Of a stretch of DNA of 64,000 nucleotides, positions 1 to 64,000 are shown piece by piece. Where the stretch lies: assembly GCA_949743955.1 (NCBI GenBank), contig CATJVQ010000026.1, positions 1 to 64,000 on the forward strand. The letters are read 5' to 3'. Position 1 is the stretch's first letter. Every line of letters starts with the position of its first letter. Under the pieces are notes generated by a model. The model did not search any database. It worked only from the letters and a program-made list of their open reading frames with translations, and had not been told where the DNA came from. Position numbers and translations under genes: made by a program. The DNA is from an uncultured Oscillospiraceae bacterium. GTDB taxonomy: Bacteria; Bacillota; Clostridia; Oscillospirales; Ruminococcaceae.

Positions 1-1126
1 ATCGGTTTACGCTTTCCAGCGTAGCATCCAGAGTCTGTGTCATGACCTCCAGCTCATCCCCGGTACTGACAGGGAGCACCTCTGTGTGCAGATCGCCATT
101 GGAGAGGGCCACCATTCGGTCTGTTACCCGCTTCACCGGGCGGGAAATGGAGCGGGCAAACCGCAGGATCAGCAGTATGGAGACAATAAGACCTGCTAGG
201 GTTGCAAGGATGGAGATCAGCATGGCCCCGTTGATAAAGTGGCTGTAATCCGACTTGGGAATCTGAATGACCAACGACCACTGAGTCCCCCGGATGGGAG
301 AAAAGGCCACCAGCATCTTTTCCCCGTCGATGGGAAATTCAACTGCCCCTGTTTCTCCGGTGGTAACCCGTTCCACCGCATCCCCGTTGCTGCCGCTGAG
401 CTGGACCAGTGAGCTTTGATTGAGAGCCAAAGACTGATCGGGGTGGCCGATAACAATGCCCTCCTGGTTGACCACGTAGGCCATACCGCTTTTGCCCAAA
501 TTGATACTGCTGATTATATCATTCAGCAGGTCATATTTATAGACACCCATCAAATAGAGGGCGGTCTCGCCGTTTTCTTTCACCGGTATCCCCATTGCAA
601 TGCCCAGCTTGCTCTGGAAGATTGTGGAGGAATCAAGAGTCAGGTTATCCGTTTCCTTCAAAAGGGTGAAAAAACTACCGTCCAGCTTTTCCGGTGCGCC
701 GTCAATCCCCTGTACCAACTGCCCATCCAGGTCATACAGAGCGACAGTATAAAACTCGTAGGTCTCCGCCGCTTCCTTCAAAACCTCGCTGCGGTTCGCG
801 CTGGTCGCGGCAGCATCCGGACGGGGCTCCTCTTCGTCCAGTCCGGCGGCGAACACTGTTTTCATCTTATAATCGCCGGCGAGGGTCATCATGCGGTCGG
901 CCAACATATGGATATTAGCCTCCACCGTCTTGGCCGACTGCCGGGCCATGGGCTGAAGGCTGTCCAATAAAATACTGTTGGCCAGTGACTGTAGGGAAAT
1001 AGCCATAATCACGCAGCATATGACCACTAAAATCAGAATATTAAGTGTAGTGTTACGCAATATCCTCCTGTTCAAACTCCTTTTTCTCCCCCGTCCGGTG
1101 AGGGAGGTTGCTTGCTTTCCCGTCAC
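1..1126 (-). CDS. Methyl-accepting chemotaxis protein, 3' end outside window
   Basis: Chemoreceptor that would sense an external ligand and signal to CheA/CheW. The reverse-strand frame is open from a GTG at 1126 (AGGAG nine bases upstream) to the window edge, about 375 codons. A membrane segment (about residues 28-48, ILILVVICCVIMAISL) is followed by an extracellular double-Cache-like sensor (motif KSGMAYVVNQEGIVIGHPD), a second membrane segment (ISILATLAGLIVSILLILR), and a HAMP start (SISRPVKRVTDRM). The methyl-accepting signalling domain lies beyond the edge. Its sensor resembles that of the receptor at 18.5 kb, so the two are probably paralogues. The ligand cannot be told. Confidence 0.85.
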   Translation of the reverse strand, partial: MTGKQATSLTGRGRKRSLNRRILRNTTLNILILVVICCVIMAISLQSLANSILLDSLQPMARQSAKTVEANIHMLADRMMTLAGDYKMKTVFAAGLDEEEPRPDAAATSANRSEVLKEAAETYEFYTVALYDLDGQLVQGIDGAPEKLDGSFFTLLKETDNLTLDSSTIFQSKLGIAMGIPVKENGETALYLMGVYKYDLLNDIISSINLGKSGMAYVVNQEGIVIGHPDQSLALNQSSLVQLSGSNGDAVERVTTGETGAVEFPIDGEKMLVAFSPIRGTQWSLVIQIPKSDYSHFINGAMLISILATLAGLIVSILLILRFARSISRPVKRVTDRMVALSNGDLHTEVLPVSTGDELEVMTQTLDATLESVNR

Positions 1127-1242
1127 ACCTTGTCGCTCCTTTTCAAGATGATTTTTGCCAATAGGCCGCAAAAAAAGCCACTCGCTCCATCAGCCAAAAA
1201 TTATACACTGTGCTGGACTGGCGGGCGGTAGATTTTGAAATT

Positions 1243-1271
1243 ATTATAGCATAGATTTCCTGTTAAGGAAA
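1243..1271 (-). promoter_or_regulatory. Possible sigma-A promoter of the chemoreceptor
   Basis: A perfect TATAAT (1243-1248) lies about 115 bases upstream of the GTG start. The -35 hexamer at 17-bp spacing (TTTCCT, 1266-1271) is poor, so this is tentative. Confidence 0.3.
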
Positions 1272-1278
1272 GTATTTT

Positions 1279-1661
1279 TTATTTACACTGCTGTGAAGGA
1301 TAGCGCAAAGAAGCGCAGAGGAGTGTGGCAATCACCATGTTCCCCCGCGCTTTCTTATAGGGCATAGACCAATTCACGCAGAATAATTTCCTCTTGGGCC
1401 GGCGCCGTTTCATAGATCGTGTGGGTGGTACACGCACCCCTCCTCTGCGGGAGTAGTTGCCGCAGAGGAAAGAGCTGTACCGTCCCGGCCTGTCATCCAT
1501 AAATTTCCTGTTTCCAGCACAGACCCCTCTATAAAATTTGTTAAATAAGTTCAAAAAGCACATGACATCCATACTTCGGCGCTCATGGTGTCAATGCCGT
1601 TGTTCAGCGCGATGAACCGGCGGCCAAGAGAGGGGAACCGGTAGTCCGCAGGGTTCCCCCA
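1279..1661 (-). pseudogene. Decayed serine site-specific recombinase fragments
   Basis: Two fragments of a large serine recombinase are readable on the minus strand. Around 1650-1580 the frame gives DYRFPSLGRRFIALNNGIDT, typical of the end of the resolvase catalytic domain (FPS.G.RFIALN..DT). After a stop and an apparent internal deletion, 1500-1435 gives a zinc-ribbon-like GRYSSFLCGNYSRRGG. A frameshift near 1435 leads to CTTHTIYE and then EEIILREL, matching the C..Y...G...C..H.I.E segment of transposon-type recombinases. Most of the gene is missing and no start is left. This is a remnant of a mobile element, inferred from motif similarity read by eye. Confidence 0.6.
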
Positions 1662-1803
1662 AGGTCTTTGGCGGGCCGTACTGTTAATTCCTATAAAAGT
1701 GGGTTGAAAAGTACCTGCACTGGTGGTATACTAGGCTCGTGTCAATTTGACAAATCATAGTTCGTATTTTGAAATTATGATTAGTAATAGGAGGAGACAA
1801 ATC

Positions 1804-2010
1804 ATGTTCACTTACAAAACAGAAATTTTGACGGTAGGAACTAAATGGTTTTCCGACAAAGCAGACACAAACGATATAAAAGTATTAGACCAGTTAATCA
1901 ATGAAAGAGCTGCTGATGGATGGGAACTTGTGACATACGACTACATGGCAACATCAGTGCAGATTAAAGGGGCATTTGTGATTACATTCAGAAAACAACA
2001 GCAGCTCTAA
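1804..2010 (+). CDS. DUF4177 small protein
   Basis: A 68-residue protein starting at the ATG at 1804, preceded by GGAGG about ten bases upstream. It matches the DUF4177 pattern: MFTYKTEIL near the start, then LINERAADGWELVTYDYMA and a final ITFRK. Family members are short one-domain proteins of unknown function, often found in accessory regions of Firmicutes. An upstream in-frame ATG at 1777 lacks a ribosome-binding site. The gene sits alone in a decayed island but is itself intact. Confidence 0.75.
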   Translation: MFTYKTEILTVGTKWFSDKADTNDIKVLDQLINERAADGWELVTYDYMATSVQIKGAFVITFRKQQQL

Positions 2011-2439
2011 CAGATGTATAAGACTACTTTCAGTTTGCTGAGCAAATGTCTGAGATTTACCATCGGAGCAAATCACGGAAATATCCGGAAATATAAGCGC
2101 AAAATACTCGAATTGGAGAAGCTCAGCTCGCTTCTGCAATCCTTCCAGATTGTCACTGGATAATGTACTTTTCTGATCATAGTCGCGCGCAACCGATTCG
2201 AAAAACATCAGTGTTCTTTGAAATCTGTTCTGAAGCGCATCGCGGTTGCTTTGAGTGGTTCAGAGATATAGCGGTCGGTTTTGGATATGACAGGTTTGGT
2301 GTGCCTCACGCAGCAATACAGTGTTTGTGCCAATTGTAAAACAAGCTCCCGCAATCAAAACGCAATAGACTATCCAAACAAAAACCTTCCGGCATTTGTA
2401 TGATACAGAGCTTTTCATTTCTTTAAATCTTACCATCAT
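1954..2439 (-). pseudogene. Membrane-anchored sensor-like protein broken by an in-frame TGA
   Basis: A well-formed start (ATG at 2439, AGGAG six bases upstream) opens a frame with a basic N-terminus and one membrane segment (VFVWIVYCVLIAGACF). It hits TGA after about 60 codons and continues in the same frame for a further ~100 codons without interruption (for example RDALQNRFQRTLMFFESVARD). The layout, short N-terminus plus membrane helix plus extracellular helical region, resembles the start of a sensor kinase or GGDEF protein, but no catalytic domain follows. The 3' end overlaps the DUF4177 gene antisense, which suggests truncation by a deletion. The family is not recognised with certainty. 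Confidence 0.45.
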
Positions 2440-2502
2440 ACAATTCTCCTATATTTATCTCATCATTTTTTATTCGCTCAGAAAATACAAACTCACAAAT
2501 GA

Positions 2503-2697
2503 ACAAACATCGGATTATCACTTGTACGGGAAAAGTCAACTGGGATTCCCTTTCACTTTGGATCGGGCAATTCTGAAGACAACCTGGTACAAAGAATGCA
2601 GGAATCAGACCGCGAAGAAGCGGCAACCTGCCAAAGCGAAAAAGTTGGGGGATTCAGCGATACCCAAATGGGTATGACAAAACAAGCCGGTCAGTGA
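2503..2697 (+). other. Open frame fragment without start, possible gene remnant
   Basis: An uninterrupted plus-strand frame of about 64 codons ends in TGA at 2695-2697. Its composition looks protein-like (HFGSGNSEDNLVQRMQES, then SEKVGGFSDTQMG), but it has no start codon with a ribosome-binding site and no recognised domain. It may be another piece of the decayed island or chance. Confidence 0.2.
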
Positions 2698-2738
2698 GGG
2701 ATTTTTGCGAACCGGTTGCAATAGAGCGGTGTTTTCGA

Positions 2739-2879
2739 TTAAGCCGCTGTGCCTGCTTCGATGTCCAGAAGTGTCAAGTGCGCTTTCACTCTGGCATGGT
2801 AGACGCGCGGGAACTTTGGCTGCGCCAGCTACTGTAAATCAGCAATCTCTGCAAACACATCCAAAATGAAATCCACCAT
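2739..2879 (-). pseudogene. Short ORF with in-frame TAG, gene remnant
   Basis: ATG at 2879 follows GGAGG by eight bases and gives MVDFILDVFAEIADLQ, then TAG. The same frame continues for another 29 codons (ending LTLLDIEAGTAA) to TAA. The good translation start and unchanged frame across the stop suggest a recently inactivated small gene. Function unknown. Confidence 0.35.
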
Positions 2880-2979
2880 ATAAGTTTCCTCCAAATTCCC
2901 ATTGACGAATGGACATGGCTAAAGCATATCACTGCAAGCGGGATTCAACCCATGTCGCAGACGGTGCAGCAAAAGGACT

Positions 2980-3336
2980 TCATCCCACCCGGATGAAGTC
3001 CTCCAGTTTTTCATACGTCTTTTCTCCGATACCCTTCACCTGCATCAGATCCTTACGCGACTTAAACCGCCCGTGCGCCTTGCGGTAGTCGATGATCTCC
3101 TCCGCCAGCTTCGGCCCGATGCCGGGCAGCGTCTCGAGCTCCGCCGCGCTCGCCGTGTTGATGTCGATGCGCTGGCGCGCCATCGTCTCGGCCGCGGACA
3201 CCTCCGCCTGTTCATACGGCTTGAACACCGCCTCCGGAAAACGGAAATCCGGCGACGAAGCGGCTGTCAGCCCCACGACAGCGATCCCCAGCGCCAGTGC
3301 AGCGCCCAGCACCGCGTGATAGACCGCATCCTTCAC
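2980..3336 (-). CDS. ComEA-like helix-hairpin-helix protein
   Basis: A 118-residue protein with an N-terminal membrane/signal segment (residues 6-28) and a C-terminal double helix-hairpin-helix module. It carries the hallmark INTASAAELETLPGIGPKLA and then MQVKGIGEKTYEKLE. ComEA proteins bind incoming DNA at the membrane during natural transformation. This one lacks the longer linker and SLBB domain of full-length ComEA, so a role in uptake is only inferred. Translation starts at a GTG whose GTGA overlaps the stop of the upstream gene, which implies translational coupling. Confidence 0.75.
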   Translation of the reverse strand: MKDAVYHAVLGAALALGIAVVGLTAASSPDFRFPEAVFKPYEQAEVSAAETMARQRIDINTASAAELETLPGIGPKLAEEIIDYRKAHGRFKSRKDLMQVKGIGEKTYEKLEDFIRVG

Positions 3337-3866
3337 GGCCGGAAGGTGAACTTACCCACCAGATTCCGGGCAAAATCGAGATACCGCGCATAGAGCATTT
3401 CGCCAAGGGACGGAGAGGACTCCGCGATCCGGGCGAAAGCACCGCCGACAGGCTGCTCATCCGAGAGGCAGAGCCGGTAAACGGTCGAGGAGACACTGTC
3501 TGTCAGAGCGGCGTAGACCGGCCCGCTGAAGTGCTCGACTGTCTCCAAGAAGCTGTGCAGCACCGTATCCTCCAAAATGGAAACATCCATCCCCTGATGG
3601 ATCGCCAGCCGCACGGCAAAGCCATACAGAAACTGGACATGGCGGCGCTCTATCCCCTCCGTATCGGCGAAGAGCTCCGCGGGCTCCTCGCGCAGCGGAC
3701 GGGCCAGCTCCTCTCCCAGGCGGTTGGCCATGAAGATATTGCCGTTTTCCTTATGGCGCTGAAATTCCTGCGCAACGGACTCGCCCAGATCCGCCTGCGG
3801 CCTCAGCTCTCTGGACGGGGTGTCGCTGGCGATGCGGATGTCGTCGTCCCCAAAGGGCTCTCGCAT
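3333..3866 (-). CDS. Conserved-looking protein of unknown function (177 aa)
   Basis: Starts at an ATG with AGAGGAGG upstream and overlaps the ComEA-like gene by four bases (GTGA). The sequence is soluble and mostly helical, with charged N-terminal residues (about 1-45) and no membrane segment, signal peptide or cysteine motif. A middle region (GFAVRLAIHQGMDVSILEDT) and an aromatic tail (MLYARYLDFARNLVGKF) are the most distinctive parts. I do not recognise the family. Coupling to the ComEA-like gene suggests co-expression only. Confidence 0.65.
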   Translation of the reverse strand: MREPFGDDDIRIASDTPSRELRPQADLGESVAQEFQRHKENGNIFMANRLGEELARPLREEPAELFADTEGIERRHVQFLYGFAVRLAIHQGMDVSILEDTVLHSFLETVEHFSGPVYAALTDSVSSTVYRLCLSDEQPVGGAFARIAESSPSLGEMLYARYLDFARNLVGKFTFRP

Positions 3867-3899
3867 CTGCCCACCTCCTCTTTATGAAATACACTGACG

Positions 3900-4163
3900 T
3901 TACTGCGCCTTACTCTCCAGCATCGAACGCAGGGCTTTAGAAAGCTGATCCGGGCACGAGGTCGGCTTTTCCCGGCAGCGCGTGCCGCTCAGGCATGCGG
4001 CTACCTCCTCCGCTTTCCGGCCGACTGCCAGCTTGGAAATACCCTGCAGATTCCCGTGGCATCCGCCCTCAAACTGAAGGCTGCGGATAACATTATCGTC
4101 ATCCAGCTCAATCATGATATTGCGCGAACAGACGCCCTGCGGCCGGTATTGGAATGTCTTCAT
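3900..4163 (-). CDS. Stand-alone TSCPD-domain protein (TIGR03905-type)
   Basis: An 87-residue protein with the pattern of small TSCPD proteins: YRPQGVCSRNI, then FEGGCHGNLQGI and a terminal TSCPDQLSKAL. The three conserved cysteine spots suggest metal or redox chemistry. The same domain forms the C-terminal part of B12-dependent ribonucleotide reductase, present in this window at 22.1 kb. AAAGGAG stands upstream of the ATG. The biochemical role is not established; an association with ribonucleotide reductase is inferred from the shared domain. Confidence 0.8.
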   Translation of the reverse strand: MKTFQYRPQGVCSRNIMIELDDDNVIRSLQFEGGCHGNLQGISKLAVGRKAEEVAACLSGTRCREKPTSCPDQLSKALRSMLESKAQ

Positions 4164-4201
4164 AATGAAAATTCTCCTTTATTTTATCCACATTGTATAA
4201 T

Positions 4202-5038
4202 TTATGCAAATTCCTTATGCAGCCGGAGCAGACGTGCGACAGCATCCGGCGCAGCGATACAGGTTCCCAGCGGATTAGGGTGGGGGGAATAGCTGCCGTG
4301 AAAATCGGTGCCGCCCGTGGCAACGATGCCATATGTCCCGCACAGGCGCAGAAGCTGTTCGCGGACCGCACCGCTGTTGCGGGGGTGGTAGACCTCCAGC
4401 CCCTGAATCTTTCCCTCTCTCGCCAGACGCTCGCACAGCGGGACAATCCCGCGCTCACCCGGATGCGCGATGACGGCCAGGCCTTGCGCGTCTCGGACCG
4501 CAGAAAGCACCTTCTCCACCTCCGGATAGGCGAAACACACCCGGCAGCTCCCGTTCTCTCCGAACAGTTCGTTATACAGCGGACCGTATATCTTTTCATC
4601 GTACCCGAGATCGATGAGGGCATGCATGATCTGCGCACGGTAGATCGACTGGCTGTTGGAAAAATATTTTCCCGCCTGTTCCTTTGTCAGCGGGAAGAAG
4701 CGCATCACGCGGCGGAGCATCTCCTCGCCGGCGGCCCTGCGGCGCTCGAGCGTCGCGTGCAGAAGCCCCTCGAGGCGGTCGGGCTTTGCGGGCAGATAGC
4801 ACAGGACATGCACCGGCTTTCCGGACTCTTCATCGAAGCTGGAGATTTCCACACCCGGAATGATGCCCAACCCATAGCGTTTGCCGAGCACCTGCGCGCG
4901 CGTGACGCCGGCCATGGTGTCATGATCCGTCAGCGCCAGGAACTCCAGTCCCGAGCGCCGGGCAAAAAAAACGATTTCATCAATTCCTAGGCTCCCGTCT
5001 GAAAGACGGCTGTGACAGTGCAGATCCGCTATCAACAC
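4202..5038 (-). CDS. PHP-domain metal-dependent phosphoesterase
   Basis: A 278-residue PHP protein related to TrpH/YciV (RNase AM). Metal-binding motifs are visible: DLHCHSRLSDG near residues 5-15, LTDHDT at about 37-42, GVEIS at about 60, IAHPGE in the middle, and GTDFHG near residue 248. Related enzymes act on 3',5'-bisphosphonucleotides or degrade RNA 5'-3'; which applies here is open. Translation starts at a GTG preceded by GGAGGAGG. It begins 22 bases after pgsA, in line with one operon. Confidence 0.85.
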   Translation of the reverse strand: MLIADLHCHSRLSDGSLGIDEIVFFARRSGLEFLALTDHDTMAGVTRAQVLGKRYGLGIIPGVEISSFDEESGKPVHVLCYLPAKPDRLEGLLHATLERRRAAGEEMLRRVMRFFPLTKEQAGKYFSNSQSIYRAQIMHALIDLGYDEKIYGPLYNELFGENGSCRVCFAYPEVEKVLSAVRDAQGLAVIAHPGERGIVPLCERLAREGKIQGLEVYHPRNSGAVREQLLRLCGTYGIVATGGTDFHGSYSPHPNPLGTCIAAPDAVARLLRLHKEFA

Positions 5039-5059
5039 CGGTCCTCCTCCGTGAATATC

Positions 5060-5614
5060 TCACCGGTCGCGGAACAGCTCCCGGTTCTTCCACACATAAT
5101 TCGCCCCGCTCACGACAGTCAGCGCCACGGCCAGCGCCATGAGCGCTGTGTTGACCCCGCGCATGGCCGGGCTCCATATCCCACCGCTGATTCCTTCCAT
5201 CAGTAGCGCCGTGCAGATCCAGAGCATCTGCGACACGGTTTTATATTTCCCCCATTTGTCCGCCGCTATCACGATCCCCTTCGGCGCAGCCACCAGCCGC
5301 AGCGACGTGACCAGAAACTCCCTAGCCACCACGATGATGACCGCCAGCGCCGGCGCGAGCGACACGTCCATCAGGCACACCATCGCGCTCACGACGAGGA
5401 TCTTGTCCGCAAGCGGATCCATGAATTTGCCGAAATCCGTCACCAGTCCCCGGCTGCGCGCGATATGTCCGTCGAGCATATCTGTCAGTGATGCGGCCGC
5501 GAAGACGATAAATGCCCACAGCGCATGCAGCGGGACAGCGTCCAGATAAAAGAGCGCGATAAACACCGGCACCAGCGCCATGCGCAGGACGGTGAGCTTG
5601 TTCGGCGTGTTCAT
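5060..5614 (-). CDS. pgsA: CDP-diacylglycerol--glycerol-3-phosphate phosphatidyltransferase
   Basis: Makes phosphatidylglycerol phosphate from CDP-diacylglycerol and glycerol 3-phosphate, the committed step to phosphatidylglycerol and cardiolipin. The CDP-alcohol phosphotransferase signature D-G-x2-A-R-x8-G-x3-D-x3-D is complete (DGHIARSRGLVTDFGKFMDP, about residues 48-67). Several hydrophobic helices and the start MNTPNKLTVLRM are typical. At 184 residues the length is normal. It follows rimO by 12 bases, an arrangement common in Firmicutes. Confidence 0.93.
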   Translation of the reverse strand: MNTPNKLTVLRMALVPVFIALFYLDAVPLHALWAFIVFAAASLTDMLDGHIARSRGLVTDFGKFMDPLADKILVVSAMVCLMDVSLAPALAVIIVVAREFLVTSLRLVAAPKGIVIAADKWGKYKTVSQMLWICTALLMEGISGGIWSPAMRGVNTALMALAVALTVVSGANYVWKNRELFRDR

Positions 5615-5626
5615 GGGCGCGTCCCC

Positions 5627-6955
5627 CTATTCCTCGACCGTTCCAAACAGGTCGTAATCAATCGTACTCTCAATGCGCACCTTCATATAATCCCCGATGC
5701 GCAGCGGCTTTTCACTGTCGAAAAATGTCTTTGTATCGATATCCGGCGCATCCATATAGCTGCGCCCGAAGTAGCTGCCCGCGTACTTGTCGTATCCTTC
5801 CACGACAACCTCAAGCGTCTGCCCGACGAGGGCCTCGTTCTGCGCTTCCATCACGGAATACTGCCGCTCCATGATGAGATCCGCCCGGCGGCGGCGGATT
5901 TCCTCGTCCACCTGCCCGCCAAACGACGCGGCCGGGGTCCCCTCCTCGGGGGAATAGGCGAAGCATCCGAGCCGCTCGAAACGGGCCTCGCCGACAAACT
6001 GGCACAGCTCCTCGAACTGCTCCTCCGTCTCGCCCGGGAAGCCGCAGATAAGTGTCGTCCGCAGCACGACACCCGGGATCCTCTCCCGCAGCCGGGCGAT
6101 CAGCGAGAGCAGGCTCTCCCTATCCCCCGGGCGGTTCATGGCGTGCAGGATGTCCGCGCTGCAGTGCTGGATGGGCATGTCGATATAGTTGACAACCTTC
6201 TCCTCCGACGCAATGACGTCGATGAGCTCGTCCGTAATGCGCTCAGGGTAGAGGTAGAGCAGGCGGAGCCACTTGAGCCCCGGCAGGCGGCACAGCTCCC
6301 GCACAAGCGTACACAGATTGTTCCCCTCGCTGAGATCCTCGCCGTAACGGGTCGGATCCTGCGCGACGAGGTTCAGTTCCGTTACGCCGCTTTCCAGAAG
6401 CCACTTCGCCTCGTCGAGGATTTCCTGCATTGGGCGGGAACGGTAGCGGCCGCGGATCATCGGGATGGCGCAGTAGCTGCAGCAGTTCGAGCAGCCGTCG
6501 GCAATTTTAAGGTAGGCAAAGAAAGGGAGGTTTGAGAGGATCCGTTCCCCGGAGAGCGGCAGATCCTCCTTCGGGCCGAACTCCATGACACGCTCGCCGC
6601 GCAGAGCCCGGCGGACCGCCTCAACGATTTCCGCGTTCTTCCCGATACCCAGGATGACGTCCGCCTCCGGAATCTCCTTGGCGACCTCCTCGCGGTACCG
6701 CTCCGCCAGACACCCGGTCACGACAACAGCCTTGATGCGCCCTTCATTCTTGAGCGTACAGAATTCGAGGATATTTTCGATCGACTCGCGCTTAGCGTCC
6801 TCAATAAAGCCGCAGGTGTTGATGATGACCACATCGCACAGTCCCGCTTCGGTGCACAGCTCAAATCCGTTCTGCCGCAGAAGCGCGAGCATGATTTCAC
6901 TGTCCACCTGATTCTTGGCGCAGCCAAGCGATACCATTCCCACTCTGGTTGCCAT
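5627..6955 (-). CDS. rimO: Ribosomal protein S12 methylthiotransferase RimO
   Basis: Radical-SAM enzyme that adds a methylthio group to an aspartate of ribosomal protein S12. The order is N-terminal MTTase domain with cluster cysteines (LGCAKNQVDSE, INTCGF, VVTGC), radical-SAM CxxxCxxC (CSNCCSYC, about residues 154-161), then a TRAM domain at the end. The CAIP.IRG stretch and 442-residue length fit RimO rather than MiaB. It is the first gene of the run rimO-pgsA-PHP. Confidence 0.94.
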   Translation of the reverse strand: MATRVGMVSLGCAKNQVDSEIMLALLRQNGFELCTEAGLCDVVIINTCGFIEDAKRESIENILEFCTLKNEGRIKAVVVTGCLAERYREEVAKEIPEADVILGIGKNAEIVEAVRRALRGERVMEFGPKEDLPLSGERILSNLPFFAYLKIADGCSNCCSYCAIPMIRGRYRSRPMQEILDEAKWLLESGVTELNLVAQDPTRYGEDLSEGNNLCTLVRELCRLPGLKWLRLLYLYPERITDELIDVIASEEKVVNYIDMPIQHCSADILHAMNRPGDRESLLSLIARLRERIPGVVLRTTLICGFPGETEEQFEELCQFVGEARFERLGCFAYSPEEGTPAASFGGQVDEEIRRRRADLIMERQYSVMEAQNEALVGQTLEVVVEGYDKYAGSYFGRSYMDAPDIDTKTFFDSEKPLRIGDYMKVRIESTIDYDLFGTVEE

Positions 6956-7009
6956 TGCTCCCCGATTCCCCCCATTAAAATTACCTATATTTTATCATTT
7001 TTCCGCTTC

Positions 7010-7037
7010 GCATGCAAGGGGAAAACCCTTTGCATGC
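7010..7037. other. Long inverted repeat between recX and rimO
   Basis: An almost perfect 12-bp stem (GCATGCAAGGG / CCCTTTGCATGC) with a five-base loop lies between the end of recX and the start of rimO. It has no clear T-run on either strand, so it may be a weak terminator of recA-recX or an mRNA-end hairpin. Confidence 0.4.
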
Positions 7038-7058
7038 AGAAAACACGGAGCCCCGCCG

Positions 7059-7682
7059 CTATTCCTCGTATTCGTCGGGATTTTCGATCACATGGCGGAT
7101 ATCCCCATAGGCATATCCCAGCCGCTGTAAGGCGGCGACAGCCCGGCGCCAAGCACGCTCGTCCGCCTCTCCGAGAAGGACAGCCGGATGCCGCCGCCGC
7201 AGGAACGCCGCGATGGCCTCGCACGGATCATCCTCCTCGAACTGCGCGACAGCCTCCTCGATGATCTCCTCGTCCACACCGCGGCGGCGCAGCTCCTGCT
7301 CCACCCGGCGGGGAGAAAACGCCCGCAGACCCACGAGATCCCTCGCGCAGCGCATGGCATAACTGCGATCATCCACGAGGCCAAGCTCCTCCATCCGTTC
7401 CACGGCCTCCTCGGCCGCTGTCGGATCCTGTGTGCGGCACAGCCGCTCGAGGAGCTGATTCCGGGTATAGTCCTGCCCGGACAGGAGCCGCAGCGCCTTA
7501 TCCTTACAGATACGCAGTTCACTCCGGTACTGTGCCTCGGCGAGTTCGTCAGGCTCCACCTCGTCCCCGACACTCCACCCACATGCCGCGAACACCTCCG
7601 GATGCATCGCGAAGCAGAAGTCCCCGTCCACATCGACCGCCATACGCCCACGCTTTGTCTCACGCAGATCGGTGATGCGCAC
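7059..7682 (-). CDS. recX: RecA regulator RecX
   Basis: A 207-residue RecX-family protein that modulates RecA filaments. The helical-repeat signature is visible in the middle (ALRLLSGQDYTRNQLLERL) and again in VGLRAFSPRRVEQELRRRGV. Its GTG start overlaps the last base of the recA TAG stop, so translation is coupled to recA and the two share SOS control. A conserved recA-recX pair supports the assignment. Confidence 0.9.
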   Translation of the reverse strand: MRITDLRETKRGRMAVDVDGDFCFAMHPEVFAACGWSVGDEVEPDELAEAQYRSELRICKDKALRLLSGQDYTRNQLLERLCRTQDPTAAEEAVERMEELGLVDDRSYAMRCARDLVGLRAFSPRRVEQELRRRGVDEEIIEEAVAQFEEDDPCEAIAAFLRRRHPAVLLGEADERAWRRAVAALQRLGYAYGDIRHVIENPDEYEE

Positions 7683-8905
7683 TATTCCCCGTCCTCCGCG
7701 GCGAAGTCGGACGGAGCCATGCTGTCATCGAACAGGGGGATCTCCTCCATGGGCGCCTCCTCCACGGATGTCTCCTCCTGCGGCGCCGCGTCCAGATCGT
7801 CCGCCTCTACCTGTACATCCACATTCCGGGTGATCCGATTGATTTTTTTCGGCGCCTTGCGGTTGACATCCATCAGCTCTTCCTGGCGTTCCATCACCTG
7901 CTTGGCCACATCCTCGGCGAAATCGGGGTGCTCCGTCAGGTAATTTTTCGCGTTGTCGCGCCCCTGCCCGAGGCGGGTCTCCCCATAGTTAAACCACGCG
8001 CCGCTCTTCTGGATGATGTCCAGCTTGACAGCCGCGTCGAGGATTTCCCCTGTGCGGGAAATGCCCTGGCCATACATAATATCGAACTCGGCCGTCTTAA
8101 ACGGCGGAGACACCTTGTTCTTGACCACCTTCACCTTTGTATGGTTCCCGACTGTCTCGCCGCCGACCTTGATGGGCTCCCCGCGGCGGACGTCCAGCCG
8201 CACGGAGGAATAGAACTTGAGCGCGCGGCCGCCGGGTGTCGTCTCCGGGTTGCCGTACATGACGCCGATCTTTTCGCGGAGCTGATTGATAAAGATCGCC
8301 GTGCAGTTGGATTTGGAGATGGCTCCCGTGAGCTTGCGCAGCGCCTGGGACATCAGCCGCGCCTGGAGGCCCACATGGGTATCGCCCATCTCGCCCTCGA
8401 TCTCGGCCTTCGTCGTCATGGCCGCAACCGAGTCGACGACCGCTACGTCGATGGCTCCCGAGCGGACGAGCGCCTCACAGATCTCCAGCGCCTCCTCCCC
8501 CGTGTTCGGCTGCGAGACGAGCAGAGAGTCGATATCCACTCCGAGCGCCTTGGCATAGACGGGATCGAGCGCGTGCTCCACGTCGATAAACACGGCGCTG
8601 CCGCCCTTCTTCTGCGCCTCGGCCACGATGTGCAGCGCCACCGTCGTCTTGCCCGAGGACTCGGGACCGTAGATCTCCACGATCCTCCCCCGCGGCACGC
8701 CGCCGATGCCCAGCGCTATATCCAGCATCAGGCTCCCGGTCGGGATGGACTCCACGTTCATCTGCGGCGCCTCTCCTAGGCGCATCACCGCACCCTTACC
8801 GTACTGCTTTTCGATCTGTGCCAGCGCGGTCCGCAGCGCTTCATCCTTATCGCCCTGTACATCTACCGGACGCCCCTTCTCTTTCTTCCCTGCCTTGACT
8901 GCCAT
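7682..8905 (-). CDS. recA: Recombinase RecA
   Basis: Central homologous-recombination and SOS-activating ATPase. Walker A is GPESSGKTT (about residue 80) and Walker B is [10 protein letters not shown]. Loop L2 and the [17 protein letters not shown] region are intact. The C-terminal tail is long and very acidic (about 50 residues). The second ATG (8905) is chosen because GGAGG lies six bases before it, whereas the first ATG (8911) directly abuts GGAGG. A LexA-type operator sits just downstream of the promoter. Confidence 0.97.
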
Positions 8906-8922
8906 AACCATCCTCCGTGAAT

Positions 8923-8936
8923 AGAATATATGTTCT
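8923..8936 (-). promoter_or_regulatory. LexA/SOS box of recA
   Basis: AGAACATATATTCT on the minus strand matches the Firmicute LexA consensus CGAACRNRYGTTYG in its half-sites (GAAC-N4-GTTC) with one change in the second half. It begins six bases downstream of the -10 box, where a repressor would block transcription. Confidence 0.8.
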
Positions 8937-8942
8937 TCCCCT

Positions 8943-8970
8943 ATTATACCAATAATCCGCGGAAGTGCAA
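8943..8970 (-). promoter_or_regulatory. recA promoter
   Basis: TTGCAC (8965-8970) and TATAAT (8943-8948) on the minus strand, 16 bp apart, immediately upstream of the LexA box and about 40 bases from the recA start. Confidence 0.75.
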
Positions 8971-9013
8971 GTCCTTTCCGCGCGATTTTACCCTGCTGCG
9001 GCTATTATAACAC

Positions 9014-9045
9014 AAAACCGCTGTGCATACAATCACAGCGGTTTT
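9014..9045 (-). terminator. Intrinsic terminator after glycerate kinase
   Basis: A perfect 12-bp stem (AAAACCGCTGTG / CACAGCGGTTTT) with an eight-base loop follows the glycerate kinase stop by about 12 bases. On the minus strand TTTTGTGTT follows. Confidence 0.8.
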
Positions 9046-9056
9046 GAGAGGGAATC

Positions 9057-10196
9057 TTACTGCACAAAGCCCATCCGTTTCATAAAACGCATCAGATTGT
9101 CGATGGTGAGGGCCATATCATCCTTCGCGCGCGGACGCGCCTCCTTATACGGTACAGCCACACGATTGATGCTGAAAATGGCGCTGACGCCTTCGTCATA
9201 AGCGCCGCCGATATTGTCGCCTATATCGCCCACTACGGCGATGAGCGGCACGCCGGCCTTTTTCGTCCGCCGCGCCACGCCGATGACCACCTTGCCCAGC
9301 AACGACTGGAAGTCGATTTTCCCCTCCCCGGAAAAGACAAGATCGGCCCCTTTGATGAGGCTGTCAAACCCGACGGTATCGAGCACTGTTTCAATGCCCA
9401 TCTGCAGGATACCGCCGAAGAACGCGACCATCCCGCCGCCCATGCCGCCGGCCGCGCCCGCGCCATGCAGCTCGGTGATGTCCACGCCAAGATCGCGCCG
9501 GACAATCTCCGCCATGTGCAGGAGGCCCTTGTCCAGGCGCTCGACCATCGCCTCGTCCGCCCCCTTCTGCGGAGCGAAGACGTGCGCCGCGCCGAGCGGG
9601 CCGCACAGCGGATTGTCGATGTCGCACATCGTGACGATGGGGATCTCCCGCAATCTCTCCGGCATCCCGGAAAGGTCGATGGAAGCGATGTTTTCCAGCG
9701 TCTCCCCCACCGGGACGAACGCCTTGCCGTCCGCATCGCGGAAGACGGCGCCCAGGGCCGCAGCCGCGCCGCAGCCGCCGTCGTTGGTGGCGCTGCCGCC
9801 GAGGCCTACGACCATCTTTGTGCAGCCGTTCTCGAGCGCGTGCGCCATGAGCTGGCCCACGCCATAGGTCGTGGTCTTTTCCGCATGCTTATTGTCGCCC
9901 ACCATCGGCAGACCGGCTGCCGCAGCCATCTCAATGATCGCCACATCGCCGGGGACCCTGCCGTAAAACGCCTCTACGTCCTCCCCATAGGGGCCCTGTA
10001 CGCGGAGTGTCACACGTTCGCCGCCCATAGCCTGTAAGAACGAGTCGACGCTTCCCTCGCCACCGTCCGCTACCGGCACGCTGAGCACCTCGGCTTCAGG
10101 AAAATGAGAAAGGATTACCCGCCGCATGATGTCGCAGATTTCGCTGGAGGACATGGTTCCTTTGAATGAATCCGGGATGAGAATGACCTTTTTCAT
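9057..10196 (-). CDS. Glycerate 2-kinase (GlxK/GarK type)
   Basis: Phosphorylates D-glycerate to 2-phosphoglycerate, feeding glycolysis. The 379-residue length and motifs ILIPDSFKGTMSS at the start, VADGGEGSVDSF near residue 45, GLGGSATNDGG near 135 and FSGEGKIDFQSL near 300 define glycerate kinase type 1. AAGGAG stands upstream of the ATG. It lies in a same-strand group with a GntP permease and a CdaR regulator. This suggests import and use of glycerate or a sugar acid that yields glycerate. Confidence 0.92.
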   Translation of the reverse strand: MKKVILIPDSFKGTMSSSEICDIMRRVILSHFPEAEVLSVPVADGGEGSVDSFLQAMGGERVTLRVQGPYGEDVEAFYGRVPGDVAIIEMAAAAGLPMVGDNKHAEKTTTYGVGQLMAHALENGCTKMVVGLGGSATNDGGCGAAAALGAVFRDADGKAFVPVGETLENIASIDLSGMPERLREIPIVTMCDIDNPLCGPLGAAHVFAPQKGADEAMVERLDKGLLHMAEIVRRDLGVDITELHGAGAAGGMGGGMVAFFGGILQMGIETVLDTVGFDSLIKGADLVFSGEGKIDFQSLLGKVVIGVARRTKKAGVPLIAVVGDIGDNIGGAYDEGVSAIFSINRVAVPYKEARPRAKDDMALTIDNLMRFMKRMGFVQ

Positions 10197-10267
10197 AATC
10201 GTCTCCTTTTTGCCGTGTTTTATGGTTTATCATTTGATTATTTCCGAATTTTAGATTCAAAAATAAC

Positions 10268-10298
10268 CCAGGGCGGCAGCAGAAAGCTGCCGCCCTGG
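10268..10298 (-). terminator. Terminator after the secreted hydrolase gene
   Basis: A 13-bp perfect stem (CCAGGGCGGCAGC and its complement) with a five-base loop. On the minus strand it is followed by GTTATTTTTG. It separates the hydrolase gene from glycerate kinase. Confidence 0.75.
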
Positions 10299-10356
10299 AG
10301 GACACCGGGAGAACGCGGTCTGTTTTCCGCGCCTTTTTCTCTATTCTACTGGATGA

Positions 10357-11283
10357 TTACCCAAGCCACCATTCTCTGAGCTCCGGCCACCATTCGTCCT
10401 TGCGGCCGATAACGTCGCGATGGTTGGCGCCTTTGTCCGCTGTCGCCTTGATGTAGTTAATCTCAATGCGGGCCGCGGCTTCCGGAGAGATCTCGGCGAG
10501 CTTTTTCTTAAAGCGCTCCGCGTTCTCAGGCGGAATGTGGTTGTCGTCTTCGCCCAGAGTCAGGCGCATGGGGCAGACATCCACGTAACGATCCAAGTGA
10601 GTAATCGGGTTGAGCTGGTTGTAGAAATACTGCGCATAACTGTCCGGCTTGCCGGGATCGAGGATAACGCCCGGATTCGTCAGATTGTGCATGCCGGGAC
10701 GCAGCCAGTCCGGCGTGGTGACGACCGGAGCGCCACGCACGAGGCGATTGTCGATACCGGCCACGGTCATGGTGATGTCGCCGCCCATGCTGATGCCGCC
10801 CATGTAGAACTCCGGCTCTACGCCGAGATTCTCAATGGCCCAGTCCACAACACGCTCGGTATCCAGAGTCGTCTGCCCCAAGATGGGCCAGCCGTACTTA
10901 CGGATATTGGCAAACGTATCGGCATGGACTTCGTCGCGGACGCGGCCCTTCGGGTCGCGCTCACCGTGCTGATACAGATCAAACGCGAGAGCGGTGTAAC
11001 CCTTCTCGGCGATGTCCTTGAGATACGGTGCCAAGGATTCCTTCGTGCTGCCCAGTCCGCCGAGCCAGATGGCGAGCTTCCTGCCTTCCTTAACAGTACC
11101 GGGCTTCACTTCCGGCTCGATGTAGATAACCGGAATATCGTCGCACCAGTCCTTCACGACGGTGATGCCGTCAAGATCAATTTCGCCCTTTTCCTTCGCG
11201 GGCGCTTCCGCGAAAGCCGCCGTGCTCATGGACAGTCCCATAACGCACGCCAGAAGAGCAGCTACCCATTTTGTCTTTCTCAA
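10357..11283 (-). CDS. Secreted alpha/beta-hydrolase (esterase-like)
   Basis: Starts at a TTG (11283) with AAGGAG eight bases upstream; a longer frame reaching an ATG at 11328 lacks such a site. Residues 1-27 form a signal peptide (basic LRKTK, hydrophobic core, AFA-type cleavage site). The nucleophile elbow is G-I-S-M-G-G-D (about residues 180-186), and LGEDDNHIPPENAERF near the C-terminus probably holds the acid. A histidine in GANHRDVIG may complete the triad. The fold is like dienelactone hydrolases and acetyl-xylan esterases. Substrate unknown; lying beside GntP and glycerate kinase, it may release an acid from an ester. Confidence 0.78.
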   Translation of the reverse strand: MRKTKWVAALLACVMGLSMSTAAFAEAPAKEKGEIDLDGITVVKDWCDDIPVIYIEPEVKPGTVKEGRKLAIWLGGLGSTKESLAPYLKDIAEKGYTALAFDLYQHGERDPKGRVRDEVHADTFANIRKYGWPILGQTTLDTERVVDWAIENLGVEPEFYMGGISMGGDITMTVAGIDNRLVRGAPVVTTPDWLRPGMHNLTNPGVILDPGKPDSYAQYFYNQLNPITHLDRYVDVCPMRLTLGEDDNHIPPENAERFKKKLAEISPEAAARIEINYIKATADKGANHRDVIGRKDEWWPELREWWLG

Positions 11284-11484
11284 TGTCCTTACTCCTTTCA
11301 CTTTCCACTTCTCACATTCATCATCCATATTTTCAGGTCTCGAAAACGGCCTGCCTCTCCCGTGTCCTGACAGGAGTCTCTGCCTGCGCCCTGTCGTCTC
11401 CTCCCGGCCTCACGGTCTCCGGGAGAAGACAATCCGCAGGACAAAACCGGTTTTATGCGGAAATGTTTCTGATATTCAAGCCAG

Positions 11485-12873
11485 TCAGAAAATCAGCGAA
11501 AGAATGAAGATACCAATCATCGAGGACACGCCCAGAAGCAGAGTGCAGAGGGTCTGCGTCTTGTAGCCCTGCTCCGGCTCCATTTCGCCGAAGTTGGTGA
11601 CAACCCAGAAATAGGAGTCGTTCGCGTGCGAGACAGTCATAGCGCCGGCGCCGATAGCCATAACGGTAAGGGCCGCGAGCGCGGGGGTATTGAGCTGCAG
11701 CGCGCCCATGAGGGGAGCAAGGATGCCGGCCGTCGTGGTGATGGCCACGGTCGAGGAACCCTGCGCTGTCTTGAGAATGGCGGCGAGGATGAACGGGAAG
11801 AAGATGCCGATTGTCTGCAGAACAGCCGCGTTGCTTGTGATGTAATCCACCATGCTCGTGGAAGAGATGACCTTGCCCAGAACGCCGCCCGCAGCCGTCA
11901 CGAACAGGATGGGGCCGACAGTCTTCAGGGTCTCGTTGGTGGTCTCATAGAACTTGTCGAGCTTGCCGACACCCGCCATCTGCAACACACCGAAAATGGT
12001 GCCGACCGCCAGAGCGATGATCGGAGTACCCAGGAAGGAGCACAGATCGTACAGGATGCCGCTCCAGCCGGCCATGGCCGCGATGGAACCGAGAGCCATG
12101 AGGAGAATCGGAACAATGATGGGGGCCAGAGCGCTTGCGCCGCCGGGGATCTGCCCGTAGGAAGCGACCAGCTCCTCATAGGACTTGACGATTTCGCCGT
12201 TATCCGCTTCATCCTTGGCCTTAACGGACTTGCCGATGTACTTGGCAAAGAAATAGCCCACAGCCAGCGGAATGATGGAGCACAGCACGCCCATGCCCAT
12301 CACAAGCAGCAGGTTTTCGCCGATGCCCAGCGTGTTCGCTGCGGCGATAGGGCCGGGGGTGGGAGGAATGAAGACGTGCGCGATGTACAGGCCCGCGGAG
12401 AGCGCGACCGTCATCGCAACGCTCGAGGTCATTGTGCGGCGGACAAGCGCCTTACGGATGGGGTTGAGGATGACGAAGCCCGAATCACAGAAGACGGGGA
12501 TGGAGACAACCCAGCCCATGATCAGCATGGCCAGCTCCGGATGTTTCTTGCCGACGAGCTTGATGACCAGATCCGCGAGTGTAAACGCAGCGCCCGTTAC
12601 CTCAAGAATGCTGCCGATGAGCGCGCCGAGGATGATGACGATGCCGATGCTCGTGAAGGTCCCGGAAAAACCTGCGCCGATGACATTGGCGATGCCCTGC
12701 GTGACGGTGCCGTCCTCCGCGGTCTTATTGACCAGCGGAATCCCCGCCACAAGCCCCAGAATGAGAGAAATGGCCATGATGGAGATAAACGGATGAATTT
12801 TGAACTTGGAGATGGCGACAATCATCAGAACGACTGCCAGCACAAATGCGACGATAAGTGGGAATCCTGACAT
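11485..12873 (-). CDS. GntP-family sugar-acid/proton symporter
   Basis: A 462-residue, strongly hydrophobic protein with about 12-14 membrane helices. It has GntP features such as ISKFKIHPFISIM at residues 22-34, FCDSGFVILNPI around residue 130, and the HVFIPPTPGPIAAANTLG loop. The family imports gluconate, glycerate and related acids. Pairing with glycerate kinase and CdaR favours glycerate or an aldarate-derived acid, but the sequence does not decide it. GAGGAGG precedes the ATG. Confidence 0.9.
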   Translation of the reverse strand: MSGFPLIVAFVLAVVLMIVAISKFKIHPFISIMAISLILGLVAGIPLVNKTAEDGTVTQGIANVIGAGFSGTFTSIGIVIILGALIGSILEVTGAAFTLADLVIKLVGKKHPELAMLIMGWVVSIPVFCDSGFVILNPIRKALVRRTMTSSVAMTVALSAGLYIAHVFIPPTPGPIAAANTLGIGENLLLVMGMGVLCSIIPLAVGYFFAKYIGKSVKAKDEADNGEIVKSYEELVASYGQIPGGASALAPIIVPILLMALGSIAAMAGWSGILYDLCSFLGTPIIALAVGTIFGVLQMAGVGKLDKFYETTNETLKTVGPILFVTAAGGVLGKVISSTSMVDYITSNAAVLQTIGIFFPFILAAILKTAQGSSTVAITTTAGILAPLMGALQLNTPALAALTVMAIGAGAMTVSHANDSYFWVVTNFGEMEPEQGYKTQTLCTLLLGVSSMIGIFILSLIF

Positions 12874-12946
12874 AAAATACCCTCCTCATGATAAAGTAGG
12901 GGAACTTATATATTTTCCGGCAAAATATTCGTCCCCTTTAGTGTAA

Positions 12947-12975
12947 AATATACAGGATTTCTTTTATTTTGTCTA
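12947..12975 (-). promoter_or_regulatory. Candidate promoter of the GntP gene
   Basis: TAGACA (12970-12975) and TATATT (12947-12952) on the minus strand, 17 bp apart, about 75 bases before the permease start. The AT-rich leader could hold a CdaR site, but I see no clear inverted repeat. Confidence 0.45.
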
Positions 12976-13052
12976 CGTTCCCGAGAACAGGTTATTAGGT
13001 AAAATTATAGTCTACAGAACATATCTATAAAAGATATCCTGTTTCCTTTGTT

Positions 13053-14222
13053 TTATTTCTCCAAATCCCTGTTTTCCCAGAAGAGCGGGTGAGCTTCCAT
13101 CTCATGAAAAAAAAGCAGCGCCATATAAAAAACGGCGGCATGACTGGGCAGGCGGACGTCAAAGCCGGAGATCTCGTGCAGGCGGCGCAGGCGGTACTGA
13201 AGCGTATTTTTATGCAGATACAGTGCGTCGGCCGCGCGCTGGAGAGATCCTTCGGCCGCGAAATACGCCTCGAGCAGGCCCATCCACCGCAGCAGCTCTT
13301 CATACCGGCAGCCGGGAAACACCTTGTGCAGGTATTCTTCTTTCGTCCGGTGCGGGATATCTCCGACAAAGAGCTCGAGCGTGACGCGGTCATAGAAAAA
13401 GATGCCGCCCGACAAGCGCCGGGACGCCTGCCAGGAGCGGTTCGCCTGCATATATGCCTGATGGATGTCGGCGGCGCCGCCGTCGATCCCCACAGCCAGG
13501 CGCACATGAAAGGAGGCGAACGCCATCCGGCACAGCCGCTCGGCCAGCGCCTGCATATCCTCGCCCGGGCGCTTGCGCACGAGCAGGATCTGCCTGGCGG
13601 CGTTGCGCAGGATGATGTTCCCCGCCTCCCCTTCCACCAGGCCGGATACCGCTGTCTCCAAGAGCTCGAGCTGCTTCTGCCCCTCGGCGGTACTGATATA
13701 GTGATCCAGATCACGGGGACTGACAATCATCACCCGGCGCGGCAGGGCGATATCAATACCCAGCGCCAGCCCTCTCTCCGCCAGCGCCTGCGCCTGAAGC
13801 ATCCCGCCCTCGAGGACCCAGTCCTCCAGAAACCGGCTGCGTACGCGCAGTCCTAGGCGGCGCTCGTCCTGCTCCGTCCACTCACGGATGAGGATTTCTG
13901 TCATTTTTTTGACAACCTGCCCATAGCTGACAACCTGATTATAGTCCCCGGTGATGCCGATGACCCCCACCGTAACTCCCTCATGGCGGATAGGAAGATT
14001 GAGCCCGGGACGTACACTCTCGGTAGCCGTCTCGGGCGTGACATAATATTCGGGGAGATTCTCATCAATAATCCGCTTGGCTCCCTCATGGAAGTGGCCA
14101 AGGCGGGCGGCATCCGTGCTGGCGATGATATAGCCCCGCTCATCCATCATATTGATATTCTGCCCTACAATGCTGCCGATTTCACCGACGATACGCTGTG
14201 CGCTCTGTGTGGACAGACGCAT
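13053..14222 (-). CDS. CdaR-family sugar diacid regulator
   Basis: Transcription regulator of about 389 residues. It has an N-terminal sugar-diacid recognition domain (IVGEIGSIVGQNINMMDERG, residues 10-29), a GGDEF-like middle region, and a C-terminal PucR-type helix-turn-helix (GSLQRAADALYLHKNTLQYR, about 335-355). Such proteins activate glycerate, galactarate and glucarate genes. The ATG at 14222 follows GGGAGGGG by about nine bases. Adjacent to GntP and in its orientation, it is probably the local activator. Confidence 0.9.
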   Translation of the reverse strand: MRLSTQSAQRIVGEIGSIVGQNINMMDERGYIIASTDAARLGHFHEGAKRIIDENLPEYYVTPETATESVRPGLNLPIRHEGVTVGVIGITGDYNQVVSYGQVVKKMTEILIREWTEQDERRLGLRVRSRFLEDWVLEGGMLQAQALAERGLALGIDIALPRRVMIVSPRDLDHYISTAEGQKQLELLETAVSGLVEGEAGNIILRNAARQILLVRKRPGEDMQALAERLCRMAFASFHVRLAVGIDGGAADIHQAYMQANRSWQASRRLSGGIFFYDRVTLELFVGDIPHRTKEEYLHKVFPGCRYEELLRWMGLLEAYFAAEGSLQRAADALYLHKNTLQYRLRRLHEISGFDVRLPSHAAVFYMALLFFHEMEAHPLFWENRDLEK

Positions 14223-14282
14223 GGCAAACACCCCTCCCCTGCTGAAAAGATGAGGGTATGATACCACAAAAAGGCGGGGGTT

Positions 14283-14801
14283 TCAAGCGTTTCCCATCGC
14301 CCCGCCGCCGCACAGGAGCAGGACTGCCGCCACCAGCAGCAGCTCCCCCCGCCCGACCGGAGCGTACAGACGGACAGGGATCTCCCCCGGTTCGATAATA
14401 CCTCCTCCGAAGGGGCGGATCTCCCTCTGCAGGCAGACCATGGCGCACTCATCGGTGAGGCTCGAGAGGGTGAGTGTGTCACGCACGGAGAGACCGCAGG
14501 TGAGCGTCTTTAAGTGATGCGCCGCCGCGAAAGCGAGGGCCTCCCTATTTTCCGAGTGGACGACCGCCAGCGCGTGTTCATCCGGGGTGAAGGGATAGTC
14601 CGGCGGCGGGGCGGCGCCCAGAACATAGACTGTGTCCCCCGTGCAGGAGGGGGGGACATCCGCCTCCAGCAGCAGGACATCCGGCGCGTGGACGGGGGAT
14701 ACTCTCTCCGGCGTGACGGATAGCACCCGGCAGCAGTCCGAGAGCGTGCGGAAAAGCACCCCCGTCATCGGGCCCGGCGGCGTAACGATGATTGTGACCA
14801 T
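14283..14801 (-). CDS. Unknown protein (172 aa)
   Basis: A complete reading frame on the same strand as cdaR, 60 bases upstream of it. It contains LLEADVPPSCTGDTVYVLGA, an alanine-rich helix (NREALAFAAAHHLKTLTCGL) and a hydrophobic C-terminal stretch (GELLLVAAVLLLCGGG, about 150-166) that could be membrane-embedded. The middle part faintly recalls Mur-ligase ATP domains, but no P-loop is present. I do not recognise the family. Confidence 0.55.
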   Translation of the reverse strand: MVTIIVTPPGPMTGVLFRTLSDCCRVLSVTPERVSPVHAPDVLLLEADVPPSCTGDTVYVLGAAPPPDYPFTPDEHALAVVHSENREALAFAAAHHLKTLTCGLSVRDTLTLSSLTDECAMVCLQREIRPFGGGIIEPGEIPVRLYAPVGRGELLLVAAVLLLCGGGAMGNA

Positions 14802-14983
14802 CCCGTTTCCCTCCCGCTTCAGTTTTCTAATGGATAGTATTCATCCATGAGCCGGTCCTATACGCGGAAATTTGTGAAAAATACGGAAAACGGACTGGAA
14901 CGTGGATGGAAACTGTGATAAAATAGGAATACCTTTACGTGTATTCTACTCTTGCATGTATTATCATGAGGAGGCCATGAGCC

Positions 14984-16465
14984 ATGCTGGAAAAAGCTGA
15001 TTTGAAAAAGACAATGATCGGGCCGGAGTTTAAACAGCTCTGCGGCCGCCTGAAGGGCGAGCTGGCCGTATTGCAGCACGCCGTGAAGGAAAAACGCCTG
15101 CCGGTGATAGTCCTGTTCGAGGGCTGGAGCGCGGCCGGCAAGGGGAGCATGCTGGCGGATCTCATCCTGACGCTGGATCCGCGCAGCTTCAAAGTGTATT
15201 CCACCCTCCCGCCCACGGAGGAGGAGCGCCGCCGCCCCTTCCTCTACCGCCACTGGATCCGCACGCCGGAAGGGGGCCGCTTCTCTATCTTTGACCGGAG
15301 CTGGTATCCGGAGGTTTCGCTCGCCCGCGTGGAAGAGAAGCTGCGCGCAAAGGAAGCATACCGGATGATGGATTCGATCAACACCTTCGAGCGCCAGCTC
15401 TCCGACGATGGCACGCTGATTATCAAATTTTTCCTGCACATCTCGCATAAGGAGCAGGAAAAACGGCTCAAAAAGCTCTCCGCCGACAAGGACACCGCAT
15501 GGCGCGTCACGCCGCGGGACTGGAAACGGTATAAGCTCTATGACGAATATTACACCGCTTTCGACGAGATGCTCGAGCACACTGACACACCATATGCACC
15601 CTGGCATGTTATTGCCTCGCACGATAAGGGCGCCGCGATGGCGGAAATTTACCGCGTGATGGTCACCTCGATTAAATCCGCGCTCGCGGCCAAGGAAAAG
15701 CCCCCTCTCCTGCCGGAGGGGAGCCCCGAGGCGGGCGGCTTCCCGCTCGTGCGCACACCGAAGCTCAGCGACATCCCGCTGGACATGACCGTCGATCCGG
15801 AGCGCTACAAGGAGCTCTTAAAGAAAAAGCAGAAAAAGCTCGCAGAGCTGCACAACCGCCTCTACCGCACCCGAACCCCGGTTGTGGTCGTCTACGAAGG
15901 GTGGGATGCCGCCGGTAAGGGCGGCAATATCCGCCGGCTGGTGAAGAGCCTCGATCCGCGCGGGTATGAGGTGGTGCCTATCGCCGCGCCGAGCAAGACA
16001 GAGCTGGCCCACCAGTACCTCTGGCGCTTCTGGAAGGAAGTTCCCAAGGACGGGCATGTCGCCATCTTTGACCGGAGCTGGTACGGCCGCGTGATGGTGG
16101 AGCATATCGAGGGCTTCTGCACGCCGCAGGACTATCACCGCGCGTTTCGGGAGATCAACGAGTTCGAGAAGGAGCTCTATGACTGGGGTGCGGTCGTGAT
16201 CAAGTTCTGGCTGCAGATCGATAAGGAGGAGCAGCTCCGCCGCTTCAAGGACCGCCAGGAGACGCCGGAAAAGCAGTGGAAGATCACCGACGAGGACTGG
16301 CGCAACCGTGAAAAATGGGATCAGTATGAGGATGCTGTCAACCGCATGCTCGAACTGACCTCGACAGAGTACGCCCCCTGGACCATCATCGAGTCGCAGG
16401 ATAAGCGTTTTGCCCGCCTCAAGGCGATTGAAGCGTTTATCAGTGCCATTCAGAAAAGACTGTGA
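14984..16465 (+). CDS. Two-domain PPK2: polyphosphate:AMP phosphotransferase-like
   Basis: A 493-residue protein made of two tandem PPK2 kinase domains. Each has a Walker A (FEGWSAAGKG at about 45; YEGWDAAGKG at about 303), a lid and Walker B (IFDRSWY in both). Double-domain PPK2 proteins (class II, Pap) transfer phosphate from polyphosphate to AMP to make ADP; this specificity is inferred from architecture. Both P-loops look intact, whereas often only one domain is active. AGGAGG precedes the start. The gene lies 35 bases before the GH13 gene and is probably co-transcribed with it. Confidence 0.88.
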   Translation: MLEKADLKKTMIGPEFKQLCGRLKGELAVLQHAVKEKRLPVIVLFEGWSAAGKGSMLADLILTLDPRSFKVYSTLPPTEEERRRPFLYRHWIRTPEGGRFSIFDRSWYPEVSLARVEEKLRAKEAYRMMDSINTFERQLSDDGTLIIKFFLHISHKEQEKRLKKLSADKDTAWRVTPRDWKRYKLYDEYYTAFDEMLEHTDTPYAPWHVIASHDKGAAMAEIYRVMVTSIKSALAAKEKPPLLPEGSPEAGGFPLVRTPKLSDIPLDMTVDPERYKELLKKKQKKLAELHNRLYRTRTPVVVVYEGWDAAGKGGNIRRLVKSLDPRGYEVVPIAAPSKTELAHQYLWRFWKEVPKDGHVAIFDRSWYGRVMVEHIEGFCTPQDYHRAFREINEFEKELYDWGAVVIKFWLQIDKEEQLRRFKDRQETPEKQWKITDEDWRNREKWDQYEDAVNRMLELTSTEYAPWTIIESQDKRFARLKAIEAFISAIQKRL

Positions 16466-16500
16466 GACCGGTTCCCGAAGTCTGTGAGGAGTGAGAACCC

Positions 16501-18342
16501 ATGATAAAGAGCGACGAAGCGCTGTTCGAGGCTCGTCTTTCACGCCACATCGACGAACTGCGCTGGCTGTATATGGAGCTGTATGACGACGAAACCCTGT
16601 TCGGCGAGCTGTGCAGCCGGATGCGCGATTTTGCCCTTGAGCGCACCGGCGCTCTCGCAGAGCGGGACAGTCTCCGTGAGGCGGATCCGGAGTGGTATAA
16701 GTCCCGCAATCTCACCGGCATGATGATGTATATCGACAATTTCGGCGGTACGCTTCAGGGTGTCTGCGAGCGCCTGCCCTATCTTGAGCAGGCGGGGGTC
16801 AGCTGCCTGCACCTCATGCCGTTCCTGAACACGGTCCCGGGCCGCAGCGACGGCGGCTATGCTGTCGCGGATTTCCGCACCGTCCGCCCGGATCTCGGGA
16901 CGATGGAGGATCTCGAGGCGCTCACCGCCGCCTGCCATGAAAAGGGCATCAATGTTTGCATGGATTTCGTGATGAACCACACCAGCGAGAATCACGAGTG
17001 GGCCCAAAAGGCCCGGGCCGGGGATGCCGAATATCAGAGCCGCTACTTCCTTTTCGACGATCCGGCCATCCCCGCCGAATATGAGAAGACCGTTCCGCAG
17101 GTCTTCCCCACCTCGGCACCCGGCAACTTCACTTTTCTGCCCGATCTCGGCCAGTATGTCATGACCACCTTCTACCCCTATCAATGGGATCTCAATTACC
17201 AGAATCCCCGGGTATTCAATGAAATGATGTATAATTATCTCTATCTGGCCAACCGGGGCATGGATATTATCCGTATCGACGCAGTGCCGTATATCTGGAA
17301 GGAGCTCGGCACCGACTGCCGCAATCAGCCGAAGGTACACACCATCGTGCGTTTGATGCGCATGATCGGGGAGATTGTCTGTCCTTCCGTCATCCTGCTC
17401 GGCGAGGTTGTCATGGAGCCGGTCAAGGTTGTCCCCTATTTCGGGACCATCGAGAAACCGGAGTGCCATATGCTGTATAATGTGACAACGATGTGCACCA
17501 CCTGGCACACCGTCGCCACGAAGGACACCCGGCTGCTGCGCCGTCAGCTCGATATTCTGTGCACCCTGCCCCGGGAGTATGTCTTCTTAAACTACCTGCG
17601 CTGTCACGACGACATCGGCTGGGGGCTGGACTATGCGGCGCTGCAGGACTGGGGCATGGAGGAGGTCGCGCACAAGAAGTATCTGAACGACTATTTCCGG
17701 GGTCTCCGGGAAGGAAGCCGGAGCCGGGGCGAACTCTATAACGACGATCCCGCCTCCGGAGACGCCCGCCTGTGCGGCACGACGGCCAGCCTGTGCGGTC
17801 TGGAGACCGCTGAGACCGAAGCGGAGATCGATCTCGCCGTGCGGCTGGATCTCACGCTGCACGCCATGGTGTTCATGCAGAGCGGCATCCCCATGCTGTA
17901 CAGCGGCGACGAAGTCGCTCAGCTTAACGATTATACATATAAGGAGGACCCGCAGAAGGCCGACGACAGCCGCTATCTCCACCGGGGAAAGATGCGCTGG
18001 GATTTGGCCGGCCGTGCGGAGGATCTGTCCGCTCCGGAGGGGCGCATTTTCCAGGGAATCAAGAAGCTGGAGGCACTGCGGGAGGCCTGCCCCGCCTTCT
18101 CCGTTTACGCGGATGTATGGCTCCTCGATACCGGAGACGACGGGCTTCTGGCCATCGGACGCTATGCGGAGAAGCAGAAGATCATCGGTGTCTTTAACTT
18201 CACCCCGGAGGCGAAGACGATCACATGCCCTTACGATCCCGGCGAGTTTACAGACCTGCTCTCCGGAGAACAGTACACGCTGGAAGACCTGCCCATCCCC
18301 GCGTATGGGTGCCGCTACATGGAGCGGAAGTTTACAGAATGA
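16501..18342 (+). CDS. Amylosucrase-like GH13 enzyme
   Basis: A 613-residue alpha-amylase-family enzyme with the long helical N-terminus of amylosucrases (about residues 1-90) before the TIM barrel. Catalytic residues can be placed: nucleophile Asp in MDIIRIDAVPYIW (about 259), acid/base Glu in ILLGEVV (about 301), and transition-state Asp in LRCHDDIGW (about 369). MDFVMNHTSENHEW is the first conserved barrel region. Amylosucrases split sucrose and transfer glucose to glucan; hydrolysis of sucrose or trehalose-like substrates is also possible. It has no signal peptide, so it acts in the cytoplasm. Confidence 0.87.
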   Translation: MIKSDEALFEARLSRHIDELRWLYMELYDDETLFGELCSRMRDFALERTGALAERDSLREADPEWYKSRNLTGMMMYIDNFGGTLQGVCERLPYLEQAGVSCLHLMPFLNTVPGRSDGGYAVADFRTVRPDLGTMEDLEALTAACHEKGINVCMDFVMNHTSENHEWAQKARAGDAEYQSRYFLFDDPAIPAEYEKTVPQVFPTSAPGNFTFLPDLGQYVMTTFYPYQWDLNYQNPRVFNEMMYNYLYLANRGMDIIRIDAVPYIWKELGTDCRNQPKVHTIVRLMRMIGEIVCPSVILLGEVVMEPVKVVPYFGTIEKPECHMLYNVTTMCTTWHTVATKDTRLLRRQLDILCTLPREYVFLNYLRCHDDIGWGLDYAALQDWGMEEVAHKKYLNDYFRGLREGSRSRGELYNDDPASGDARLCGTTASLCGLETAETEAEIDLAVRLDLTLHAMVFMQSGIPMLYSGDEVAQLNDYTYKEDPQKADDSRYLHRGKMRWDLAGRAEDLSAPEGRIFQGIKKLEALREACPAFSVYADVWLLDTGDDGLLAIGRYAEKQKIIGVFNFTPEAKTITCPYDPGEFTDLLSGEQYTLEDLPIPAYGCRYMERKFTE

Positions 18343-18357
18343 CAGAACCCATACAGG

Positions 18358-18397
18358 AAAACAGCCGGGAGACAGTCCCCCGGCTGTTTTCGCATTT
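18358..18397 (+). terminator. Terminator of the PPK2-GH13 unit
   Basis: A 12-bp perfect stem AAAACAGCCGGG / CCCGGCTGTTTT with a nine-base loop starts 15 bases after the GH13 stop; CGCATTTTT follows. Confidence 0.85.
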
Positions 18398-18440
18398 TTC
18401 TGCAAAATGGCGTACTAACCGGCTTCCGCTGAAAAATAGC

Positions 18441-18469
18441 TTGTTTTTCCAGTAGAGTTTTGCTATAAT
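18441..18469 (+). promoter_or_regulatory. Promoter of the second chemoreceptor
   Basis: TTGTTT (18441-18446), a 17-bp spacer, and TATAAT (18464-18469) with an extended -10 TG two bases upstream. It lies 58 bases before the chemoreceptor ATG. Confidence 0.7.
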
Positions 18470-18527
18470 TAATCCGTTTAAATTCCCGGATTTTGATCTC
18501 TGCAAAAAACAAAATGGGGGGAAACTT

Positions 18528-20561
18528 ATGAGAGAAAAAGGGGAGAGGACAGCCGGACAGAGCGCGGGTAAACGCCGCGGCTGGGGAATTACCGGAAAAT
18601 TGGTAGCGGCAATTATTGGAAGCATTCTTATCGCAGTAGTACTTCTGTTGGGGGTCGTCTTTGTCCGGATGTCCAGCGCTCTGCTGGATAAGAGCGAGGA
18701 TCTGATCCGTTCAACCACCGAGCGGACCATTCAAGAGACCAGCGCTTGGATGAACCGGATACTGGCCACGCTGGAAACGCAGCGTGACACGATTGAATAT
18801 GAGAATATGGATATCCCCGCGATAGAGGAATATGTCCGGCACACGGTCGATCCGGACAGCGCATACCCCGCCGGTTTATACGTAGCCTTGACGGACGGAT
18901 CCCTCTACCATGCCTCCTTTGTCCCGGGGCCGGATTTTAACGCCTTAAGCAAGTCCTGGTATCAGGACGGACTGCGTTCGGAAAGCTTTATTCTGGGCGA
19001 CGTATACTTTGACGAGGACAGCCAGAGCTATGTCGTCGGGGCATCCGGGGTGCTCAGGGACTCGAGCGGAGCTGTACGGGGTGTCGCGGCGGCGGACGTG
19101 TATCTGAACTCCATCTCAAAAATTGTGGAAGGAGTTCAGCTAGAGAAAACCGGCGGCATCTTCCTAGTGGACTCCCGGACGGATACCATCATCGGGCACC
19201 GGGACTCTTCGATAACCGGACAGAAGCTGAGTGAAATTCAGGAAGGGATTTTTGCCTACGCCGACCAGCAGATCCGGTCCGGGAATACAGGGCTGTTCAT
19301 TTCCGGAAATGATTACATTCAGGTGGAAAAGGTTCCGGGCAGCGACTGGATCACGGTAACATATGTATCCCGCGGGGAGGTTCTGGAGGATCTGTCCGCT
19401 CTTGCCGTTTTGGTTGCGGCAATAGCTGCCGCAGCCATCCTTCTGATGACGCTGCTGATCATCATCCAGGTCCGGCGGGTCATCGGGCGGCCTGTGCGCG
19501 TACTGAGCTATGCCGCCACCCGGATTGCGGAGGGTGAACTGGAGCAGACAATCGATTACCGGTCCGGAGACGAACTGGGTGTCTTGGCGGACGATTTCAA
19601 CCAGGTTACACTCCGGCTCAGAGAATATGTGACGTACATTGATGAGATTGCGCGGACGCTGCATGAAATCGCATCCGGAAACCTGGCCTTTACGCTGCAG
19701 TGTGAATATACCGGTGAGTTTGCGAAGATTAAATCGTCTCTGGAGGATATCTCCCTTGCTCTCAACCGTACAATGGGTCAGCTCCGTTCCGCTTCCCGTG
19801 ATGTGGCCGCCGAAGCGGAGCAGGTTTCCAACGGATCGATGACCTTGTCCCAAGGTTCTACCGAACAGGCCACCGCAGTAGATACACTGGCCCAGCACAT
19901 TGATTCCGTGTCGGACAGTGTCCACAAAATCGCTCAGGGTGCTCAGGAAGCCGACCGCATCGCCCGCGAGGTAAAGGACGGTCTCCTCGCGAGCGATGAA
20001 AAAATGCGCAATCTACAGGAAGTGATCCAGAACACCAGCGACAAGTCCTCGGAAATCCATAAGATTGTCAAGACCATCGAGGATATCGCTTTTCAGACCA
20101 ATATCCTTGCGCTGAATGCCGCCGTGGAGGCCGCCCGCGCCGGCTCTGCCGGAAAGGGCTTCGCCGTGGTGGCGGATGAGGTCCGCAATCTGGCGGGCAA
20201 GTCCTCCGACGCCGCCAAGGAGACCACGGCTCTCCTGAGCCAGACGGTGGAGATCATGGGCGAAGGCGTGCGTGCGGCGCAGGATACCGCACAATCCATG
20301 CTGGCAGTCGTGGATCAGGCGGACAAGATGGGCAATCTGGTCAGCGGTATTGCTGAGTATACCCAGCAGCAGGCAGTAAACACCGAGGAAATCACGCATG
20401 GAATCGGAGAAATTTCCAGCGTTGTGCAGAGCAATGTCGCGACAGCGGAGGCCAGTGCCGCCGCGAGCGAGGAGCTCTCCAGCCAGGCCGCCATGCTCAG
20501 CGAGATGGTGTCCAAATTTCAGCTGAAGGAGACCGTTCCGGCAGATTCGTATATCGCTTGA
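18528..20561 (+). CDS. Methyl-accepting chemotaxis protein (dCache)
   Basis: A full-length 677-residue chemoreceptor. The order is cytoplasmic basic N-terminus, membrane helix (about 25-47), extracellular double-Cache sensor (about 60-275, with [20 protein letters not shown]), second helix (about 285-313), HAMP (about 317-370), then the signalling domain with hairpin tip [18 protein letters not shown] near residue 525. No motility or che genes are in the window, so its partners lie elsewhere. GGGGGG precedes the ATG. It has its own promoter and terminator. Confidence 0.95.
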
Positions 20562-20607
20562 AAAATGTAAGATTTTGGGATTCATTCTTTAACAGCAGAA
20601 TTCATGA

Positions 20608-20639
20608 CCGGCACCCATCCAGTATGGGTGCCGGTTTTT
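20608..20639 (+). terminator. Terminator after the chemoreceptor
   Basis: An 11-bp perfect stem CCGGCACCCAT / ATGGGTGCCGG with a five-base loop, followed by TTTTT. Confidence 0.92.
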
Positions 20640-20867
20640 GTCTAAGCAGGGAAACCTGTTTATTCAGAGACTGTATCTTTCTCAGAAAAGAACCGGATTC
20701 CACTTCTTTCGGCCTATCCCCTTCCCCTCTCAGATATTCCGCTTCTTCAGGAATGATCCCCCCTTGGCAGACAGGGCCATTTTTGAGGCGTTTTCTGTAA
20801 AACGGCGTTTAAATGCCGGGATAGACGCATATAGATGTCTTAGACTACGCACGCAGGGGGGAAGGCT

Positions 20868-21125
20868 TTGAAGGGTTTACCTGAGGAAAGAGCAGTTGCT
20901 CTGGCGGAATACATTATCAAAAATAACGCGACAGTGCGGGACGCGGCCAGTGTTTTTCATATTTCCAAGAGTACCGTACATAAAGATGTCACCGAACGTT
21001 TATATACCATCAACGCCCGCTTATTCGCCGAAGTTAAGCAGGTGCTGGATCACAACAAATCCGAGCGGCATATCCGCGGCGGGATGGCGACAAAGCATAA
21101 ATATGCAGCGATGAAAACCGTATAG
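20868..21125 (+). CDS. spoIIID: Sporulation transcriptional regulator SpoIIID
   Basis: Small mother-cell DNA-binding protein that reshapes the sigma-E regulon during sporulation. The 85-residue sequence matches SpoIIID closely: ALAEYIIKNNATVRDAA, FHISKSTVHKDVTERL (the helix-turn-helix, residues 28-43), INARLFAEVKQVLD, and RHIRGGMATKHKY. Translation appears to begin at a TTG preceded by GGGGGGAAGG. The upstream 220 bases hold a terminator and then no feature I can name, although a sigma-E-type promoter would be expected. Confidence 0.93.
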   Translation: MKGLPEERAVALAEYIIKNNATVRDAASVFHISKSTVHKDVTERLYTINARLFAEVKQVLDHNKSERHIRGGMATKHKYAAMKTV

Positions 21126-21129
21126 ACTG

Positions 21130-21169
21130 AAAGCGGGGGATCCGGCTGGCGCCGAATCCTCCGCTTTTT
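21130..21169 (+). terminator. Terminator after spoIIID
   Basis: An interrupted stem (AAAGCGG..GATCCGG / CCGAATC..CCGCTTT) with a loop of about six bases, followed by TTTTTC, starting a few bases after the spoIIID stop. Confidence 0.8.
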
Positions 21170-21197
21170 CTATTCGGTGCAAAATAAAATTCTTTTG

Positions 21198-21212
21198 TCC
21201 GAAAAGTTCGGA
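21198..21212. promoter_or_regulatory. Palindrome upstream of the HU-like gene
   Basis: TCCGAA-AAG-TTCGGA is a perfect 6+6 inverted repeat about 80 bases before the HU-like start. A TACAAT lies 11 bases downstream, so it could be an operator overlapping the promoter. No known regulator is matched. Confidence 0.35.
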
Positions 21213-21257
21213 CAGCCTCTGGTACAATTCAACGCATAGTAAAAACCCCAATATATT

Positions 21258-21276
21258 GTTCCGCCTTCAGCGGAAC
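21258..21276 (+). other. Leader hairpin before the HU-like gene
   Basis: GTTCCGC / GCGGAAC with a five-base loop ends six bases before the AGGAGG of the HU-like gene. It would fold in the mRNA leader and may affect translation or stability. Confidence 0.4.
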
Positions 21277-21292
21277 CAAACAGGAGGAAGTT

Positions 21293-21586
21293 ATGAATAA
21301 ACGTCAACTCATCCGCACTGTCTCTGATAAGATCCAAATTCCTGAAAAAGTGACGGGAATGGTCTTGCAGGCAGCACTGGACACCATTATCGAATCCACA
21401 GCAAAACAGGAGGATGTCCGTCTGTCCGGCTTTGGGACATTCAGGCGGAAACACCGTAAACAGAGAGTCGGGCGAAATCCGCTTACCCGGGCGGCTGTCA
21501 TCATCCCAGAGAAAGACATCCCCTGTTTTACCCCCGGAGTCCGGCTGCTGGACGCTGTCAAGAGATCATCTCCGGCAAAGGGATAA
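21293..21586 (+). CDS. HU-family DNA-binding protein
   Basis: A 97-residue histone-like protein that would bend and bind DNA. It has MNKRQLIRTVSDKI at the start, LSGFGTFRRKHRKQRVGRNP across the first beta arm (about 44-63, with the diagnostic GRNP), and a basic tail. The sequence between residues 65 and 85 (AAVIIPEKDIPCFTPG) differs from canonical HU, and IPEKDIPCFTPG replaces the usual phrase ending in FKPG. It is therefore probably an accessory HU rather than the main one. AGGAGG precedes the ATG. Confidence 0.88.
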   Translation: MNKRQLIRTVSDKIQIPEKVTGMVLQAALDTIIESTAKQEDVRLSGFGTFRRKHRKQRVGRNPLTRAAVIIPEKDIPCFTPGVRLLDAVKRSSPAKG

Positions 21587-21631
21587 AAGAAATAAACTGC
21601 ATCCCCTGCAGAACACAGGATGTTTCGCCGC

Positions 21632-21954
21632 TTATCCCCGCTTTTTGCCGGCGCATTCCGCTATCCGCCGGATCCTTTCCATCAGCCAGTCGTTATCTGC
21701 CAGAAGATTATAGACCGCATCCTCAGAGAGGACCCCGCGTTTTAAATCCGGCGGCAGTTTTCCCTGCGCATCGTCTTCAAAATCTGTCATCCACTGGCGG
21801 CTGGCATAGTAGCTTTCCAGCTCCCCTATCCGGCGCCGCATATCCGGCGCCGCACCGCTTCATACTGTTCCAGAGCTTTGTCCAAAGTCTCCACCGCCGC
21901 CAGAGCCTCGTTTAAGATCTCTTCCATGTGCATGATTCTCTCTGTCTGCTCCAC
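21632..21954 (-). pseudogene. DUF4298 protein, frameshifted by a 14-bp tandem duplication
   Basis: Two overlapping frames together make one DUF4298 protein. The first starts at a GTG (21954; AAGGGGG seven bases upstream) and reads EQTERIMHMEEILNEALAAV to RRRI; the second continues IGELESYYASRQWMTDFEDD to the end. The break coincides with a 14-bp unit present twice in tandem. Removing one copy restores a single frame of about 95 codons. DUF4298 proteins are small, helical and of unknown function. As written the gene gives a truncated product, either by mutation, phase variation or an assembly error. Confidence 0.8.
21827..21854. repeat. 14-bp perfect tandem duplication
   Basis: TATCCGGCGCCGCA occurs twice back to back (21827-21840 and 21841-21854) inside the DUF4298 gene. 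Since 14 is not a multiple of three, it shifts the frame. Confidence 0.95.
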
Positions 21955-22039
21955 ATCCACACCCCCTTCATCAATTTCTTTGCAGCTATTATAGGGAATT
22001 TTTTTTGTAAAGTCAACGGATGAAGCGTCATACATCCTC

Positions 22040-22068
22040 TTGCGGTTCCGCCTTCAATGTGATACAAT
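22040..22068 (+). promoter_or_regulatory. Candidate nrdJ promoter
   Basis: TTGCGG (22040-22045), 17-bp spacer, TACAAT (22063-22068), about 52 bases before the nrdJ ATG. No NrdR box pair or cobalamin riboswitch is visible in this short leader. Confidence 0.45.
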
Positions 22069-22120
22069 ATATCGTATGCAATGTGTGCAGCTTAAATAGA
22101 GAGGGGACAGAGCCACAACA

Positions 22121-24349
22121 ATGACAGAGATCTCAAAAAATGCGCTGACCGTATTGGAAAAGCGCTATTTTACAAAGGATGAAACGGGAACCGTTTTGGA
22201 AAACGCCGAAGGGATGTTCCACCGTGTCGCGCACGCGGTCGCGCAGGCGGATTGCCCGTTCGGAGGAGATGCGGAAAAAACTGAAGCGTGCTTTTACGAG
22301 ATGCTTTCCGCCCTCGACTTCCTTCCCAACTCCCCCACGCTGATGAACGCAGGCCGCCCGCTCGGGCAGCTCTCCGCCTGCTTCGTGCTCCCGATCGGGG
22401 ACAGTATGGAGGAGATTTTCGAAGCGGTCAAGCAGGCGGCGCTCATCCACAAATCCGGCGGCGGGACAGGCTTCTCCTTCTCCCGCCTGCGTCCGAAGGG
22501 GAGCGCCGTGCGCACGACGGGCGGCGTCGCCAGCGGGCCGGTCAGCTTTATGCGCGTGTTCAATATGGCCACGGAGGCTGTCAAGCAGGGCGGGACACGC
22601 CGCGGCGCCAATATGGGCATCCTGCGCATCGATCACCCGGATATCCTCGAATTCATCGACTGTAAGCAAAATAACAGCGACATCACCAATTTTAATATTT
22701 CCGTGGGCATGACCGAGCATTTTATGCAGCAGGTCGAGGCCGGCGAGGAATACGCCCTCATCGATCCCAAAACACGCCAGGAAGCCGGGCGCCTGAACGC
22801 CAGAGAGGTCTTTGAGAAGATCGTGGACAGTGCGTGGCACAACGGCGAGCCGGGCATCATCTTTCTCGATCGCATCAACCGCGACAACGTCGTGCCCAGG
22901 CAGGGAGAGATCGAGAGCACCAACCCCTGCGGGGAACAGCCCCTTCTCCCCTACGAGAGTTGCAACCTTGGCTCTATCAACCTGACGCACATGCTGCGCG
23001 AAACGCCGGACGGCTGGGAGTTCGACCGGGAAAAGCTCGAGCGCACTGTCCGCAGCGCGGTGCATTTTCTGGACAATGTCATCGAAATCAACCGCTATCC
23101 GCTCGGGCAGATTGAGGCCACCACAAAGGCCACCCGCAAAATCGGCCTGGGTGTGATGGGCTTCGCGGACATGCTCCTGCGCCTGGGGATGCCATACGAT
23201 TCGGAGGAGGCCGTCGCCTTTGCGGAGGGGCTGATGCGCGACATCAACGCCTGGGGACACGACGCGAGCGCCGCGCTCGGCCGCGAACGCGGCAGCTTTC
23301 CGCTCTTTGCCGAGAGCATCTATCATGAGGGATCCGCCCTGCGCAACGGTACGGTGACGACCATCGCCCCCACCGGCACGCTCTCCATCATCGCGGGCTG
23401 CTCCTCCGGCGTGGAGCCCGTTTTCGCCTATGTCTATATCCGCAACGTCATGGACGGCACGGAGATGCTCGAGGTCAACCCCGTCCTGCGCGAGACGCTC
23501 GAGAGCCAGGGACTGTACAGCGACGAGCTCATGCGGCGCATCGCCAAAGAGGGGACACTCGCTCACATCGAGGAGCTGCCCGCGGAAATCCGCCGGGTGT
23601 TCGTCTGTGCGCACGACATCTCCCCGGCGGCCCATGTCCGCATGCAGGCGGCTTTCCAGGCGCATACGGATAACGCCGTCTCCAAGACGGTTAACTTCCG
23701 CCGCACCGCCACCCGGGCTGAAGTCGCCGAGGTCTACCAGCTCGCATACCGCCTCGGCTGCAAGGGCGTTACCATCTACCGCGACGCGAGCCGGGAAAAT
23801 CAGGTGCTCAATATCGGTTCTGTCCGCAAGTCCGCCGAGAACAAGCCGTTCGGCGCTATTGTGCCGCGTCCGCGCCCGGCCGTTACATGTGGTGTCACCG
23901 AGCGCATGCACACCGGCTGCGGCAACCTCTATGTCACCGTCAATTACGACGAGAACGGCATCTGTGAGGTGTTCACCTCCACCGGAAAGGCCGGCGGCTG
24001 CCCCTCCCAGTCCGAGGCTACAGCACGGCTGGCATCGGTCTCCCTGCGCAGCGGCGTATGCGTGGACGAAATCATCCACCAGCTCCGCGGCATCCGCTGC
24101 CCGTCCACTGTCCGGCGCGACGGCGTTAACTGCACCTCCTGCCCCGACGCTATCGCACGCGTGATCGAGAAGGTCCGCAGCGACCTTGAACCCCCGGCTC
24201 CGGACGCCTCCCCCGCTTCTGCGGCGGCGGAACACGCTCCCGCGCACACACCGCAGATACTCCACTCCTGCCCAGAATGCGGGGCTGTGCTTGAGCATGA
24301 GGGCGGCTGTGTCGCCTGCCGCTCGTGCGGTTACGCCAAGTGCAACTGA
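22121..24349 (+). CDS. nrdJ: Adenosylcobalamin-dependent ribonucleotide reductase
   Basis: Class II reductase that makes deoxyribonucleotides with B12 as radical source, independent of oxygen. The 742-residue protein has the catalytic barrel with LPNSPTLMNAGRPLGQLSAC near residue 70, NPCGEQPLLPYESCNLGSIN near residue 267, and APTGTLSIIAGCSSG near 420. The C-terminus carries a TSCPD domain (GCGNLYVTV to CTSCPDAI, about 590-675) and a final four-cysteine zinc-ribbon (CPEC...CRSCGYAKC). No ATP-cone is seen at the N-terminus, so allosteric activity control may be absent. Confidence 0.95.
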   Translation: MTEISKNALTVLEKRYFTKDETGTVLENAEGMFHRVAHAVAQADCPFGGDAEKTEACFYEMLSALDFLPNSPTLMNAGRPLGQLSACFVLPIGDSMEEIFEAVKQAALIHKSGGGTGFSFSRLRPKGSAVRTTGGVASGPVSFMRVFNMATEAVKQGGTRRGANMGILRIDHPDILEFIDCKQNNSDITNFNISVGMTEHFMQQVEAGEEYALIDPKTRQEAGRLNAREVFEKIVDSAWHNGEPGIIFLDRINRDNVVPRQGEIESTNPCGEQPLLPYESCNLGSINLTHMLRETPDGWEFDREKLERTVRSAVHFLDNVIEINRYPLGQIEATTKATRKIGLGVMGFADMLLRLGMPYDSEEAVAFAEGLMRDINAWGHDASAALGRERGSFPLFAESIYHEGSALRNGTVTTIAPTGTLSIIAGCSSGVEPVFAYVYIRNVMDGTEMLEVNPVLRETLESQGLYSDELMRRIAKEGTLAHIEELPAEIRRVFVCAHDISPAAHVRMQAAFQAHTDNAVSKTVNFRRTATRAEVAEVYQLAYRLGCKGVTIYRDASRENQVLNIGSVRKSAENKPFGAIVPRPRPAVTCGVTERMHTGCGNLYVTVNYDENGICEVFTSTGKAGGCPSQSEATARLASVSLRSGVCVDEIIHQLRGIRCPSTVRRDGVNCTSCPDAIARVIEKVRSDLEPPAPDASPASAAAEHAPAHTPQILHSCPECGAVLEHEGGCVACRSCGYAKCN

Positions 24350-24364
24350 TCCCTGCATACAATT

Positions 24365-24399
24365 AAGGCGGGATGCCCGAATGGGCTCCCGCCTTTTGT
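24365..24399. terminator. Bidirectional terminator between nrdJ and cca
   Basis: A stem AAGGCGGG(A) / (T)CCCGCCTT, followed by TTGTTTTG on the plus strand and, on the minus strand, by an ATTGTATG stretch. It lies between two convergent genes. Confidence 0.8.
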
Positions 24400-24404
24400 T
24401 TTGT

Positions 24405-25664
24405 TTACCGTCCGCCCTCTATATTCCACAGGCGGCGCGCTTCCGCCAAGAGAACGCCCCGGGTATTGGGGATGTCCCCATCAACGACCCGCGCCAGCAG
24501 ATGCGAAAGCGTCCGGCCGATGACCGGTCCCCGGGGCAGGCCCATGGCCAGCAGATCCTCTCCACCGGCAGCCAGCCCCGCAAGCGTCACACACGCGCCG
24601 GACGCGATAACCCTGTTCAGTACTGCTTCGGCCTCCTTGGCCTCATGCGCCCGCGAAGCCTCCCCCTTCTGGAATTCCAGCAGCAGACGCAGGCGCTCCT
24701 CCCCCAGCCGGGACAGCCAGCGGCGGATCTCCCTCTCCCGCGGCGGAATTACCGCCTCCCGGTTTTCGGTGAGCGCCAAGACATGCTGTATCGCGGCGCG
24801 ATCATAACGCAGGCGGGTCAGGATCTCCCGAACCCCTTCGCAGCCGCCAAGCAGCGCAGCCAGACGAACCTCCCGAACAGGAACTGTATGCCCCAGCACA
24901 TATCCCGCACGCTCCAGCGCGCCCGCATCTCCGGACGCCAGCTCCGGGATAAATACCTCGAAGACTTCCGGATATTCCCGCAGGGTTTCGGCCGCGTACC
25001 GGCCGCAGAGGAGCTTGTCCAGCTCGTGCGTGATCCGCTCGGCTGAGACACGCTCTAAAAGGCGCCGGTTTTCCAAAACCCCCCGCGCCGCCGCAGCATC
25101 GAGGTGAAAGCCGAGCTGTGACCGAAAACGCAGAGCACGCAGAATCCGCAGCGCGTCCTCACGAAAGCGCACATCCGCCTCACCCACGCACCGCAGGATC
25201 CCCGCGCGCAGATCCGCCTCCCCGCCGAAAGGATCGAACACCCCCTCCCCAGGGCGGTACGCCATCGCGTTGACGGTAAAGTCGCGACGGGCCAGATCCT
25301 CCCGAATATCCGCGGTAAAGGCGACACTGTCCGGCCGGCGCATATCGGAATACTGCCCGTCGACACGGAAGGTGGTGATTTCCATCGCCACACCATCAAG
25401 GAGGACAGTGACTGTCCCATGGCGCACACCGGTGGGGATGACACGGGCACAGGACACGAAACAGGCGGCTGTCTCCTCCGGGAGTGCGTCCGCCGCCAGA
25501 TCCCAGTCGCCGGGAGTGCGCCCGAGCAGCCCGTCACGCACACAGCCGCCCACGAGGTACGCCCGGTGTCCGCTCTCTTCAAGCAGGGACAGCGCCCGCC
25601 GGACCGCTCCCGGCAGCTCAGTTAAAATCCGCGCAGGAATGCCAGACGTTCTGTACGTCGTCAT
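24405..25664 (-). CDS. cca: CCA-adding tRNA nucleotidyltransferase
   Basis: Adds or repairs the 3' CCA of tRNAs. The class II head is clear: YLVGGCVRDGLLGRTPGDWD near residues 33-52 with catalytic DxD, then FTADIREDLARRDFTVNAMA and the RFREDALRILRALRF motif. At 419 residues the length is normal. Translation probably starts at the ATG at 25664, so the gene overlaps the 3' end of yebC by 47 bases; no better start exists downstream before the conserved region. A further upstream ATG (25856) lies wholly inside yebC and looks fortuitous. Confidence 0.9.
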   Translation of the reverse strand: MTTYRTSGIPARILTELPGAVRRALSLLEESGHRAYLVGGCVRDGLLGRTPGDWDLAADALPEETAACFVSCARVIPTGVRHGTVTVLLDGVAMEITTFRVDGQYSDMRRPDSVAFTADIREDLARRDFTVNAMAYRPGEGVFDPFGGEADLRAGILRCVGEADVRFREDALRILRALRFRSQLGFHLDAAAARGVLENRRLLERVSAERITHELDKLLCGRYAAETLREYPEVFEVFIPELASGDAGALERAGYVLGHTVPVREVRLAALLGGCEGVREILTRLRYDRAAIQHVLALTENREAVIPPREREIRRWLSRLGEERLRLLLEFQKGEASRAHEAKEAEAVLNRVIASGACVTLAGLAAGGEDLLAMGLPRGPVIGRTLSHLLARVVDGDIPNTRGVLLAEARRLWNIEGGR

Positions 25665-26352
25665 TATCCTCCAGCATATCGAGCAGCTTTTCCATCTTTT
25701 CGAGATCCTCGGGGTTCTCCAGCTTTGTCTGGGTGACGGGGATGTACTCCACCTCCGCGGACTCGAAATGATACCCTTTCTTTTCAAGCGCATCGCGCAC
25801 GGCCTGCAAATCGTCCGGATTCGTGGTGACTTCGATGATGTCGCCCTCAAACACATAGTCCCCGGCGGAGGTCTCCATCAGGTCCTCCATGAATTTATCC
25901 TCGTCGATCTCCTCGTCCGGGTTTTCCACAAGGATGAGCCCCTTGCGTTCAAACAGGAAGGAGACGCACCCGTTCTGCCCGAGGTTCCCGCCGTACTTAT
26001 CGAAGTAGTGGCGCAGATCCCCCGCTGTCCGGTTGCGGTTGTCTGTGAGTGCGTCGACCATCACGGCCACGCCGCTCGGGCCGTACCCTTCATAGACGAT
26101 GGACTCATAGTTATCCTTCTCCGAGTCGCCGGCCGCCTTTTTAATCAGGCGGTCGATATTGTCGTTGGGGATGTTGTTGGCCTTCGCCTTGGAGATGAGG
26201 TCACGCAGCTTCGCGTTATTTTCTGGCACGCCGCCGCCCTCTTTGACCGCGACGACGATTTCCCTGCTGATTTTCGTGAAAACCTTGGCACGGGCGCCGT
26301 CGGTCTTTTCTTTTTTACGTTTGATCGTACTCCATTTGGAATGTCCTGACAT
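25618..26352 (-). CDS. yebC: YebC/TACO1-family protein
   Basis: A 244-residue member of the YebC/PmpR/TACO1 family, linked in other organisms to transcription control and to relief of ribosome stalling at proline runs. MSGHSKWSTIKRKKEKTDGA opens the protein, and GYGPSGVAVMVDALTDNRNR sits near residue 90. The ATG at 26352 follows GGAGGCG; an upstream in-frame ATG at 26370 is not conserved. It is read from a strong promoter whose transcript would start at the edge of the inverted-repeat element at 26387-26488. Confidence 0.94.
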   Translation of the reverse strand: MSGHSKWSTIKRKKEKTDGARAKVFTKISREIVVAVKEGGGVPENNAKLRDLISKAKANNIPNDNIDRLIKKAAGDSEKDNYESIVYEGYGPSGVAVMVDALTDNRNRTAGDLRHYFDKYGGNLGQNGCVSFLFERKGLILVENPDEEIDEDKFMEDLMETSAGDYVFEGDIIEVTTNPDDLQAVRDALEKKGYHFESAEVEYIPVTQTKLENPEDLEKMEKLLDMLEDNDDVQNVWHSCADFN

Positions 26353-26386
26353 ACGTGACGCCTCCGTCAAAATCTAGTCTCTGACC

Positions 26387-26488
26387 TATGGCAATTCTCA
26401 AAAATATTTCCACTTGTCGCGCCGCAGAAAGCCTGCGTTATGGCCTTCTGCGGCGTATAGTTCGGTAATATTTTTGAAAATTGCCATA
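26387..26488. repeat. 102-bp terminal-inverted-repeat element (MITE-like), copy 1
   Basis: Ends are 26-bp inverted repeats differing at about three positions (left begins TATGGCAATTCTCAAAAATA; right, read on the opposite strand, TATGGCAATTTTCAAAAATA). Inside lies a second stem CGCCGCAGAA / TTCTGCGGCG. The outer TA on both sides could be a TA target duplication as made by IS630/mariner transposases. A related copy is at 48702-48781. No protein is encoded. It forms the 5' leader of the yebC-cca transcript. Confidence 0.7.
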
Positions 26489-26491
26489 TTT

Positions 26492-26520
26492 ATTATACCA
26501 AACCCCAGGAGGCAAGTCAA
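26492..26520 (-). promoter_or_regulatory. Promoter of yebC-cca
   Basis: TTGACT (26515-26520) and TATAAT (26492-26497) on the minus strand, with a 17-bp spacer. Transcription would begin near 26485, at the boundary of the inverted-repeat element. Confidence 0.75.
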
Positions 26521-26587
26521 CGGTACGAGGCATCTTTGCCTCATGGATAAATTCTATACATTTTTTTATTTTTATTTAAAAAAACTA

Positions 26588-26616
26588 TTGACAAACTCCG
26601 ATTCATCCGTTATAAT
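26588..26616 (+). promoter_or_regulatory. Near-perfect sigma-A promoter of the ~600-nt RNA
   Basis: TTGACA (26588-26593), exactly 17 bp, TATAAT (26611-26616): both hexamers match consensus. It is the strongest promoter in the window and diverges from the yebC promoter. Confidence 0.9.
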
Positions 26617-26622
26617 AAAGTC

Positions 26623-27225
26623 ACAGTCAAGGGAGAGATAAAGAAAGAAACAAATCACCATCCGAGGCGGTATAGGAAAGCCGGATGGGTAGCGAAAGGG
26701 GTGGTTCCGATGTACGTGGAAGAAGAGACAATACCGTTTTCGGTTCCGCCGGTAATTGCCTGATTTGGTAAGCTGTTTTTGTCAGGGAATATGTTTCGAT
26801 TCTTATTGCAGAGCGGATATACAAACGCATTCGACAAGAGACGAACTCGTGCAGGGTGATTTCCATTCAAAATGGAGCTTCCGGATACAGAGTAAACGTT
26901 CAGTCAATGGAAGCAATTAGCGATGCAATCAAAAATCCTATCATTCCTTTACGTTTTGAGTGGACTTGACCACAGAGGATACGAACAGGCGCTCAGAATT
27001 GGCGGAAATCGAAAACGAAACGGGTATTTTCACAGGAAATCCGGCAAATGGGTCCGGAAAGTGGAAAGCCGTTATTCCCCATAGCGTTTGCATAGATGGG
27101 CCTGCCGCAAGACTCACGGCAGTTTCGGGAGGGCTGTAAGATGGGAATCTGTTTTGCGGCGTACCCACACGAAAACTGAATAGGATAAATCATCCGGAAT
27201 CGTAATGGTTCCGGATGATTTTTAT
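26623..27225 (+). ncRNA. Candidate large structured non-coding RNA (about 600 nt)
   Basis: A self-contained unit with consensus promoter and strong intrinsic terminator, but no reading frame longer than about 66 codons and none with a convincing start. Near the 5' end AATCACC pairs with GGTGGTT around an inner CCATCCG / CGGATGG stem. Further stems include ACCG-TTTT-CGGT, CCTGA / TCAGG, CCCAT / ATGGG and CCGCAA / TTGCGG. Size, isolation and structure resemble the large ornate RNAs, especially OLE (about 610 nt in Clostridia and Bacilli); this identification is a hypothesis. Against it, two stretches (26787-26965, 26968-27139) are open in different frames and look protein-like, so a decayed gene is possible. 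Base composition is AT-richer than neighbouring genes. Confidence 0.6.
27187..27224 (+). terminator. Terminator of the ~600-nt RNA
   Basis: A 12-bp perfect stem AATCATCCGGAA / TTCCGGATGATT with a nine-base loop, then TTTTATTT. It ends at the stop codon of the convergent spoIVFB-like gene. Confidence 0.92.
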
Positions 27226-27797
27226 TTCCCCTTCCCCTCCCCGGCCAGCATGACGGCCAGATATACCGCGCAGACCAGCAGTGTAAAGTTCTGGTAGACG
27301 GCGCAGAGCACACAGGCCGCCGCCCCCACGGCGGCCAGCGTCAGGACAGCTGCCCACCGCAGGACGCGCGCGGCCCCTGGGGAAGTGAAAATTTCCCGTA
27401 CAGCGTTCCCGCCGTCGAGCGGCGGGATGGGAGCAAGCTGGAACAGTCCGACACCGAGCTGAAACACGCCGAAAGCCGAGGATGCATCAATAAGCAGCGC
27501 GGCGCTCCCCAGGATGAGATTGCACACCGGCGCACACAGGTAAACGGCGGCCCGCTCCCTGCATGAGAGGGCGGAGAGGTCCGCGTCGATGCGCGCTCCA
27601 TACAGGCGCAGCTCAACCGCCCGTATGTGCGCGCCGAAAAGCGCCATCGCCGCCAGATGTGCGCCCTCGTGCAGGGCGATGACACACAGGAACGGCGGAA
27701 CTAGGAAGCTGTGATCCAGCAGTGTAAAGAGTGCGAGCCCCGCCAGAAACCAGAACGATACATACAGGCGGACGCCCCCGATATGCCCCCCTCTCAA
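27222..27797 (-). CDS. spoIVFB: SpoIVFB-like site-2 intramembrane metalloprotease
   Basis: A 191-residue M50 protease with about five membrane helices. The zinc motif is HEGAH (about residue 43-47) and the second conserved motif is PIPPLDGGNAVRE (about 125-137). In sporulation SpoIVFB cleaves pro-sigma-K in the mother cell. The neighbouring upstream gene encodes an M23 protein in the place of SpoIVFA, and the two overlap by four bases (ATGA), which supports this role over a generic S2P. The C-terminal CBS domain of longer SpoIVFB proteins is absent, so this is a short form. Confidence 0.82.
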   Translation of the reverse strand: MRGGHIGGVRLYVSFWFLAGLALFTLLDHSFLVPPFLCVIALHEGAHLAAMALFGAHIRAVELRLYGARIDADLSALSCRERAAVYLCAPVCNLILGSAALLIDASSAFGVFQLGVGLFQLAPIPPLDGGNAVREIFTSPGAARVLRWAAVLTLAAVGAAACVLCAVYQNFTLLVCAVYLAVMLAGEGKGK

Positions 27798-28624
27798 AGG
27801 AGCTGGACGAGCGGGTCACAGGAGAGTGTATCCCGCCTGATCTCAAAGTGGAGGTGCGGGCCAGTCGCATACCCCGTACTGCCGACAAGCGCCACCCTCT
27901 CCCCCTGCCGGATGTGTTCTCCCGCCCGCGCTATCGTCTCCTCACAGTGGCAGTAGAATGTCTGGAGGCCGTTTTCGTGGTCAACCAGGACATAGTTGCC
28001 GTAGCTTTCGCTGTGCCCCACGTCCCCCACCACGCCGGGGAGAGCGGCATAGATGACGCTTCCCGCGGGCGCGGCGATATCCAGCCCCGTGTGGAAGTCC
28101 TCCGCCCCCGGCGCGAGCGGGTTTTCCCGCCAGCCGAAGCGGGAGGTCACCTCCCCCGTGAGCGGGGCGCGCGGCTTGGCGCTCAGCAGCAGCGGCGAAA
28201 CGTCCACTCCCCGCGGCACCCCTCCCATCGCCGGATCAGCATCCCCGGAGGCGCCGAGGGTCGCGGGATAGTCCGGCTTCCCGATGCCGAAGCGGGCGAG
28301 GAAGCCCGTCACAGGGCTGATGTCGATGCCGAAGCGTTCGCGCAGGATGAGCTCCAAATCCCATTCGGCGGGGGACAGGGAGGAAAAAAGTTCATCCGCC
28401 ATGCTCTCATTTCCGGTCAATACGTCCTCCCCTATCCGGCGCACTGTCTCAAACACGTCGGGGAAAAAAAGCCGGCTTATCCACACCGCTCCGATGAGGA
28501 GAGCTGTCAGGAGAATCTGCAGGGTCATGTAATCGCTCTGCCTCTGCACGTCTTCCCCGCCGCGCACGTCCCGGCCGCGCCGTCCATCCCGTTGAGTTAC
28601 ACCTTGTGTGACACGTTGCGCCAT
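27794..28624 (-). CDS. M23 (LytM) peptidase-domain membrane protein, SpoIVFA-like
   Basis: A 276-residue protein with a basic N-terminus, one membrane helix (about 33-52), a linker of about 90 residues, then a C-terminal LytM/M23 domain. Zinc ligands look complete: FHTGLDIAAP (His and Asp), QTFYCHCEE and GPHLHFEI. In B. subtilis SpoIVFA has a related domain that regulates SpoIVFB and is not active; here the active-site residues are kept, so it might still cut peptidoglycan. Operon position before the SpoIVFB-like gene suggests the regulatory partner. A later start at residue 33 would remove the N-terminal tail. Confidence 0.75.
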   Translation of the reverse strand: MAQRVTQGVTQRDGRRGRDVRGGEDVQRQSDYMTLQILLTALLIGAVWISRLFFPDVFETVRRIGEDVLTGNESMADELFSSLSPAEWDLELILRERFGIDISPVTGFLARFGIGKPDYPATLGASGDADPAMGGVPRGVDVSPLLLSAKPRAPLTGEVTSRFGWRENPLAPGAEDFHTGLDIAAPAGSVIYAALPGVVGDVGHSESYGNYVLVDHENGLQTFYCHCEETIARAGEHIRQGERVALVGSTGYATGPHLHFEIRRDTLSCDPLVQLL

Positions 28625-28814
28625 TCAAGCCGCCCCCTGTTTGTCCGTTCTGTCCACAGCGTATGCTCAGGAGAGAAAAAACATACCGACGAATGGACGG
28701 GTGTGCCCGGCGGAGGATACCGGAGAAAAGCAGAGAAAAGCAGAACTATTGGCGGGAAAAATCCGAATTTGTTCTGAAAAATCGCGATCATTGCAGATAA
28801 ATGGCAGAAAATCA

Positions 28815-28842
28815 TTGACAAACAGAATTTTTCTGCTATAGT
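28815..28842 (+). promoter_or_regulatory. Promoter of potABCD
   Basis: TTGACA (28815-28820), 16-bp spacer, TATAGT (28837-28842) with TG of an extended -10. It lies 80 bases before the potA ATG. Confidence 0.75.
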
Positions 28843-28921
28843 GATTATCGTGTGTTCCCCTTCAGAAGGGTGCTGCGGAGGGGGCGCGGAAACAGGAAAA
28901 AGGAGGAAGGATAGGCCAACT

Positions 28922-29971
28922 ATGAAAGATGTTCTGATTGACCTGCGCGACCTGGTTGTGGAATACGACGGGGAGCGCGTGCTCAACGGTCTGAGCCTGC
29001 AAATCCGCGACAAGGAATTCGTCACATTCCTGGGTCCTTCGGGCTGCGGAAAGACAACCACACTGCGGATCATCGGCGGCTTTATCGAGCCGGTGAGCGG
29101 AGACGTTTTCTTTGACGGAAAACGCATCAACAGCCTCCCGCCCTATAAGCGTGCGGTGAACACAGTCTTCCAGCGCTATGCGCTCTTTCCGCATCTGAAC
29201 GTCTATGAAAACGTAGCGTTCGGGTTAAAGGTGAAGCGCCTGCCGGAGAAGGAAGTCCACTCGCGCGTGGAGGAGATGCTTGAGATGGTGGGGCTGCGCG
29301 GATATGAGCGGCGCGGTGTCGCGCAGCTCTCAGGCGGGCAGCAGCAGCGTGTCGCCATCGCCAGGGCGCTGGTGAATACCCCCCGTGTCCTGCTTCTGGA
29401 CGAGCCGCTCGGTGCGCTCGACCTCAAACTGCGCAAGGAGATGCAGACCGAGCTCAAGCGCTACCAGCAGCAGATGGAGATCACCTTCATCTACGTCACG
29501 CACGACCAGGAGGAAGCGCTCACCATGTCCGACCGGGTGATCGTCATGCGCGACGGGGAAATCCAGCAGGAGGGCACGCCGCAGGACATCTATAACGAGC
29601 CTATCAACGCCTTTGTGGCCGATTTCATCGGCGAGAGCAATATTATCGACGGGGTGATGCTGCACGACTTCCTTGTCGAGTTCGCGGGCGTGCGGTTCGA
29701 CTGCGTGGACAAGGGCTTCGGAGAGATGCAGCTTGTCGACGTGGTCGTGCGCCCGGAGGATATCCGGGTAGTCTCCCCCGGCGAGGGGAAGCTGACAGGC
29801 GTGGTCGAGAGCGTCATCTTCAAGGGTGTCCACTATGAAATCATGGTTGACGCGCACGGCTATCACTGGAAGATCCATTCCACCCTTCCGCAGGAGGTGG
29901 GCAGCTTTATCGGCATGACCGTTGCCCCCGGGGACATCCAGATCATGCACCGGATGGAGGCGGGGGAATGA
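28922..29971 (+). CDS. potA: Spermidine/putrescine ABC transporter ATPase
   Basis: ATP-binding subunit of a polyamine importer, 349 residues. It has Walker [10 protein letters not shown] (about 38-46), Q-loop region, signature [15 protein letters not shown] near residue 136, Walker [13 protein letters not shown], and a C-terminal TOBE domain ([13 protein letters not shown] near 277). The ATG at 28922 is chosen because the [17 protein letters not shown] start matches PotA; an upstream in-frame ATG at 28841 lies in the promoter. It overlaps potB by four bases. Confidence 0.95.
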
Positions 29972-30789
29972 AGCTACATACCCGACTGGCGAGCGTGCCA
30001 TACCTCTTGTGGGTGGTGGTGTTCACCATCATCCCGCTGCTGCTCATCATCGTTTTCGCTTTCACCGGAACCGACGGCGGCTTCACCATCGAAAACATCT
30101 CCGCTGTCGGGCGGTATACGGATGTCATCATGAAATCCATCTGGCTGGCCGCTATCGCGACGGGGGTGAGCCTCTTTCTCGGATATCCGCTAGCCTATAT
30201 CATCTCGCGGCACAGCGCCCGGCAGCAGAACGTGTCGCTCATGCTCATCATGCTGCCAATGTGGATGAGCTTTCTCCTGCGCACCTTCGCTTGGATGACG
30301 CTGCTCGAAAAGACAGGCGTCATCAACCGCCTGTTGGGGCTCGCCGGGCTCGGGCCGTTTGAACTCATCAACACCTCGGGGGCGGTCGTGCTGGGGATGG
30401 TATATAACTATCTGCCGTTCATGATCCTGCCCTTACACTCGGTCATGGTGAAAATCGACGCTTCCGTCATTGAGGCGGCGCAGGATCTGGGTGCGAGCCC
30501 GCTGCGGGTCTTCTTCAAGGTGGTGCTTCCGCTCTCGATGCCGGGCATCTCGAGCGGGATCACAATGGTGTTCGTCCCAGCGGTGAGCACGTTCATCATC
30601 TCCCGCATGCTCGGCGGCGGCTCAAACCTGATGATCGGCGATCTCATCGACATGCAGTTTTTGGGCAACGCCTATAACCCGCACCTAGGCAGCGCCATCT
30701 CGCTGGTGCTGATGGTGATCATCCTCCTGTGCATGAGCATCATGAACCAGTTTGACGACGATGTCGACGTTGAGGGGGTGCTCCGGTGA
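29968..30789 (+). CDS. potB: Polyamine ABC transporter permease PotB
   Basis: A 273-residue inner-membrane permease with six predicted helices. The EAA motif is seen in [20 protein letters not shown] (about 167-186), the contact site for the ATPase. The N-terminus [18 protein letters not shown] is typical of PotB. Start ATGA overlaps potA, and the end overlaps potC by four bases (GTGA). Confidence 0.94.
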
Positions 30790-31607
30790 AACGAAAATCT
30801 TCCGCGCTCTCCCGCATCTACACGGCTGTCATCATGGCGTTTCTCTACATGCCCATTCTGGTGCTCATTGTGCTGTCCTTCAACCAGAACAAATCACGCG
30901 GCGCGTGGACCGGCTTCACCTTCGACTGGTACCGCAAGCTCTTCACGAACCGCCTCATCCTGGGCGCCTTTGTGAACACGATGATCGTGGCGCTCGTCTC
31001 GTCTGTTGCGGCCACCCTTATCGGCACGGCCGCGGCGCTGGGCATCCACACCATGAACAAGTGGATGAAAAAGGCCGTGCGGATGCTGACGTATATCCCG
31101 ATTATGTCGCCGGAAATCATCATGGGCGTGTCGCTGATGCTGCTGTTCGTCTTCGTGCGCACGGAGCTGGGTGTCCCGCTTGAGCTCGGACTGCTGACGC
31201 TCATCCTCTCGCACATCACCTTTAACATCCCCTATGTCATTTTCAACGTCCTCCCCAAGCTGCGCCAGATGGACAGCTACGCCTATGACGCCGCGCTGGA
31301 TCTCGGCTGCAACCCGTGGCAGGCGTTTTACAAGGTGATCCTGCCCGAGATCATGCCCGGCATCACGGCCGGTTTCCTGATGGCCGTGACCTATTCGCTC
31401 GACGATTTCGTCATCAGCTACTTCACCGCCGGGCCAACATCCCAGACCCTGCCTCTGGCTATATGGGGACAGCTTCGCAGGCGCGTCTCGCCGGAAATGA
31501 ACGCGCTGTCCACGATCATCTTCGTCGTGGTGCTCGTGCTGCTGCTCGTGAGCAACCTCTCGTCCATGCGCCGCGAACGCCGCGGGAGAAAGGCGGTGCG
31601 GCTGTGA
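30786..31607 (+). CDS. potC: Polyamine ABC transporter permease PotC
   Basis: A 273-residue second permease of the importer with six helices. The motif SYAYDAALDLGCNPWQAFYK (about 163-182) is the EAA loop, and SLDDFVISYFTAGP is a PotC hallmark. It starts at a GTG overlapping the potB stop and ends overlapping potD (GTGA), so all four genes are translationally coupled. Confidence 0.94.
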   Translation: MKRKSSALSRIYTAVIMAFLYMPILVLIVLSFNQNKSRGAWTGFTFDWYRKLFTNRLILGAFVNTMIVALVSSVAATLIGTAAALGIHTMNKWMKKAVRMLTYIPIMSPEIIMGVSLMLLFVFVRTELGVPLELGLLTLILSHITFNIPYVIFNVLPKLRQMDSYAYDAALDLGCNPWQAFYKVILPEIMPGITAGFLMAVTYSLDDFVISYFTAGPTSQTLPLAIWGQLRRRVSPEMNALSTIIFVVVLVLLLVSNLSSMRRERRGRKAVRL

Positions 31608-32818
31608 AAAAGTTATTTCGCCTGCTGGCTGTGTGTACATTTTGTATGGTTATGTTCGCCGCCCCCGCCGGCGCGGAGGAGGCCGAATTCGATGAGGCGT
31701 ACTACGGGCGCTTCCGCGGCGCGGGCATTTCCATCAACGTCTTCAACTGGGGCGAGTATATCTCCGACGGAAGCGACGATTCCCTCGACGTCAACGCGGC
31801 GTTCGAGGAGGTGACAGGCATCACCGTCAACTATGCCACATTCGCCACCAACGAGGAGCTCTATTCCAAGCTCAAGGGCGGCGGCGCGCGGTACGATGTC
31901 ATTATCCCGTCCGACTACATGATAGCGCGCATGATCCGCGAGGATATGCTCGAGCCTCTCGATTTTTCCAATCTCCCCGCCTTCGCCAATATCGACGAAA
32001 AGTATCTCGATCCCGAATACGATCCGGGAAACCTCTATTCCGTGCCGTATACGGCCGGAACGGTGGGCATCATCTACAATACCGGCAGTGTGGACGAACC
32101 GGTGGACAGCTGGGGGATCCTGTGGGACGAACGGTACACCGGGGACATGCTGATGTTCTCCAATTCGCGCGACGCATTCGGCATCGCGGAAAAGTATCTG
32201 GGATACTCCTTAAACGCGACGGATCCGAACGAGCTGCGGGCGTGCGCGGAGCTTTTAAAGGGCCAGAAGCCGCTTGTGCAGGCGTATGTTATGGACGAGA
32301 TCTTCGACAAGATGGTCGCCGGGGAAGCCGCTATCGCGCCCTACTATGCGGGCGACTATCTGACGATGTCCGAGTCGAATGCGGATCTGGCGTTCGCCAT
32401 CCCGAAGGAGGGAACCAACCTCTTTGTGGACGCTATCTGCATCCCGAAGGGGGCGCAGCAGAAGGAAGCGGCGGAGATGTACATCAACTTCCTCTGCGAA
32501 GGGCGTGTCGCTGCGGATAATATCACTTATATCGGGTATTCCACGCCGAACCAAGCGGCCTTTGCTCTGCTCGACGAGGAGATACAGAATAACCCTGTCA
32601 GCTATCCGCCCGACGAACTGCTCGAAAACACCGAACCTTTTCTGGCGCTCGACGAAGAGACCGGCCGGCTGATGGATCAGCTCTGGACGGAAGTCCTCAC
32701 CACCGATCAAAGCTACAACAAATGGCTGATGCCGGTGTTTCTGATTGTGGCGGTAGCGTTCTCCATCGGGATCACGATCGCGCGCCGGCGGCGGAAAATA
32801 CGGGATACGCTGCGGTAA
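31604..32818 (+). CDS. potD: Polyamine-binding protein PotD with C-terminal membrane anchor
   Basis: Extracellular solute-binding subunit of the importer, 404 residues. Starts at a GTG within the potC stop. Residues 1-24 form a signal peptide (CTFCMVMFAAPAGAEE) without a convincing lipobox. The body has PotD features such as INVFNWGEYISDGSDD and YDVIIPSDYMIARM. Unusually, residues about 374-392 (PVFLIVAVAFSIGITIA) form a membrane helix followed by RRRRK. The protein is thus probably held in the membrane by its C-terminus rather than by an N-terminal lipid, an inference from hydrophobicity. Confidence 0.9.
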   Translation: MKKLFRLLAVCTFCMVMFAAPAGAEEAEFDEAYYGRFRGAGISINVFNWGEYISDGSDDSLDVNAAFEEVTGITVNYATFATNEELYSKLKGGGARYDVIIPSDYMIARMIREDMLEPLDFSNLPAFANIDEKYLDPEYDPGNLYSVPYTAGTVGIIYNTGSVDEPVDSWGILWDERYTGDMLMFSNSRDAFGIAEKYLGYSLNATDPNELRACAELLKGQKPLVQAYVMDEIFDKMVAGEAAIAPYYAGDYLTMSESNADLAFAIPKEGTNLFVDAICIPKGAQQKEAAEMYINFLCEGRVAADNITYIGYSTPNQAAFALLDEEIQNNPVSYPPDELLENTEPFLALDEETGRLMDQLWTEVLTTDQSYNKWLMPVFLIVAVAFSIGITIARRRRKIRDTLR

Positions 32819-32856
32819 GCGCGCCCCATCTGCAAAACGATAAGGAGATGTCCCCT

Positions 32857-33474
32857 ATGCTGGAAGAAATCCGAAACATTGTGTTTGACGTTGGAAACGT
32901 CCTGCTTAGCTACAATCCGATGCGCACGCTGCGCGCCAAATTCGGCAGCGAGGACGTGTGCCGCACGGTCTACGACGCTCTTTTCCTTGCCCCGGAGTGG
33001 CCGCTCGCCGATGAGGGGCTCGTCACTGAGGAGGAACAGCTCGCCGCCGCCATCCGGCGCGCGCCGCAGTATGAAAGGGAAATCCGCTGGATCTTTGCGG
33101 AGTGGCACCTGGACTTACCGGAGATCGAAGGCATGCCGGAGCTGGTGAAGGCGCTTAAAGCGAATGGATTCGGCATCTATGTGCTCTCCAACTTTGCCCA
33201 GCGCTTTTACCAGATAAAGGATCACGGCGCGCTCTTCTCCCTGGCCGACGGGATTCTCATTTCGTCCGATGACAAGCTGGTCAAGCCCGACCGCGCTATC
33301 TATGAGCTTCTGCTCTCACGTTTCTCCCTGCGCGCAGAGGAATGCCTTTTTATCGACGATCTGCCCGCCAATATCGACGGTGCCCGCACCGCAGGCTTAC
33401 ACGGCCATGCCTTTACCGGCTGCGCGGAGCTGAGCGCGTGGCTCGCACAGGAGGGCGTTTTCCCCCGGAAGTAA
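32857..33474 (+). CDS. HAD-family phosphatase (YihX-like)
   Basis: A 205-residue HAD hydrolase. Motif I is IVFDVGNVLLSYNP (nucleophile Asp near residue 9), motif II VLSNF, motif III lysine in KPDRAIYELL, and motif IV FIDDLPANIDGA. The form DVGNVL rather than DxDGTL points to the YihX/sEH-like group, which includes glucose-1-phosphate phosphatases. AAGGAG stands before the ATG. It follows potD by 38 bases and ends at a strong terminator, so it may be the last gene of the pot transcript. Confidence 0.85.
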   Translation: MLEEIRNIVFDVGNVLLSYNPMRTLRAKFGSEDVCRTVYDALFLAPEWPLADEGLVTEEEQLAAAIRRAPQYEREIRWIFAEWHLDLPEIEGMPELVKALKANGFGIYVLSNFAQRFYQIKDHGALFSLADGILISSDDKLVKPDRAIYELLLSRFSLRAEECLFIDDLPANIDGARTAGLHGHAFTGCAELSAWLAQEGVFPRK

Positions 33475-33504
33475 TCTTCTATGACTGTTTATCGGATCAG
33501 CAAA

Positions 33505-33563
33505 AAACAGCCGCTGTGTTCCGTCTTCGCAGGTGAAGCCGGATTTCAGCGGCTGTTTCTTTT
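33505..33563. terminator. Terminator between the HAD gene and a convergent gene
   Basis: A 12-bp stem AAACAGCCGCTG / CAGCGGCTGTTT with a 30-base loop, then CTTTTAT. The minus-strand side reads into AAACAGCC...GCTGTTTTTTGC, so it can serve both directions. Confidence 0.8.
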
Positions 33564-33996
33564 ATAGAAAGCGGCGGATATCGACGACCAGTTTTTCTTC
33601 AAGATTTATCAGCCGTTTCGCAATATCCTTCGTTTTCTCATCGGCGGCCTCGTATTGATTCAGATATTGATTGAGAGATTTTACCCCCATATTACAACCG
33701 TCGGTCATTAAACCGGCGATTGTTTTGTCTGATTCATTCATGGTCAACTTCATATTCGTCTTGAGCCACGACATACTCTTTGCCATCGGATTAGGTTCTT
33801 TTCCGTCGTCATGGTAGGTCTCCAAAAGGAACTGAATTTCTTCTTTCAGCTTCTCATGCTCGTTTTTACAGTCCGCAAGGTATTTTCGGAATGTCTCGTC
33901 ATACACATAATCCAGAACATCGCCAATGGAGGCGGTCCCCATTTTAATCCCAGCGTCACATTCCCGCAGCAGCTTAATCGTATCCGGTTCAATCAT
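33562..33996 (-). CDS. Unknown all-helical protein (144 aa)
   Basis: A complete reading frame predicted as a four-helix bundle: helices around residues 3-18, 38-62, 72-98 and 110-142. It has heptad-like hydrophobics and charged, lysine/glutamate-rich surfaces. It recalls ferritin-like stress proteins in outline but lacks an obvious di-iron ExxH pair. ATG at 33996 follows AAAGGAG by 13 bases, longer than usual. The coding sequence is more AT-rich than its neighbours, which suggests recent acquisition. I do not recognise the family. Confidence 0.7.
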   Translation of the reverse strand: MIEPDTIKLLRECDAGIKMGTASIGDVLDYVYDETFRKYLADCKNEHEKLKEEIQFLLETYHDDGKEPNPMAKSMSWLKTNMKLTMNESDKTIAGLMTDGCNMGVKSLNQYLNQYEAADEKTKDIAKRLINLEEKLVVDIRRFL

Positions 33997-34090
33997 TGAC
34001 CGTTTTCCACTCCTTTTCTCCATCATTTAAAAAAAATATCCCCCCATTGAGCCGGATTATTCTGTCCCCACCGCTCGTCCCCTTCATTAC

Positions 34091-34126
34091 AAAAAGCCCC
34101 GGCGTCCTTTTGACCGCCGGGACTTT
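34091..34126 (-). terminator. Terminator of groESL
   Basis: An 11-bp stem (AGTCCCGGCG / CGCCGGGGCT with one mismatch) and TTTTTG on the minus strand, starting 25 bases after the groEL stop. Confidence 0.8.
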
Positions 34127-34150
34127 ATCCGTTTATCTTAGCGGAAAGGC

Positions 34151-35791
<1,641 letters not shown>

Positions 35792-35819
35792 TCAAATTGT
35801 GTAGGCGTGTAGGGCTGTT

Positions 35820-36190
<371 letters not shown>

Positions 36191-36195
36191 ATACT

Positions 36196-36223
36196 ATTTT
36201 ATTGATTTTTTCGTAAAAATCAA
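36196..36223 (-). promoter_or_regulatory. groESL promoter
   Basis: TTGATT (36218-36223) and TAAAAT (36196-36201) on the minus strand with a 16-bp spacer, directly before CIRCE. Confidence 0.6.
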
Positions 36224-36298
36224 GTCCTTCCTTCCATTTTTAACAGATTGTTCAAATACTGAGAGGGATTGCCGCTTTTGCCGCCCGGCGGCTTCCAT

Positions 36299-36336
36299 AA
36301 AAAGTATGCGTCCGCAGACGCGGACGCATACTTTTT
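36299..36336. terminator. Bidirectional terminator upstream of groESL
   Basis: A 17-bp perfect stem (AAAAAGTATGCGTCCGC and its complement) with a four-base loop. T-runs are present on both strands. On the minus strand it ends the SGNH-like fragment. Confidence 0.9.
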
Positions 36337-36589
36337 ATGTTAGTTTTTTATGACGTTTTCTCATCGGGAAAGAAATCCGGCGGTTCCCACTCTTATTGAC
36401 CAATACAACAATGATATCCGGTACAAATTCATTATAATATGCCGCAAAGTCTCCTTTATAATACCGCATATCCATCCTATTACACATATTAATCAATAGA
36501 GGCAGTAACGGAGACGTGATCCTCGAAAAGGAATCTCCTATTAGCAATGCTTTCTTTTGAATCGGTGCACTTTTATTGTAAAAACGCAT
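36335..36589 (-). pseudogene. SGNH/DHHW-type protein, C-terminal fragment
   Basis: An 84-codon frame that matches only the C-terminal end of AlgJ/DHHW-like proteins: KKALLIGDSFSRITSPLLPL, then MRYYKGDFAAYYNEFVPDII. The same two elements end the full-length DHHW protein at 37.7-38.8 kb (ILLIKDSYGNCFAPFLTYL). The ATG has AGAGGGAAG upstream, so the fragment could be translated, yet about three quarters of the usual protein is absent. It is more AT-rich than the intact neighbour, so it is probably the stump of a different, diverged copy rather than a recent duplicate. Confidence 0.55.
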
Positions 36590-36661
36590 CTTCCCTCTTT
36601 AGCCATTTTTACGATGTATGAATCTATCGGATTGTATAAAATGTCTTATTCATAAGGATAC

Positions 36662-36694
36662 TCCCCCCTTCTAGCTGGGGGATTTCGTTTTTTC
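36662..36694 (+). other. Small hairpin with T-rich tail between the fragment and manA
   Basis: CCCCC-TTCTAGCT-GGGGG followed by ATTTCGTTTTTT on the plus strand. It has the outline of an intrinsic terminator, but no plus-strand gene precedes it. The CTAGCTGGGGG end recalls hairpins at the tips of IS200/IS605 elements; no transposase is present. Confidence 0.3.
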
Positions 36695-37660
36695 CTATAC
36701 ACACGACACCATCAGCCGCCCGCTCCCGACCGCCTCAAACCGGCCCGCGTCGGCGGGGACGAACACGCCGTCCCCCTTCCGCAGAGGCAGGCTCTCGCCG
36801 CCGCAGCGGATTTCCGCCTCACCGTCCACGCACAGGAGATGCCGAAACGTATCGCCGTCCGCGCGCCCCTCAAGGACGCCTCCTTCCAGTTCCAGCAACT
36901 CCGTCCGGAAATACGCGCACTCGCCCAGACATGTCCGGAACACGCCCTTCCCCTCCCGGACGCGTTCGCCCACGGGACGCTCCTCCGTCGGCGTCAGGCT
37001 CGCAACGGCCAGCGCCTTTTCCACATGCAGCTCCCGCGGCTTCCCGTCCGCTCCCAGACGCCCAAAGTCATAGACACGGTACGTGAGATCCGAATTCTGC
37101 TGCACCTCTGCCACCAGGATGCCCGCGCCGATGGCGTGAATCGTCCCCGACGGGATGAAAATGACATCCCCCGCCTTCACCGGACGCCGGCGGAGCAGCG
37201 TCTCGAGCGTGTTGTTTTCGATGGCGGCGCGCAGCTCTTCCCGGGCCGTCTCCCGGGCGACGCCGTAATAGATATAACTGTCGGGCGCGGCGTCGAGGAC
37301 GACCCACATCTCCGTTTTGCCGTAGCTGTTTTCATTTGCAAGCGCGTATTCGTCGCTCGGATGCACCTGAATGGAAAGCGCCTTCGCCGCGTCAATGAGC
37401 TTAATCAAAATGGGAAACCGCTCAAACCTTTCACACCGCTTCCCCAGAGCGCCTTTCCCTTCGGGCAGGAAGAGCACCTCGGCCAATGTGCGCTTGGCAT
37501 ACAGTCCTGATGCAGCCGCGCTCGGTCCCGCCGGATGGCAGCTCAATTCCCAGCTCTCCGCGAGCGGGATCATATCCGTCTGCTTATGGTACTCCGTACG
37601 CAGACGTTCCCCTCCCCAGAGGTAATCCTTAAACGACGGTGTGAGCAAAAAAGGCTTCAT
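36695..37660 (-). CDS. manA: Mannose-6-phosphate isomerase, class I
   Basis: Zinc cupin enzyme that interconverts mannose 6-phosphate and fructose 6-phosphate. The 321-residue short Firmicute form has PSFKDYLWGGERLRTEYHKQ at the start, metal ligands in SIQVHPSDEYA (about 95-105) and GDVIFIPSGTIHAIGAG (about 163-179), and RVYDFGR near residue 197. It may process mannose released by the GH38 enzyme at 48.9 kb, or supply mannose for surface polymer made near the MBOAT genes; both are inferences. Confidence 0.94.
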   Translation of the reverse strand: MKPFLLTPSFKDYLWGGERLRTEYHKQTDMIPLAESWELSCHPAGPSAAASGLYAKRTLAEVLFLPEGKGALGKRCERFERFPILIKLIDAAKALSIQVHPSDEYALANENSYGKTEMWVVLDAAPDSYIYYGVARETAREELRAAIENNTLETLLRRRPVKAGDVIFIPSGTIHAIGAGILVAEVQQNSDLTYRVYDFGRLGADGKPRELHVEKALAVASLTPTEERPVGERVREGKGVFRTCLGECAYFRTELLELEGGVLEGRADGDTFRHLLCVDGEAEIRCGGESLPLRKGDGVFVPADAGRFEAVGSGRLMVSCV

Positions 37661-37686
37661 GATTTTGGATCCCCTTCCTCTGTTTA

Positions 37687-38847
37687 TCAGTATCTCAGCC
37701 GCATTATATATGGATCCGAAGCAAGCGTCTCAAAATTGTAGAGCACCAGGACATCGTCATAGGTGCGCTCCGCGAGGACATCCTTTAAGCCGTTCAGAAA
37801 CCGCACATCCACCACGTCCACCACGTCGTAAAGATACGTTAAGAACGGCGCGAAGCAGTTACCGTAGCTGTCCTTAATGAGCAGGATGCGCGTCTCATGC
37901 CCGTCGGCGGCAGGATAGCGGTTGTTTTCCGACGTGATCACCGTCCGGTTGTTGTTCCCCCAGAGGAACACGGCATACTGATCGCGCTTCTTAAGCGGCG
38001 CCGGGTCGTAGAGTCCATCCCTCTCCTCTCCGGCGATCGTCACGCCGGTCACAGGGATGTCGTAATAGACAAGCGTATCCGCCGGGGTGTCAATCTTTTT
38101 CGCCGTGGCAAAATTGGTTCCGTAAAATCCATCCGACATATGGGCGGGCAGCGTATCCAGCGCGGGCAGCTCCCGGCCTTTCTCTGCCGCGAACGCCTGC
38201 GCCGCCAGATATGCGCCATAGGTTGTCCAGTGATGGTCGGTGCGGTAATAGAGCTGTTCCCCGTCTCTGTGCGCGTCCAGCGCGTCAAAAAGCAGCAAAG
38301 TGCCGGTCCCCTCCGGCAGGGATGCGTACAGCTTTCGGAGCTCCTCTCTCTGATCGACAAGCGCCAGCCCATCCGGGAGCTTGTCCGAAAGGATGCTGTA
38401 CGCTGTCGGGGCGATCATCATCGTGACGGGCTGATCCGGGTACATCTCGCAGAATTCGCGCAGATAACCGGTATTTTCCTCATACCGCCCCGGAACGGCC
38501 GAGTCCAAGGAGTCGAACTTCCGGAAGAGGTACCCATCCTTCCCGAAGACAATGCCGTTATTCTCCTGCTTCCCCAGTGCCATCTCACTGACGGACTTGA
38601 GCGTAATCCATCCGTCGCGCCCGATGAACTGGTCGTTGATATACTTATCATATTTCTGATTGTAGCTCCGTTCGCCCTGCTCCATCAGGCTGCTCCAGGA
38701 GAGCTTCGGTTTCTGCGCCAGCTCCCGGTTTTCCAGCTCGCTCTCAGCACGGCTGGTTTGTGTCATGTCCCAGCAAGTCGTCACCAGAATGAACACGGCA
38801 AAAAGCGGCGCCCACGGATATTTCCGAAACAGTTCCCATCCCGACAC
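37687..38847 (-). CDS. DHHW-family (AlgJ/AlgX-like) membrane-anchored protein
   Basis: A 386-residue protein with an N-terminal membrane helix (about 11-28) and an extracellular SGNH-like domain. The family motif is YYRTDHHWTTYGAYLAAQAF (about 200-219), where Asp-His-His is catalytic in alginate acetylation. The C-terminal KDSYGN forms the nucleophile region. These proteins work with an MBOAT acyltransferase, here 12 bases upstream, to move acyl groups onto extracellular polysaccharide. The target polymer is not evident. Confidence 0.88.
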   Translation of the reverse strand: MSGWELFRKYPWAPLFAVFILVTTCWDMTQTSRAESELENRELAQKPKLSWSSLMEQGERSYNQKYDKYINDQFIGRDGWITLKSVSEMALGKQENNGIVFGKDGYLFRKFDSLDSAVPGRYEENTGYLREFCEMYPDQPVTMMIAPTAYSILSDKLPDGLALVDQREELRKLYASLPEGTGTLLLFDALDAHRDGEQLYYRTDHHWTTYGAYLAAQAFAAEKGRELPALDTLPAHMSDGFYGTNFATAKKIDTPADTLVYYDIPVTGVTIAGEERDGLYDPAPLKKRDQYAVFLWGNNNRTVITSENNRYPAADGHETRILLIKDSYGNCFAPFLTYLYDVVDVVDVRFLNGLKDVLAERTYDDVLVLYNFETLASDPYIMRLRY

Positions 38848-38859
38848 GGGCCCACCTCC

Positions 38860-40260
38860 TCAGAAATTAAAGTACAGGAACGGGTTATACGTTGCGTCCA
38901 CCAAGTACGCCACGCTCACCACCAGCACCAGCGCGAGAAAGCCCGCCACTATCCATCTGTACCGCTGCAGGCGATTATACATCCAGCGCAGGGCCGGCGT
39001 GGAGAAGAAGGCGCACAGCGCCAGTACGCCGCCGTAGCTGCGCAGGTAGTAGATCCAGTCCGACCCGCCCGCGGAGGCGAACATCTGCCCGAGAAGCTCC
39101 CCCAGTGTCCGGAGACTGCCCCCTCCGAGCATCCCCACGCCGAAAATTGCCCAGCCGAAGAGCACGCAGCCGATAAGATAGACACGGCTGAGAATCTGGC
39201 TTTTCTCCAGCCACCGCAGCAGGAAGAGCTTTTCGAGCATCAGCAGCATGCCATAGTACAGCCCCCAGAGCACGAACAGCCAGCTCGCTCCATGCCAGAA
39301 GCCGGTGAGAAACCACACGACGAAAATGTTGAACACCTGGCGCAACCGGCCCCGGCGGTTCCCGCCCAGCGGGATATAGACATACTCGCGGAACCACGAG
39401 GAAAGTGTCATATGCCAGCGCCGCCAGAACTCTGTAACGCTGCGGGAAATGTAGGGGTAATCAAAATTCTTCGGGAACTGGAAGCCGAGCGCCTTCCCGA
39501 GTCCAATCGCCATGAGCGAATAGCCGGAGAAGTCGAAATAGATCTGGAACGCGAACGCGGCGAGCGCCATCCAGCACAGGGCGGACGAAGCCTCTGTGAA
39601 ACCGTGCGCCGCGACGGTATCCCACAGCGCGCCGATATTGTTGGCTAAAAGCACCTTGCTCCCGAGCCCCAGGATAAAGAGCCGAACCCCGTCGCCGAGC
39701 ATCTCGGCCGTGACGGTACGGCGGTGCAGCTCGCGGCGGACATCGGTGTACGTGACAATCGGCCCGGCGATGAGCTGCGGAAACAGTGTAACAAACGTGC
39801 CAAAGTCGACAAAGCTGCGCTCCGCCTCCACCTTCCCGAGATACACATCAATGGTATAGGACAGGATCTGGAACGTATAAAAGCTGATGCCCAGCGGCAA
39901 AGTCATTTTCCCGGCGAAGAGCGGGGGAACCTGCATGCCGGTCAGCGCGTTCCAGTTGGCGATAAAGAAATCCGTATATTTAAAGAACAGGAGCCACCCT
40001 ATCGTGAACACGAACGACACCCAGAACGCCGCGCTCCTCAGCGCCGGGCGCCTCCGCCACCGGGCCATGAGACGTGCCGCCGCATAGTTGACAAGGATGC
40101 TCGCCATCATTATCGGGAAATATCTCGGCTCTCCCCACGCATAGAAAATCAGGCTGCTGACAAGCAGCCAGAAATTCTTCCACCGCCCGGGCAGGAGGTA
40201 ATAGACCACGAACACCACCGGCAGGAACCGGAACAGAAACAGAACACTGCTGAAAAGCAA
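38860..40260 (-). CDS. MBOAT-family O-acyltransferase (AlgI/DltB-like)
   Basis: A 466-residue multi-spanning enzyme that passes acyl groups across the membrane. The conserved region YISRSVTEFWRRWHMTLSSW and then FLTGFWHGASWLF gives the histidine pair of the family (about residues 283 and 327). About ten membrane helices are visible. It starts its own short operon with the DHHW gene, because a terminator lies between it and the upstream DUF4358 gene. DltB identity is unlikely: no dltA, dltC or dltD accompany it. Confidence 0.92.
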   Translation of the reverse strand: MLFSSVLFLFRFLPVVFVVYYLLPGRWKNFWLLVSSLIFYAWGEPRYFPIMMASILVNYAAARLMARWRRRPALRSAAFWVSFVFTIGWLLFFKYTDFFIANWNALTGMQVPPLFAGKMTLPLGISFYTFQILSYTIDVYLGKVEAERSFVDFGTFVTLFPQLIAGPIVTYTDVRRELHRRTVTAEMLGDGVRLFILGLGSKVLLANNIGALWDTVAAHGFTEASSALCWMALAAFAFQIYFDFSGYSLMAIGLGKALGFQFPKNFDYPYISRSVTEFWRRWHMTLSSWFREYVYIPLGGNRRGRLRQVFNIFVVWFLTGFWHGASWLFVLWGLYYGMLLMLEKLFLLRWLEKSQILSRVYLIGCVLFGWAIFGVGMLGGGSLRTLGELLGQMFASAGGSDWIYYLRSYGGVLALCAFFSTPALRWMYNRLQRYRWIVAGFLALVLVVSVAYLVDATYNPFLYFNF

Positions 40261-40281
40261 GGGCTTTCCCCCTCCATCAAC

Positions 40282-40320
40282 AAAAAATGACGCTGCAATC
40301 TAGCATACCAGATTGCAGCG
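40282..40320 (-). terminator. Terminator between the DUF4358 and MBOAT genes
   Basis: An 11-bp perfect stem CGCTGCAATCT / AGATTGCAGCG with an eight-base loop, then TCATTTTTTG on the minus strand. It would end or attenuate transcription before MBOAT. Confidence 0.85.
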
Positions 40321-40365
40321 CAAAATACAAGCCGTCCGCTTCCTCGATCTGAAATTACAGCCGCA

Positions 40366-41028
40366 TCAGAACACACTCCGGATGGCTTTTTCCGCACGTT
40401 CTACCTCGGCCTGCGCCATCTCGAGCGACGCATCCTCTCCATCGGGAATGTTGATATCCCCCATCAGGATGAGGAAAACATAATCCCCTTCTGTGACGAC
40501 CTTGGCCGCCTCACTTTTCACATCCATAAAGTTGACCGGGTACTGCTTAAACTGGTCGATGATGTCCCTGCGGCGCTGTTCAAGCGCATCGGCCACTGCC
40601 TGCGCCCGGCCAGGCTTTGCCTTAACGAGCACCAGCGTGTCCCCGCTGATGTTCGCCAGCGACATTTCCCCCACGAACTCCTCGACGTCATCCGGGTTGA
40701 TGTAGTACATCTCCTTCATCATCTGTTCCTCAATGATGCCGGGCATCGTGAGCCAGTACTCCCCGAACTCCTTGCGTACCGCATCGTATGCGGCCTTCAG
40801 CTTCTCGTCTTTAATCTCCGGCGACGCATCATCCCCGTCCGGGAGCGCATCCTCCACATCGTCCACGATATCGTCCGCCGCGTCGGAGACGATTTCCGGC
40901 AGGCTCGAGCTGCTCTCCGGCGCGCTCGAAGATGAGGAGGGCGCTCCATCCGCCCTGCTCGCACAGCCCGCACCCGCCGCGGCAATCAGCAGCGCCGCCA
41001 GACACCCATATATCCGATTCTTTTTCAT
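40366..41028 (-). CDS. DUF4358 lipoprotein
   Basis: About 220 residues. A signal peptide with lipobox (AAAGAGC) is followed by a serine/proline-rich linker and an acidic stretch, then a DUF4358 domain (about 75-220; MPGIIEEQMMKEMYYI and AEVERAEKAIRSVF). Members often stand next to MBOAT and DHHW genes in Clostridia, as here, and may help surface acylation; the molecular role is unknown. The ATG at 41028 is preferred because AAAGGA lies 11 bases before it, while the ATG at 41040 abuts that site. Confidence 0.78.
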   Translation of the reverse strand: MKKNRIYGCLAALLIAAAGAGCASRADGAPSSSSSAPESSSSLPEIVSDAADDIVDDVEDALPDGDDASPEIKDEKLKAAYDAVRKEFGEYWLTMPGIIEEQMMKEMYYINPDDVEEFVGEMSLANISGDTLVLVKAKPGRAQAVADALEQRRRDIIDQFKQYPVNFMDVKSEAAKVVTEGDYVFLILMGDINIPDGEDASLEMAQAEVERAEKAIRSVF

Positions 41029-41140
41029 CTGTAAATTCATCCTTTCGTTATGGTCCTATTTGATTCTTTTCCTTTCTATCCATATAGTGTCCGGACAGAC
41101 GGAGTTTATTGCATGGTCCGCCGGATTTTTTCCAAAATCA

Positions 41141-41170
41141 GAGGAACCGCCGCAAATGCGGCGGTTCCTC
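41141..41170 (-). terminator. Terminator of the RND efflux operon
   Basis: A 13-bp perfect stem GAGGAACCGCCGC / GCGGCGGTTCCTC with a four-base AAAT loop, then TGATTTTGG on the minus strand. It begins three bases after the RND stop. Confidence 0.8.
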
Positions 41171-41173
41171 GAT

Positions 41174-44100
41174 TCAGATCTCCGTTCCGTAACCGGCTTC
41201 CGTTTCATAAAAATCGTCGGACTGGACAAAATCCTCCGGCAGGCCGCCTGAGTAGTCCACTACCGGGCGATCCGGATCAAAATCGTCGTCATCGTGCAGA
41301 TTCGGATTCTTTTCATCCTTTTTGGAGAACATCAGGTAGAAGGTCGGAATCAGCACGAGGGTGAGGACAGTCGAAGCTGTCAGACCGCCGATGACCACCA
41401 TCGCCATGCCGCGCATCATCTTGCCGTTCTGCCCGAGACCGATCGCCATCGGCACCATGCCGAGGACAGTGGTGAGCGTTGTCATCAGGATGGGGCGCAG
41501 ACGGGAACGTCCCGCCTTGATGAGCGCGTTTTTCGCCTTCATGCCGCTCTCGCGGAGCTGGTTGGCATAGTCGATGAGCACAATCGCGTTATTGACCACG
41601 ATGCCCACGAGCAGGATAATGCCCATCAGGCTCGTCATACTAATCGACGTGTTTGTCAGCAGCAGGCCGAGGAACGCACCAATGAGCGAAAACGGCACCG
41701 CCAGCATGACCATGAGCGAAAACCGGATGGAGTTGAACTGAATGGCCATGACCATGAAGACCAAGAAAATAGCCGTTGTCAGCGCGCCGTAGATGGCGGA
41801 AAACTCCTCGTCCATCATCTGCTGCTGTCCGCCCATAAAGTGCGTCACGCCCTCGGGGAGCTGCGCGGCCATGACAGCCGCTGTCACATCGTTGATATTC
41901 TTCACCGGCGTACCGGCCCGCATCTGCCCCGTGATGCTGATAACATACTGATTGTTATAGCGCATAACCGCCTGCGGGCTGTTGGAATACGTCACCGAGG
42001 CCAGATCGAGCAGCGGGACCTGCGTGCCCATGGAGGTGGTGAGCATGATCCCGTTGAGATCACTCACTGTCTCATACGTCCCCTCCGGGTACTCGACACG
42101 GATGGAGAAGTCCTTGCCGTCCATACGGATGGTCGCGGCCTCCTTGCCGCCGATCATGCTGCTGATATTCGACATGATGCTCGCCGGCATCATGCCATAC
42201 GCCGCCGCCTTCACCGGATCGACGTTAATCTCAATCTGCGGGCTGCCGTCGGAGAGGCTTGAGGAGACATGGACAACCTCATCGAACGAGTACATCAGAT
42301 CGCTCATCTGATCGCTGACCTTCTGGAGCTGATCGCGGTCGTTGCCGGTGAGCATGAGCTGTACACTGTCGCCGCCACCGCCCATGGACATCATCCCGCC
42401 CGAGGAGACCTGCACCTCGCAGTCGGTCATGTCCTTTGTCGCTAGGCGCAGCGTTTCAATGACCTCCGCTGTCTCCACCGTGCGGTCTTCTTTAAGGGTC
42501 AGGTTGATATTGCCGCTCGAGCCCGAACCGAACATGGAATAATAGTCGAGATCCGGCTGGCTCTGGACAAGCCGCTCCAGCTCAAGGAGCTTCTTTTCCA
42601 TCTTCTCAATCCGAGTGCCCGGACGCATGGAGACGCTCAGGGAAATCTGTCCGCTGTCGCCGGAGGGGAAGAATTCCATCCCGATAAACGGCAGCAGGCA
42701 GAACGATACAATCAAGAGCCCCACCGCGATAAGAACAACAATCACCCGGTGGTTTAAGGACTTTTCAATCAGAACACCGTAGCCCTGCTCCACCTTGTGT
42801 AAGCCCCTGGCGAAGAGATTCTCCTTCTTTTCCTTCGGCTGAAATTTAAAGAACAGCAGGGGCACCAGTGTCAGCGCCGAGACAAGGGATGCGATGAGTG
42901 AATAAACAACGGTGAAGCCGGCATCCTTGAACATCTGCCCCGAAATGCCCTCCATGAGCGAGATGGGCAGGAAGACGACGACCGTTGTCAGTGTCGAGGC
43001 CGCGACGGCGCTCGTCACCAGTCCCGCGCCCTCGATGGCGGCGTCCTTGAAGCTGCGCCGCTCATCGCGCTTTTTGAAGCACGAATCGAGCACCACGATG
43101 GAGTTATCCACCATCATGCCCACGCCGATGGAAAGCCCACCCAGCGAGAGCATGTTGAACGTCATGCCGGTAAAGGACATGACAATCAGTGTCACGAGCA
43201 GCGCGATAGGCATAGATGTACCGATGATCAGCGACGCGCGCACGTCTCCGAGGAACAGGAAGAGCACCACTGTCGAAATCAATACGGCGAGCGCCATCGC
43301 CTGGATAACGCCCGAGAGCGAGTTCCAGATTTCGTCCATGGCGTTGTAGGTGACTTCCATCTGTACGCCGATGTTGCTGGCGTTGATCTGTTCCATCACC
43401 TGGATGCACTCCTTCGCCACGCGGTTGGTGGCAGCGCTGTCGCGCTTGGTGATAGAGAGCGAGATGCGGTCCTCGCCGTTATAGCGGCTTAGAGAATCCA
43501 CCTTCGACTCGGTCTCCGATACGTCGGCGACGTCGGAAAGGTGAATGATATCCCCGGAGTTTAAAGTCAGCGGCAGAGAGGCGAGGGCAGTGGACGAGTC
43601 ATAGCTCACGCCGCCGCGCACGGACATCGACAGATCCCCCTGATCAAGGCTGCCCGCCGGCATCGAAAAGTCGGCCGCGGACACGGTCTGCACCACACGG
43701 TCCATGCTGAGTCCATACTGAATCATCCGCTCCGGGATGAGCCGCACGCGGATGTAGCTGCTCCTTCCTCCCGACACGCTCACTTCACCCACGCCCGAGA
43801 GCTTCTCAAACTCGGGGGAGACGTTGTCGTCAATATAGCTGAGCGCATCGAAATCCCCTGTCGTGCGCACAGACATCTCCATAATCTGGGTGTTCGCGCT
43901 GTCCATCATCTGCGAAAACTCATAGACCATGGGGGTGTCGCACTCATCGGGCAGGGACTGGGTAATCATGTTGATCTTCTTCTGCAAGTCCGTGGACGCC
44001 GTGTCCATATTGGTGCCGTACTCCATCTGGAGCGCGACGACGGAATAGTTCTCCATCGACTGGGACTGGATGATTTTAAGGCCCGACACGGTTGACACCG

Positions 44101-44305
44101 CGCCCTCAATGCGGCTGGTGACCAGATCGTCGACCTCCTCCGGTCCCGCGCCGGGGTACATTGTCATGATGGAGAAAATAGGATAGGACATGCTGGGGGT
44201 CAATTCAATCGGCGTGCTCGTCAATGACGAGAAGCCGAAGAACACGAGCGCGATTAGGCTCACCACAATGGCAACCGGGCGCTTTAAGGCAAATTTAGTC
44301 AGCAC
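41174..44305 (-). CDS. RND-family efflux pump (AcrB/MMPL-type HAE1 subunit)
   Basis: A 1043-residue resistance-nodulation-division transporter with twelve membrane helices and two large extracytoplasmic loops. MLTKFALKRPVAIVVSLIAL opens it; GLSIGVGMMVDNSIVVLD (helix 4, about residues 386-403) carries proton-relay aspartates. ILLVGIVVNNAIVLIDYANQ (about 925) is the matching helix 10. In a monoderm there is no outer-membrane channel, so with the adaptor it would export drugs, lipids or peptides to the wall or medium. A MarR gene upstream suggests ligand-induced control. Confidence 0.93.
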   Translation of the reverse strand: MLTKFALKRPVAIVVSLIALVFFGFSSLTSTPIELTPSMSYPIFSIMTMYPGAGPEEVDDLVTSRIEGAVSTVSGLKIIQSQSMENYSVVALQMEYGTNMDTASTDLQKKINMITQSLPDECDTPMVYEFSQMMDSANTQIMEMSVRTTGDFDALSYIDDNVSPEFEKLSGVGEVSVSGGRSSYIRVRLIPERMIQYGLSMDRVVQTVSAADFSMPAGSLDQGDLSMSVRGGVSYDSSTALASLPLTLNSGDIIHLSDVADVSETESKVDSLSRYNGEDRISLSITKRDSAATNRVAKECIQVMEQINASNIGVQMEVTYNAMDEIWNSLSGVIQAMALAVLISTVVLFLFLGDVRASLIIGTSMPIALLVTLIVMSFTGMTFNMLSLGGLSIGVGMMVDNSIVVLDSCFKKRDERRSFKDAAIEGAGLVTSAVAASTLTTVVVFLPISLMEGISGQMFKDAGFTVVYSLIASLVSALTLVPLLFFKFQPKEKKENLFARGLHKVEQGYGVLIEKSLNHRVIVVLIAVGLLIVSFCLLPFIGMEFFPSGDSGQISLSVSMRPGTRIEKMEKKLLELERLVQSQPDLDYYSMFGSGSSGNINLTLKEDRTVETAEVIETLRLATKDMTDCEVQVSSGGMMSMGGGGDSVQLMLTGNDRDQLQKVSDQMSDLMYSFDEVVHVSSSLSDGSPQIEINVDPVKAAAYGMMPASIMSNISSMIGGKEAATIRMDGKDFSIRVEYPEGTYETVSDLNGIMLTTSMGTQVPLLDLASVTYSNSPQAVMRYNNQYVISITGQMRAGTPVKNINDVTAAVMAAQLPEGVTHFMGGQQQMMDEEFSAIYGALTTAIFLVFMVMAIQFNSIRFSLMVMLAVPFSLIGAFLGLLLTNTSISMTSLMGIILLVGIVVNNAIVLIDYANQLRESGMKAKNALIKAGRSRLRPILMTTLTTVLGMVPMAIGLGQNGKMMRGMAMVVIGGLTASTVLTLVLIPTFYLMFSKKDEKNPNLHDDDDFDPDRPVVDYSGGLPEDFVQSDDFYETEAGYGTEI

Positions 44306-44308
44306 AGG

Positions 44309-46072
44309 CTATTCCTCCCCGCTGTCCGCCGGAGGTGTCTGAATGTCCCCCTCCTCCGGCTCGGACACTTCCGGTGCCTCCGGCTCAGAGGCCGCGAGGG
44401 TGGACGCATCAGCCGCCTTGACACCGTCGAGCAGGTTCGGGTTCCAGCTTGTGATAACTCTGTCCGTATCGGTCAGGCCGGAAAGGACCTCGATGGTCGT
44501 ATCGTCGGTGATGCCGGTCTGAATGGGCGTGCGCACGGCGATGCCCTCGTCGGAGAGGACATAGACATAATCCTCGCCTCCCTCATGATAGACACTCCCG
44601 ACCGGGATGAGGATGGCGTTCTCTGCCTTCTGGGTTTTGGCCGTGACCTTGACCGACACGCCGGTTAAGAGCGTACCCGCTGGCGCGTCGACCCGCGCTT
44701 TGACAGGGAAAAGCCCGCTGGCGGAATCAACCATGCTGCTGATTTCGATGATCTGCCCCGTATAAACGTCCCCGCCGTTTTCAACGTTTACCTCGTCGCC
44801 CACAGAGACCTGCTGAATGGAGCTGGACGAGACGTTAAATTTAACGACCATAATTTCCTTGTTGGAGATGACATACGCCGGAGTGGACTGGGAGGCCATC
44901 GCGTTAGCCTCTACGTTTTTGAGCTCCACCACCCCGTCGATAGGAGAAGTGACACGGATATTCTTGAGCTGCTGCGCATACCCGGCGATAGTCGCATCAT
45001 ACTGCGCCTTGGCCTGCGTGAGCGTCGCATCCACGGTCTCCTGCGTCTCCCCGACGACGGCGTTCTCCGTGATGTCCTTAGTCTCCGCGCTCGTCTGAAG
45101 CCCCAGCGACGCATTTTTAAGCGCCGTACGGAGCTGGCTGAGCTGGGTATCGTAACCGTCCTTAGCGTTATTGTACTGGGTCTTGGTCTGCTCATACAGG
45201 CTGTCGTTCTGGCTGATAGCGGCCTGCGCTCCCGCGACCGCTTCGCCCGCGTCAGCAATCTGCTTCTGATACCATTCCACCCGCTCGGTGAATACCTCCA
45301 CCTGCGCTTTGTAGGACTGGTATTCCGGGTCCGACGTGCTGAGCTGACTGGAACCCACCGTCACCTTATTCATATACTGCTCCAGCGCTCGTTTCGCCTT
45401 TTCCAGGTTTGCCCGCGCCTTCTGCAGATCGGCGCCGTAGGCCGCCTCCACCGCGCTCTGATTCTCCTTCGCGGCCTTTAAGGCCTCCTCGAGCGGCTTA
45501 TTCGCATGGCGCAGATCGTTGAGCACCTCCTCGAGCTTGTCAACATTCGGCTCGTAATCGTCGACATAATCGGAGAGGGTCTTGCTTGCGGCATCGTAGG
45601 CATTTTTGGCTGACTGGTAGCTGGAATCTGTCTGCAAAAGCTGGAGATCCATCCGGCTGCCTAACGCCTGCTCCGCAGAGAGGCGCGCATAGTTATACGA
45701 CGCCTCCGCAAGCGCCATCTGGGCCGGGATAGTGGCAAAATCGCTGTCATCAAACTCGAAGAGCAAGTCCCCTTTATGGACTGTGTCGCCCACCTCAAAA
45801 TATGTATTCAGCACTGTTCCCGCCATTTTAGGGATGATGTTGACAACCTCATTCGGCTGGATACGCCCGATGTAGTCGGTGCTTACATCGAGGCTGCCGC
45901 GCTGCGGGGTCTCAACCGTGACGGGGATGGCGGTCTCCTCCGCCGGCGCGCCGGCCATAGCGGGCATGGCACTCTGCATGGCGTTCATCCTCTGCACAAC
46001 AGCCAGTCCGACAGTGCCCGCTGCCACGACACAGACTGCGGCAATGATCAGCCGTTTTGTTCGTTTTTTCAC
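44309..46072 (-). CDS. RND efflux adaptor (membrane fusion protein)
   Basis: A 587-residue HlyD/AcrA-type adaptor starting at a GTG with AAGGAG eight bases upstream. One N-terminal membrane helix (about 9-25) is followed by a lipoyl half-motif (IGRIQPNEVVNIIPKMAGTV near 68), a very long alpha-helical coiled coil (about 110-360, rich in Ala/Gln/Glu), a second lipoyl half (RVTSPIDGVVELKNVEANAM), beta-barrel and a Pro/Glu/Ser-rich acidic tail. The coiled coil is longer than in AcrA, as might be needed to span a thick wall. It ends three bases before the pump gene. Confidence 0.92.
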   Translation of the reverse strand: MKKRTKRLIIAAVCVVAAGTVGLAVVQRMNAMQSAMPAMAGAPAEETAIPVTVETPQRGSLDVSTDYIGRIQPNEVVNIIPKMAGTVLNTYFEVGDTVHKGDLLFEFDDSDFATIPAQMALAEASYNYARLSAEQALGSRMDLQLLQTDSSYQSAKNAYDAASKTLSDYVDDYEPNVDKLEEVLNDLRHANKPLEEALKAAKENQSAVEAAYGADLQKARANLEKAKRALEQYMNKVTVGSSQLSTSDPEYQSYKAQVEVFTERVEWYQKQIADAGEAVAGAQAAISQNDSLYEQTKTQYNNAKDGYDTQLSQLRTALKNASLGLQTSAETKDITENAVVGETQETVDATLTQAKAQYDATIAGYAQQLKNIRVTSPIDGVVELKNVEANAMASQSTPAYVISNKEIMVVKFNVSSSSIQQVSVGDEVNVENGGDVYTGQIIEISSMVDSASGLFPVKARVDAPAGTLLTGVSVKVTAKTQKAENAILIPVGSVYHEGGEDYVYVLSDEGIAVRTPIQTGITDDTTIEVLSGLTDTDRVITSWNPNLLDGVKAADASTLAASEPEAPEVSEPEEGDIQTPPADSGEE

Positions 46073-46175
46073 ACTCTATACTCCTTCAACCTGGATTTGC
46101 AAACTCACGGTTCTCATTATATGATACGTTTATGAGAAAAAATTGAACAATATAAAAACATTATCCCCGGCGATA

Positions 46176-46694
46176 TCACTTCCTGTTCTCCTCTTTATGT
46201 ACGCTGTATATAGCGTCGGACAGCTCCCGCATAATAAAGAACAGCCGTTCGGCGCGTTCCTGCCCTAGGTGGTCCAGCACATGCTCAATGCGTGTGTGGA
46301 GGGCCTCAGCAGTCTCATGAAGCGCGCCGCGGCCCTTCTCCGTTATCTGTACACAGGAGACCCGCCGATCCGATGGGGAGGACACCCGCTCCAGATACCC
46401 CTGATCCACCAGTGTGCTGACCTTCTGGCTGACTCCCGCGAGCGACAGCGCCGACACATGCGCAAGCTGACCCACCGTTATATATGGATGCCCGCGGCGT
46501 TCACGTATCGCCGCCATCCCCAGCAGAATGATTCCGTTCCTGCCGAGCCTGCTGAGCGGGTAAAACCCCTCCCACGCGCGCCGGATCCTCTCCATCTCCT
46601 CGAAAAAGCGCGTCGCGTTCGACTGCTGGAAATACTCCATCATGTCCTCATAGAGTTCCTCCACAGTATCCCGTTTCTGTACCCTCTGCAACAT
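46176..46694 (-). CDS. MarR-family transcription regulator
   Basis: A winged-helix regulator of about 172 residues. ITVGQLAHVSALSLAGVSQK (about 68-87) is the recognition helix, followed by TLVDQGYLERVSSPSDRRVS, the MarR wing with its DRR motif. The ATG at 46694 follows AAGGAG by five bases; the ATG at 46718 lacks a site. It precedes the adaptor gene by 103 bases on the same strand and is probably the local repressor of the efflux operon. Confidence 0.9.
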   Translation of the reverse strand: MLQRVQKRDTVEELYEDMMEYFQQSNATRFFEEMERIRRAWEGFYPLSRLGRNGIILLGMAAIRERRGHPYITVGQLAHVSALSLAGVSQKVSTLVDQGYLERVSSPSDRRVSCVQITEKGRGALHETAEALHTRIEHVLDHLGQERAERLFFIMRELSDAIYSVHKEENRK

Positions 46695-46757
46695 TATTCT
46701 CCTTTTTCTTCTGTCCATTAACAGTTATGCATATTAACAATTAACCCCTTTATTATT

Positions 46758-46793
46758 TTAAAACGTACCGGCCCTGATGTCAAGGCCGGTACG
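46758..46793 (-). terminator. Terminator of the PadR-DUF1700-DUF4097 cluster
   Basis: A 10-bp perfect stem CGTACCGGCC / GGCCGGTACG with a ten-base loop, then TTTTAAAATAAT on the minus strand. Confidence 0.8.
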
Positions 46794-46830
46794 GATGATT
46801 TACAGAATATTGAAAAAGGAGGCCGGACGC

Positions 46831-47679
46831 TCAGTTTTTTCCAAAGCTCAGCCGGATTTCACCCATGGCGCAGCTCACATCAATATGGTTCGGGACATTT
46901 TCATCCCCGATCCTCATATCCTTCCAGAGGCCCTCATTTTGCCAGCCGTCGATCCACAGATCGCCGAAGCCGCCCTCAACCTCGATGGTGTAATCCTCCC
47001 TCGCACCGACAAAATCGACGTGCATTTCCCCGACGCCTCCGTCGAGCTTCACTTCGCCGCGCAGGTCTCCCTGGATATCCAATTTTCCCACGCCCGTTTC
47101 CACTTCGGTCTTTTCCGTAACAGTGAGCCCTCTCGCCTTCACTTCCCCGACACCGCCCCCGATTTCGAGCGTGCGGGCCGTGATATTCTCCAGCATGGAT
47201 TCGCCCACGCCTGCGCCGATATCTATCTGATCCGCCGTCACATTCCGCATCGTAAATTCGCCCACGCCCGCTTCGACATTCACCCGGTCATACGTTTTCC
47301 CCTCCGGGACGGTGATTTTCACTTTCAGATCCTCGTCGGACGCCTTCTTCCACCAGCGGTAACCCCACGTATTTTTGTTCATCGTATCGCGCAGGGTGAA
47401 GACGCCGCCGTTTGTATCGTAACGGATATAGCGGGAGATCCGCCCACCGAACGAGACGCTGAACGTGTCTCCCGGCACGATCTGGAGGTGCGCGGCGGTC
47501 AGATCGATATCCAGGCTGTTCGCGTCGGCGGCGCTTTCGAGCGCCTGCCCTGAGAGCGCCGTCTCCCCTCCGCCCAGGCGGCCGCTCTCACCGGAACGGG
47601 CGCCGAACGCGCTCAGCCCCATCCCCACAATGAAAAGAATAGCTCCCGCCACCGTACAAATTTTAAAAATGCGTTTCAT
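46831..47679 (-). CDS. DUF4097 (adhesin-like beta-helix) protein
   Basis: A 282-residue protein with an N-terminal membrane or signal segment (about 7-28) and a DUF4097 repeat domain that should fold as a beta-solenoid. Repeats of about 20 residues recur: VNVEAGVGEFTMRNVTADQI, IDIGAGVGESMLENITARTL, LEIGGGVGEVKARGLT, and VETGVGKLDIQGDL. Proteins of this family lie downstream of PadR and DUF1700 genes and are thought to respond to envelope stress; the function is not defined. Start ATGA overlaps the DUF1700 stop. Confidence 0.88.
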   Translation of the reverse strand: MKRIFKICTVAGAILFIVGMGLSAFGARSGESGRLGGGETALSGQALESAADANSLDIDLTAAHLQIVPGDTFSVSFGGRISRYIRYDTNGGVFTLRDTMNKNTWGYRWWKKASDEDLKVKITVPEGKTYDRVNVEAGVGEFTMRNVTADQIDIGAGVGESMLENITARTLEIGGGVGEVKARGLTVTEKTEVETGVGKLDIQGDLRGEVKLDGGVGEMHVDFVGAREDYTIEVEGGFGDLWIDGWQNEGLWKDMRIGDENVPNHIDVSCAMGEIRLSFGKN

Positions 47680-48305
47680 TTCTCTTTCCTCCCTGTTTTT
47701 CTTCTTTTCCACATGATACGCAGATCTCGTACCAGCGCATGCAGGCGTTTTTTCGCTCGCGGAAACCCCTTGGAAATCACCCAGGCACACGGGCCCAGCA
47801 GCATCAGCCCTAGACCGAGACTGCTGAGCACCATACCCAGCCCGGCGACCCCATCCGGAATAAAGGCGTCCATACCGGGGAGCAGTCCGCCCAGTGTCAT
47901 CACCCATGACGCGAGCCCCACTGCGCCGCTGACCAGCAGCGCGAACACGACGACGAAAAACACAAACAGCATTACGACAGCGATGACTATAAACACTGGG
48001 ATCAGCACCGCTGCCACGATCAGCAGCGGGAACAGCACCGGGGAGCCAATCGCTCCCGCCAACAGCCACCACCAGTGCGTCCGGCGCGGCGGCGGGGTGG
48101 GCACGATATCCCGCACACTGCTTCCGGCGAGGATCTGTCTCGCTGCCTCCTCCGGGGAACCCAGTTCCTCCAGCACATCCTGTTCGTTCCCCGGGCCCGC
48201 GTCGGCAAAATACTCCTCGTAGTATTCGAGCGCCGCTTCGCGTTCCTCATCCGGCAGGCTCTCAAGGGCGGCGCTCAGCCGCCGCAGAAATTCATCCCTC
48301 GTCAT
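47676..48305 (-). CDS. DUF1700 membrane protein
   Basis: About 209 residues: a cytoplasmic N-terminal DUF1700 region (MTRDEFLRRLSAALESLPDE to EYYEEYFADAG), then several membrane helices (about 80-185) and a basic C-terminus (KTGRKEK). The ATG at 48305 follows AAGGAG by nine bases; a farther ATG at 48335 does not fit the family start. It is the middle gene of PadR-DUF1700-DUF4097 and overlaps both neighbours. Confidence 0.88.
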   Translation of the reverse strand: MTRDEFLRRLSAALESLPDEEREAALEYYEEYFADAGPGNEQDVLEELGSPEEAARQILAGSSVRDIVPTPPPRRTHWWWLLAGAIGSPVLFPLLIVAAVLIPVFIVIAVVMLFVFFVVVFALLVSGAVGLASWVMTLGGLLPGMDAFIPDGVAGLGMVLSSLGLGLMLLGPCAWVISKGFPRAKKRLHALVRDLRIMWKRRKTGRKEK

Positions 48306-48618
48306 CGCTGCTCTCTCCTTCCATGATCCCGTCAATCTGGCGCTTGAAGGTCTGCCATTCCTCCCGGTAGGCCATGCTCCGTTCCTTCCCGGCCTCAGTC
48401 AGGCTGTAATACCGCCGGTTGCGCCCCTGATACGCTTTATCGTAGGTGGTGAGCAGTCCGTCCTTCTGCAGCCGCCGCAGCACCGGATAGAGCGTGGATT
48501 CTGAAATATCCATCACTTCCTTGATTTTGCTCGTGAGCCGGTAGCCATAGCAGTCCTCCTGTGCGATCACCGCCAGCACACAGGCGTCCAGCAAAGCCGA
48601 CCCCAACTGGAAAACCAC
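48292..48618 (-). CDS. PadR-family transcription regulator
   Basis: A 108-residue winged-helix repressor. VVFQLGSALLDACVLAVIAQ begins it, then CYGYRLTSKI and STLYPVLRRLQKDGLL (recognition helix). Translation starts at a GTG (48618) seven bases after AGGAGG; the ATG at 48636 overlaps that site. It opens a three-gene cluster and faces a palindrome in its own promoter, so it is probably autoregulated. Confidence 0.9.
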   Translation of the reverse strand: MVFQLGSALLDACVLAVIAQEDCYGYRLTSKIKEVMDISESTLYPVLRRLQKDGLLTTYDKAYQGRNRRYYSLTEAGKERSMAYREEWQTFKRQIDGIMEGESSDDEG

Positions 48619-48653
48619 CAGCGCACCTCCTATCATCCATGATATTATATATC

Positions 48654-48691
48654 GTATAATATTATTATACTCACCTTATTTATCTTGTCAA
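48654..48691 (-). promoter_or_regulatory. PadR-cluster promoter with overlapping palindromic operator
   Basis: On the minus strand TTGACA (48686-48691), 16-bp spacer, TATAAT (48664-48669). A perfect 17-bp palindrome GTATAATATTATTATAC (48654-48670) covers the -10 box, where PadR binding would block polymerase. Confidence 0.75.
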
Positions 48692-48701
48692 GGCTTTTTT
48701 C

Positions 48702-48781
48702 GGCAATTCTCAAAAATATCTGAGAACCATTCCTATGGCACGACAATACGGTAATGATATAATATTTTGAAGATTGCCATA
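48702..48781. repeat. Terminal-inverted-repeat element (MITE-like), copy 2
   Basis: Left end GGCAATTCTCAAAAATAT is identical to 18 bases of copy 1 (26391 region). The right end, read on the opposite strand, is TATGGCAATCTTCAAAATAT, and CGGTAAT next to it also recurs. The interior differs and lacks the GC-rich inner stem. It lies between the PadR promoter and the alpha-mannosidase gene. It has no coding capacity. Confidence 0.6.
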
Positions 48782-48869
48782 AATAACAGTAGACAGAAGG
48801 ATACCGGTAGTGTAGAATAGAGTGCGTCAGCCGAAATCACCAATTTAAAGGGGTAAGAGGTGGAATTTT

Positions 48870-51800
48870 ATGGTTTTTTTACAGGAACGTATCGGCCGGC
48901 TGCTTCAGGAAGTGGAAGAGCTGTGCTACCCGGAATCGGTGGATATCCCGTCCTACCTGATGTGTAAAACCGCCGAGCGCTTTGATGATATCGCCGGGCT
49001 GGACACCTCCGGCTGGGAGATGTTCGACTGCCGCCAGATCTGGGGCGGACACAATGAGTACTATTGGTTCGAGACCGAAGTGATCATCCCCGATTCGTTC
49101 GACGGGAAATGTGTCGTCTATGACATCCGCACCGGGCGCGAGGGCGAGTGGGACGCGAATAACCCGCAGTTCTCGTTTTACGTCAACGGCGTCCTGCGGC
49201 AGGGGCTGGATGTTAATCACCGCGAGGTGCTTCTGACACACCGGGCGAAGGCGGGGGACGTTTACCGCATTGTGCTCGCCGCATTCACGGGGGTGCAGAA
49301 CTGGAGCCTCCTGCTAAAGTCCCGCCTGCGCGTGCTCGACGAAGCCACTCAGCGGTATTATTACGATATTTCCGTCCCCTACCACACAGCCGTCCTGCTG
49401 GAGAAGGACGATCCGGCCTATCTCGCCATCATCCCGGCGCTCAACGAGTCGCTGAACCTTCTGGATCTGCGCCGCCCGTTTTCGGAGGAATACTGCCGCA
49501 CGCTCGGGGAAGCCGAAAGCTACATTCAGCGGGAATTCTATGAGAAGTACGGCGACGCCGAAAGCGAACCTGTTGTCTGCTGCATCGGCCATACGCATAT
49601 CGACGTAGCGTGGCTGTGGACACTGAGCGTCACAGAAGACAAGGCCGTGCGTAGCTTTTCGACCGTGCTCGAACTGATGCGCCGCTATCCGGAATATCTC
49701 TTCATGTCCAGCCAGCCGCAGCTTTACGCGTATGTCAAAAAGAACGCGCCGGAGATCTACGAGCAGATCAAAGCGCGTGTGGCGGAGGGGCGCTGGGAGG
49801 TCAACGGCGGCATGTGGCTCGAGGCGGACTGCAACATCGCCTCCGGCGAGTCGCTTGTGCGCCAGTTTGTCCACGGCAAGCGCTTTTTCCGCGAGGAATT
49901 CGATAAGGATAACGATATCCTCTGGCTGCCGGACGTGTTCGGCTATTCCGCCGCCCTGCCGCAGATCATGAAGGGCTGCGGCGTCCCCTATTTTATGACA
50001 ACGAAGATCAGCTGGAACGAGTTCAACAAAATGCCCTACGACACCTTCCTCTGGGAGGGTATCGACGGCACGAAGGTTCTCACGCACTTCATCTCCTCGC
50101 GCGACTATAACAACCCGGGCGAGGTCGGATCCTTCCGGACCGGCCACTACACCACCTACTGCGGCTTCATCAACCCGTCCTACGCGAAGGGCGGCTGGCA
50201 GCGGTACCAGCAGAAGCACCTGGGGAGCGAAATCCTCAACTGCATCGGCTACGGCGACGGCGGCGGCGGCCCGACGTCCGACATGCTCGAGCAGCAGCGC
50301 CGCCTCTCGAAGGGTATCCCCGGCGTGCCGCGCACAAAGATGGGCACCGCCTCCTCGTTCTTCCGCCGGCTGGACGAACAGGTGAGCGGGAACAAGTACC
50401 TGCCCACGTGGAGCGGGGAGCTGTACCTCGAATACCACCGCGGGACATATACGTCCATGTCGCGCAACAAGAAGTATAACCGGAAGAGCGAGTTCGCCAT
50501 CCTGCGCACGGAATGGCTGGGGGTGCTGGAAAACAGTCTTCTGGGCGCCGCCTATCCGGCCGAGGAGCTGGACGCGCAGTGGAAGGTCATTCTCCGCAAC
50601 CAGTTCCACGATATCCTGCCCGGCTCCTCCATCCGCGAGGTCTATGAGGACTCGAAGGCGGAGTATGAGGGCGTGCTCCATACGCTCCGCGCGCTTTCCG
50701 ACGCTTCCATGCAGCATCTGGCCGACGCTGTCGGCGCGCCGGAGGGGAGCCTTGTCCTCTTTAATCCCAACGGCTTCCCGCTGAGCGATGCTGTCTCCTT
50801 CACCCCGCCCGGCGGTATGGTTTCCGTCCTCGACGGGGACACCCCCCTCCCCTGCCAGCAGCTTTCGGACGGCCGCGTCTCCCTTTTTGTCCGGGACGTG
50901 CCCGCCAGAGGATATAAGACACTGTACCTCTCGTCCGCTCCCGCGCCGGAGGCGGAGGCCCTCCGTGTCACCGCCGGGGAGATGGAGAACCGCTTCTTCC
51001 GCCTGAGGCTCAACGAAAAGGGGCAGTTCACCTCCATCTTCGATAAACGCGCCGGACGCGAGCTCATCCCGGCCGGGGAGCGCGCCAATGTCCTGATGAC
51101 GTATGAGGATAAACCCCACAACTACGACGCGTGGGACGTGAACAATTACTATAAGGAGAAGTCCTGGGAGGTGGACGATGTTCAGTCCATCGAGGCCGTG
51201 GACTGCGGGGCGGTGTCCGCGTCGCTGCGGATTGTCCGGCGGTATCTCGAATCCTCCATCACGCAGACTGTCACCCTCTACCGGGATATCCCGCGTATCG
51301 ACATCCGGAACCAGATCGACTGGAAGGAGAAGCAGATCTTCTTAAAGGATCTCTTCCCGGTGGACATCCATACAAACGAGGCCACGTTCGACATTCAGTA
51401 CGGCAACGTCACCCGGCCTACGCACTACAACACGACCTGGGACTTCGCGCGGTTCGAGGTGTGCCACCACAAGTGGCTCGACATCTCCGAGGCCGGGTAC
51501 GGCGTCAGCTTCCTCAACGACTGCAAATACGGATGCAGCGTCCACGAGGGCGTGGTGGGGCTCTCGATGCTCAAGTCCGCCACCTACCCGAACCCGGACG
51601 CCGACAAGGAGTACCAGGAGTTCACCTATTCGATTTATCCCCACCTCGAGGGCTGGCGCGAGGCCGGGACCGTGCAGGCCGCCTACGCGCTCAACAACCC
51701 GCTCTCCGCTTCTGTCAAATCCGGCGCGGCCGGAACGCTTCCGGCGTCCTGCTCGTTCGTGCGCTCGGAGAATGCGAACGTCATCATCGAGGTTGTCAAG

Positions 51801-52019
51801 CAGGCCGACTGCGGCGAGGGCATTATCCTGCGCGTGTATGAGTGCCACAACCGCCGCACGGACGCGACCCTCACCTTCTCCCGTTCGCTTCAGAGCGCGC
51901 GTGTCTGCGATATGCTCGAGAATCCCGGCGACAGCCTCTCCCCGAATGGGAACACGCTCTCCTTCTCCATGCGCCCCTATGAAATTAAGACCCTGCTCGT
52001 CACATTCCAAAATAACTGA
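48870..52019 (+). CDS. GH38 alpha-mannosidase
   Basis: A 1049-residue glycoside hydrolase 38 that removes alpha-linked mannose. The zinc-site motif GHTHIDVAWLW lies near residue 239, and nucleophile Asp is in LEADCNIASGESLVRQF near 318, followed by WLPDVFGYSAALPQIMKG. A middle three-helix domain and C-terminal beta domains follow. There is no signal peptide, so it acts in the cytoplasm on imported oligosaccharides, for example N-glycan fragments. The next gene is a metal-dependent hydrolase 20 bases downstream. Confidence 0.94.
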   Translation: MVFLQERIGRLLQEVEELCYPESVDIPSYLMCKTAERFDDIAGLDTSGWEMFDCRQIWGGHNEYYWFETEVIIPDSFDGKCVVYDIRTGREGEWDANNPQFSFYVNGVLRQGLDVNHREVLLTHRAKAGDVYRIVLAAFTGVQNWSLLLKSRLRVLDEATQRYYYDISVPYHTAVLLEKDDPAYLAIIPALNESLNLLDLRRPFSEEYCRTLGEAESYIQREFYEKYGDAESEPVVCCIGHTHIDVAWLWTLSVTEDKAVRSFSTVLELMRRYPEYLFMSSQPQLYAYVKKNAPEIYEQIKARVAEGRWEVNGGMWLEADCNIASGESLVRQFVHGKRFFREEFDKDNDILWLPDVFGYSAALPQIMKGCGVPYFMTTKISWNEFNKMPYDTFLWEGIDGTKVLTHFISSRDYNNPGEVGSFRTGHYTTYCGFINPSYAKGGWQRYQQKHLGSEILNCIGYGDGGGGPTSDMLEQQRRLSKGIPGVPRTKMGTASSFFRRLDEQVSGNKYLPTWSGELYLEYHRGTYTSMSRNKKYNRKSEFAILRTEWLGVLENSLLGAAYPAEELDAQWKVILRNQFHDILPGSSIREVYEDSKAEYEGVLHTLRALSDASMQHLADAVGAPEGSLVLFNPNGFPLSDAVSFTPPGGMVSVLDGDTPLPCQQLSDGRVSLFVRDVPARGYKTLYLSSAPAPEAEALRVTAGEMENRFFRLRLNEKGQFTSIFDKRAGRELIPAGERANVLMTYEDKPHNYDAWDVNNYYKEKSWEVDDVQSIEAVDCGAVSASLRIVRRYLESSITQTVTLYRDIPRIDIRNQIDWKEKQIFLKDLFPVDIHTNEATFDIQYGNVTRPTHYNTTWDFARFEVCHHKWLDISEAGYGVSFLNDCKYGCSVHEGVVGLSMLKSATYPNPDADKEYQEFTYSIYPHLEGWREAGTVQAAYALNNPLSASVKSGAAGTLPASCSFVRSENANVIIEVVKQADCGEGIILRVYECHNRRTDATLTFSRSLQSARVCDMLENPGDSLSPNGNTLSFSMRPYEIKTLLVTFQNN

Positions 52020-52039
52020 TACAGTGCGAGGATAAAACA

Positions 52040-53230
52040 ATGGATCGAAAGAGATTCTATGATTTCGCACAGAGCCTTCCCATCGTCAACACCCATTCCC
52101 ACCATCTGCCGGACGAAGAGCATCCCGCGCTGAATCTGGCGGAGATGTTCCGAAACTCCTATCTGAACTGGTGCGGCGTGCCGGTTCCGTCCGGGGAGTC
52201 GGAGGAGGAGATCGCGCATTGGCTGGACGCTGTTCGTACCCGCAGCTACTTCGTGTGGCTGGAAAGGGCACTGATGGAGCTGTATGGCATTGATGAGCAC
52301 CTGCATGCCGGCAGCTGGGAGATTTTCGACCGGGCCGTGCGCCAGGCGCATCAGGACAGGGACTGGCATTTGAAGATCCTCCGGGAGAACTGCCGGTATG
52401 AGGCTGTCCTGCTGGACGCCTACTGGTCCCCGGGCTCTCATGCCGGCCATCCGGAGCTGTTTAGGCCCGCGTACCGTGTAAACAGCATTTTCTATGGATA
52501 CGACGATAAAGCCGTGGATCACAACGATCACAACTTCCAGGCGGCGCTGGGTGTCCGGACACGGGATATTGAGGAGTATACCCGCCTCATCAAACACACG
52601 CTGCGCGAAAAGAAGCGGGCCGGATGTTCCGTTTTGAAGTGCGCGATCGCTTATGATCGTTCGCTCTGTTTCGGAAAGGGAACCAAGGAACAGGCGCAGA
52701 AGGCCATGCTGGATCATCCCGAGCCCCGCGACATCGAGGCGTTCCAGGACTATGTGTTTGACTGCATCTGTGAAACGGCCGTGGAGTTAGGTATGCCCGT
52801 CCAGATTCACACAGGGCTTGGGCTGATGGACAGGAGCGGCGCCATGCAGTTACAGCCGCTCATCGCGCGGCACCCGCAGACCACCTTCTGGCTCATGCAC
52901 GGCAGCTATCCCTGGACAAGCGACATCGCCGGACTGGTCCACGCCTACCCCAATGTCTGGGCGGATCTCTGCTGGCTGCCCCTGCTCTCACCGGCGGCCG
53001 CGCACCGGCTGATGCATGAGCTCATCGACGTCTGCAACGCCGACCGTGTGGTCTGGGGATGCGATACCTGGACAAGCGAGGAGAGCTATGGAGCGCGCCT
53101 CGCCTTTCTCGATGTTCTTTCCCGCGTGCTGGCGGAACGTGTCGAATCCGGCATAATGCGGGAAAATGATGCGCTGCGGTATGCAGAAGCGGTCCTGCAC
53201 GACAATGCCGCGGGCATCCTGAAAAGCTGA
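52040..53230 (+). CDS. Amidohydrolase-superfamily metal-dependent hydrolase
   Basis: A 396-residue TIM-barrel protein of the amidohydrolase-2 type. Metal ligands: VNTHSHHLP (about 18-26), a central IHTGLGLMDRSG, MHGSYPWTSD (strand 6 histidine) and GCDTW (strand 8 aspartate, about residue 340). Relatives include decarboxylases, lactonases and uronate isomerases; the reaction here is unknown. It is apparently co-transcribed with the alpha-mannosidase and ends before a strong terminator. Confidence 0.82.
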   Translation: MDRKRFYDFAQSLPIVNTHSHHLPDEEHPALNLAEMFRNSYLNWCGVPVPSGESEEEIAHWLDAVRTRSYFVWLERALMELYGIDEHLHAGSWEIFDRAVRQAHQDRDWHLKILRENCRYEAVLLDAYWSPGSHAGHPELFRPAYRVNSIFYGYDDKAVDHNDHNFQAALGVRTRDIEEYTRLIKHTLREKKRAGCSVLKCAIAYDRSLCFGKGTKEQAQKAMLDHPEPRDIEAFQDYVFDCICETAVELGMPVQIHTGLGLMDRSGAMQLQPLIARHPQTTFWLMHGSYPWTSDIAGLVHAYPNVWADLCWLPLLSPAAAHRLMHELIDVCNADRVVWGCDTWTSEESYGARLAFLDVLSRVLAERVESGIMRENDALRYAEAVLHDNAAGILKS

Positions 53231-53277
53231 GAGCCGCGCGGCACCGAAGCCGAAGAACCGGAAAAATGAAACGAAAA

Positions 53278-53321
53278 GCCCGGCGCCGCCCCCTCATCGG
53301 AGCGGCGCCGGGCCTGTTTTT
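53278..53321. terminator. Bidirectional terminator after the amidohydrolase gene
   Basis: A 12-bp perfect stem GCCCGGCGCCGC / GCGGCGCCGGGC with a 12-base loop, then CTGTTTTTAT on the plus strand. It lies between two convergent genes. Confidence 0.88.
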
Positions 53322-53340
53322 ATACGCTTATTTGGCGTGT

Positions 53341-54711
53341 TTAACCGTTCATCGCACGGTCGGCCGCGAAGGCCGCCATCAGGCGGACGCCTGCGCCTGT
53401 CGCGCCCGCGGGATAGCAGCTCCACGGCTTATGCGTATCCGCCGTGCCCGCGATGTCCAGATGCGCCCACTCCATCCCCTTCGCGAAGTGGTGCAGGAAC
53501 AGTGCCGCATAGATGGCGCCCGGCCCCGGCTCGGCGACAGAATTTTTCATGTCAGCGTAATCGCTCTTTAAGACGTCGGCATACTCCTCCACCATCGGCA
53601 TCGGCCAGACAGTTTCGCCGCACTCCTTCGCCAGGCGTGTCAGCGCCGAGACAGCTTCGTCCTCGCCGAAGACGCCCGTCACCTTTTTCCCGAGCGCCTG
53701 CACCATATTGCCTGTGAGCGTGGCCGCGTCCACAGCCCAGCGCGCGCCGGCACGGGACGCATACAGCAGGCAGTCCGCCAAAAGCAGGCGGCCCTCGGCG
53801 TCCGTATTCGAAATCTGCACGGTCGTCCCATCCGCGAAGAGCACCACCTCGCCGGGCAGGGTCGCCCCCTCGCCGGGCAGGTTCTCCGTGAGCGCGATGA
53901 CGCCGATGACGTTCGCCTTGACCCCGCGGCGCGCGAGCAGGTCCATCGCCCCCGCGACAGCGCCGGCCCCGCCCATATCCATGCGCATACCGGAGAGATC
54001 GCGGCCCGACTTAAGGTTCATCCCGCCCATATCGAACGTGATGCCCTTGCCGATAAGCGCCACGAGCGGCGCGTTTTCATCCGTGCAGTAGCGCAGGACA
54101 GCGGCGGCCGGCTCATGATGTCCACCGCGCGAGACGGCGCGCAGGCCCGCGAAGTCACGCAGACCGTCGCCGGAAATCTGCTCCACCGTGACCGGGGTGT
54201 CCCCCAGCCGGACACGCAGGCGGTCAATCATTGTCTGGGCGTAGAGCGTGCCGGGCGTCTCGTTGACAAGGTCGCGCGCAAAGCATACGCTCCCGGCTGT
54301 CACCTTCGCACGCTCAAACGCCGCGGCATATCCCGCATCCTCTGCCGCGAGGGACAGTGTCACCTCATGGCGGACAAAGCTCTCCCCGCGCCAGCGGTCG
54401 AAGCGGTACGCGCCGAGCAGGAATCCCTCGCAGAAATCCTCGGCCCACTCCTTGTCCGCGCCCGCCGGGGCCTTCAGCACGCCCTCGCAGTCCTCCTCCA
54501 AAGTGCGCAGGAGCCGCGCCGCATTCCCGCCCGCTAGGCGGACGGCGTCCCGGTTCCCATCCCGCGCGCCGAGCCCGACGGCGAGCACCGTCTCCTCTTC
54601 CGGCGTCCGCGCGGGGAATAGGGTCGTCTTCCCCGCCGCACGCTCCGTCACCGGCAGCGCGCAGGCCGTGTCCTCATACAGGGGTAAAAGCTTTACGTTC
54701 TTCATGCGCAT
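53341..54711 (-). CDS. Leucyl aminopeptidase, M17 family
   Basis: Cytosolic metallo-exopeptidase, about 456 residues. The two-metal site is visible: GKGITFDMGGMNLKSG (about 238-253) and the M17 signature NTDAEGRLLLADCL (about 318-331). The N-terminal macro-like domain is short. The ATG at 54711 follows AAAGGATG; a second ATG two codons later is equally possible. It sits 55 bases after recN on the same strand but probably is a separate function. Confidence 0.92.
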   Translation of the reverse strand: MRMKNVKLLPLYEDTACALPVTERAAGKTTLFPARTPEEETVLAVGLGARDGNRDAVRLAGGNAARLLRTLEEDCEGVLKAPAGADKEWAEDFCEGFLLGAYRFDRWRGESFVRHEVTLSLAAEDAGYAAAFERAKVTAGSVCFARDLVNETPGTLYAQTMIDRLRVRLGDTPVTVEQISGDGLRDFAGLRAVSRGGHHEPAAAVLRYCTDENAPLVALIGKGITFDMGGMNLKSGRDLSGMRMDMGGAGAVAGAMDLLARRGVKANVIGVIALTENLPGEGATLPGEVVLFADGTTVQISNTDAEGRLLLADCLLYASRAGARWAVDAATLTGNMVQALGKKVTGVFGEDEAVSALTRLAKECGETVWPMPMVEEYADVLKSDYADMKNSVAEPGPGAIYAALFLHHFAKGMEWAHLDIAGTADTHKPWSCYPAGATGAGVRLMAAFAADRAMNG

Positions 54712-54766
54712 GTCGCATCCTTTCTGAAAATGTGAAAATATAGGGGCAGCCCGATGGGCTTCCGAT

Positions 54767-56455
54767 CTACTCTGACTGCTCTGCTTTCCGCCGCGCCTCT
54801 GCAATCATCTCGCCCGCATTTAAAAGCGCCGCCTGCGTGACATGATCTCCGCTGATGATGCGCGCGAGCTCCTTGACACGCCCGTCCCCCTCGAGCGGAT
54901 GCACCTCGGTAAAGGCGCGCCCGTCCCGGGTTGATTTGCAGATATACAGATGCTGTCCGGCGTAGGCGGCCACCTGCGCGAGATGCGTCACGCACAGCAC
55001 CTGCCTGTACCGGCTGACCTCGGCGAGCTTCCGGCCGATCTTATCCGCGGCGCGCCCGGAGACACCGGTGTCCACCTCGTCGAAAATCGAGGCGACATGC
55101 GCGCGGGCGGACGTGAGCACGTTTTTGAGGGAGAGCATCACGCGCGAGATTTCGCCGCCGGACGCTATCTTGTGCAAAGGCTTGGGTGGCTCGCCGGGGT
55201 TCGGGCTGATAAGCAGCTCCATACTGTCCTGCCCGAGCGGACCGAGCGCCTGCCGCTCCCGGCGCACGCTCAGGCGGACACCGGGCATCTCCAGATCCCG
55301 GAGCTCCCCTTCCACCGCCGCCGCCAGCTCTCCCGCGGCCTTCTCCCGGAGCGCCGAGAGCTCGTCCGCCTTTTTCTGCGCCTCCGCCTGCGCCGCCTGC
55401 ACGGCCTTTTGCAGGCGCTCGCGCCGGTTATCCGTATCCATGAGAGCTTCCAACTCGGCGCGCGCCTTTTTCGCGTAGGCGAGAACAGCCTCTATATCCG
55501 GGCCGTACTTGGTCTTGAGCGTGTGCAGGAGCGAGAGCCGCTCCTCCACTGCGTCAAGCTGGCGGGGGCTGAAGTCCACCGACTCCTGGTAGTCGGCCAG
55601 ATCCCGCCCCAGCTCCTCAAGCTCATACGTGATGTCGGTGAGCCGGCCCGCGGCCGCTTCCAGCTCCGGGATAAAGCGCGCCGCCTCGCTCACCGCCGCC
55701 GCCAAGGACGAGAACTGATCCTCCACCCCGGCCTGTTCGCCGTATTCAGGGCTTAAAAGCTCCTTCGCCTCGCCCAGCGCCTCGGCCACGCGCGAGGCGT
55801 TGCGCATCAGGCGCCGCTGCGCCGAGAGCTCCTCCTCCTCGCCGGGCGCGGGATCCGCTTCCTCAATTTCCTGCACCTGGTACTGTAAGAGATCGATCCG
55901 CCTCGCGCGCTCGCCCTCGTCCATACTGCACTTTTTCAGTTCCGCGCGCAGGCGGGTGAGCGTCTTCCAGCTTTCCCCGTAGGACGCGAGCTTTTCCGCC
56001 GTCCCGGCGAACTGGTCGACAAGCGAGAGGTGGTATTCCGGCGAGAGAAGGCGGGTGTTGTCGTGCTGGCCGTGCAGGTCGATGAGCTCTCCGCCCAGCG
56101 CGCGCAGGACCGCCGCCGTCGCCGGGCGCCCCCCCACCCGGCACTCCGTCGAGTCCGGGCGGATGACGCGCGTGATAAGGAGGGAACCGTCCTCATCCGG
56201 TTCATAGCCGTATTCGTCCAGCAGCTTTTGGGCCGTGTCGGAGAGATCGGTAAAGACAGCGCTGACCTGCGCGCGCGTCTCCCCCGTGCGGATGAGATCC
56301 TTGGGCATGCGCTGCCCGAGCACGGCGCTGATGGCCCCGATGAGAACTGTCTTTCCCGCGCCTGTCTCTCCTGTAAAGACATTGAGCCCCTTCTGCAGTT
56401 CGATATCCGCGCGGGAAATCACCGCCAGATTTTCAATATACAGGCTCTTTAACAC
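54767..56455 (-). CDS. recN: DNA repair protein RecN
   Basis: SMC-like ATPase that holds broken ends during double-strand break repair. The 562-residue protein has Walker A FTGETGAGKTVLIGAI (about 28-43), a long central coiled coil (about 155-365), signature IASGGEISRVMLSLKN, and Walker B ASIFDEVDTGVSGRAA near 470. It follows argR by 12 bases, the classic argR-recN order. No LexA box is seen in that short gap. Confidence 0.95.
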   Translation of the reverse strand: MLKSLYIENLAVISRADIELQKGLNVFTGETGAGKTVLIGAISAVLGQRMPKDLIRTGETRAQVSAVFTDLSDTAQKLLDEYGYEPDEDGSLLITRVIRPDSTECRVGGRPATAAVLRALGGELIDLHGQHDNTRLLSPEYHLSLVDQFAGTAEKLASYGESWKTLTRLRAELKKCSMDEGERARRIDLLQYQVQEIEEADPAPGEEEELSAQRRLMRNASRVAEALGEAKELLSPEYGEQAGVEDQFSSLAAAVSEAARFIPELEAAAGRLTDITYELEELGRDLADYQESVDFSPRQLDAVEERLSLLHTLKTKYGPDIEAVLAYAKKARAELEALMDTDNRRERLQKAVQAAQAEAQKKADELSALREKAAGELAAAVEGELRDLEMPGVRLSVRRERQALGPLGQDSMELLISPNPGEPPKPLHKIASGGEISRVMLSLKNVLTSARAHVASIFDEVDTGVSGRAADKIGRKLAEVSRYRQVLCVTHLAQVAAYAGQHLYICKSTRDGRAFTEVHPLEGDGRVKELARIISGDHVTQAALLNAGEMIAEARRKAEQSE

Positions 56456-56467
56456 AGCCCTTCCCCC

Positions 56468-56935
56468 TTATTTCCCCGGCTTTTCCAGAAGCCGGTGCAG
56501 CTCCTCGACCAGCGCGGCGGCCGCGTCGTTATCGCGCGTTACAATGAGAATGGTATCGTCCCCCGCAATGGTGCCCACCACGTCGGGCCAGTGGATGGCG
56601 TCGAGCGCCGTACACGCGGCGTTGGCCATGCCGATATAGCATTTGACGACGATCAGGTTCTGGGCATAATCAATTTTGATGACCGCCTCCCGGAAAATCG
56701 CGCGGAAGCGGGGGAAGCCGCTCTCCCCCTCCTGATTCTGCGCGCCGGCATAGGCGATGGCGCCGCCGCGTGTCTGCACCTTGGCGAGCCGCAGCTCCCG
56801 GATATCGCGCGAGACAGTGGCCTGTGTCACAGCGAAGCCCTCGGCCTGCAGGAGATCCAAAAGCTGCTCCTGGGTCGTGACCGTCTCGCGGGCGATGATC
56901 TCAAGGATCTTCTGGTGGCGCTTAAACTTGGACAT
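56468..56935 (-). CDS. argR: Arginine repressor ArgR/AhrC
   Basis: A 155-residue regulator of arginine metabolism. It has an N-terminal winged helix (HQKILEIIARETVTTQEQLL, then VTQATVSRDIRELRLAKV) and a C-terminal arginine-binding oligomer domain (DVVGTIAGDDTILIVTRD). The ATG at 56935 is chosen from family alignment of MSKFKRHQKI; an ATG at 56947 lies upstream. Confidence 0.95.
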   Translation of the reverse strand: MSKFKRHQKILEIIARETVTTQEQLLDLLQAEGFAVTQATVSRDIRELRLAKVQTRGGAIAYAGAQNQEGESGFPRFRAIFREAVIKIDYAQNLIVVKCYIGMANAACTALDAIHWPDVVGTIAGDDTILIVTRDNDAAAALVEELHRLLEKPGK

Positions 56936-56974
56936 GGCTATGACCATACCTTTCTTCAGAATTGTACCCTCACA

Positions 56975-57829
56975 CTAGCTGTGGCCGAGCTTTTCGCTGA
57001 GGATCTCAAAAAAGCTGTGCCCCTCAAGCATAACCAGGCGCACCCGCCGGCTCGACCGCCGGATTTCCACCCTGTCCTCGGGCGCGACCATAACAGCCTG
57101 CTCGCCGTCGACCGTCATATACAGTTTATCCGCATAGTTGACGATCATCTGCCGGACATACAGCTTTTTTTCCGGCGCGAACAGGAGCGGGCGCGATCCG
57201 AGCGTGTGCGGGCAGATGGGTGTCATAATAATCGTGTCGATGGCCGGGTCGATGATGGGCCCGCCCGCCGACATGGAGTAGGCGGTCGATCCGGTCGGTG
57301 TAGCAAAAATCAGCCCGTCGGCCCGGTAATGGCCCACTGTGTCCTCTCCGCAGGACACCTCCAGATCCACCATCCGCGAGAGCGCGCCCTTCGAGAGCAC
57401 GATGTCGTTAAAGGCATAGTACCGCTCGCGCCGCCCGTCCTCTGTCACGCGCACAGCCTTGAGCATCATGCGCTCCTCTATTCTGTACCGCCCGGCAACG
57501 ATCTCATCAATGAGGGGGAGCTGCGCCGTCTCGAGCTGCGCGAGGAAGCCGAGGCGCCCCAGGTTGATCCCCAGGATGGGGATATTCCCCTGTACCGCGT
57601 CCTTCGCACAGTGGATAATCGTCCCATCCCCGCCGATGGCGACGAGCAGATCCGCTCTGGCGAGCTGATCGCCGTAATCGCCGAAGCACGCGCCGGAGTC
57701 CGCAAAGACGTGCGCGAACTGGTCGCCCATCAGGCAGACACAGCCCATCTCCCGAAAGCGGCGCAGAATGTCCAGCGTATGCTGCACGGCGCCCTGCTTG
57801 CGCAGGTTCGGCATGATGAGGACGTTCAT
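56975..57829 (-). CDS. nadK: NAD kinase
   Basis: Phosphorylates NAD to NADP. The 284-residue protein has GGDGTIIHCAKDAVQGNIPI (catalytic GGDGT near 65), NLGRLGFLAQ, and the second conserved SCGEDTVGHYRADGLIFATP with GSTAYSMSAGGPI. The ATG at 57829 follows GGAGGAG. It lies between tlyA and argR, as in many Firmicutes. Confidence 0.95.
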   Translation of the reverse strand: MNVLIMPNLRKQGAVQHTLDILRRFREMGCVCLMGDQFAHVFADSGACFGDYGDQLARADLLVAIGGDGTIIHCAKDAVQGNIPILGINLGRLGFLAQLETAQLPLIDEIVAGRYRIEERMMLKAVRVTEDGRRERYYAFNDIVLSKGALSRMVDLEVSCGEDTVGHYRADGLIFATPTGSTAYSMSAGGPIIDPAIDTIIMTPICPHTLGSRPLLFAPEKKLYVRQMIVNYADKLYMTVDGEQAVMVAPEDRVEIRRSSRRVRLVMLEGHSFFEILSEKLGHS

Positions 57830-57869
57830 GGCGGGCGTCTCCTCCTTAATGATACAGTCCGGCACAGGG

Positions 57870-58685
57870 CTAGCGCGCGTCTCCCCCGTCCAGCGCCTCG
57901 TGCGAGAGGCGCACCAGCTCCCAGATACCGGTCTCGTCCGGCACAGCGCCGCCCGTTCCGGGACTCATCCACGCCAGATACTCGATGTTCCCCTGCGGCC
58001 CCTTGATGGGGGAATACGTCATCCCCCGCACGGACAGACCATTCTCCGCACAGAAATCGCAGATCTTCCGGATGACGGCGGCATGGACCCCCGCATCCCG
58101 CACGACGCCCTTTTTGCCGACATGCTCGCGCCCAGCCTCAAACTGGGGCTTGATAAGCGCGACGATATTCCCGCCGGGCGAAAGCACACGCCGCGCGACG
58201 GGCAGCACCAGCGTCAGCGAGATGAACGCCACATCGATGCTCACAAACCCCACCGGTTCGGCGACAGCGTCCTCGGGCAGGTAGCGGATGTTCGTCCGCT
58301 CGAGGTTGACGACGCGCCCGTCCTCCCGCAGCTTCCACGCGAGCTGCCCGTAGCCAACGTCGACAGCATACACCTTTTTCGCGCCGTTCTGGAGCATGCA
58401 GTCCGTAAAGCCGCCGGTGGAAGCGCCTATATCCATGCAGACCAGCCCGCCGGGGGTGACGGGGAAGGTCTCCAGCGCCTTCTCCAGCTTGTATCCACCG
58501 CGGCTGACATAGCGGTCCTGCCCGCCGCGCGCCTCAAGCGCTGTATCCGCCGGGACAGACTGCCCCGGCTTATCGCATCTCTGCCCCCCGGCATAGACCT
58601 CCCCGGCCATGATCATCCGCCTCGCCGCCTCGCGTGACGGCGCCAGCCCGCGAGAGACGAGCAGAACGTCCAGCCGCTCCTTCAT
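57870..58685 (-). CDS. tlyA: TlyA-family rRNA methyltransferase
   Basis: A 271-residue protein with an N-terminal S4 RNA-binding domain (MKERLDVLLVSRGLAPSREA, about 1-65) and an FtsJ-like methyltransferase domain (VCMDIGASTGGFTDCMLQNG, about 88-107, with the SAM glycines). TlyA proteins make 2'-O-methylcytidine in 16S and 23S rRNA; whether this one does both is unknown. ATGA overlap with the upstream HAD gene suggests coupling. Confidence 0.92.
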   Translation of the reverse strand: MKERLDVLLVSRGLAPSREAARRMIMAGEVYAGGQRCDKPGQSVPADTALEARGGQDRYVSRGGYKLEKALETFPVTPGGLVCMDIGASTGGFTDCMLQNGAKKVYAVDVGYGQLAWKLREDGRVVNLERTNIRYLPEDAVAEPVGFVSIDVAFISLTLVLPVARRVLSPGGNIVALIKPQFEAGREHVGKKGVVRDAGVHAAVIRKICDFCAENGLSVRGMTYSPIKGPQGNIEYLAWMSPGTGGAVPDETGIWELVRLSHEALDGGDAR

Positions 58686-59344
58686 CGCACCGCGAGCAGG
58701 ATGCGCCCCGCCTCTTCGCAGTCGTGCGCGACCTTCCACGCGCCCGCGTCCAGGAGCTCCTGCTCACTGCCGTATCCGAAGAGCACGCCGAGGGTCGGGA
58801 TGCCGTTTTCCTTCGCGCCGATCACATCGTAGGCGCGGTCCCCCACCATGACAGCCTCCTCCGGCCGTATACCGTGACCGGCGAGCAGATACCGGATAAC
58901 GTCCGCCTTGCGCTCGCGCGATCCGTCCAGCGAGCTTCCGGCGACAGCGTTGAAATACCTGTCCAGCCCGAAGCGCTCGAGAATCCGCACTGTGTACGCC
59001 TCCGGCTTCGAGGTCGCCACACACAGGCGCATCCCGCCCGCCTGAAGCGCCCCGAGCAGCTCCGGAATCCCTGGATAGACCCGGTTTTCAAACAGCCCCG
59101 TCTCGGAATAGCGCTCGCGGTAGAACGTCACGCCCTTTTCACACCGCTCCGGGGTGAAATGCAGGATCTCCGCGAGCGCGTCCCGCATGGGCGGGCCGAT
59201 AAAGCGCCCGAGCGTCTCTTCGTCTGGGATCGGCTCGCCCATCTTTTCCAGCGTGTAGCACAGGCTGTTGATGATGCCCGGCGCGGAATCGGTCAGCGTA
59301 CCGTCCAGATCAAACAAAACCGTATTCTTTCCCTGCATGTCCAT
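58682..59344 (-). CDS. HAD-family phosphatase (phosphoglycolate phosphatase-like)
   Basis: A 220-residue HAD hydrolase: motif I VLFDLDGTLTDSAPGI (residues 9-24), cap domain, motif II VATSKP, motif III KADVIRYLLA, and motif IV VMVGDRAYDVIGAKENG. It resembles Gph and PpaX pyrophosphatases; the substrate is not fixed by sequence. It lies between dxs and tlyA with a gap of four bases and an overlap of four. Confidence 0.88.
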   Translation of the reverse strand: MDMQGKNTVLFDLDGTLTDSAPGIINSLCYTLEKMGEPIPDEETLGRFIGPPMRDALAEILHFTPERCEKGVTFYRERYSETGLFENRVYPGIPELLGALQAGGMRLCVATSKPEAYTVRILERFGLDRYFNAVAGSSLDGSRERKADVIRYLLAGHGIRPEEAVMVGDRAYDVIGAKENGIPTLGVLFGYGSEQELLDAGAWKVAHDCEEAGRILLAVR

Positions 59345-59348
59345 CCTC

Positions 59349-61169
59349 CTATAAAATCCTGCGCAGACTCTCTTCGTCCAGCCCCACCGCGCAGAGGCAT
59401 TCCTCCACTGTCCCCTGCGGCACGACAGGGTTCTCTATCGCGCGCAGGACAAATTCTCCTGTAAAGCCGCCCTCGAGCAGCAGGGACGCCATCCTCTCCC
59501 CCAGTCCGCCCGCGCGCACGCCCTCCTCTATAAACACGACCCGCCGGTACTGCGCCGCCGTGTCAAGGATCGCCTGCGGCAGCGGCAGGATCCGCTCGAG
59601 CAGCAGCACCCGGCACGCCCTTCCCCGGCATGCCCGCTCCACCCGGGAGACGATCCGCCCGTATGTGATCACCAGTTCCTCCGCCTCCGGCACGCCATAC
59701 TCCCACCAGTCGAGATGGTCTACAGCGTCCTGCGGCAATGTGAACGCCTCTTTGCCCCGCGGATAACGGACCGCGCACAATCCCTTCTCCTCATAGAGAG
59801 CGCGCGAAAAATCGCGGCGCAGCATATCGAACGTGACAGGCGAATAGACAGCGGCGCCCGGGAGTGTCAAGAGCAGGGCGACGTCGAAAATCCCCTGGTG
59901 CGTCTCCCCGTCCTCCCCCACGATCCCGGCCCTGTCCACCCCGAGCACCACATGCGCGGGCTCGAGCGAGCAGTCGTGCAGAAGCTGGTCATACGCGCGC
60001 TGCAAAAAGGAGGAGTAGACGCAGAACACGGGCCGCATCCCGCCCGCCGCCAGAGCTGAAGCGAACACGGCTGCGTGCGCCTCGGCGATGCCGACATCAA
60101 AAAAGCGCCCCTCATCCCGGAAGCGTGCGGAAAAGTGGTGCAGGCCGGTGGCATATTTCATCGCCGCCGTCACCGCTACGATGCTTTTATCCTTTTCCCC
60201 AAGGCGGGTCAGTTCCAACCCGGCCTGCTCGCTGAATGTATCCGGCGGCATCTCGCAGGACTGCTCCTCATCGGGGTTAAAGCGCGAGACACCGTGGAAC
60301 GCGCCGGGATTCTCCTCTGCCTGGCGGTACCCCCGCCCTTTCTGCGTGTGCACATGCACCAGCACCGGCTCGCGCAGTTCCTTTGCGCGCAGAAAGCTCG
60401 AACACAGCTGGGAAAAGTCATGCCCGTCCACAGGTCCGAGGTACGTAAAACCCATGTTCTCAAAGAGGTTTGAGTGGTAGAGCGCCTCCTTGGCCGCGCT
60501 CTTTATCCTCGACACACCCTCCCGCAGTCCCTCTCCCACCAGAGGGATCCGCTGCAGAGCGCTTTCAAACCCATCCTTAAAGTGATAATATCCGCTTGTA
60601 TTGCGAATCCTGGCCAGATGGCGCGCGATCGTGGTAAAATTGCGGGAGATGGACATCTCGTTATCGTTGAGGATAACCACAAGATTGTCGAGCGTCCCGT
60701 CCACATCGTTGAGCGCCTCGAACGCGAGGCCGGAGAGGGCTCCGTCGCCAATGACAGCTATCGCCTTGCCCTCCTCGCCGCGCAGCTTCTTCGCGCGCGC
60801 CAGACCCATCGCCGCTGAAATCGACGTGCTCGAATGCCCGGCGATGAACGCGTCATGCTCGCTCTCGGCGCGCTTAGGGAAGCCGGAAATCCCCCCCGCC
60901 TGGCGCAGTGTGGAGAAACGCTCCGCCCGGCCGGTCAGGAGCTTGTGCGTATAGCACTGGTGCCCCACATCGAACACAATCCGGTCGGCAGGGCTGTCAA
61001 ACACGCGGTGCAACGCAATGGTCAGCTCCACAACCCCCAGATTCGAGGCCAGATGCCCGCCCGTGTGCGAAACAGTTTCAATAAGCCGGGCGCGGATCTG
61101 CGCCGCGAGGGCCGGGAGCTCCGAAGAGCGCAGGCGCTTCACATCGTCCGGCGACTGAACCGGCAGCAT
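59349..61169 (-). CDS. dxs: 1-deoxy-D-xylulose-5-phosphate synthase
   Basis: First enzyme of the MEP isoprenoid pathway; condenses pyruvate and glyceraldehyde 3-phosphate. The 606-residue protein has GHQCYTHKLLTGR near residue 70, the thiamine-diphosphate motif GDGALSGLAFEALN near 144, FHGVSRFNP near 295, and GIAEAHAAVFASALAAGG near 360. The upstream ribosome-binding site is weak. It acts with IspA, encoded 570 bases upstream in the same run. Confidence 0.95.
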   Translation of the reverse strand: MLPVQSPDDVKRLRSSELPALAAQIRARLIETVSHTGGHLASNLGVVELTIALHRVFDSPADRIVFDVGHQCYTHKLLTGRAERFSTLRQAGGISGFPKRAESEHDAFIAGHSSTSISAAMGLARAKKLRGEEGKAIAVIGDGALSGLAFEALNDVDGTLDNLVVILNDNEMSISRNFTTIARHLARIRNTSGYYHFKDGFESALQRIPLVGEGLREGVSRIKSAAKEALYHSNLFENMGFTYLGPVDGHDFSQLCSSFLRAKELREPVLVHVHTQKGRGYRQAEENPGAFHGVSRFNPDEEQSCEMPPDTFSEQAGLELTRLGEKDKSIVAVTAAMKYATGLHHFSARFRDEGRFFDVGIAEAHAAVFASALAAGGMRPVFCVYSSFLQRAYDQLLHDCSLEPAHVVLGVDRAGIVGEDGETHQGIFDVALLLTLPGAAVYSPVTFDMLRRDFSRALYEEKGLCAVRYPRGKEAFTLPQDAVDHLDWWEYGVPEAEELVITYGRIVSRVERACRGRACRVLLLERILPLPQAILDTAAQYRRVVFIEEGVRAGGLGERMASLLLEGGFTGEFVLRAIENPVVPQGTVEECLCAVGLDEESLRRIL

Positions 61170-61216
61170 TCCGTTTTTCGTCTTTCCCGCCTCCTACGCT
61201 CTGTCCTGACGTCCTG

Positions 61217-61711
61217 TTACCGAACCGGAACAATCATCGCTATCAGGATGCCCAGCAGCGCCCCGCCGAGCACCTCAAACGGCGTATGCCCCAGAAACTC
61301 CTTGAGCTTCTTCTGATCCGGATCCAGAATCTTCCCCTCGTCGGCCTCGTCCTCCTCCGAACGGTTCAGATCCAGAAAGCGGAACCCGAACACCAGCCGG
61401 TTAATCACCTTTGCCTGCTCGCCTGCGGCGCGCCGCACGCCCATAGCGTCATACATGACGATAGCGGCCAGTGTCAGAGCCAGCGCGAATTCGGGGGAGG
61501 CATAGCCCATTTTGCGCGCCATGCCGATGGTGATGGAACATACCAGCGCCGAATGGGAGCTGGGCATACCGCCCGCCCCGAACAGGCGCTCGGGATTCAG
61601 CTCCCCCGTGGAGAGCCAGGTCAGGAGCGTCTTGAGGATCTGGGCCGCCGCCCATGCCAGCGCACCGACATTGATGAGGTAATTGCTCGTCAGCATCTGC
61701 CACAAATTCAT
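61217..61711 (-). CDS. Divergent PAP2-family (DUF212) membrane protein
   Basis: A 164-residue membrane protein with about four helices. The DUF212 signature is FGAGGMPSSHSALVCSITIG (about 45-64), VMYDAMGVRRAAGEQAKVIN (about 85-104), and a final LGHTPFEVLGGALLGI. The family is related to acid phosphatases of lipid phosphates; in this isoprenoid cluster it might handle polyprenyl diphosphates, an inference. The ATG at 61711 follows GAGAGG. Confidence 0.85.
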   Translation of the reverse strand: MNLWQMLTSNYLINVGALAWAAAQILKTLLTWLSTGELNPERLFGAGGMPSSHSALVCSITIGMARKMGYASPEFALALTLAAIVMYDAMGVRRAAGEQAKVINRLVFGFRFLDLNRSEEDEADEGKILDPDQKKLKEFLGHTPFEVLGGALLGILIAMIVPVR

Positions 61712-61735
61712 CTCGTCCTCTCTTTCGCGCACGCT

Positions 61736-62656
61736 TTAATGACTGCGCGTCACGATGCGTTCTGCCAGCTCGTACAAAAACGGCTCCGTCCGGGGCACGC
61801 CCATCTCCAAAAGCGCCGCCTTTGCCCGCCCGGCGCACGCCTGCGCCTCTTCCCGCGCCCTGTCAATGCCGTAAAGCGTGACATACGTGGTCTTGCCGCT
61901 CTTCTTATCCTTGCCCACCGACTTGCCCATCTCCTCCGGCGTGGAGGTTTCGTCGAGAATATCATCGGTAATCTGGAACGCAAGGCCGATTTCATCCGCA
62001 TAGCGCAGCGCCCCCGAAAGGCGTTCCCCGTCCATACCGCCTAGGATGGCCCCCATCCCGCATGACGCCCGGATGAGCGCCCCGGTCTTGAGAGCGTGCG
62101 TCTCGTGCAGGAGCGCTCCGTCCCGGGCGCCGCTCTCCTCCGCCTGCAAATCGAGTGCCTGCCCGCCGACCATGCCGTCGCACCCGGCGCTCTGTGCCAG
62201 AAGCCGGAGCGCCTGCACCGCGCGCTCAGCCCCCACGGCTGCCATATCGCAGTCGCGCAGCGCGCTCTCGAAAGCGAGGGTCAGAAGCGCGTCGCCCGCG
62301 AGCAAGGCGCACCACTCGCCGTAGCGCACATGGCAGGAGGGCTTGCCCCGGCGCAGGACATCGTCGTCCATACAGGGCAGATCGTCGTGAATGAGCGAAT
62401 AGGCATGAACTTCCTCCACCGCCGCCGCGAAGGGTAGCGCACGGCGCCACTCCCCGCACCCCAGCCGGCAGAACTCCAGGCACAGCATCGCCCGCAGGCG
62501 CTTGCCCGCTCCGAGAAGCGAATACCCCATCGCCTCAATCAGCACACTGTAGTGCCCGCGCTCTCCGCCCGGCGCGCCGAGCGAACGCTCCAGCTGCCCC
62601 TCGACTGCCCGCACGTATTCCTCCTGCCGCGCCTTAAAGCACGCTCCTTCATTCAT
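61736..62656 (-). CDS. ispA: Short-chain polyprenyl diphosphate synthase
   Basis: Makes farnesyl or geranylgeranyl diphosphate from isopentenyl diphosphate. A 306-residue protein with first aspartate-rich motif HDDLPCMDDDVLRRGKPSCH (about 92-111) and second QITDDILDETSTPEEMGKSV (about 229-248). The long DDxxxxD first motif is typical of bacterial farnesyl synthase. It overlaps xseB by eight bases. Confidence 0.93.
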   Translation of the reverse strand: MNEGACFKARQEEYVRAVEGQLERSLGAPGGERGHYSVLIEAMGYSLLGAGKRLRAMLCLEFCRLGCGEWRRALPFAAAVEEVHAYSLIHDDLPCMDDDVLRRGKPSCHVRYGEWCALLAGDALLTLAFESALRDCDMAAVGAERAVQALRLLAQSAGCDGMVGGQALDLQAEESGARDGALLHETHALKTGALIRASCGMGAILGGMDGERLSGALRYADEIGLAFQITDDILDETSTPEEMGKSVGKDKKSGKTTYVTLYGIDRAREEAQACAGRAKAALLEMGVPRTEPFLYELAERIVTRSH

Positions 62657-62891
62657 TCACTTTTTCCTCCGCCGATCCCTTATTCTTTTCACTTTCCAGC
62701 GTTTCAATCCGAAGCTCTGCGCGCTCAATGCACTTCTGGCAGAAGTCGATGAGCCTTGCGCTGCGCTCGTAGAGCTCGATGCTCTCCTCAAGCGCTATAT
62801 CCTGCGCGGACATCCGCCGGGTATATTCGTCCAGCAGCGCATATGCTTCCTCAAATGAGGACGGCTGCGCCGCCTTTTCCTTCTCCGCCAT
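62649..62891 (-). CDS. xseB: Exodeoxyribonuclease VII small subunit
   Basis: An 80-residue helical protein, mostly coiled coil: PSFEEAYALLDEYTRRMSAQ, then LEESIELYERSARLIDFCQK. These segments match XseB, which wraps the XseA large subunit. One base separates it from the xseA stop, and ispA overlaps its end. Confidence 0.92.
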   Translation of the reverse strand: MAEKEKAAQPSSFEEAYALLDEYTRRMSAQDIALEESIELYERSARLIDFCQKCIERAELRIETLESEKNKGSAEEKVNE

Positions 62892-62892
62892 C

Positions 62893-64000
62893 TCAGTCTC
62901 CGCCCCTTTCTGTACTGCTCCCGCCGTATTGCACCACCGTTTCGGCCACGGCTCCTACCTCACCGTCAGAGAGCCGCGCCGTGAAGCGCGTTCCAGGCGG
63001 GAGGGAATCCACGGAGCGCAGGGCGCGCCCGTCCCGGAGGAGGACGCCGTAGCCGCGCGTGAGGATGGACAGGGGCGAGAGCGACTGCGCGAGCCTCGCC
63101 ATCGACAGGACAGCGTTTTTCCGCACCGAAACCGTATGCGTCCACGCCCCTTGCATACGCTCCCTGCATACATCCACCTGTTTCTTCATTTGCAGAAGCC
63201 GCGCCCGGGGGGACGCCGCCTCCTTCCGCCTCGCCTGCATCTCCAGTGCGTGGCGGGCCGACTGGATCCGGCGCTGCGTCCCCTCCCGGAGGGATGCGCC
63301 CGCCGCGTCCAGATGCAGAAGCACCTCCCGTGCGTCGGGCACGGCCAGCTCCGCCGCGGCCGACGGGGTCGGCGCGCGCAGGTCGGCCACAAAATCCGCG
63401 ATGGTGAAATCCGTCTCGTGCCCCACGGCGGAGATCACCGGCACCTTGCATGCGTAAATCGCGCGGGCGAGGGTTTCGTCATTAAACCCCCACAGGTCCT
63501 CAATCGAGCCGCCCCCGCGCCCGACAATGATGACATCGCACACACCCAGCGCCTCAAGCGCGCAGAGGCCCTGCCGGACAGAATTCCCCGCGTCCTCCCC
63601 CTGCACGGTGGCCGGCGCGAGGATGACGCGGCACAGCGGCCAGCGCCGCCCGAGGATGTTGCACAGATCCTGTATGGCCGCGCCCGTCGGGGACGTGACA
63701 ATCCCCACAACGCGCGGAAAACGCGGCAGCGGGCACTTGCGGGCGGCATCGAAGAGCCCCTCCGCCGCCAGCTTCGCCTTTAACTGCTCGTAGGCGAGGT
63801 ACAGAGCGCCTGTCCCGTCCGGGATCATCTCACGGACGTAGAGCTGATAACTGCCGTCACGCTCATAGAGAGACACCGTGCACCGGACAACCACCTTCAT
63901 CCCGTTTTCCGGCGCAAAGCGCAGGGACGCGGCGTATGAGCGGAACAGCACCGCCCGGACGGCAGCCGCACTGTCCTTGAGTACAAAATAGATGTGCCCG
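62893..64000 (-). CDS. xseA: Exodeoxyribonuclease VII large subunit, N-terminus outside window
   Basis: Large catalytic subunit of exonuclease VII, which degrades single-stranded DNA. The frame enters from the right edge (GHIYFVLKDSAAAVRAVLFR, OB-fold domain) and runs to its stop at 62893. It includes RVVGIVTSPTGAAIQDLCNI, VIIVGRGGGSIEDLWGFNDE (catalytic region) and SAVGHETDFTIADFVADLRA. About 70-90 residues of the N-terminus are missing beyond the edge. The long coiled-coil region and SPLSILTRGYGVLL C-terminus are present. Confidence 0.95.
   Translation of the reverse strand, partial: GHIYFVLKDSAAAVRAVLFRSYAASLRFAPENGMKVVVRCTVSLYERDGSYQLYVREMIPDGTGALYLAYEQLKAKLAAEGLFDAARKCPLPRFPRVVGIVTSPTGAAIQDLCNILGRRWPLCRVILAPATVQGEDAGNSVRQGLCALEALGVCDVIIVGRGGGSIEDLWGFNDETLARAIYACKVPVISAVGHETDFTIADFVADLRAPTPSAAAELAVPDAREVLLHLDAAGASLREGTQRRIQSARHALEMQARRKEAASPRARLLQMKKQVDVCRERMQGAWTHTVSVRKNAVLSMARLAQSLSPLSILTRGYGVLLRDGRALRSVDSLPPGTRFTARLSDGEVGAVAETVVQYGGSSTERGGD

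Follow-up and report, generated by a model that had tools for sequence, protein, structure and literature searches.

Dual-function small RNAs such as SgrS/SgrT and RNAIII have a promoter and a terminator of their own and a single short ORF, located near the 5' end. In phage lambda, bar is a two-codon minigene in an mRNA leader. Among stand-alone regulator RNAs, 6S RNA traps RNA polymerase; the large RNAs of the OLE, ROOL and GOLLD classes have no long ORF. Two-codon minigenes such as axe-txe mg2 and LEE1, made of a strong Shine-Dalgarno (SD) sequence, a start codon, one sense codon and a stop codon, undergo translation and either hold ribosomes or recycle them; they are also reported to allow re-initiation, to cause peptidyl-tRNA drop-off and to protect transcripts (PMC8708949). 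Relatives of the locus described here contain candidate elements with this anatomy; axe-txe mg2 and LEE1, however, stand in front of a gene and regulate it in cis, whereas the related units contain several such elements in a terminated RNA with no gene. Like the dual-function small RNAs, the locus itself has an independent promoter, a terminator and an SD-led short ORF near the 5' end.

Analysis of the window, that is, the whole stretch of 64,000 nucleotides, confirmed the features of a stand-alone transcription unit of about 600 nt, as the original prediction had proposed: a sigma-70 promoter, TTGACA-17-TATAAT, is located on the plus strand at 26588-26616, with 12 of 12 consensus positions and the claimed spacer of 17, and an intrinsic terminator with a T-rich tail follows on the same strand at 27187-27221. 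The terminator stem, previously given as 12 bp, comprised 16 pairs by our scan; the scan was of a loose kind, with one site expected by chance, and the site at 27187-27221 is the one closing the promoter-led unit. Four promoter-like sites were found in 1.2 kb, as compared with 1.2 +/- 1.3 in shuffled sequences, the one at 26588-26616 being perfect. The absence of a continuous ORF was also confirmed: on both strands, ORFs contained entirely within the unit do not exceed 79 aa. The local GC content is approximately 0.45, against 0.55-0.70 in the surroundings. The unit is flanked by two minus-strand ORFs: a YebC-type ORF (26370-25618) and a 191-aa ORF with no NCBIfam match (27797-27222). Between the YebC-type ORF and the promoter, at 26383-26492, there is a large near-perfect inverted repeat, GGCAATTCTCAAAAATATT...AATATTTTTGAAAATTGCC with the inner stem CGCCGCAGAA/TTCTGCGGCG, which resembles a MITE or else a palindrome of the terminator type and attracts spurious miRNA matches in Rfam.

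The GGTGGTT region is a predicted ribosome-binding site followed by a short ORF, both of which had been overlooked. An extended SD, GAAAGGGGTGGTTCC (26694-26708, plus strand), is complementary to the 16S rRNA tail with a duplex energy of -18.1 kcal/mol and is followed by an ORF of 17 codons, sORF1 (26710-26763, plus strand), encoding MYVEEETIPFSVPPVIA before its stop codon. Among the 44 long genes of the window the best value was -15.6 kcal/mol, even with six starts allowed per long gene, and the median -10.9 kcal/mol. The 16S tail, GGATCACCTCCTTTCT, was read from relatives; the assembly that contains the window did not yield it. A probable 3' mini-ORF, MGICFAAYPHEN plus stop codon, with the SD GGGAGGG (duplex -10.8), is predicted on the plus strand at 27141-27179, near the 3' end, where G001 and the congener G002 carry GGTGAGTCC-N-ATG-AAA/AAC-stop. 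Two further ORFs, MELPDTE (26872) and MGPESGKPLFPIAFA (27048), were not claimed: their SDs were weak or badly spaced. A long-range helix of 19 bp (26735-27017, plus strand; duplex -28.1 kcal/mol), also present in the predicted fold, joins an arm inside sORF1 (26735-26753) with an arm at 26998-27017. As judged from its sequence, the window copy contains few parts, namely sORF1, a single probable mini-ORF at the 3' side and the long-range helix with sORF1.

Used as a query against 198 related genomes, the whole unit gave short matches only, one of them of 56 bases, falling at GAAAGGGGTGGTACCGATGTAC, in G002, which is the same contig as a Provencibacterium MAG. The parts of the G002 locus follow in the same order as in the window: TTGACA...TATAAT, a leader rich in purines, the shared 22-mer, a long body that could not be aligned, and a terminator. 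The 22-mer used as a pattern (up to 2 mismatches) gave 12 matches in 10 of 298 family genomes, mostly downstream of a TTGACA/TATAAT-type promoter, against 1 for the reversed pattern; three named contigs are among the homologues found by pattern. This first set was picked by the 22-mer, and conservation of the 22-mer within it is therefore partly circular. A sequence-only model of the 5' region, R1, matched strongly (E about 1e-7 or better) in 48 of 397 same-family genomes, nearly all in single copy, and the further R1 matches differ from the 22-mer mostly at 3-8 positions. With model R2, plausible units were found in five further families of the order (f4, f9, f11, f15 and f24); R2 is promoter-heavy, and its matches L185 and L186, where another place was picked, were unconfirmed and not counted. 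In a class-wide sample no unit was found outside the order at E 1e-10, a strict search that rang only for the window itself, and the whole unit had no nucleotide match in phages or plasmids. A phage origin of the module was rejected, no match being found in viral contigs. In G006 (contig C3) the unit and 6S RNA occur twice with the same 2,961-bp offset (L075/L066, at 1076597 and 1079558), which is either a tandem duplication or an assembly repeat. Conservation across an order supports the option of a new class of free-standing RNA unit, and the view that the unit is a real stand-alone RNA gene of a so far unlisted family, spread across one order of gut bacteria.

The anatomy of the 5' region was examined in 82 homologous units. 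A sigma-70-like promoter was in the same place in 82 of 82; the -10 box precedes the start codon (73 ATG, 9 GTG) by approximately 58 nt; the SD of sORF1 pairs with the 16S tail at -8 to -21 kcal/mol, with a median of -14.9; and the first ORF has a median of 21 codons, all these figures being somewhat favourable since the start codon with the best SD was chosen. The length of sORF1 is conserved within genera. Terminator-like hairpins end most homologous units; the predicted transcripts of relatives would be 500-1000 nt long, with a terminator at the end and no ordinary gene behind.

Downstream of sORF1, modules of the form (G)GTG[AG]NTCC-N followed by ATG or GTG repeat in the relatives. A stop exactly at codon 3, which would make the module a two-codon minigene, was observed in 50 of 84 internal modules as compared with 6.6% of 1948 other ATG/GTG of the same units, the regular expression having been written after examples had been seen; once close relatives were dropped, which removes relatedness only partly, the count was 42 of 65. 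All but three of the 84 modules terminate within 16 codons. The same stop occurred 8 times in frame +1 and never in frame +2; ATG context could not serve as a control for frame, since TGA is part of ATGA. The stops (24 TAG, 20 TAA, 6 TGA), the second codons (16 kinds) and the starts (4 GTG) are varied, and such variation marks a reading frame rather than a fixed RNA word. In four genomes of genus g93, of 2.3-2.8 Mb, all exact matches of GGNGTGAGTCCNATG are inside the unit, so this sequence is not their ordinary SD. Altogether, the further mini-ORFs, present in most relatives, are SD-led and have 2 to about 16 codons, with up to six ORFs per RNA. Very probably, then, the units are arrays of mini-ORFs, each led by an SD, and fit neither the classical non-coding RNA nor the mRNA for a protein; a point against this reading is that the window copy has no TGAGTCC two-codon module.

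Other repeats were seen in single loci. In L062 (G086 C81), tandem RNA modules, ATGAAAGGACTTTATAGACTGCATAAAACAATCTAA (MKGLYRLHKTI) and GGTGGTACCGATG-TAC-TAA / -GTT-TAA, adjoin an apparent sigma-factor gene and have no Rfam match. In L090 (G033), three hairpin-like copies of GGAGGATGGTTCCCTC, 50-70 nt apart at unit positions ~624, 671 and 743, precede the terminator; this repeat is distinct from the TGAGTCC modules. A start-less module, GGAGTGAGTCC[AG]CC then GAAA, is located near the 3' end in L117, L118, L123, L131 and others, in some units apparently within a hairpin.

The locus had originally been proposed as a candidate large structured RNA, and the stems named at that time are present: AATCACC (26653-26659) and GGTGGTT (26700-26706) around CATCCG/CGGATG form a plus-strand leader hairpin (26653-26706) which covers part of the sORF1 SD, and CCGCAA/TTGCGG lies in the 27110-27165 region. 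The leader hairpin is not common to the relatives compared and is therefore a local feature. In favour of structure, none of 20 shuffles reached the stability of the 26624-27226 fold, terminator hairpin included (z -2.8). Against it, when a global fold was compared over five species, just 6 of its 96 pairs had changed at both positions, and the covariation term did not favour the structure; a conserved global fold was rejected, covariation of base pairs being weak in these five species. The relatives carry several short translated-looking ORFs, so that a large structured non-coding RNA describes the unit only in part.

The reading we prefer, with a probability of about 45%, is that of an RNA of SD-led mini-ORFs acting via ribosome engagement, with the capture of initiating ribosomes in trans as its leading proposed function. 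Ribosomes would initiate at each mini-ORF and stop almost at once, and these near-immediate stops would let them load the RNA without running through it; such a dual-function regulatory RNA would capture initiating 30S/70S in trans, as a sink or as a sensor of how much initiation capacity is free. If sORF1 of the window copy is translated, the long-range helix would be opened, and the folding of the RNA would thus be governed by ribosome occupancy as well. Of the two parts of this reading, ribosome engagement is highly likely, while action in trans is a guess. By analogy with 6S RNA, also a stand-alone regulator but different in sequence and with no model match to the unit, the RNA would trap initiating ribosomes in place of polymerase. 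A pure sink would not need a conserved peptide, such as MKLARSWI within one genus.

SDs and mini-ORFs could instead act in cis, with bound ribosomes protecting or folding a regulatory RNA that has its function elsewhere, in base pairing with mRNAs or in a protein-binding motif such as TGAGTCC; this we regard as possible but unlikely. Strong SDs of mini-ORFs have been reported to shield transcripts from RNase (PMC8708949), and TGAGTCC also occurs without a start codon, as in TGAGTCCACCGAAA near the 3' end and in three repeats of L092. Such start-less sites are many (46 TGAGTCC-like sites beyond 150 nt in homologues) and speak against the preferred reading, since the motif could have another role as well. 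Action in cis would also fit the long-range complementarity that the sORF1 region has in several genera, including the invariant GCAGUUUC/GAAACUGC of genus g48. In the window this region paired with the downstream body better than shuffles did (z -3.0), with its optimum at another partner than the helix arm; over 73 units the mean z was -1.1 and only 20 fell below -2, and long-range pairing of sORF1 was rejected as a general feature. A bare SD, moreover, needs neither stops at codon 3 nor synonymous-only change in internal ORFs, and conservation of the body is poor outside the modules, even among members of the window's genus.

Slightly less probable is a polycistronic mRNA whose micro-peptides (8-30 aa) are the active products. 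Such a function would be in agreement with genus g44, in which the internal ORFs are longer and two evolve as coding sequence under strong purifying selection: MKLARSWI, whose 26 pairwise differences are all synonymous, with a TGA/TAA exchange, and MN[VM]NKHKIL, as in MNVNKHKIL, with a pN/pS of 0.06. In another family, L182 has 8-codon MRxxLLxx ORFs repeated along the RNA, and the sORF1 peptide often starts with M[YDN]xxEE (MYxxEEP in several families). This start is only loosely kept, however; the pN/pS of sORF1 is 0.5-1 or more in most groups, peptides vary from genus to genus, and a meaningful peptide is hardly possible from ORFs of two codons. In five species the g44 ORFs MKRHxxx and MNRCxxx both hold to exactly 7 codons, while their stops and last residues vary. 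This coding evolution of internal ORFs in g44 counts in favour of the preferred reading as well. A tandem duplication of sORF1 and the MKLARSWI module was seen in L150 (G394), the MKLARSWI copies differing synonymously only.

A diverged member of the OLE, ROOL or GOLLD classes, as had been suggested, is very improbable. The length of about 600 nt is similar to that of OLE (~610 nt), and the xse/isp/dxs cluster is where it had been placed, with xseA, farnesyl-PP synthase, dxs, tlyA and NAD kinase at 57-64 kb on the same contig; in several bacteria OLE genes are reported within or next to such a cluster, and the unit is about 30 kb from it. The likeness in size looks like coincidence. No model matched: cmscan gave no OLE, ROOL or GOLLD in the unit at E up to 10, the whole window had nothing at Rfam gathering score, no Rfam 15 family covers the unit, and the 33 homologous loci contained none of the three at gathering score, while 6S and RNase P were found there. 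OLE (RF01071) was also not found in the whole genome, which is weak evidence as no control genome rang. The unit differs from these classes in its translated-looking mini-ORFs, to our knowledge not a feature of any of them, and in its little covariation. A T-box likeness of GGTGGTTCC was rejected, there being no Rfam T-box match in the loci.

6S RNA was close by in 17 of the 33 loci tested; in G002 it lies beyond a DUF1292-like ORF, divergent from the unit. In L085, class A RNase P RNA and 6S RNA both lie no farther than ~1.5 kb from the unit. The genome of the window has 6S RNA and the DUF1292-like ORF on another contig, with no unit seen there, so a move of the window copy out of its customary neighbourhood is probable. 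Because this copy lies elsewhere, a functional link with 6S RNA was rejected as probably a mere shared neighbourhood.

The possibility of gene decay, or of a promoter and a terminator paired by chance, for which the lack of a long ORF and the displacement of the window copy might speak, has hardly any probability left and is refuted by the homologues, in which promoter, SD and sORF1 are conserved order-wide together with unit-specific repeats.

Ribosome capture by SD-led mini-ORFs, the reading preferred here, leads to a wider and tentative proposal, more likely wrong than right: an order-wide class of RNAs serving as decoy or sensor of translation initiation, in which extended SDs and near-immediate stops would trap ribosomes. 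SgrS/SgrT and RNAIII have one ORF, whereas the unit family has up to six, many of them of two codons. In the literature, covered in part, no RNA of repeated SD-start-codon-stop modules was found. The family appears new in kind, with one reservation: should the RNA work through base pairing of the ordinary sort, it would rank as a novel form among the dual-function small RNAs. If the mini-ORFs are indeed translated, the line between coding and non-coding RNA would be blurred, bacteria would have an added way to control or measure ribosome availability, and it would become clear why a large group of gut bacteria conserves a gene of 0.5-1 kb that has no long ORF.
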